A DNA stretch of 21,091 nucleotides. Origin: a virus. Below are positions 1 through 21,091 of the stretch, piece by piece. Made by a program: the position numbers and the translations under genes. The DNA is taken from IMG/VR virus record IMGVR_UViG_3300020183_000552, positions 1 through 21,091 of that record. The stretch is one strand, 5' to 3'. The notes below the pieces were generated by a model. The model made no database searches. It was not told where the DNA came from and was given only the letters and a program-made list of their open reading frames with translations. The first letter of the stretch is position 1. The number at the start of each line of letters is the position of its first letter.

Positions 1-2478
1 TATGGATTGCTTTCTGGAGATTCATATTATCCATGGCAGCAAGAAGATTATGGATTCTTAGAACCAGATGGAACTCTGATTCCATATGGTAAGATTAAGA
101 TTGGTGGTAGTGCAGATGATAAGTTTGATAAAGTATATCCATATTCTGGATCTGGTGTTGCTACATTCAGTTCTGCTGCTGAGATTGATTCAACTCCAAA
201 AGAATTTGGTAAAGTTCTATTCAGAATTGGTGATAAAGCAACTACTATATTCAAACTTAGATATATTGGTTCTGGATCGGCAACCATTAGTAATGTAATT
301 GATAAGAATATTAATCCAGATATTAGATTCTTTACTCAAGTAGAAACTGTTATTTGGAATCCACCAGAATCTACTGAACTATTCAAAATTACTGGATCTA
401 TCATTGAAAAGAACACCGAATCTTACTTTGGTTCTGGTAGAATCTTTATTGGTGAAAAGATTACCCCAATCTTTAGACTTAAGCATATTGGATCTGGATC
501 TGTTAAAGTTTCTGGTGAAGGTGATGAATCATATATTCGTACACCATTTATTGGTTCTGGATCAATCTTTACATTCATTAGTGCTGCTGAGGTATCAGGA
601 TCTAATCCACCAGAATCTACTGAACTCTTCAAGATTACTGGATCTGCTGTTGAGAAGAATACAGAATATCATTCTGGATTAGGAATCATTAATATTGATT
701 CTTCTGCAACTACTATATTCAAACTTGGCCACATTGGTTCTGGATCTGTTAATGTTAATGACTCTGCTAATGAGTCTACGACACCATCCCCACATGTTGG
801 TTCTGGATCAATCTTTACATTCATTAGTGCTGCTGAGGTATCAGGATCTAATCCACCAGAATCTACTGAACTCTTCAAGATTACTGGATCTGCTGTTGAG
901 AAGAGTAGAGATTCTTATGTTGGTTCTGGATCAATCTTTACATTCATTAGTGCTGCTGAGGTATCAGGATCTAATCCACCAGAATCTACTGAACTCTTCA
1001 AGATTACTGGTAGAGGTCTTGAGTCTAGAACTCCAGCACCGCACATTGGTACAGGATCGCTCTTTGCTTTCATTGGATCTTCCGAAACCATAACTTCAAA
1101 CCCATCAGAATCTACTGAACTCTTCAAGATTACTGGATCTGCTGTTGAGAAGAATACAGAGGTTTATATTGGATCTGGATTATTCGACATTAATGATAAG
1201 GCAACTACAATCTTTAGTCTTAATCATATTGGTTCTGGATCAATCTTTACATTCATTAGTGCTGCTGAGGTATCAGGATCTAATCCTCCAGAAACCCCAC
1301 AACTCTTTAAGATCTCTGGTTCTCTTAATGAGAAAAGAGCCAATCCTCATATTGGTTCTGGTTCACTCTTCACATTTATTAAATCTGCGGAATCTAGAAC
1401 TAAGTTTGTTTCAACTATTGGTCTCTTCAAGGTTACTGGATCTGCAATTGAGAAGAATGTCGAATCTTACAGAGGTTCAGGTAGACTCTTTGAATTTGGT
1501 CGTTCTACTCAATCACTCACTTACTTTGCAAAAACAACGGGTCTCTTCAAGATCACTGGATCTGCAATTGAAAAGAGTAGAGATTCTTATGTTGGTTCTG
1601 GATCAATCTTTACATTCATTAGTGCTGCTGAGGTATCAGGATCTAATCCTCCAGAAACCCCACAACTCTTTAAAGTTACTGGATCTGCGATTGAGAAGAA
1701 TGTCGAATCTTACAGAGGTTCAGGTAGACTCTTTGAATTCTCTAGTGGAGTAGAATCTAGAACTAAGTTTGTATCTACAACAGGTCTATTCAAGGTATTT
1801 GGATCGTCACAAGTTAAGTTTGCTAACAAGCATGTTGGCAATGGTCTTGTTAATCTTGATGGAAAAACTGAAGAAAGTACACTCCAGGGACACATTGGTT
1901 CTGGTATCATCTTTACCTTTATTAGTAAAACAGAATCCAAGGTTTCAAATGTTGAGACTATTGGAACTATTAAAGTTAATGGTGAGTCTGAGACTAAGTT
2001 CAATAGATCTGAGATTGGAAAAGGAACTCTTGAAGTTAATGGATCCGCAACTACTGTATTCAAACTTAAAACGATTGCTTCTGGATTGTTTGATATTATT
2101 GGAACAGCACAAGAATCCTTTACACCAGATGTCCATATTGGATCCGGATCTCTTGCTATGTTTAATAGCAAAGAAGAATCTGTTCTATTCGTACCATCTA
2201 TTAGAGGAACTGTATTTACTTTTGTTGGTACAGCAGCAGAAAGAAACACTGAAGCATATAATGGATCGGGATCAATTGATACTCTCAGCGGTTCTGCAGA
2301 GGTATTTACTGCAATTTACAATGTTACCAAAGTTCTCTTTATTATTGGTGGGTCTGCTTTAGAAGCATATGTACAAGGATCCTTTAAAGAAGAAGGAAAT
2401 ATTATTCTTAGAGGTAAGTCTCAAGATAGATATGTTGAATATGAACCCCCAACTACAACAAGAATTTATATTATATGA
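1..2478 (+). CDS. Repetitive virion structural protein, 3' part (5' end outside window)
   Basis: The reading frame is open from the first base of the window, so the true start lies upstream and 825 codons are visible. The protein is built almost wholly from short beta-strand-like units of 40-42 residues. Each has two halves, one of the type GSGSIFTFISAAE and one of the type TELFKITGSAVEKNTE; ten LFKxxGS-type strands can be counted between about positions 380 and 1800. There are almost no cysteines, no signal peptide and no membrane segment. Such Ser/Gly/Thr-rich proteins are found beside the fibre genes of marine T4-like cyanophages and are taken to be virion (fibre or decoration) components. 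I cannot name a T4 counterpart. The last 200 residues are more divergent and end in a non-repetitive tail (YEPPTTTRIYII). The stop codon overlaps a probable late promoter for the next gene. The structural role is inferred; the repeat architecture is seen directly. Confidence 0.75.
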   Translation, partial: YGLLSGDSYYPWQQEDYGFLEPDGTLIPYGKIKIGGSADDKFDKVYPYSGSGVATFSSAAEIDSTPKEFGKVLFRIGDKATTIFKLRYIGSGSATISNVIDKNINPDIRFFTQVETVIWNPPESTELFKITGSIIEKNTESYFGSGRIFIGEKITPIFRLKHIGSGSVKVSGEGDESYIRTPFIGSGSIFTFISAAEVSGSNPPESTELFKITGSAVEKNTEYHSGLGIINIDSSATTIFKLGHIGSGSVNVNDSANESTTPSPHVGSGSIFTFISAAEVSGSNPPESTELFKITGSAVEKSRDSYVGSGSIFTFISAAEVSGSNPPESTELFKITGRGLESRTPAPHIGTGSLFAFIGSSETITSNPSESTELFKITGSAVEKNTEVYIGSGLFDINDKATTIFSLNHIGSGSIFTFISAAEVSGSNPPETPQLFKISGSLNEKRANPHIGSGSLFTFIKSAESRTKFVSTIGLFKVTGSAIEKNVESYRGSGRLFEFGRSTQSLTYFAKTTGLFKITGSAIEKSRDSYVGSGSIFTFISAAEVSGSNPPETPQLFKVTGSAIEKNVESYRGSGRLFEFSSGVESRTKFVSTTGLFKVFGSSQVKFANKHVGNGLVNLDGKTEESTLQGHIGSGIIFTFISKTESKVSNVETIGTIKVNGESETKFNRSEIGKGTLEVNGSATTVFKLKTIASGLFDIIGTAQESFTPDVHIGSGSLAMFNSKEESVLFVPSIRGTVFTFVGTAAERNTEAYNGSGSIDTLSGSAEVFTAIYNVTKVLFIIGGSALEAYVQGSFKEEGNIILRGKSQDRYVEYEPPTTTRIYII
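553..1800 (+). repeat. In-frame tandem/mosaic coding repeats
   Basis: A 56-base block starting GGTTCTGGATCAATC occurs without mismatch at 553, 799, 922, 1231 and 1594. In the first three copies the identity runs for 89 bases, through the codons for PPESTELFKITG. In the last two copies it switches to a PPETPQLFK version. A second block (codons for VTGSA.EKNVESYRGSGRLFEF) occurs at about 1432 and 1675 with one silent difference. A third shared piece (EKSRDSYVGSG) precedes the copies at 922 and 1594. Spacings are all multiples of three. Near-identity at the DNA level, with pieces combined in different orders, points to recent unequal crossing-over or gene conversion. Confidence 0.9.
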
Positions 2479-2488
2479 TAAATAATAT
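2476..2488 (+). promoter_or_regulatory. T4-type late promoter (TGATAAATAATAT)
   Basis: GATAAATA matches the T4-like late -10 element TATAAATA at seven of eight positions. It overlaps the stop codon of the upstream gene and lies about 110 bases before the fibre start. The same 13-base string occurs at 10419-10431, again at a gene end and before a new unit. Promoter function is inferred from the motif and its placement. Confidence 0.5.
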
Positions 2489-2595
2489 CAGATTAGCTAC
2501 TAGTAATTGCGGTGATTTTATCGCGGTAACGAAGACGTAGGCGTAAGTTGATGATCTATATTATTTAATAAATACTATTAAAAGACTTACTAGTA
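2479..2595 (+). other. Fibre gene leader region with direct repeat
   Basis: This 117-base non-coding gap has a late-promoter-like motif at each end. TACTAGTAAT occurs at 2498-2507 and again at 2588-2597, where it contains the start codon; both copies are followed by a GCG within a few bases. Between them lies a locally GC-richer stretch (TCGCGGTAACGAAGACG, 2520-2536) unlike the surrounding AT-rich sequence. No tRNA fold or convincing terminator was found. Confidence 0.4.
2566..2574 (+). promoter_or_regulatory. Late promoter-like TAATAAATA
   Basis: TAATAAATA, followed by CTATT, lies 21 bases before the ATG of the fibre gene and resembles the T4-like late -10 box. A start about ten bases downstream would leave a very short leader without a clear Shine-Dalgarno sequence. 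Confidence 0.4.
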
Positions 2596-5500
2596 ATGGC
2601 GAATACCAAAAGAGTTCAATTTAGAAGAGGAACAGCCGCTGAACATCAGGCATTCACGGGAGCTCCAGGTGAAGTAACAGTAAATACAACTAATAGTTCT
2701 GTTCATGTACATAATGGCATAACTACTGCTGGTCAAGAGTTGGCTAGGATTGATCTGAATAATGTAAGTAGTGCTGAGTTTAATGGTGAATTGACCGTTA
2801 ATACAGTAGGAATATCTAGCACAACTGGTATAACAATAGGTATAGGAAATACTGAACTTGTTGTCAAAGGTGATGCTAGAGTTACTGGTGTCCTTACTGT
2901 AGGTTCTTCTTCTATTACTATTGATGGTATTAACGATGTAATTAGCGCAGAAACAATTCGCTCTAGTAGAATTAGAATTACTGATGATCCAATTTTATTG
3001 GATTCCTTTCAGAAAATTATAAAGACTGAGTTAACTCCATTTACAACTGTAATTCCTGTTAATAATATAGATTCTTTAATAGTTGATGATAGATTGTATC
3101 TTGATGGATATTATAATAATGTATCTATAATAGGATTTGGTACAGTAACTGTTATTCCATATTATTCTCCTTATTCTCAAACAACAACAACTGTTGTTAC
3201 TGGAATTAATTCTACAATAATAGGTATTGCATCTACCGGATCAATTAACACTGATTTGACCAATTATATAACAATTGACGGTTACTTAACAAATATAGAA
3301 GTAACAGGTATCACTACAATTGCCGTAACTACTGATATATTTGGTGTAATTGGAACTACCGGAATAAGTACTACAGTAGCTATTGGATCCACAATTTTAG
3401 GCGTAAATTCTATTGCTGGTATAGAAACTGGAGATTATATTTCAGTAAATCAATCACAAAATCCAGTTTCTATTGCAGCTACTGTTAATAATCTTGGTTT
3501 TTCTGATTATGTTTTTACTGGTCAAATTAATGGAACTGATCTAGCAATCACAATAAATGCCGGAGATACTTTAATTTTAAATATTAATGCATCTGGTCAT
3601 CCTTTTTGGATTCAAACATCTCCAGGAGCATATAATCCAGCAAATGTTGTAACTGAAAATATTACAAATAATGGAATTCAATCTGGAACATTAACCTGGA
3701 CACCTCAAACTGTAGGCACTTATTATTATGTCTGTGAGAATCATAGTAATATGGGTGGATCTATTACAGTAACACCAGCATCTACAGTTGGTATTATAAC
3801 AAATGTTCCTATAGTTGATTTAACAACACTTAATTTGCCATCATTTTATCAGCAATTTTCTTCAACTGGGATATCAACTACTGTTGGCCTCGGATCTACT
3901 ATAATACCTGTAAATATTGGTCCATCTACAAGTTACAATAATCCATATTTGAATATTGATAGCATATTTGATAATGTTGAAATTGTCGGTTTAACTACAG
4001 TATCTCTTCCTGATGCTTATTTTCCTTCAAATACATTTTCAATTTCAACAACTGTTGGCGCAGCATCAACTACAATTTATATTACTCCTCCTCCAACTGG
4101 AATAACAACAAGTCAATATTTATTGATTGATGGGATATTTAATAATATTTCAATTGTCAGTGTTGGGGATACTTATATTGGAATAGATCCTGGCGATACA
4201 TATGGATCAACAATATCAACAGGTACTCTAGTTACAGTAAATGATTTTCAAACAAATCGCGTTGGTGATGCAGTTTTAATTGGTATCGCAGATACTCATG
4301 GTGCTTCAATAAGTACTGGAACCACAGTTGGATTTAGTACATTTGTTACACCAATTACTAATGCTGTTGTTATTGGAACTGCAAATACTGTAGGGACATC
4401 AATTTCTACAGGAACTGCAGTATCATTTACACAGTATATTTTTGTTGAAGGACCAGCTGTTAGTATAAGTAGTGGTATTGGATCTGCTATCCCAACATCT
4501 TCTGTTGTTGGGTTTAGTACACTGTATAATGTTCGTGATTCAATTATCATCGATATATCAGATGCCAATGCATCTTTCATTTCTAATGAATCAATATTAG
4601 ATATTGTTCGATATGATTCCGAAGGAAGTAACCTTAAATTAGATTATGTAAATGTACTTGGAATTACTACATCTAATGACTTAAATGTAACAGATCATGC
4701 TCAGTTTAACACAGTTAATGTTTCTAGTGGATCTACTTTTAACGATATTCGAGTTCAAGACGATATAATTGTTGAAGGTGATGCTAAAATTGTTGGAGTA
4801 TTGACAGTTGGTTCTGGAACAGTTACCATCAATGGAGATACAAATACTCTTAATATTGGCAACAATGTAACACTTCATACAAATACATCAAGAGTTAATC
4901 ACTTAAGAGCAACTGGAATATCTACCTTCGAAAATGATGTTCATGTTGCTGGCACAAATGCATTCAAGAGTGTTCGTCTTGGAGTTGGTAATACCGAACT
5001 TCTTGTTACTGGTAATGAAAGAGTTACAGAAACACTTATAGTTGGTTCAAATGTTGTTTTGGATGGAACAAATAACAAGGTTTCTTCTGGAATCGGTAGT
5101 TTCCAAAACTTAATTATTTCGGGTGCTGGTACTGTTGATATTGATCATCTAAATGTTTCTGGAATCGTTACTGCTGGTAGAGTTATTGGTGCAGGACTTT
5201 CATTTCCAACTGCAGATGGCTTACCAGGTCAAGTTGTAACGACTGATGGATTTGGTAATCTATCCTTCAAAACTGGAGGTGCTGGTGGTTCTGATTATGT
5301 GATTAGAGTTTCTCAGGCAAATGGTGATGATGAGAACGACGGCAGTATTTTGCCAGTCAGAACTCTCAAAAAAGCAACTCAATTAGCTTCTAAGATTGGG
5401 CAAAGAGTAACCATTTATGTTGAGACTGGAGAATATATTGAAGATAACCCAATCATTGTTTATGATGATGTTTCTATTATTGGTGACTCTCTTAGAAATA

Positions 5501-8500
5501 TTGTTGTTAGACCTCTAAATGCTGGTAAGGATTTATTTAAACTAAGAAGTGCCTGTTATATCACAGGAATGACATTTAATGATTATGTTGACCCATCGAC
5601 TCAAGTTCCACAACATACCTTTGAATATTCTGTTGCATTTGATGATCCATTTAATTCAAATGTGGACAGGACTGGATATGCTTGCCCTGGAATACTAACT
5701 GTTACTGACTTTAAGTATAATCACATTACTGGGATTGCAACGGTTACTACCCAACAAGAGCATGAACTTTATAGAAATCTAACAGTTCGTCTTGCTGGTT
5801 TGGCATTTACTTGTGGGTATGATGAAGTTGGTATTAATACCTTTGCATATGATCACACAACTGGCGTATCTACAATTACTTTCTTTAGTAGTGCTTTATT
5901 TGGAGAAACGGGAAATCAGGGATATAAGATTGATGATGAATTGTTCCTTGCAAATCTTCCATTCTCATGTGGAGCAGAGCACGCAGGTGTAACAACAACT
6001 ATCTTCCCAGATGGAACAAGTCAATATGGAAGAGTATTCACTATTACTGGCATCAATACTGCAGCAAAAACAGTAACTTTTAATGCTGGTGTTTCAACAA
6101 TTCCTCACATTTACGAGGGTTGGCCAACAGTTGCAATTAGTACTTTTGCTTATACAAATACTACTGGTATTTCTACTGCAGTAACAGCATCAGCACACGG
6201 TTTCAAAGTTGGTGATAGAATTGCACCATCCATGCTTCAATTTACCTGCCCAGGTGGATCCGGTATTACTACAGACTTCTTCCCTGATGGTACGGTAACT
6301 AGTGCATCAAATGATGGTTATACTTTTGTAGTCACTTCAGTTCCCGACAGCACTACTTTTGTTTATAATGCAGGCATTTCAACTATACCTCATACTTATC
6401 TTGGTGGTGGTACTGTTCGTAGAGTTCCAATTGTTCAAGAAGTTTGGAGATATCCAGAGAAACTTTCTAGTGGACAAAAGGATTTTCCAGTTCGTAAAGT
6501 TATCAATGACTATACTTTTGAGATTAAGACAGAACCTCATACAAATGGTTGGGCTCATTATTATGTTCAGGACGGCACTGCGAGACTTTCAAAACCCGTA
6601 ATTAATAAGTCTCCGTATATTCAAAACTGTTCTATTATTTCTTCTCTTGGTGGTAATGGTATTCTTGTTGATGGTGATAAAGTTCTTTCACCAAACAAGG
6701 CTGTTATTCCAGAATTAGGCGAAAAACCACCCGTTGGCGACCAACCAGAGTTTGGTAAGTCAATGGTTGCGGCAACATTCACCATGATTTCATTTGGTGG
6801 TGTTGGTTGGAGAACAATTAATGACGGTTATGCACAGGTTGTTTCTTGCTTCCAAATTTTCTGCCGTTATGGATCATTAACTCAGTCTGGTGGTTACCTC
6901 TCAATTACCAACTCCGCAACTAACTTTGGTCTTTATGCTTTAAGATCTACTGGTTATAGTAGAAATTCGTTCGGGTTTGACCGTGGTCGTATCACGGCTA
7001 CTGGTGTTAGTGGTGGACTTCAGACGCTGAAAGCAGTTGGTTTAGGTAGAGCAGATCAAGAACTCTTTATTCTTAAGTTCCTTAACAGCAACTTAGAAGA
7101 TAAAACATCACTCTTTAAACCACTTGTAACGACTCAGGAATTTACTGGTGTTGCTGTTGATGATGTAAATGATATCTTTATTATTCCTGGACATCCTTTC
7201 CAAAATGAAGAGTCTGTGGTTTACTATGGGGATGAAAGTGTAGATCCACCAATTCAAATTAATGGTCTTATAAGTGGAAACGTCTACTATATTGGTTATA
7301 TTAATGCATCATCATTTAGACTCTATGAAGATGAAGGACTAGAAACTCTTGTGGCGCTAGGTTCAACATTTGTTGGTATTAATACTTTTGTTGGAAATAA
7401 TCAAGAGTTTATTGTAAATGAAGTTATTGATAAACACAACTCATATCAAACAATTAGTCTTGGTTCTACTGCTAATCCATTAGTATTTGTTTCAGGTAGA
7501 CAAATTACTCAGACACTTCCTACGGGAACTGCAACTGGTATTGCTTTGACATATAGTTCATCTACTAGAGAACTTATTGTTTCTGTCGAATCTGTTGCTG
7601 GATCTAGAAGATTCTTCTCTACTACAGGAAATCCAATTGTTGATCACAGTCCATCACCCGTTTCTGTTGGACTAACCGCAGTTCAGAGTAGATCTGATTA
7701 TTGGACATCAGAATTTAAAGTTGATTCTACTCAACCAGGAAATGTAATTATTGGTATTAGCACTTTACCTGAGAACTATTATATACACTTCCATCGTCCA
7801 TCTATTATTAACTCATCTTCTCACACTTGGGAATATGCTGGTTCTGGAATTGATTATAATGCACTTCCTCAAAATGGTGGTAAAACGGATTATGCTAAAG
7901 AACAAGTTTCCGAGTTAGGTGGTCGTGTTTATGCCTCAGGTACTAACGAACTTGGAGACTTTAAGATCGGAGATTTTATTACTGCTTTCAACAGAACTGG
8001 TAATATCATCTTCAATAATAAAGTTACTATTGGCCAGTTAGATTCTCTTAGATTGAGTCTTTCTGGTGGTGTTGTTGTTGAAGAGTTCTCAACAGATCAG
8101 AACTTAGGTGAAGGAGAAATTGGAGGGCCTCTTAATAGGAGAGTTTCTACTCAATTGGCAGTAAGATCTTTCTTGAATAACAGACTTGGCGACTTTATCG
8201 ATAAGACTGTTTCTACAAGTGCAATTCCAAATTCTGTTGTTCAATTGAACAGTAATGGTCAAATTAACCCAGACCTTATTCCACCAAAAGTTGTTAACTT
8301 TATTACTACAAATGTAAACGGTGCAAAAACAACTCTTGTAAACAGAATTCCAGCAGCAAATATTAAGCAAGGTGATACTGTTGTTGAACCAGAAAATTCA
8401 TTTGTACTTGTAAATGATACATTGAGTGAGTTCTTAATTCTCGATACAGATACAAGAAATTATAATTTCCAAAATGGAGATGAAGTAATTAGTGCTCTAT

Positions 8501-10428
8501 CTGCTGGAACTGCAATTGGTATTGTTACTGCTCCAACTTATGTTGGATATGGAACAACCGGTCTTGTAAAGGGTGTCGCATTAAGTCTCAAGACCCTTTC
8601 TGGTGGTTCTGGATATACTAACCCCGGAATTTATACATCCATCTTACTTGACACAGTTACTGGTATTGGTACTGATATTCTTGCAACAGTTACAATTAGT
8701 GCCGGCGGAAATGTGACAGCAGTTGGCATTGAAACTGGTGGTAGGTATTATCAATCTGATGATATTTTAACAATTAATGATCCAAGTAGAATTGGTGGAA
8801 GATCTAATGGATCAAACTTTACGATTAAAATAGACGATGTACAAACTAGATTGTACATGTCTTTGACTAACAGTGCCAAATTCCCAGGAACAGCTGCATT
8901 ACCAGATTTTGTTTCTGATGGAGATGCAATTGGAATACAAACGACCGTAAATAATGCTGGACTAGCAGTTACATTCTCTCCAACCAACTATTTGACGGGT
9001 GGTAGTGTTGACTTTACGACATATAGGATAATTGTTGATAATACAAACCTTGATAATGGAGATCCTGTTGTTTATTCTTCAGAAGGTGGAAATGGTATAG
9101 GTGGGTTAACCGATGGCCAAACATATTATATTAAGAAAGTTGGAGTTAGTTCTATTGAACTCCATCCAACTTATGGATTGTCTTCTATCGTAACTCTTCT
9201 TTCTAGTGGAACTGGAACTCATTCTTTAACCAGAACACCAATCAATACAGATAAAAATACAATTATTTTTGAAGATCATGGATTTGTAACTGGTGATCCT
9301 GTAAAACTGACTGGTAGTGCTCCAACTGGTCTTAGTGTTGGATCATTCTACTATGTTGGTTCTGCAACTACAAATTCATTTACACTGCATGGAACTCGTG
9401 CTGAGTCAACTGCATCTGTTAATGGATTTACTCTGAACGCTGTTGGAATTACAACAGTTGGTTCTGCAACTACACTCACATTTACTAAGCAAAATGTCCA
9501 GTATAGTGCCACGGTTAATACTTCATCATCAATTGAAAGCAACTGGTCATTGCTTGCTAAGCAGGACATTGATGCTGCAAATATTGTAACCGGTATAGTT
9601 TCACCAACAAGACTTGGATCTGGTTCTGCAACAGATTTCACTTTCCTTGCAGGTGATTCTTCATTCAAAAAAGTTGCAACATCTGTTGGTATTGGAACAA
9701 CAACACCATTACAAATTCAATCAACATCTCAAGATCTTGCACCGGGTGGTGTTGGAGTTAATACTCATTATGGAGATATAATCATTGAACCAAATAGAGT
9801 TGAATCTTCCCTTGATCTCTATTCAACTTTAGGTATTGCGAGATTTAAGTCATCGACATTTGAAATTGGCTCAAATGGTGCTGTTGGAATTAGAAACTCT
9901 AATACAGGTGATGTCGATGCTTCCACTCTTGGTGGACAATCTGGTGCATATTATCTCAGTGCAAATAATCACACTGGTGTTGTTCAAATTACCAGAGGTG
10001 GTACTGGATTAAATGGAGTTCCTCAGGTAGGTTCAATTCTAATTGGAAATGGATCAGCATATAATCTTACAAATACTCCTACATTCACAGGTCATGTTGA
10101 GTTTAATGCTGGATTAACTGTTACGGGAGTTGCAACTGCCACTGACTTTAATGCAACATCTGATGCTAATCTCAAGACCAATATAAGACTAATTGAAAAC
10201 TCTCTAGATCTCATTACTGAAATTGAGGGTGTAAGATTTGATTGGAAAGAAACAAAGAGACCTTCTATGGGTGTCATTGCTCAAGAAGTCGAAAAAGTTC
10301 TTCCTGAACTCATTGGTCAAGGTGAAACTAAGTCTGTTAACTATAATGGATTAGTTGGTATTCTGATTGAAGCAGTTAAAGAACTTCAAAAAGAAGTTAA
10401 TGAACTAAAAGCAAAACTTGATAAATAA
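2596..10428 (+). CDS. Giant tail-fibre/virion protein with Mtd-like N-terminus, cupredoxin domain and S74 chaperone end
   Basis: This 2610-residue protein is probably a tail fibre or tailspike that contacts the host. In order: residues 4-50 (VQFRRGTAAEHQAFTGAPGE...HNG) resemble the N-terminal fold of major-tropism-determinant-type fibre proteins. Residues about 60-600 carry many GIST/TTVGxGST strand repeats that surround a cupredoxin-like domain (301-392). Residues about 700-900 hold more strand repeats (ITIDGINDVIS and similar). From about 898 (VSQANGDDENDGS..PVRTLKKATQLA) there is a pectin-lyase-like beta-helix start, interrupted by three modules with an F(T/S)C core. Modules of the type HPF/HGFxxGDxVxY...GLxxGxxYY recur near 1532, 2150 and 2226. 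The C-terminal 89 residues match the S74 intramolecular chaperone of endosialidase-type fibres. The ATG at 2596 fits because the conserved MANTKRVQFRRGT begins there; the SD is poor. Likely trimeric and auto-processed, by analogy with the family. Confidence 0.85.
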   Translation: MANTKRVQFRRGTAAEHQAFTGAPGEVTVNTTNSSVHVHNGITTAGQELARIDLNNVSSAEFNGELTVNTVGISSTTGITIGIGNTELVVKGDARVTGVLTVGSSSITIDGINDVISAETIRSSRIRITDDPILLDSFQKIIKTELTPFTTVIPVNNIDSLIVDDRLYLDGYYNNVSIIGFGTVTVIPYYSPYSQTTTTVVTGINSTIIGIASTGSINTDLTNYITIDGYLTNIEVTGITTIAVTTDIFGVIGTTGISTTVAIGSTILGVNSIAGIETGDYISVNQSQNPVSIAATVNNLGFSDYVFTGQINGTDLAITINAGDTLILNINASGHPFWIQTSPGAYNPANVVTENITNNGIQSGTLTWTPQTVGTYYYVCENHSNMGGSITVTPASTVGIITNVPIVDLTTLNLPSFYQQFSSTGISTTVGLGSTIIPVNIGPSTSYNNPYLNIDSIFDNVEIVGLTTVSLPDAYFPSNTFSISTTVGAASTTIYITPPPTGITTSQYLLIDGIFNNISIVSVGDTYIGIDPGDTYGSTISTGTLVTVNDFQTNRVGDAVLIGIADTHGASISTGTTVGFSTFVTPITNAVVIGTANTVGTSISTGTAVSFTQYIFVEGPAVSISSGIGSAIPTSSVVGFSTLYNVRDSIIIDISDANASFISNESILDIVRYDSEGSNLKLDYVNVLGITTSNDLNVTDHAQFNTVNVSSGSTFNDIRVQDDIIVEGDAKIVGVLTVGSGTVTINGDTNTLNIGNNVTLHTNTSRVNHLRATGISTFENDVHVAGTNAFKSVRLGVGNTELLVTGNERVTETLIVGSNVVLDGTNNKVSSGIGSFQNLIISGAGTVDIDHLNVSGIVTAGRVIGAGLSFPTADGLPGQVVTTDGFGNLSFKTGGAGGSDYVIRVSQANGDDENDGSILPVRTLKKATQLASKIGQRVTIYVETGEYIEDNPIIVYDDVSIIGDSLRNIVVRPLNAGKDLFKLRSACYITGMTFNDYVDPSTQVPQHTFEYSVAFDDPFNSNVDRTGYACPGILTVTDFKYNHITGIATVTTQQEHELYRNLTVRLAGLAFTCGYDEVGINTFAYDHTTGVSTITFFSSALFGETGNQGYKIDDELFLANLPFSCGAEHAGVTTTIFPDGTSQYGRVFTITGINTAAKTVTFNAGVSTIPHIYEGWPTVAISTFAYTNTTGISTAVTASAHGFKVGDRIAPSMLQFTCPGGSGITTDFFPDGTVTSASNDGYTFVVTSVPDSTTFVYNAGISTIPHTYLGGGTVRRVPIVQEVWRYPEKLSSGQKDFPVRKVINDYTFEIKTEPHTNGWAHYYVQDGTARLSKPVINKSPYIQNCSIISSLGGNGILVDGDKVLSPNKAVIPELGEKPPVGDQPEFGKSMVAATFTMISFGGVGWRTINDGYAQVVSCFQIFCRYGSLTQSGGYLSITNSATNFGLYALRSTGYSRNSFGFDRGRITATGVSGGLQTLKAVGLGRADQELFILKFLNSNLEDKTSLFKPLVTTQEFTGVAVDDVNDIFIIPGHPFQNEESVVYYGDESVDPPIQINGLISGNVYYIGYINASSFRLYEDEGLETLVALGSTFVGINTFVGNNQEFIVNEVIDKHNSYQTISLGSTANPLVFVSGRQITQTLPTGTATGIALTYSSSTRELIVSVESVAGSRRFFSTTGNPIVDHSPSPVSVGLTAVQSRSDYWTSEFKVDSTQPGNVIIGISTLPENYYIHFHRPSIINSSSHTWEYAGSGIDYNALPQNGGKTDYAKEQVSELGGRVYASGTNELGDFKIGDFITAFNRTGNIIFNNKVTIGQLDSLRLSLSGGVVVEEFSTDQNLGEGEIGGPLNRRVSTQLAVRSFLNNRLGDFIDKTVSTSAIPNSVVQLNSNGQINPDLIPPKVVNFITTNVNGAKTTLVNRIPAANIKQGDTVVEPENSFVLVNDTLSEFLILDTDTRNYNFQNGDEVISALSAGTAIGIVTAPTYVGYGTTGLVKGVALSLKTLSGGSGYTNPGIYTSILLDTVTGIGTDILATVTISAGGNVTAVGIETGGRYYQSDDILTINDPSRIGGRSNGSNFTIKIDDVQTRLYMSLTNSAKFPGTAALPDFVSDGDAIGIQTTVNNAGLAVTFSPTNYLTGGSVDFTTYRIIVDNTNLDNGDPVVYSSEGGNGIGGLTDGQTYYIKKVGVSSIELHPTYGLSSIVTLLSSGTGTHSLTRTPINTDKNTIIFEDHGFVTGDPVKLTGSAPTGLSVGSFYYVGSATTNSFTLHGTRAESTASVNGFTLNAVGITTVGSATTLTFTKQNVQYSATVNTSSSIESNWSLLAKQDIDAANIVTGIVSPTRLGSGSATDFTFLAGDSSFKKVATSVGIGTTTPLQIQSTSQDLAPGGVGVNTHYGDIIIEPNRVESSLDLYSTLGIARFKSSTFEIGSNGAVGIRNSNTGDVDASTLGGQSGAYYLSANNHTGVVQITRGGTGLNGVPQVGSILIGNGSAYNLTNTPTFTGHVEFNAGLTVTGVATATDFNATSDANLKTNIRLIENSLDLITEIEGVRFDWKETKRPSMGVIAQEVEKVLPELIGQGETKSVNYNGLVGILIEAVKELQKEVNELKAKLDK
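3496..3771 (+). other. Cupredoxin (type 1 copper)-like domain within the fibre
   Basis: Residues 301-392 of the giant fibre read as a plastocyanin-type module: a beta-rich start (GFSDYVFTGQINGTDLAITINAGDTL), a GHPFWIQ motif with His335, and a YYYVCENHSNMGG end with Cys380, His383 and Met386. These four residues fit the type 1 copper ligand set (His, Cys, His, Met), with C-x2-H-x2-M spacing. The segment before the Cys (GTLTWTPQTVGTYYY) is also typical. The domain is embedded between strand repeats and not at a terminus. Copper binding is inferred from the ligand pattern. Confidence 0.75.
10159..10428 (+). other. Peptidase S74 / intramolecular chaperone of endosialidase domain
   Basis: Residues 2522-2610 begin SDANLKTNI and continue with GVRFDWKE, PSMGVIAQEVEKVLPELI and SVNYNGLVGILIEAVKEL, followed by a short coiled coil. 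This matches the S74 family, which trimerises a beta-structured fibre and then cuts itself off just before the Ser of SDxxLK. The Ser2522/Lys2527 pair expected for autocleavage is present, so release of an 89-residue fragment is predicted. Confidence 0.9.
10420..10428 (+). promoter_or_regulatory. Late promoter-like GATAAATAA
   Basis: The codons for the last residues of the fibre gene (Asp-Lys-stop) also spell a T4-like late -10 box. The 13-base context TGATAAATAATAT is identical to that at 2476. A transcript starting about ten bases later would carry the leader CTAAGCCGAGTGGAGACACG before the next ATG. Confidence 0.5.
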
Positions 10429-10458
10429 TATGAAGCTAAGCCGAGTGGAGACACGAAG

Positions 10459-10851
10459 ATGGCAATAAAAATTGGAGGAGTTACTGTTATTGATGACCAG
10501 AGAAATTTGGTCAATATTAACACAGGTTTAGGTGTTGGTATAAAATCTACAACTGAATATGAAAGTAATATTATTGGATTAGGTGTTACCATGCTCAATT
10601 TTATCGGAGCAGGTAACACCTTTAATTATAATGCAGCCTTAAATCAGATGGATATTTTTATCCAGGGCGGTATTTCTACAAATACGATTGCAACTTGTAG
10701 AGGTTTTGCAAACAATCATGCAATTATTGATGAATTGTTTATGCCTTCTTATTATCAAGAAGGAACTAATTATGCTATGGCTGGTCCAATAAGTGTTTCT
10801 GTTGGAGCAACAGTCACGATTGGCGCTGGTGTTTCTTACATTGTAATTTAA
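10459..10851 (+). CDS. Small virion structural protein, 130 aa
   Basis: The protein starts MAIKIGGVTVIDDQRNLVNI, an opening seen in many small cyanophage structural proteins encoded beside fibres. It is Gly/Ile/Thr/Asn-rich with short alternating hydrophobic strands. It ends in a beta-rich segment (GPISVSVGATVTIGAGVSYIVI), which suggests a fibre-like or decoration protein. A central FxxxHAIIDELFMPSYYQ segment is more globular. The ATG is preceded by GGAG at 8-base spacing, a good SD. It opens the run of small structural genes downstream and is probably transcribed from the late promoter at 10420. The exact role is unknown. Confidence 0.6.
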   Translation: MAIKIGGVTVIDDQRNLVNINTGLGVGIKSTTEYESNIIGLGVTMLNFIGAGNTFNYNAALNQMDIFIQGGISTNTIATCRGFANNHAIIDELFMPSYYQEGTNYAMAGPISVSVGATVTIGAGVSYIVI

Positions 10852-10863
10852 TGGAGAAAATTT

Positions 10864-11166
10864 ATGTCAACACTTAGAGTTAATAAAATAACAAGTCTTG
10901 AAGATGGTCCTGTAGAATTTACTAAAGGAGTCACTTTTCCAGAAAATGTATCTTTTGAGACTACCACACAAAGCACAACTCGTCTCGGAATTGGTATTAG
11001 TTCTCCTACTGGTATTTTGACTGCTCCAACATTAAATACACAAACTATTAATATTACTGGAGTTTGTACAGCAACTACATTTACTGGTGTTGCAGGTGCT
11101 ATAGGATTAACTAATATTCCTGGACTTCCGAATGGAAAGGCAATTGCTCTAACATTAATAACTTAA
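10864..11166 (+). CDS. Small fibre-like protein, array member 1 (100 aa)
   Basis: This protein opens MSTLRVNKITSLEDGPVEF, a start common in cyanophage fibre-related proteins. It has a middle strand (NTQTINITGVCTATTFTG) like those used in repeat fibres, and ends LPNGKAIALTLIT. It parallels the next three genes but lacks the exact GDGSGLTG motif; AIGLTNIPGL stands in its place. GGAG lies seven bases before the ATG. It is probably co-transcribed with the 130-aa gene 12 bases upstream and the next gene 4 bases downstream. Likely a minor virion or fibre-associated protein; function unknown. Confidence 0.6.
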   Translation: MSTLRVNKITSLEDGPVEFTKGVTFPENVSFETTTQSTTRLGIGISSPTGILTAPTLNTQTINITGVCTATTFTGVAGAIGLTNIPGLPNGKAIALTLIT

Positions 11167-11170
11167 AAAA

Positions 11171-11449
11171 ATGATAGAAAAATCACAACTTAAAGTAGAT
11201 AGTATTGTTGATGTATATGGAATTTCTTCTCCAGAACTTCCATACAGTGCTGTTATACCTCCAGAAGGAACTCTTAATGTTAATGGAAATATAAATGTTG
11301 TCGGAGTTTCTACAATGGCAGATTTAAGAGTAGATTCTGTTGTTTCTCAATCTATTGTTGCTACAGCATTTGTAGGAGATGGTTCTGGATTAACAGGATT
11401 GCCAATAGTTAATGATTCAAAAGTAGTTGGTTTATCTTTAATATTTTAA
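11171..11449 (+). CDS. Small fibre-like protein, array member 2 (92 aa)
   Basis: Contains LKVDSIVDVYGISSPELPYSA, IPPEGTLNVNGNINVVGVST, SQSIVATAFVGDGSGLTGLP and KVVGLSLIF. It is most like array member 3: both share the LPYSAVIPP/FPYSAVIPP segment and the FVGDGSGLTGLP motif. The ATG follows the previous stop by four bases with only an A-run before it, so translation probably depends on coupling. The motif set is the unit used repeatedly in large cyanophage fibres, which suggests the protein forms or caps a short beta-structured spike. Function inferred only from similarity in style. Confidence 0.6.
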   Translation: MIEKSQLKVDSIVDVYGISSPELPYSAVIPPEGTLNVNGNINVVGVSTMADLRVDSVVSQSIVATAFVGDGSGLTGLPIVNDSKVVGLSLIF

Positions 11450-11458
11450 AAAAAAATT

Positions 11459-11749
11459 ATGTCAAGAATTAAAGTAAATTCAATTGTAAATAGATTTGAT
11501 ACAGGAGCTCCAATATTTCCATATAGCGCCGTTATACCACCTGGTGGAACTTTAACTGTAAATGGAAGTATAAACACTGTCGGTGTTTCAACACTTCAAT
11601 CTATTCAAGCAGATACTGTTTTATCCCAAACTATCACTGCAACATCATTTGTTGGAGATGGATCTGGATTGACTGGATTACCTACAGTAAATCAAAGTAA
11701 AGTTGTCGCACTTAAAATGATTATAGATCCTTTGCCATTTAGATCATGA
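11459..11749 (+). CDS. Small fibre-like protein, array member 3 (96 aa)
   Basis: Contains IKVNSIVNRFDTGAPIFPYSA, IPPGGTLTVNGSINTVGVST, SQTITATSFVGDGSGLTGLP and SKVVALKMI, with a C-terminal DPLPFRS. It is a close paralogue of array member 2. Its C-terminal tail ending in FRS resembles the LRS of member 4. The start follows a nine-base A-rich gap with no SD, and its stop overlaps the next start (ATGA). It is probably translated by coupling within a single late mRNA. Confidence 0.6.
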   Translation: MSRIKVNSIVNRFDTGAPIFPYSAVIPPGGTLTVNGSINTVGVSTLQSIQADTVLSQTITATSFVGDGSGLTGLPTVNQSKVVALKMIIDPLPFRS

Positions 11750-12036
11750 TCGATATTAAAGTAGACTCTATAGTTGGTTCTAATGGAGAATCTCCTCCAT
11801 CTTTTCCAGAAGGAATTAATATTGGGCAAAATATAATTAATAATTATGGGAATCTTAATGTTTCTGGAATTTCAACGATCCAAACTATAAATGTAGATAC
11901 TTCTATTTCTAATACTCTTTATTCTTCGTCTTATTTTGGTGATGCTTCTGGATTAACAGGAATTGATGCTACAACTACATTGAGTAAAGTTGTAGCACTA
12001 AAATATCTTCTTTCCGATCCCCCTTTAAGATCATAA
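11746..12036 (+). CDS. Small fibre-like protein, array member 4 (96 aa)
   Basis: Contains IKVDSIVGSNGESPPSFPEG, NYGNLNVSGISTIQTINVDTS, SYFGDASGLTGID and SKVVALKYLLSDPPLRS. It is the most divergent of the three clear paralogues in the middle, where an Asn-rich stretch replaces the YSAVIPP segment. The N- and C-terminal signatures are kept, so the ends may be the parts under common constraint and the middle the variable part. The start overlaps the previous stop by four bases. A late-promoter-like motif directly follows its stop, which suggests the end of this translational unit. Confidence 0.6.
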   Translation: MIDIKVDSIVGSNGESPPSFPEGINIGQNIINNYGNLNVSGISTIQTINVDTSISNTLYSSSYFGDASGLTGIDATTTLSKVVALKYLLSDPPLRS

Positions 12037-12040
12037 AGTA

Positions 12041-12049
12041 CATAAATAA
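12041..12049 (+). promoter_or_regulatory. Late promoter-like CATAAATAA
   Basis: CATAAATA differs from the T4 late -10 box at the first base only and sits in the 47-base gap between the small-gene array and the next structural gene, 35 bases before its ATG. Confidence 0.5.
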
Positions 12050-12083
12050 ACTTAGTTAACAAATTAGTTATTCAGAAAAAATC

Positions 12084-12461
12084 ATGGTAGCTCCAAATAT
12101 TGTAGGTGTAACAACCATTACTGGGATCACGACTTCAATAAGTCTTGCCAATACTTCTGCTAATGTGATTGTTAGTAATCCTGCTAATAGTCAATATGTT
12201 TATAAAATAAACTCAATCATTGTTGCAAATGATGATGGTGCCGCAACTGCAAATATTACTCTTAATTTGCACGATTCTGCTTCTGGTGCTGGCACTGCAA
12301 CTAGATTAGCATTTGCAATTGATGTTTCTGCTAAGTCAACTCTTGTTATTTTGGATAAAGCATCTTCAATTTATTTGCCAGAAAATGCATCTATTACAGC
12401 TACAGCATCTGCAGCTAATGACTTAGATGTTACTTGTTCATATGAAGCAATTATTGATTGA
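12084..12461 (+). CDS. Beta-sandwich virion protein, 125 aa
   Basis: The sequence is rich in Ala, Thr, Ser, Asn and Ile. It reads as a single beta-sandwich: an N-terminal GVTTITGITTS stretch, then YVYKINSIIVANDDGAATANITLNLHD, a middle LVILDKASSIYLPENASITATAS, and a final strand LDVTCSYEAIID. The pattern of alternating strands with a YLPENxSI loop is typical of small phage head- or tail-decoration or fibre-tip proteins in cyanophages. It has its own late-promoter-like motif upstream and no good SD. The next gene starts 14 bases after its stop. Role unknown beyond probable virion component. Confidence 0.6.
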   Translation: MVAPNIVGVTTITGITTSISLANTSANVIVSNPANSQYVYKINSIIVANDDGAATANITLNLHDSASGAGTATRLAFAIDVSAKSTLVILDKASSIYLPENASITATASAANDLDVTCSYEAIID

Positions 12462-12475
12462 TAGGAGAAATAAAA

Positions 12476-12940
12476 ATGTTAGATATTACTGGACTTTACT
12501 CTCATATGGGTCAAGAACCACGAGAATTACCTCATGAAATTTTATTAAGTGATGGTAGAAGTAGAACTGATAGAGAATCTTTTACAGAAGAAGAGATAAA
12601 AGATGCCGGATTTAGTGGGCCATATGAAGCACCACAATATGATGCAAACACTGAAATGTTAGTTTGGGATTCTGGAACATTAAGTTTTTTTGTTCAAAAA
12701 ATTCCAATGAATACCCAATCACAAAGGCAATTTACAGAAGAAGAACTTTGGGTAATATTTAGAGCAGAAAGAGATTTTCGTTTAACGAAGTCTGATTGGG
12801 TTCTTGTTCAAGATTCTCCTCTTTCTGATGAGAAAAAACAAGAATGGAGTTCTTACAGACAAAAATTAAGAGATCTTCCGAGCACTATTTCGACAATTTC
12901 TAGTATGGAAGAAATAGTCTGGCCTGAAGTTCCACAGTAA
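12476..12940 (+). CDS. Phage tail (fibre) assembly chaperone, APC-like, 154 aa
   Basis: The C-terminal half carries FRAERDFRLTKSDWVLVQD, then PLSDEKKQEWSSYRQKLRDLP. This is the signature of the Phage_tail_APC family (R..L...DW....D.PL.....WA.YR..LR.LP), encoded next to tail-fibre or adhesin genes and taken to assist their folding. The N-terminal half (about residues 1-70) is unrelated in style and might contact the client. The start at 12476 is chosen because AGGAG lies a few bases upstream; a TTG six codons earlier would overlap the previous gene and places the SD inside the gene. The location directly before a Gly-rich adhesin supports a chaperone role for that adhesin or the fibre. Confidence 0.75.
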   Translation: MLDITGLYSHMGQEPRELPHEILLSDGRSRTDRESFTEEEIKDAGFSGPYEAPQYDANTEMLVWDSGTLSFFVQKIPMNTQSQRQFTEEELWVIFRAERDFRLTKSDWVLVQDSPLSDEKKQEWSSYRQKLRDLPSTISTISSMEEIVWPEVPQ

Positions 12941-12960
12941 ATTTTTAAAGATTTAAAACA

Positions 12961-14589
12961 ATGACTGTCTTTAACTTATCTAAAAATAGATCTTTACCTA
13001 GAATTACAGGACATAATATTAGAAAAGTTGGGTCTGTTTCTGGTGGAAATGCAACTACTGATTTTGCAAATCGTCTAAGATCTAACAGATGGACATCTAC
13101 GGGTGCTTCATCAATGACAGTTACAAACACCATTCATTGGGTAAATACTCGTCAAATTAGAGGTACTAATAGTGCTTATTTAGAGTATTTAATCGTCGCC
13201 GCCGGCGGTGGTGGCGGCTGTGACATGGGCGGCGGCGGAGGCGGTGGTGGTGTCTATAATTTCACCACTTCTGATCCATTGATTAATACTGCAACATCTG
13301 AAACCCTCAATGTGTCTGTAGGAGGCGGTGGCGGTGGTGGCGGCCCCGGAACTAATGGCCCAAGAGGTGGTGACGGTGGAAGTTCTTCTATTACAGGCAC
13401 TTCTATTAATTTAACTGCTACTGGCGGCGGTGGTGGAGCATCTGATCACGATACAAATAGTTATCCGGCCGGTAACGGTGGTTGCGGTGGAGGAGGATCT
13501 GGTGGAAGATATTCTGCTGGTAATTATGGTGGTGCTGCCGGATCAGGTATAGCAGGTCAAGGATACTCTGGGCAATGGTCTTATTATGCATGGTATCCAG
13601 GTGGCGGTGGAGGAGCAAGTCAAGCTGGATTTTGGGTTCCAGCAGGCGGTGGAAAAGGTAGATTTTCAAATATTGTAGGTGCTGCTCATCACTGGGGTGG
13701 TGGTGGAGGTGGTGCAGGATATAGTGGTTCGGGTGGCGATGGTGGAATCGGCGGTGGAGGAGCCGGTGCTGTTGGTGGTCCTGTCGGTGGAGGACGAGCC
13801 TTAAATGCAGGAGCAAATAGTTTTGGTGGTGGCACCAACACCTGGGCAAATACTCCTGGATCTCCTGCTGGTGCAAACACAGGCGGCGGTGGCGGCGGCG
13901 GTGCGCACTATCAGTCAAATAACCAAGGCGGCCAAGGAGGAACTGGTATTGTAGTTGTCCGTTATTATGCAAATACGGGTACAAGCAGACCAGGAGACGG
14001 TAGAACACAAACTACTCCAGGAGTAAGCGCCTGGCAAATTCTTCAAGATTTTCCGGAATCAAAAGATGGAATTTATTGGATTCAAATGGGTAGTGGTGTT
14101 TATGGGGTTTATTGTGATATGACAACTGATGGTGGTGGATGGATGCGAGTTATGAATGGCGGAAATACTGGAGGAGTTCAACTTGCCGGAATTACTGCTG
14201 CAGTTGGAAATCCCGCAACTGAAAGAGGCAAGTATAGCGATAGTGATATAAATTGGTTAATACAAAATACATCACCTTCATATAAAGTTTTTAGAATGAG
14301 AGTTGGTGCTGGGGTTGATTATTTCTTCTGTGATGCTGACTGGAATTCTAATACACCGTCTTCAACTGCAGACATGCCAAATGGTTGGAATACATATGCG
14401 GATTATTTGGCTAATCCTATAGGCCCAGCAAGTTATAGTGGGGGTCAGCAGTCTTCTAATTATACATACCCTGTTTTAGGAAGTTATGCTGGATGGGGAA
14501 ATCAAATGATGTCTCCAATGAGTCCAAGCAGAGATGCGTTCTATGGCCCAAGTGGAGATACAAATGATGGAGAAATTTATCTACGATAA
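12961..14589 (+). CDS. Glycine-rich adhesin with fibrinogen-like C-terminal segment, 542 aa
   Basis: Residues 1-78 form a Ser/Thr/Asn-rich leader. Residues about 80-340 are extremely glycine-rich, with at least eight runs of four to eight Gly separated by short loops containing aromatic, Asn or His residues. This is the pattern of polyglycine-II sandwich adhesins such as the gp38-type receptor-binding tips of some T-even phages. Residues about 354-542 start SAWQILQDFPESKDGIYWI and continue with GVYGVYCDMTTDGGGWMRV (Cys385), the hallmark start of fibrinogen-related (FReD) domains; the later part is short and departs from the standard FReD. DNA in the Gly region is clearly GC-richer than the flanks because of GGN codons. 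It is likely the host-recognition tip; the loops would be the variable contact points. Its chaperone gene lies just upstream. Confidence 0.75.
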   Translation: MTVFNLSKNRSLPRITGHNIRKVGSVSGGNATTDFANRLRSNRWTSTGASSMTVTNTIHWVNTRQIRGTNSAYLEYLIVAAGGGGGCDMGGGGGGGGVYNFTTSDPLINTATSETLNVSVGGGGGGGGPGTNGPRGGDGGSSSITGTSINLTATGGGGGASDHDTNSYPAGNGGCGGGGSGGRYSAGNYGGAAGSGIAGQGYSGQWSYYAWYPGGGGGASQAGFWVPAGGGKGRFSNIVGAAHHWGGGGGGAGYSGSGGDGGIGGGGAGAVGGPVGGGRALNAGANSFGGGTNTWANTPGSPAGANTGGGGGGGAHYQSNNQGGQGGTGIVVVRYYANTGTSRPGDGRTQTTPGVSAWQILQDFPESKDGIYWIQMGSGVYGVYCDMTTDGGGWMRVMNGGNTGGVQLAGITAAVGNPATERGKYSDSDINWLIQNTSPSYKVFRMRVGAGVDYFFCDADWNSNTPSSTADMPNGWNTYADYLANPIGPASYSGGQQSSNYTYPVLGSYAGWGNQMMSPMSPSRDAFYGPSGDTNDGEIYLR

Positions 14590-14592
14590 GAG

Positions 14593-14621
14593 TTGACAAG
14601 ATTAATTTTTTGAAGTATTGT
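14593..14621 (+). promoter_or_regulatory. Host-type sigma70 promoter (TTGACA-17-TATTGT)
   Basis: A perfect -35 (TTGACA, 14593-14598) is separated by 17 bases from TATTGT (14616-14621). It lies in the 53-base gap between the adhesin and the oxygenase genes and would start transcription about 15 bases before the first oxygenase ATG. The -10 is imperfect, and a TTTAAATAA string overlaps the start region. Confidence 0.5.
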
Positions 14622-14642
14622 TGTTTTAAATAATTTATTAAC

Positions 14643-15317
14643 ATGCCAATTCAAGATTATAGCATAATTCCTTTATTCCCAACCGTAGTTTTTGAAACAA
14701 AGTTGGAGGATAATTTTGATGAAGATTATGCTAAAATGAAAGACGGATATGAATTTATTGATAATTTTATCTATCAAAACTGTTATGTAAGTAATTGTTT
14801 TACAATACTTGATGATTTTCCAAAATTAAAAGAAACACTATTAAAAGTTTTTTATATTGTAAAAGACGAAGTTCTTTTGTATCAGAATACAGACTTTGCA
14901 ATCACTACTAGTTGGTTAACAAAGGTAAATCCAAACGCAACATCTCATCTTCATAACCATAAAAATAGTTTTTATAGTGGTGTTTTATATTTTGATGATA
15001 TTGAAGATTGTGGTGGCCTTTGGTTTGATAGAGATTCTGTAGGAACATCTTCTTTTCTAGTAAATGAACCATTAGAGTATAACATTTATAATAGTTCGGG
15101 ATGGAAAATTGATCCTGGAAAAAATGTTGTAGTATTTTTTCCAAGTTATTTGAAGCATAAAGTTGGATATCATAAAGCACCTGTGGATAGATATTCATTA
15201 GCATTTAATATTATACCAATTGGAAACTTTGGCATGTGTGATTCTACAATTAATCTTAGTGTTTCTGTGCCAAGAAATAATAAAGATTTGAAGTCAATAA
15301 AAGGTGATTTTGTTTAG
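14643..15317 (+). CDS. 2OG-Fe(II) oxygenase, TIGR02466-like, 224 aa
   Basis: Opens with IPLFPTVVFETKL, typical of a family of putative 2-oxoglutarate/Fe(II) oxygenases common in marine cyanophages (the TIGR02466 type). The core has SHLHNHKNSFYSGVLYFDD (His102, His104, His106), then FFPSYLKHKVGYHKAPVDRYSLAFNI with His172 as likely second metal ligand and Arg183 to bind 2-oxoglutarate. A double-stranded beta-helix fold of this size is usual. Substrate is unknown. It is the first of three consecutive oxygenases of different subfamilies; the next ATG follows its stop after one base. It has no SD and is perhaps read from the sigma70-like promoter just upstream. Confidence 0.8.
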   Translation: MPIQDYSIIPLFPTVVFETKLEDNFDEDYAKMKDGYEFIDNFIYQNCYVSNCFTILDDFPKLKETLLKVFYIVKDEVLLYQNTDFAITTSWLTKVNPNATSHLHNHKNSFYSGVLYFDDIEDCGGLWFDRDSVGTSSFLVNEPLEYNIYNSSGWKIDPGKNVVVFFPSYLKHKVGYHKAPVDRYSLAFNIIPIGNFGMCDSTINLSVSVPRNNKDLKSIKGDFV

Positions 15318-15318
15318 T

Positions 15319-15816
15319 ATGAAAGATTATGTTATTAGTGATAATTTTCTTCCAGAAAATGATTTTCTTATATTAAAAGAAACTTTATGTTCTGATAATT
15401 TTCCCTGGTATATTGCAACTATTTTGACACCAGAATATTTTGATCAAGATGATAATTTAAATTTTCAATTAGTTCATAATTTCTTTTTTAATAATAGACA
15501 AAATAGCAGTTATTATCAACTTCTTTATCCATTAATAGATAAATTAAATTGTCGATCTATTGTAAAAATAAAAGCTAATCTGACCCCAAAAACGGAAAGT
15601 ATACTAACATATAAATTTCATACAGATGTTGATTATGAATGTATGACCTCAGTGTTTTATTTAAATACTAATGATGGGTTTACAAAATTTTTAGATGGTA
15701 CTATTGTGAATAGTGTAGAGAATAGACTTTTGACATTTAATTCATTAATGCGGCATACGGGATCAACATGCACTGACGAGAAATACAGAAGTGTAATAAA
15801 TATAAATTATTTTTGA
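15319..15816 (+). CDS. 2OG-Fe(II) oxygenase, prolyl-4-hydroxylase-like, 165 aa
   Basis: Short single-domain oxygenase. The metal triad is visible: His101-x-Asp103 in YKFHTDVDYECMTSVFYLN and His146 in MRHTGST. Arg157 in YRSVININYF is the expected 2-oxoglutarate ligand. The NDGFTKFLDG segment between them is usual for this fold, where a Gly-Gly-x-L/T-x-F turn is often present. The ATG at 15319 is preferred to an in-frame GTG five codons earlier because it avoids overlap with the upstream gene and gives the common start KDYVISDNFL. The substrate may be a peptide or a small molecule; the sequence does not tell. Confidence 0.8.
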   Translation: MKDYVISDNFLPENDFLILKETLCSDNFPWYIATILTPEYFDQDDNLNFQLVHNFFFNNRQNSSYYQLLYPLIDKLNCRSIVKIKANLTPKTESILTYKFHTDVDYECMTSVFYLNTNDGFTKFLDGTIVNSVENRLLTFNSLMRHTGSTCTDEKYRSVININYF

Positions 15817-15822
15817 TATGAC

Positions 15823-16440
15823 ATGAATGTAACTTACTTTAATGATAAAAATCAGTTTCCATATTTAATAATTGATAATTTTTATGATGAAAATGAACTA
15901 AAATCAATATGGGAAGAATTAGATTTTTTGTGTTACAATAAAAAATTAAAACCACCGGAATCCACAGGGACGGCTTTTGATGACAAAAATTTTATTTTGA
16001 AAAAGAATTCTGCTTTATGGTTAGATTCTGCATATAAAGATAGAAATCTTTCAAATATATTACAAGTTAATAGAAAAATATTTAATATATGGGCAGATAT
16101 TGTAGTTAAACACCCATCATGGTTTTTCAATAATGTTGATATTGTCCGAGATACAACTTTAATTTCATATTATGAAAATCAAGATCACTATAAACGGCAT
16201 AAAGATCATGGATATTTGACTAGTTTAACATGGTTTTACAAAGAACCAAAAAAATTTAGTGGTGGTAATTTGCATTTTGATGAATTTAATCTAACTATTG
16301 AAGTTGAAAATAATAAAACAATAATGTTTCCATCTACAATTTGGCACTCTGTTGATCCTGTTATCATGAAACCAGAGTTTTGTGGTAAAAAAAATGGTAG
16401 ATTTTGTATGACACATTTTATGAATACCACATTTATCTAA
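15823..16440 (+). CDS. 2OG-Fe(II) oxygenase, prolyl-4-hydroxylase-like, 205 aa
   Basis: Opens FPYLIIDNFYDENELKSIWEEL, the usual N-terminus of P4H-like phage oxygenases. Catalytic residues: His126-x-Asp128 in YKRHKDHGYLTSLTWF, the FSGGNLHFDEF turn, His175 in FPSTIWHSVDPV, and Arg193 in GRFCMTHFM. All four key residues are present, so it should be active. It differs clearly from the two neighbours, so the three genes are not simple recent duplicates. It follows the second oxygenase after six bases and is probably in the same transcript. Substrate unknown; protein hydroxylation of a virion or host target is possible. Confidence 0.82.
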   Translation: MNVTYFNDKNQFPYLIIDNFYDENELKSIWEELDFLCYNKKLKPPESTGTAFDDKNFILKKNSALWLDSAYKDRNLSNILQVNRKIFNIWADIVVKHPSWFFNNVDIVRDTTLISYYENQDHYKRHKDHGYLTSLTWFYKEPKKFSGGNLHFDEFNLTIEVENNKTIMFPSTIWHSVDPVIMKPEFCGKKNGRFCMTHFMNTTFI

Positions 16441-16478
16441 ATTAAATTCATATATACTAAAAAGATTTAAATTAAGTT

Positions 16479-16730
16479 ATGAAATTTACAGTTTATTCTA
16501 AAGATGGTTGTCCCTATTGCGACAAGATCAAACAAGTGCTAGAATTAGCAAGTCTCGATCATGTTGTTTATCGACTTGATTTTGATTTTACCAGAGAAGA
16601 CTTTTATGAAAAGTTTGAATGGGGTGCAACTTTTCCTCAAGTTGTACTAAATGAAGAAAGCGAAGATGAAGAAAAACTTGGTGGATGCACTGATACAGTT
16701 AAATATCTTCAAGAACAAAAGATGGTGTAA
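16479..16730 (+). CDS. Glutaredoxin (CPYC), 83 aa
   Basis: Small thiol-disulfide oxidoreductase of the glutaredoxin family. The active site is Cys11-Pro-Tyr-Cys14 after a beta strand (FTVYSKDG). Pro53 in TFPQV is the conserved cis-proline, and Gly68-Gly69-Cys70 fits the glutathione-binding GG(C/F/S) motif. Length is standard. It would use glutathione as electron source, for example for phage ribonucleotide reductase or other thiol enzymes; ribonucleotide reductase itself is not in this window. A 38-base AT-rich gap without a clear late box precedes it. The next gene starts at the last base of its stop codon (TAATG), which shows translational coupling. Confidence 0.9.
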   Translation: MKFTVYSKDGCPYCDKIKQVLELASLDHVVYRLDFDFTREDFYEKFEWGATFPQVVLNEESEDEEKLGGCTDTVKYLQEQKMV

Positions 16731-17086
16731 TGAACTCAACCTTTAATGAAATCTATTTTGATGTTGAGAAGGCCATTGATCTCGCATTCAATGGTCATTT
16801 TGTTTTGGATCTATATGGTTACTTAAAGGTTAAAAATGCTAAAAGACTTGAAGTTGAAGAATTTATTCATAGTGCTACGGCAAGCAATATTCAAATTATT
16901 ACCAAAGATTTGGACGAGTATATTGAAGGTGGTTCGGATAGTTCACACAAACAACTTCGTGAAGCATATGGGCATATTCCTAAACCACAGGCAAGAAAAA
17001 TTAAAAATTATTTAAACAAAATAATGGAAGATGCATGGAGATATAACCATGACAAAAGGCCAGGAAGAAGGAAGAAAGTCAAGTAA
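16730..17086 (+). CDS. Conserved-looking hypothetical protein, basic C-terminus, 118 aa
   Basis: I do not recognise the family. The N-terminal 50 residues are acidic and alternate helix-like with aromatic residues (FDVEKAIDLAFNGHFVLDLYGYL). The centre (TKDLDEYIEGGSDSSHKQLREAYGHIPKPQARKIKNYLNKIMED) looks helical with a conserved-style GHIPKPQA turn. The end (HDKRPGRRKKVK) is strongly basic, so binding to nucleic acid or to RNA polymerase is possible but not shown. It is coupled to the glutaredoxin by a TAATG overlap, and its end overlaps the next gene by 38 bases. Confidence 0.6.
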   Translation: MNSTFNEIYFDVEKAIDLAFNGHFVLDLYGYLKVKNAKRLEVEEFIHSATASNIQIITKDLDEYIEGGSDSSHKQLREAYGHIPKPQARKIKNYLNKIMEDAWRYNHDKRPGRRKKVK

Positions 17087-17258
17087 TTCCTCTCAGACTC
17101 ACATTAATAGGGGATTTGAACTGATGCTTAAATCTCTTTCTGCAAAATCAAAGGATGCATCAAATCCTTGGTTTCAAATTAAATTTGGAAAATTACTCCC
17201 GTGGTTCAAAAATAAAAAAATTGATTTGTTTTTTGAATTTCGCATCACATTTAAGTAA
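17049..17258 (+). CDS. Small hypothetical protein, 69 aa
   Basis: Start chosen at the ATG at 17049, with GGAG eight bases upstream; it overlaps the previous gene by 38 bases. A later ATG at 17124 would give 44 residues (LKSLSAKSKDASNPW...) and has a poorer GGGG at ten-base spacing; it is the main alternative because the N-terminal 25 residues look low-complexity. The C-terminal part (PWFQIKFGKLLPWFKNKKIDLFFEFRITFK) is basic and aromatic, possibly an amphipathic membrane- or nucleic-acid-binding segment. Not recognised. Confidence 0.5.
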   Translation: MTKGQEEGRKSSNSSQTHINRGFELMLKSLSAKSKDASNPWFQIKFGKLLPWFKNKKIDLFFEFRITFK

Positions 17259-17268
17259 AATAAATAAC
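17258..17268 (+). promoter_or_regulatory. Late promoter-like AAATAAATAAC
   Basis: An AATAAATA box lies immediately after the stop of the 69-aa gene and 66 bases before the next ATG. It would produce a leader containing GCAAGGAGGGTG, an SD-like string that does not precede a usable start closely. Confidence 0.45.
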
Positions 17269-17334
17269 TAAAACATTACTGCAAGGAGGGTGATTTTTTT
17301 TAGGTTTAAGTTAAACAACCTCGGGAGAAAACAA

Positions 17335-17562
17335 ATGTTAGCAGTAACTCTTACCCTCACAACATTAATTTCTATAATGTTTTTACTTGTGGGAGGTATG
17401 TTAGGATGGATGGCAAAACAATATGTCTATGAAAAAAACTACCTTTCCTCATTAAGTACACATCCCGAAATGTTTGATGAAAACGGTAATATTATACCAG
17501 ATGAAATTTTAGCAGTACGATTTGAAAATTACTATGACGACGAAGACGAAGACGACGACTAG
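17335..17562 (+). CDS. Small single-pass membrane protein, 75 aa
   Basis: Starts MLAVTLTLTTLISIMFLLVGGMLGWMAKQYVYEKNY: one transmembrane helix at about residues 4-26 with a GGxxG packing motif, then a short cytoplasm-type tail. The tail contains PEMFDENGNIIPDEILAVRFENYYDDEDEDDD, highly acidic at the end. The start is fixed by GGGAG seven bases upstream; an in-frame GTG 15 codons earlier is not needed. The acidic C-terminal codons (GACGACGAAGACGAAG...) also encode the start of the next gene in another frame (29-base overlap). The function is unknown. Confidence 0.7.
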   Translation: MLAVTLTLTTLISIMFLLVGGMLGWMAKQYVYEKNYLSSLSTHPEMFDENGNIIPDEILAVRFENYYDDEDEDDD

Positions 17563-18112
17563 AACCGTCAAAGAATTACAACCTAATCCATTTCAACATG
17601 AAATTTTAGAGCTTGTTTCAAAGCAAAGGTCGAATGCTCTAAAGGTTGATGTTCTAAAGAAATATAGAAATGAAGGTTTAGTTACTATTCTTATTTGGAA
17701 CTTTGATCCAAGTATTCGCAGCACTCTTCCTGAGGGTGATGTTCCTTATGCAAATAACGATGAACAAACATCTGTTGGTGGTAACTTGACTGAATTGATT
17801 CAAAGTAAAGTTAAGAATGATGGTGTAAAAACTTCTGGTTATTATGGCACAGAAGATTTTTCAAATGAAAAATCAAAGACATCTATTCGCAAAGAATGGA
17901 ATAAATTCTATAACTTTGTAGTTGGTGGTAATAATGATATCACTCAACTTCGTAAAGAAACAATGTTTATTAATATTCTTCAAGGTCTACATCCACTTGA
18001 AGCTGAATTATTGTGTCTTGTAAAGGATAAAAGACTTTCCGATAAATATAAGATCAGTTTTGATAATGTCCGCGAAGCATATCCTGATATTCAATGGGGC
18101 AATCGTGCATGA
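17534..18112 (+). CDS. DUF6433-like conserved phage protein, 192 aa
   Basis: Recognisable plan of a family widespread in marine T4-like phages: PFQHEILELVSKQRSNALKVDVLKKYRNEGLVTILIWNFDPSIRSTLPEGDVPY at the N-terminus, a variable centre, then the long signature of Arg/Lys-rich helix (SIRKEWNKFYNFVVGG), LRKETMFINILQGLHPLEAELLCLVKDKRL and VREAYPDI. I associate this with DUF6433, from memory of its shape. No enzyme motifs; all-helical, soluble. The ATG at 17534 is used; an upstream in-frame TTG adds only four residues. It overlaps the membrane-protein gene before it and, by ATGA, the gene after it, so it sits in a coupled unit. Biochemical role unknown. Confidence 0.7.
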   Translation: MTTKTKTTTRTVKELQPNPFQHEILELVSKQRSNALKVDVLKKYRNEGLVTILIWNFDPSIRSTLPEGDVPYANNDEQTSVGGNLTELIQSKVKNDGVKTSGYYGTEDFSNEKSKTSIRKEWNKFYNFVVGGNNDITQLRKETMFINILQGLHPLEAELLCLVKDKRLSDKYKISFDNVREAYPDIQWGNRA

Positions 18113-18462
18113 GTAAAGTATGTAATGAAGTTCGTTTAGAAAAGGAAGAAACAATTGTGGAATGGACTCAAGAAGAAAAAACAAATCTTGCTAAACGGTA
18201 TGGTTGCGAAATTCTTCTTGTAAATTCTACACCTGCAGAAATTAAAGATCCTTCCTTTCCCAGTGATGCCTATATTGTAGAATATGTTGTGAATGGAGAG
18301 TTGAGAAAAGATCTATGTCGAGGTAAGAAAGTTTCTATCTTTGATCTTTATTATGATAAGTTTGGAAAAGATTCGATTCAAAAAATTGATTTTGGATACG
18401 GAAGAGTAAATCCAAGACTTTGGGGACAAGATAAACAAACTGATAAAAAGAAAAGAAAATGA
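18109..18462 (+). CDS. Hypothetical protein, 117 aa
   Basis: Starts at the ATG of the ATGA overlap (18109) with the upstream gene; an ATG 15 bases earlier would lie wholly in that gene and is less likely. The first half has a Glu/Lys-rich helix (VEWTQEEKTNLAKRYGCEILLVNST). The second half has a beta-rich stretch (SDAYIVEYVVNGELRKDLCRG) and the phrase FDLYYDKFGKDSIQKIDFGYGRVNPRLWG, followed by a Lys-rich tail. That phrase looks like a conserved cyanophage motif, but I cannot assign a function. The next gene overlaps by ATGA. Confidence 0.65.
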   Translation: MSKVCNEVRLEKEETIVEWTQEEKTNLAKRYGCEILLVNSTPAEIKDPSFPSDAYIVEYVVNGELRKDLCRGKKVSIFDLYYDKFGKDSIQKIDFGYGRVNPRLWGQDKQTDKKKRK

Positions 18463-18650
18463 GTTCTGGATTTGGAAAACAAGGAAAAGCGAAGGTCATT
18501 GTTAATGATAGTGAACTTGAGAAAATTCTTAAGCAGTACAAAAAATTGAATAAGTATAGAAGATCTGCTATCTTTGCAGTTGAAACAATGGATGGTACTG
18601 AAAATATTATAAGTAAATTAATCAAAGAGGCAGAGGAGAACCCGATGTAA
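18459..18650 (+). CDS. Hypothetical protein, 63 aa
   Basis: Small basic protein with a predicted long helix (NDSELEKILKQYKKLNKYRRSAIFAVETMDG) and a short acidic end. The start overlaps the stop of the preceding gene (ATGA). It is followed after one base by the speD gene, so it lies in the same coupled unit. No family recognised; its size suggests a binding or regulatory peptide. Confidence 0.6.
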   Translation: MSSGFGKQGKAKVIVNDSELEKILKQYKKLNKYRRSAIFAVETMDGTENIISKLIKEAEENPM

Positions 18651-18651
18651 A

Positions 18652-18978
18652 ATGGGTAAGCACTACTTATTAAATGTTTATGGATGCTCGTTTGTTCTTT
18701 TGAACAACGAGCATTATCTTATAGATCTATTGGAGAATGCAGCTGCTGCAAGTGGAGCAACTGTATGCCAAACAATATTCAAAAAATTTGAACCACAGGG
18801 CGTTACTGTTTTGTGTTTGTTATCCGAGAGTCACATAAGTATTCATACCTGGCCAGAGGAGGGTAAGGCTGCCATAGATGTTTATACTTGTGGTGATTGC
18901 AATCCTAAGATCGGTTGCGATATAATCATTGAGCAACTTAGAGCAGAAAAACACACACTTAGTTATATTGAAAGATAA
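18652..18978 (+). CDS. speD: S-adenosylmethionine decarboxylase proenzyme-like (SpeD), 108 aa
   Basis: Pyruvoyl-dependent decarboxylase of the prokaryotic SpeD type, normally making decarboxylated S-adenosylmethionine for spermidine synthesis. Autocleavage is expected between Glu59 and Ser60 in SESHISIHTWPE, where Ser60 becomes the pyruvoyl group. His65 and Cys80 correspond to the processing and catalytic His and Cys of Thermotoga-type SpeD (Ser63, His68, Cys83). The IDVYTCGDC segment is also conserved. At 108 residues it is slightly shorter than the roughly 130-residue bacterial form. No spermidine synthase gene is seen here, so aminopropyl transfer would rely on the host or another locus. 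Some phage SpeD homologues are reported to have changed substrate (ornithine or arginine); that is an alternative here. It follows the 63-aa gene by one base. Confidence 0.92.
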   Translation: MGKHYLLNVYGCSFVLLNNEHYLIDLLENAAAASGATVCQTIFKKFEPQGVTVLCLLSESHISIHTWPEEGKAAIDVYTCGDCNPKIGCDIIIEQLRAEKHTLSYIER

Positions 18979-18979
18979 T

Positions 18980-18990
18980 GCTAAATAACC
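18980..18990 (+). promoter_or_regulatory. Late promoter-like GCTAAATAACC
   Basis: CTAAATA is a frequent variant of the cyanophage late -10 box. It lies two bases after the SpeD stop and 15 bases before the microprotein ATG. Its context (TAAATAACC..., then TGGAAAA) is repeated before the next gene at 19067. Confidence 0.5.
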
Positions 18991-19004
18991 CTATATGGAA
19001 AACT

Positions 19005-19076
19005 ATGAGATCAACTAATAGGGGATGCTGTGGGGCAGGATGTCCTGATTGCCCCTTCCGACCTAAAAATAAATAA
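19005..19076 (+). CDS. Cysteine-rich microprotein, 23 aa (CCGxGCxxCPF)
   Basis: A complete 23-codon frame, MRSTNRGCCGAGCPDCPFRPKNK, running from an ATG after a GGA-type ribosome site (TGGAAAACT) to TAA. The four cysteines in RGCCGxGCxxCPF match the core of small domains such as DUF5522, where the motif is embedded in a longer protein. Here it stands nearly alone, flanked only by basic residues. The spacing (C-C-x3-C-x2-C) would suit metal binding. It has its own late-promoter-like motif, and the gap between speD and the next gene is otherwise unexplained. It is below the length used by usual gene finders. The translation is inferred; the motif match is seen. Confidence 0.65.
   Translation: MRSTNRGCCGAGCPDCPFRPKNK
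19032..19055 (+). other. RNA hairpin within the microprotein gene
   Basis: GGGGC (19032-19036) pairs with GCCCC (19051-19055), and AGGA (19037-19040) with TCCT (19043-19046), with a GATT bulge on one side. This gives a nine-pair GC-rich stem. No T-run follows, so it is not a standard intrinsic terminator. It may simply reflect Gly/Cys/Pro codons. Confidence 0.4.
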
Positions 19077-19078
19077 CC
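19067..19078 (+). promoter_or_regulatory. Late promoter-like AAATAAATAACC
   Basis: An AATAAATA box overlaps the end of the microprotein frame and lies 18 bases before the next ATG. It resembles the motif at 18980: both read TAAATAACC, then TGGAAAA shortly before the start codon. Confidence 0.5.
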
Positions 19079-19096
19079 TTACATCTGGAAAATCTT

Positions 19097-19423
19097 ATGC
19101 TCTCTACACAATATCGTTTACGCTTAGAAGAAATCTGCCGAAAGATCGTCTTACAAGAAGGTGTGAGTTTAGAGGATATGATTTGGGCAGAGAAGCTTGC
19201 AAAAGCAAATCGTTCTGCTGGAACGATACTTCGTCAGGCAAGAAGAAAAGCAGAAAATCCTGATATGCAAGAAGGAGATTTAGATGATTTTTTAAATCAA
19301 CTTGACATCGGTGGCACTGGTAACGAAAGATTCGGAAGAAGAGGATTTAATAGTGTAGATGATATTGTAGACTTCTTTGGAGAAGGTAGAGATAAACCAG
19401 ATGATTGGAGGCAAAGAGACTGA
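19097..19423 (+). CDS. Hypothetical acidic/basic small protein, 108 aa
   Basis: The N-terminal half is a charged, likely helical pair (TQYRLRLEEICRKIVLQEGVSLEDMIWAEKLAKANRSAGTILRQARRKAE). The C-terminal half has acidic, Gly-rich linkers (GDLDDFLNQLDIGGTGNERFGRRGFNSVDDIVDFFGEGRDKPDDW). The short hydrophobic-acidic segments (LDDFLNQL, VDDIVDFFG) resemble the kind of tail that contacts sliding clamps or RNA polymerase in T4-like late-transcription proteins, but I see no firm match and do not name it gp33. The start has GGA seven bases upstream and a late-promoter-like box close by. Its stop overlaps the next start by one base. Confidence 0.65.
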   Translation: MLSTQYRLRLEEICRKIVLQEGVSLEDMIWAEKLAKANRSAGTILRQARRKAENPDMQEGDLDDFLNQLDIGGTGNERFGRRGFNSVDDIVDFFGEGRDKPDDWRQRD

Positions 19424-19659
19424 TGCAAGCAGTATTGTATTCTAAAGATAACTGTCAGGAATGTGATAGAGCCAGAATGCTTTTAAACAGTCTTGATATT
19501 TCTCACTTAGAGTATAAACTTTCAAAAGACTTTAATGAGAAACAATTTATTTCTGAGTTTGGATCAGAAGCATCATTTCCGCAGGTAGCAATAGACTATA
19601 TGCATGTTGGTAATTTAAAAGAAACACTTCAATTTTTGAAGGAAAAAAATTTAATATGA
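19423..19659 (+). CDS. Glutaredoxin-like protein with CQEC site, 78 aa
   Basis: Thioredoxin-fold protein: an initial strand (AVLYSKDN), Cys11-Gln-Glu-Cys14 in place of the usual CPYC, and Pro53 in SFPQVAID as the cis-proline. The Gly-Gly glutathione motif of the other glutaredoxin in this window is reduced to HVGNLKET. A redox role is likely but the acidic active site and lost GG may change partner or potential. The start at 19423 is the ATG of a TGATG overlap; an in-frame TTG six codons earlier is unlikely. The downstream gene also overlaps by ATGA. Confidence 0.75.
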   Translation: MQAVLYSKDNCQECDRARMLLNSLDISHLEYKLSKDFNEKQFISEFGSEASFPQVAIDYMHVGNLKETLQFLKEKNLI

Positions 19660-19856
19660 CTTACGAAGAGTTTTTGGATATGCCAACTACTTTCATGGAC
19701 GATATGTTAAAGATCGTCAATATTAAAAATAAATATCGTTTAGATTTTACCGAAGAAGAAAGAGAAATTAATAATCATCTATTGACATACTGGGAAGAAA
19801 TGAAAATCAATGAACTAAGATATAAGTTTGAAAAATGTTGGGAGAAAGACCAATGA
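19656..19856 (+). CDS. Hypothetical protein, 66 aa
   Basis: Small acidic, helical protein (MTYEEFLDMPTTFMDDMLKIVNIKNKYRLDFTEEEREINNHLLTYWEEMKINELRYKFEKCWEK). The start overlaps the stop of the glutaredoxin-like gene (ATGA) and its own stop overlaps the next start, so translation is coupled throughout this group. No enzyme motif and no transmembrane segment. Family not recognised. Confidence 0.6.
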   Translation: MTYEEFLDMPTTFMDDMLKIVNIKNKYRLDFTEEEREINNHLLTYWEEMKINELRYKFEKCWEKDQ

Positions 19857-20044
19857 AACATGCACTTATTCTTTCTTTATGTTTTTTGCCATTGGCAGTC
19901 ATCTATGTTATTATGAAATTGTCTTTGTGGTTATCCTCTAGCGTATCCGAAGTCAATTATGTCAGAGAAGATTCCAAACGAGAACACGGACCCTACTTGG
20001 AGAACCCATATGGAGATGTTGACGAAGAGAATGAGGAGAGTTGA
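19853..20044 (+). CDS. Small membrane protein, 63 aa
   Basis: Starts MKHALILSLCFLPLAVIYVIMKLSLWLSSSV: one hydrophobic helix of about 24 residues after a short basic N-terminus. A polar, acidic tail follows (DSKREHGPYLENPYGDVDEENEES). The ATG at 19853 has GGGAG shortly upstream and overlaps the previous stop (ATGA); the ATG six codons earlier is less likely. Likely an inner-membrane protein made during infection. Its last third overlaps the first codons of the next gene. Confidence 0.6.
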   Translation: MKHALILSLCFLPLAVIYVIMKLSLWLSSSVSEVNYVREDSKREHGPYLENPYGDVDEENEES

Positions 20045-20177
20045 GATCGCAGAGATCATTGACGAAGCCATTTGGAAATGGTACTTTGAACACGGAAAGG
20101 AAGTACCAAACTGGAAGATGCAGAAAGACCCACAATGGTGGATAGATTATCTTGCAGAGCTTGACGAACAAGAATAA
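20010..20177 (+). CDS. Hypothetical protein, 55 aa
   Basis: The ATG at 20010 is chosen because GGAG lies seven bases upstream; ATG codons at 19959, 20016 and 20031 are alternatives giving 72, 53 or 48 residues. The core (VEIAEIIDEAIWKWYFEHGKEVPNWKMQKDPQWWIDYLAEL) is Trp-rich (five Trp in about 40 residues) and likely helical. It starts in the tail of the membrane-protein gene in another frame (35-base overlap). The -35 element of the next promoter lies inside its end. Function unknown. Confidence 0.55.
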   Translation: MEMLTKRMRRVEIAEIIDEAIWKWYFEHGKEVPNWKMQKDPQWWIDYLAELDEQE

Positions 20178-20189
20178 CTCTAGTATAAT
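20161..20189 (+). promoter_or_regulatory. Strong host-type sigma70 promoter (TTGACG-17-TATAAT)
   Basis: TTGACG (20161-20166) and a perfect TATAAT (20184-20189) are 17 bases apart. The expected start near 20196 gives a leader of about 17 bases before the ATG at 20213. This is the early-promoter type used by host RNA polymerase, in contrast with the late boxes further left. Confidence 0.8.
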
Positions 20190-20212
20190 TGCCAACATAT
20201 CATACTCTTATC

Positions 20213-20410
20213 ATGAAATACAAACCCTATTCTCCAGAATGGAACCGTAAGAGGTATCTGAGAGAAGCATTAGAAACATACTTTAATGATTACATTGATG
20301 TTAATGTAATTTATGATGATCTCATGGATATTCTTCATGAAAGATCTGAACAAGCATATAGTGAATTTCAAAAAGTCAATTATTTAGAGTCAAAACTGAA
20401 TTCTAAATAA
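20213..20410 (+). CDS. Conserved-looking small cyanophage protein, 65 aa
   Basis: MKYKPYSPEWNRKRYLREALETYFNDYIDVNVIYDDLMDILHERSEQAYSEFQKVNYLESKLNSK: two helices with a basic N-terminal half and an acidic centre. The opening MKYKPYSPEW looks familiar from T4-like cyanophages, but I have no function for it. The start is fixed by the strong promoter just upstream; an in-frame TTG at 20189 lies inside the -10 box and cannot be used. There is no SD, as often in cyanobacterial leaders. Its expression is probably early. Confidence 0.7.
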   Translation: MKYKPYSPEWNRKRYLREALETYFNDYIDVNVIYDDLMDILHERSEQAYSEFQKVNYLESKLNSK

Positions 20411-20412
20411 TC
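20403..20412 (+). promoter_or_regulatory. Possible late box CTAAATAATC
   Basis: CTAAATA overlaps the stop codon of the 65-aa gene, 20 bases before the next ATG. It has the same relation to the neighbouring genes as the boxes at 10420 and 18980. Only the hexamer-scale match supports it. Confidence 0.3.
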
Positions 20413-20432
20413 AAGAGTTCGGTTTTCCGTAC

Positions 20433-20708
20433 ATGACTTTAATGGATGCTTGTTTTTCTTTAAAGTTAGAATGTGCTCTTAGAGAACTAGGGTTTGTTGA
20501 AATAGGTTGGAGAGTAGTTGCCCATGCTGGATTGTACTTTGTACGGCCAGTTGGGTATTTTTTGCAGTCAACTGAAGATGATGATCTGCTTGGATTCCAA
20601 TTACAGATAAGTGAACACTGGAAAGTAGAGCAAAATGGTTTGCACTTAGGGTGGCCAATAGCACAATCAGCAAAACAAGCATTGGACCTGGCATTAAATC
20701 TTTCCTAA
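20433..20708 (+). CDS. Hypothetical protein, 91 aa
   Basis: Compact globular protein starting MTLMDACFSLKLECALRELGFVEIGWRVVAHAGLYFVRPVGYFL, continuing DDDLLGFQLQISEHWKVEQNGLHLGWPIAQSAKQALDLAL. The alternating pattern suggests an alpha/beta fold with a helix at the end. No transmembrane helix. The start could also be the ATG three codons later (20442); neither has an SD. It lies between two early-type units. Not recognised. Confidence 0.6.
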   Translation: MTLMDACFSLKLECALRELGFVEIGWRVVAHAGLYFVRPVGYFLQSTEDDDLLGFQLQISEHWKVEQNGLHLGWPIAQSAKQALDLALNLS

Positions 20709-20734
20709 AATTGTAACAAAAATTACAAAACTGC

Positions 20735-20764
20735 TTGACTAGATAGTATGAATAGAGGTATAAT
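20735..20764 (+). promoter_or_regulatory. Strong host-type sigma70 promoter (TTGACT-18-TATAAT)
   Basis: TTGACT (20735-20740) and TATAAT (20759-20764) are 18 bases apart in the 76-base gap between two small genes. Predicted start near 20771, leaving a leader of about 14 bases (ACCGTTCATCCT) without an SD. Confidence 0.8.
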
Positions 20765-20784
20765 AATCCTCTACCGTTCATCCT

Positions 20785-20991
20785 ATGACTAAAGCACTTT
20801 TGCTTTTAGCATGGGTTCCACTTCTTTCTGCTGCTTCACCACAACCTAATGAGACTGTATTTCCAGTCACAATAAGTTGCAATGCAGCGTGGGAACTAAT
20901 GGACATCGTTAAAAACGACGATGTTGTTCACCAAAAGATAGAAGACCGATTGTTATTAGAACTCCGAAAGGATGTTGTGATAAGATGCTAA
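20785..20991 (+). CDS. Small exported protein with signal peptide, 68 aa
   Basis: The first 18 residues (MTKALLLLAWVPLLSAAS) form a typical signal peptide: Lys3, a hydrophobic core and a probable cleavage site near SAAS. The mature part, of about 50 residues, has two cysteines (ISCNAAWEL near the start and VIRC at the very end), which could form a disulfide in the periplasm. It is helical in the middle (AAWELMDIVKNDDVVHQKIEDRLLLELRKDV). It sits directly behind a strong early promoter, so an early envelope or periplasmic effect on the host is possible. Family not known. Confidence 0.7.
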   Translation: MTKALLLLAWVPLLSAASPQPNETVFPVTISCNAAWELMDIVKNDDVVHQKIEDRLLLELRKDVVIRC

Positions 20992-21037
20992 ACTGAATAG
21001 GACGGAAGTAAGCCGACTCGGAACGGATCGTTCATCT

Positions 21038-21091
21038 ATGGAAATCATTCTCTGGACTTGCGTTGAAGCTCAAAAGCTTATTAACAATGTT
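21038..21091 (+). CDS. Start of a further small gene (truncated by window end)
   Basis: The frame opens with MEIILWTCVEAQKLINNV and runs to the last base. The 46-base gap before it contains CGGAAGTAAGCCGACTCGG and then CGTTCATCTATG; the latter closely matches the leader of the gene before (CGTTCATCCTATG at 20775). This shared leader and the codon pattern make a real gene likely. Nothing can be said of its function from 18 residues. Confidence 0.5.
   Translation, partial: MEIILWTCVEAQKLINNV

Follow-up and report, generated by a model that had tools for sequence, protein, structure and literature searches.

The window analyzed here, the 21,091-base IMG/VR virus record IMGVR_UViG_3300020183_000552, contains four short paralogous genes, A to D, that we read as anchor or shaft subunits of a single tail fiber module. 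Their products would be assembled together, plausibly with A, B, and C as a heterotrimer, and we give this reading a probability of roughly 0.45. The window is related to T4-like cyanophages, and short stretches of it match Kyanoviridae such as S-SM2 and ACG-2014j. Cyanophage and pelagiphage genomes reportedly keep a hypervariable host-recognition cluster with tail fibers.

Table 1. The fiber module, with positions in the window
Feature	Positions	Strand	Description
Gene Z, 130 aa	10459-10851	+	Putative upstream partner; conserved C-terminal ~45 aa (NYAMAGPISVSVGATVTIGAGVSYIVI)
Gene A, 100 aa	10864-11166	+	Putative anchor subunit, MSTLRVNKI...KAIALTLIT; conserved orthologue despite divergence
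Gene B, 92 aa	11171-11449	+	Putative anchor subunit, SQLKVDSIV...SKVVGLSLIF
Gene C, 96 aa	11459-11749	+	Putative anchor subunit, MSRIKVNSIVN...SKVVALKMIIDPLPFRS
C-terminal tag of C, residues 79-89	11693-11725	+	KAIA-like tag, from a tag survey; helix predicted (AlphaFold2 model of C)
Gene D, 96 aa	11746-12036	+	Putative fourth anchor subunit, MIDIKVDSIV...SKVVALKYLLSDPPLRS
Gene E, 125 aa	12084-12461	+	Putative conserved beta-sandwich partner (MVAPNIVGVTTITG...)
Tail fiber assembly chaperone	12458-12940	+	PF16778 Phage_tail_APC, E = 2.3e-19
Variable tip fiber, 542 aa	12961-14589	+	PF21722 Gly_rich_2, E = 8e-10; sub-threshold Fibrinogen_C match

An earlier note on this DNA, made from the sequence alone, had described four head-to-tail genes of about 95 residues, three of them clear paralogues and one divergent. 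The open reading frames lie exactly there, encoding 100, 92, 96, and 96 residues, and the start of D overlaps the stop of C by 4 bases. When the window record was searched with C, B was found with an E value of 3.6e-33 (63% identity) and D with one of 6.5e-17 (43% identity). A is the divergent member, but it can be aligned end to end with the others, with an inserted stretch, and it has orthologues of its own in other contigs. The four proteins share one layout, in which an N-terminal anchor leads into a rod with one or two repeats and the C terminus bears a tag resembling "KAIA". The IKVDSIV-like starts that had been noticed are present (LRVNKI, LKVDSIV, IKVNSIV, and IKVDSIV in A to D), as are the FxGDGSGLTG motif and the SKVVAL-like ends, with FTGVAGAIGLT and KAIAL taking their place in A. 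Each protein carries a KAIA-like tag at its end (KAIALTLIT, SKVVGLSLIF, SKVVALKMII.., and SKVVALKYLL..), and only C and D extend beyond it. The tag of C corresponds to GKAIAMAIVFG, the tag found in other fibers of marine phages. The AlphaFold2 model of C as a monomer is weak (pLDDT 74.5, pTM 0.30) and places a helix at residues 79-89, at the tag. Pfam and PHROGs searches with A to D, Z, and E assigned no direct family; the links obtained, to repeats of "tail fiber" and "baseplate wedge" proteins, were weak.

Elsewhere in the window, an 823-aa open reading frame (7-2478) is made of repeats of about 40 residues (SGSGSIFTFISAAEVSGSNPPESTELFKITGS), with a near-exact 123-base tandem repeat at 794-1023, and a 2610-aa fiber (2596-10428) has an Mtd domain (PF18454) at its N terminus and an intramolecular chaperone, Peptidase_S74, at its C terminus. 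Three consecutive putative 2OG-Fe(II) oxygenase open reading frames (14643-16440), identified by eye, directly follow the tip gene; genes of this kind, also recognized by eye, flank the module in other contigs. Two glutaredoxin-like genes (16479-16730 and 19405-19659), again assigned by eye, lie within a 3-kb stretch. At 20995-21050, about 50 bases (GGACGGAAGTAAGCCGACTCGGAACGGATCGTTCATC..) are 92-96% identical in more than 10 cyanophage or marine virus records, in some of them between genes. This element contains a GAACG/CGTTC inverted repeat just before the start of a small open reading frame, and it matched no Rfam family or tRNA.

Related cassettes were gathered from IMG/VR by searches with C, A, and B and then with E, for which 97 relatives were obtained. 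About 30 distinct other uncultured contigs contain the same arrangement. The gene order A-B-C(-D) is fixed, the ends are specific to each gene, and the array always lies ahead of E. Across contigs, A starts with MS(T/S)LRVNKI and ends near KAIALTLIT, B starts with S(K/Q)IQVDSIEAYDP and ends with KSIAFTLIG, C starts with KIKVNSIVNKNDDG and ends with KxIAYKRILGYDEYRA or DPLPFRS, and D ends with SDPPLRS. A has its own conserved start and end, and the divergent member is therefore an orthologue with an identity of its own. The homology of A to D goes beyond low-complexity beta repeats, the outcome that would have undone the earlier grouping, since each gene has its own two termini and these are conserved from contig to contig. 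D is present in ten cassettes (L070, L073, L080, L083, L092, L094, L098, L099, L107, and L123). The gaps between the genes are 1-14 bases, and C and D overlap by 4 bases in most cassettes with D. In 9 of 29 cassettes, A, B, or C has a degenerate tag or none; loss in A and loss in B coincide in four cassettes, a count that ignores kinship and carries little weight. The likely setting of the cassette is the hypervariable host-recognition cluster with tail fibers that cyanophage and pelagiphage genomes keep (PMC7029224).

The genes around the array are conserved to different degrees. The C terminus of Z is conserved in all 27 readable cassettes and had no match in phages, whereas its N terminus varies between cassettes, in proteins of 79-476 aa. 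The E homologue lies directly downstream of the array, 47 bases after D in the window, as judged from family alignments and a model. In other cassettes, E is often followed by a PF16778-like chaperone and then by a variable Gly- or Cys-rich tip gene, which is present in 32 of 33 cassettes. No relative of E was confirmed in prokaryote genomes. The AlphaFold2 model of E is a beta-sandwich of high confidence (pLDDT 93.1, pTM 0.83), and its fold matches Ena appendage pilins, the KHP40 trimeric cement protein (Z 9.2, rmsd 2.9), and the HFTV1 turret (Z 8.9). It also matches predicted virion proteins of S-SCSM1, S-TIM5, and MaMV-DC, although a shared sandwich fold alone shows no function; in S-TIM5 and S-SCSM1, proteins with such folds carry the annotation of virion structural protein. 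Conservation within E peaks at 97% in its first eight residues, and the monomer model shows poor order over the first ten (pLDDT 69), as would be expected of a partner-binding segment. A literature search on the KAIA-type tag and the start of E returned nothing relevant. The gp38-type adhesins of T4 relatives are variable, whereas few genes of the cassette are as well conserved as E and hypervariable segments are absent from it; because E is conserved, a role as a variable adhesin of this type was rejected.

The pairing of a tagged fiber with E is not confined to the array. In many other phages, a single long fiber gene ending in ..TGKAIAMAIVFG precedes E. A DNA-pattern scan for GKAIAMAIVFG found at least 76 open reading frames. 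Among the matches listed, the tag is the extreme C terminus in 76 of 76, and E follows it directly in 70 of the 73 with room for a further gene (67 recognized by pattern, and L154, L188, and L212 by eye). Two cultured phages have the same pairing, with a fiber that ends in GKAIAMAIVFG in Pelagibacter phage HTVC033P (gp66-gp65) and in GKSIAMAMIFG in DSL-LC04 and that stands directly before an E homologue. Unlike the window, both have one long fiber gene with an unrelated N terminus and no array.

The closest cultured counterpart is Synechococcus phage Bellamy (MF351863), which like the window has a short anchor, an E homologue, and a tip as consecutive genes. Its gp39 (111 aa) has the N-terminal anchor, repeats, and the end GKAIALSMVFG, gp40 (126 aa) is the E homologue, and gp41 is a Gly-rich PF21722 fiber of 711 aa, all annotated as hypothetical. 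The earlier descriptions "fiber-like" and "adaptors" are supported for A to D, each of which, like gp39, combines anchor, rod, and tag and stands before a conserved E and a variable tip. The set is flanked by gp36-37-38 and gp42-43-44, which follow the same three-gene plan. Bellamy differs from the window in having one anchor gene per module, against four in the window and three or four in its relatives. On contig G002, an A-B-C-E module lies beside single-anchor modules. From these single-anchor modules in Bellamy and on G002, the array in the window is thus a module in which one anchor gene was expanded to four. A tblastn search of 50,697 phage records, which diverged arrays could escape, revealed no such array in cultured phages, and the N-terminal anchor occurred there mainly at the start of longer fibers. 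The array had been called unusual in consisting of separate genes; that is so among cultured phages, in which no module was seen with more than one anchor, but in this group of uncultured contigs it is common. Contig 3300042197_002404 (L266) carries modules of another anchor (ending in ..WRDSSLF or ..DSWLFGSGG), a sandwich protein, and a Gly-rich protein. Its sandwich genes begin with MALNRGN or MALERGK, and gp36-37 and gp42-43 of Bellamy are comparable; these modules are possibly parallel tag-partner pairs of other specificity.

In the reading that we prefer, the module runs in the order Z, A-B-C(-D), E, chaperone, and tip. Each anchor would attach through its N-terminal segment, continue as a short rod with one or two repeats folded as a trimeric beta-helix, and contact E through the tag at its C terminus. 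E would act as the joint between the anchor and the variable Gly-rich tip, the presumed receptor-binding part of the fiber, and A to D would be expected in the virion. In most phages, E has a single anchor gene before it, whose product is presumably a homotrimer. Duplication would then have produced specialized subunits that most likely stand next to one another in a single heteromeric complex, to which D would be an additional or substitute member.

One sign of such an assembly is the matching of lengths. A, B, and C agree in length in every one of the 29 complete cassettes: 11 cassettes have three short genes (A 71-81, B 74-78, and C 79-82 aa), 18 have three long ones (A 89-100, B 88-96, and C 96-103 aa), and none is mixed. 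D is restricted to long cassettes. The additional unit, some 16 residues long, occupies one shared position in A and C. Both G001 and G006 combine a short cassette with a long one on the same contig. A tree built from the termini, with the middle excluded, needs three changes of the length trait; the alignments behind such trees have about 130 short columns, and the majority of forks are weak. The AU test rejected a single clade of long cassettes (p = 0.009, and 0.0015 without the two most distant rows) and with it a single historical change of length. The long cassettes are not one clade, so the length of all three genes switched together more than once. The tree of E needs 7-9 changes, with weak support.

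The matched lengths, the retained tags, and the single E suggest a heterotrimer of A, B, and C, with parallel homotrimers as the alternative. In its most specific form, the anchor would be an A:B:C heterotrimer of paralogous chains that arose from a homotrimer by duplication, with rod repeats changing together and three tags presented to one E; this we regard as less likely than not, and the ten cassettes with four genes argue against a simple heterotrimer. Instead, A, B, C, and D could each assemble into a separate short homotrimeric adaptor, and these adaptors would attach copies of E and the tip to distinct conserved positions on the baseplate or on other fibers. The orthologue-specific N termini suggest distinct attachment sites, single-anchor modules exist, and equal lengths could equally serve parallel homotrimers of equal reach. 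Three or four anchors share one E and one tip gene, however, and repeated coordinated changes of length in all three are less directly expected from separate homotrimers. We consider this alternative rather unlikely, though the best of those weighed here.

Gene conversion was considered as another source of equal lengths. Within a length class, B and C of one cassette resemble each other more in the middle than B and C of different cassettes do (0.554 versus 0.452, p < 0.0005). In L081, the middles of B and C are 99% identical at the DNA level, against 62% in the N-terminal part, and L092 and L107 are similar. The middle of A shows no greater similarity to B or C from its own cassette than to those from other cassettes (p = 0.64 and 0.24). 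Judged from these sequence comparisons, B, C, and D undergo gene conversion in the middle and A does not. The proteins had been said to differ in the middle, and in the window they do, but in several relatives the middle is the part most alike among B, C, and D. If gene conversion alone spread the repeat changes, the length match would have no structural reason, and the homogenized B and C middles are what this predicts. A is without homogenization yet always length-matched, so recent conversion does not explain its match, which speaks for a structural cause. An old conversion that later divergence obscured may have had the same result, but we judge gene conversion alone an improbable explanation of the match.

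Phage tail fibers are described as homotrimers in series, and we know of no heteromeric precedent among them, although a precedent exists in a giant virus. The best PDB profile match of A to D is a weak one to P23 of PBCV-1 (E = 0.021), over a GNITATRLYGDASNMSGLP stretch. The capsid fibers of PBCV-1 are trimeric right-handed beta-helices, and type I is a P20:P20:P21 heterotrimer (PMC9617893). P20-P23 (8H2I) resemble A to D in the GNITATRLYGDASNMSGLP-type repeat near the N terminus of P23, but they are long proteins of an algal virus capsid. The long tail fiber of T4 (gp34-gp37 and gp38) is encoded by several genes for small and large subunits with a chaperone gene (PMC6957217), and in being multi-gene with a chaperone gene it resembles the module studied here. 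It differs in consisting of serial homotrimers, and no sequence match to it was found. By analogy, A to D could follow one another along the fiber in gene order and build a longer, segmented shaft that terminates in E. The fixed gene order would fit, and the gene-specific termini could be serial interfaces, but all members, not the last alone, keep the tag that elsewhere directly precedes E, and a serial shaft gives no reason for the matched lengths. Such a shaft seems quite improbable.

Region-wise dN/dS for seven pairs was mostly well below 1, which is not the pattern of diversifying spikes; values near or above 1 were found in a few regions with few changes and for D in one pair. The middle is less constrained than the ends, with dN roughly twice as high between orthologues, as short exchangeable spikes widening host range through a diversified middle might show, but this proposal of the earlier note is very improbable because the tip is what varies (38% between L058 and L059, the least conserved gene, against 94% for E and 74-82% for A to C), and dN/dS is under 1 for almost every region with enough divergence, the middle is homogenized between B, C, and D, order and number are fixed, and the ends are orthologue-specific. 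On these comparisons, the part that varies, and that could set host range, is the downstream tip rather than A to D.

A conserved group of three or four very small anchor paralogues that stays matched in length despite sequence divergence points to a heteromeric fiber. The comparison also exposes a general unit of marine phages, in which a KAIA-tagged fiber, a beta-sandwich partner, and a variable tip occur together. Neither Pfam nor PHROGs yielded a named family for the anchor or the sandwich partner, and the unit provides a handle for annotating fiber genes now listed as hypothetical. Within it, the tip is the gene to examine for host range.

Follow-up and report, generated by a model that had tools for sequence, protein, structure and literature searches.

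A probable mobile microgene encoding a cysteine-rich peptide behind unrelated genes of marine T4-like cyanophages

DUF5522 (PF17653) is a domain of unknown function whose cysteine core, GCCGxGCxxCP(F/Y), has the spacing CC-x3-C-x2-CP. FeoB_associated (PF12669), a family of membrane proteins, also contains a short cysteine-rich stretch. Among phages, capsid and tail proteins extended by +1 frameshifting have been described for the Listeria phage PSA (PMC5009743), where a pseudoknot or a stop accompanies the proline codon on which the shift occurs. The cyanophage late promoter has the consensus NATAAATA (PMC2984593). In the open literature we found nothing on DUF5522, on frameshifting in cyanophages or on a peptide such as the one described here.

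In the window, i.e. the whole stretch of 21,091 nucleotides of viral DNA that was analysed, a complete reading frame of 23 codons and a stop (19005 to 19076, plus strand; translation MRSTNRGCCGAGCPDCPFRPKNK) fills the gap between two genes on the same strand. Upstream, and outside the element, is speD, encoding S-adenosylmethionine decarboxylase (18652 to 18978; PF02675, E = 2e-35; phrog_3125), and downstream is a gene for a 108-aa protein of unknown function (19097 to 19423; phrog_507, E = 9e-40), followed by a glutaredoxin gene (19423 to 19659; PF00462) as the second gene after the microgene. The first-pass annotation had proposed an unannotated, stand-alone cysteine-rich microprotein here, with a ribosome-binding GGA of its own. 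This GGA is indeed found 5 nt before ATG 19005 (18997 to 18999, plus strand), as a weak element, and together with the ATG it resembles the GGAAAA..ATG leader of the 108-aa gene. An in-frame extension from ATG 18978 (18978 to 19004, plus strand) would give a 32-aa product and overlap the speD stop codon (TAATG). We favour ATG 19005, since several other contexts of the family have starts 3 to 6 codons before the core. A seven-codon frame, MENYEIN (18995 to 19018), overlaps the start of the microgene. The conserved core, GCCGAGCPDCPFRP, comprises 14 codons (19023 to 19064, plus strand); its cysteines are invariant and its changes fall mainly on third codon positions.

A late-promoter-like box had also been ascribed to the microgene. 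The box GCTAAATA is present (18980 to 18987, plus strand), but it is one mismatch off the consensus and is weak evidence by itself. The exact consensus, AATAAATA, lies ahead of the 108-aa gene (19068 to 19075, plus strand) and overlaps the stop codon of the microgene. TAAATA was not enriched in the window, with 35 occurrences against 34 expected. The longer TAAATAACC has just two occurrences in the window, ahead of the microgene and ahead of the next gene, compared to 0.4 expected; two or more were obtained in 5 of 100 shuffles.

The best Pfam match of the peptide was DUF5522, with 18.3 bits (E = 0.0026; 15.9 bits in the six-frame search), below the curated cutoff of 25 and covering only the 17 C-terminal positions (32 to 48) of the 48-position profile. 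The N-terminal part of the domain is absent from the phage peptide. The DUF5522-like cysteine spacing that had been recognised from the sequence is thus real, in the window, in the relatives and equally in a DUF5522-like protein of 74 aa (L308, RRGGCCGSGCRHCPYHQE), but with a partial match below the cutoff it does not amount to membership of the family. The match to FeoB_associated was likewise partial (16 bits, cutoff 27) and, unlike that membrane-protein family, the phage peptide has no membrane segment. No match was found in PHROG or NCBIfam at E up to 10, nor in the PDB.

A tblastn search with the peptide gave matches in 107 phage records, almost all of them from Synechococcus phages; about 105 of these records are genuine and share the common core GCCG(A/S)GC-x-x-CP(F/Y)RP. 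The matches in Klebsiella, Enterobacteria and Pseudoxanthomonas phages look like chance, and that in SynMITS9220M01 is of a wrong-frame, signal-peptide kind. When this wrong-frame class was removed, scans of IMG/VR brought the family to 211 copies in 149 distinct sequence contexts, isolates included. The excluded class came from the scan allowing AGY serine codons, in which 93 copies turned out to be wrong-frame readings of an unrelated signal-peptide gene (MKKIIAS.. LVAVVAALPALS); some of them (L189, L195, L242 and L298 among others) stayed in the lists of the HF and other contexts and were not counted as evidence. In many loci of this cyanophage gene (L190 to L307) the second frame spells GCCGSGCPTCPFRP, which we take provisionally as a wrong-frame coincidence. 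In GTDB (84,980 species) the strict pattern was found at two loci only, one being a DUF5522-like gene of an Ignavibacteriaceae genome, the other an apparent phage contig binned with a Rhodobacteraceae MAG (L309, 2500 to 2900, minus strand), where the element lies behind a Cys/Gly-rich protein ending KISYM.

The genes directly upstream of the copies are unrelated to each other: gp23 (the major capsid gene), psbD, two small genes near psbD, a Cys/Gly-rich gene and speD. Copies follow gp23 in ACG-2014a, S-MbCM100 and S-RIM12, and the small genes near psbD in ACG-2014d, e, g, h, i and j, S-CAM4 and S-MbCM25; ACG-2014g has two copies of the element. IMG/VR added psbD itself, the Cys/Gly-rich protein ending KISYM and free-standing copies. 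In one contig (L245) two copies lie about 630 bp apart (at 2578 and 3210), the first of which follows gp23 or the other does, the remaining copy starting with GTG. The frame that the first-pass annotation had noticed at the speD site is therefore real there, but it recurs behind many cyanophage genes, mostly gp23 and the small genes near psbD. The microgene frame was not annotated in any phage record inspected and, as about a hundred cyanophage genomes carry copies, a whole family of real phage microgenes has very probably been overlooked.

Loci found by the search pattern give a biased pN/pS, since the pattern itself sets the letters at codon positions 1 and 2. Pattern-found pN/pS was therefore replaced by samples fetched via a neighbouring gene and by codons outside the pattern. 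The sample of the LY gene (ending ..LEKLYDKE) contained 15 unique loci with the motif and 39 without, and that of the HF gene (ending ..GKHF....) 34 with and 27 without. All four cysteines were kept in every motif copy of both samples, and the residues G, P, F/Y, R and P were likewise conserved. Minor letters at codon positions 1:2:3 were distributed 3:6:40 behind the LY gene (13 unique copies) and 2:5:43 behind the HF gene (17 unique copies). Behind gp23, 20 of 21 unique copies kept the cysteine at position 10, which is outside the search pattern; the remaining one is a distant IMG/VR copy (L170), in which a 1-bp insertion in a run of C breaks the frame. Close relatives of the window copy are nearly identical to it in sequence, and in these neither frame breaks nor lost cysteines were found. 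Among relatives fetched via speD, only one (L390) carries the motif, a near-copy of the window recognised by exact DNA. We regard the frame as very probably coding.

The way in which copies could start differs between contexts. In the LY context an ATG in the frame of the motif lies within the last codons of the neighbour (TATGAC, Tyr-Asp), and this start is tied to the element: it is present in 15 of 15 loci with the motif and in 5 of 39 without (p = 1.8e-9). GAG, GGAG or GGA precedes the start in 15 of 18 pattern-found copies. At the end of the LY gene in L474 to L476, the ATG and AATAGAGGA are kept and the rest is lost, with ATGATAAAGAATAGAGGATT followed by a stop; these look like relics of the element. 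In the psbD context, an in-frame GTG is found six codons before the core in eight of nine copies, while the ninth has an ATG. Eight of the nine also show a purine-rich match to a ribosome-binding sequence upstream (AGGA, GAGG or AGGAGG). Here the C-terminal codons of psbD itself appear to form the ribosome-binding sequence and the GTG start of the overlapping microgene (L116, L040, L045). One copy (L024) has a strong ribosome-binding site of its own, AAAGGAG followed by ATGAGTAGAGG. HF starts are mixed (ATG, GTG, TTG and CTG); no association of a start codon with the motif was found for the HF gene, and the ACG-2014d copies in this context have no nearby start. The element's T-AGA supplies the neighbour with its TAG stop codon, and the HF gene ends in TAG always with the motif and never without it.

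The element is repeatedly gained and lost. On a tree combining motif-bearing and motif-less gp23, the presence of the motif changes 15 times, and at least nine of these changes are forced by well-supported branches. The block of about 125 bp containing the window copy (18977 to 19104, plus strand) is identical or one or two mismatches apart in three other contigs (L021, L057, L111), where the DNA downstream is about 80 % identical. In two of these (L021 and L111) the block is preceded not by speD but by a gene similar to the window's 73-aa gene at 20189. That the block is near-identical while the surrounding genes differ points to its recent exchange as a unit.

The copies behind gp23 give most weight to another reading, in which the peptide is a C-terminal tail added to the upstream protein, chiefly gp23, by +1 frameshifting at the stop codon. 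Of 68 unique gp23 loci, 66 have the motif in the +1 frame relative to gp23; the spacers measure -4, -7, -10 or -16 nt, lengths that are multiples of three apart. About 10 changes of spacer state are counted on the tree of motif-bearing gp23, and each of the two copies outside this frame has a GTG. These 68 loci show no conserved ATG, GTG or TTG start, and in three of the copies (L012, in the S-RIM12 genome KX349312, L169 and L245) the frame is closed and contains no start whatsoever, so independent initiation does not explain every copy. The position in the +1 frame after the capsid gene parallels the extended capsid protein of phage PSA (PMC5009743). Unlike PSA, however, the gp23 copies have AUG UGA and no conserved stimulator was seen; AUG preceding UGA-U is not among the known slip sites and differs from the CUU UGA C of RF2. 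TGA was ruled out as a special signal behind gp23, as gp23 without the motif also ends mostly in ATG TGA, and in motif-less gp23 ending in TGA the +1 frame upstream is mostly open as well. At several gp23 loci (e.g. L009, 2500 to 2570, and L012, 2490 to 2560) the motif directly follows the gp23 stop. The spacer types may have been inherited by recombination and are then not fully independent, and ready-made junctions could keep the frame. The other contexts have starts, which in the LY context are tied to the motif, and the window copy lies outside the +1 frame of speD and, unlike the PSA extension, has its own ATG. We consider frameshifting as the general explanation unlikely. It is slightly less improbable, but still doubtful, that the element is used in two ways, as a free microprotein elsewhere and, via +1 recoding at the gp23 stop, as a cysteine-rich, putatively metal-binding tail on some capsid subunits.

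The remaining alternatives concern what the frame is rather than how it is translated. A tiny frame with four cysteine codons could be a leader peptide on which ribosomes stall when cysteine is short, regulating expression of the neighbouring gene, and a glutaredoxin gene does lie two genes downstream in the window. Yet in many contexts, above all behind gp23, it leads directly into a terminator-like hairpin (fold of L009) with no downstream gene to control; moreover G, P, F/Y, R and P are conserved besides the cysteines, which makes such a role very improbable. We give marginally less credence still to the idea that the element is conserved as non-coding DNA or RNA (a promoter, a terminator or a structured RNA) and is open by accident. 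The long near-identical DNA block in the window group would suit it, and the fold behind gp23 is strong (z = -3.4 in L009), although this fold includes the terminator, the stem of which overlaps the last codons. The variation, on the other hand, sits at the third codon positions of the peptide frame, and in the window no unusual RNA fold (z about 0) and no Rfam family match was found. Short frames are common, and with 61 frames of at least 20 aa overlapping the last 3.6 kb of the window, a frame of 23 codons means nothing by itself. The window frame is nevertheless raised above chance by the protein-level matches in phage records and by the four cysteines kept in samples that were not chosen by the motif; the recurrence of one and the same peptide behind unrelated genes within a phage family, with this conservation, already refutes a chance frame, the probability of which we regard as negligible.

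We therefore consider the element to be probably a genuine stand-alone microgene of marine T4-like cyanophages, a mobile gene for a cysteine-rich peptide. The proposal of an unannotated, translated-looking microprotein in the window is upheld by the conservation of the family and the missing annotation in the records inspected, and stand-alone translation of the window copy is highly likely. According to this reading, the very small element would settle at the 3' ends of other genes, which are often highly expressed, and borrow their transcription. Beside some genes its ribosome-binding sequence and start codon would be embedded in the last codons of the neighbour, with the T-AGA of the element serving as the neighbour's stop codon, while the window copy would bring its own promoter-like box and start. 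Translated from ATG 19005, it would yield a peptide of 23 residues, probably expressed late in infection. The four cysteines (CC-x3-C-x2-C), all within nine residues, may make one compact site and, together with the analogy to the DUF5522 core, make the peptide a candidate for holding a metal or a cluster, or for reacting through its thiols. By this analogy, its task in the infected cell might be to bind metal (zinc or an iron-sulphur cluster) or to serve as a small thiol peptide, a role that we propose tentatively, at slightly under even chances.

Cyanophages abound in the sea, and the search for auxiliary genes in their genomes has been close, yet a gene of about 23 codons went unannotated in every record inspected. 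Its core is conserved to the residue at differing sites, among them the 3' ends of gp23 and psbD. The capsid-linked copies raise the concrete question of how they are translated, and the family offers a testable case of phage microproteins as auxiliary functions.
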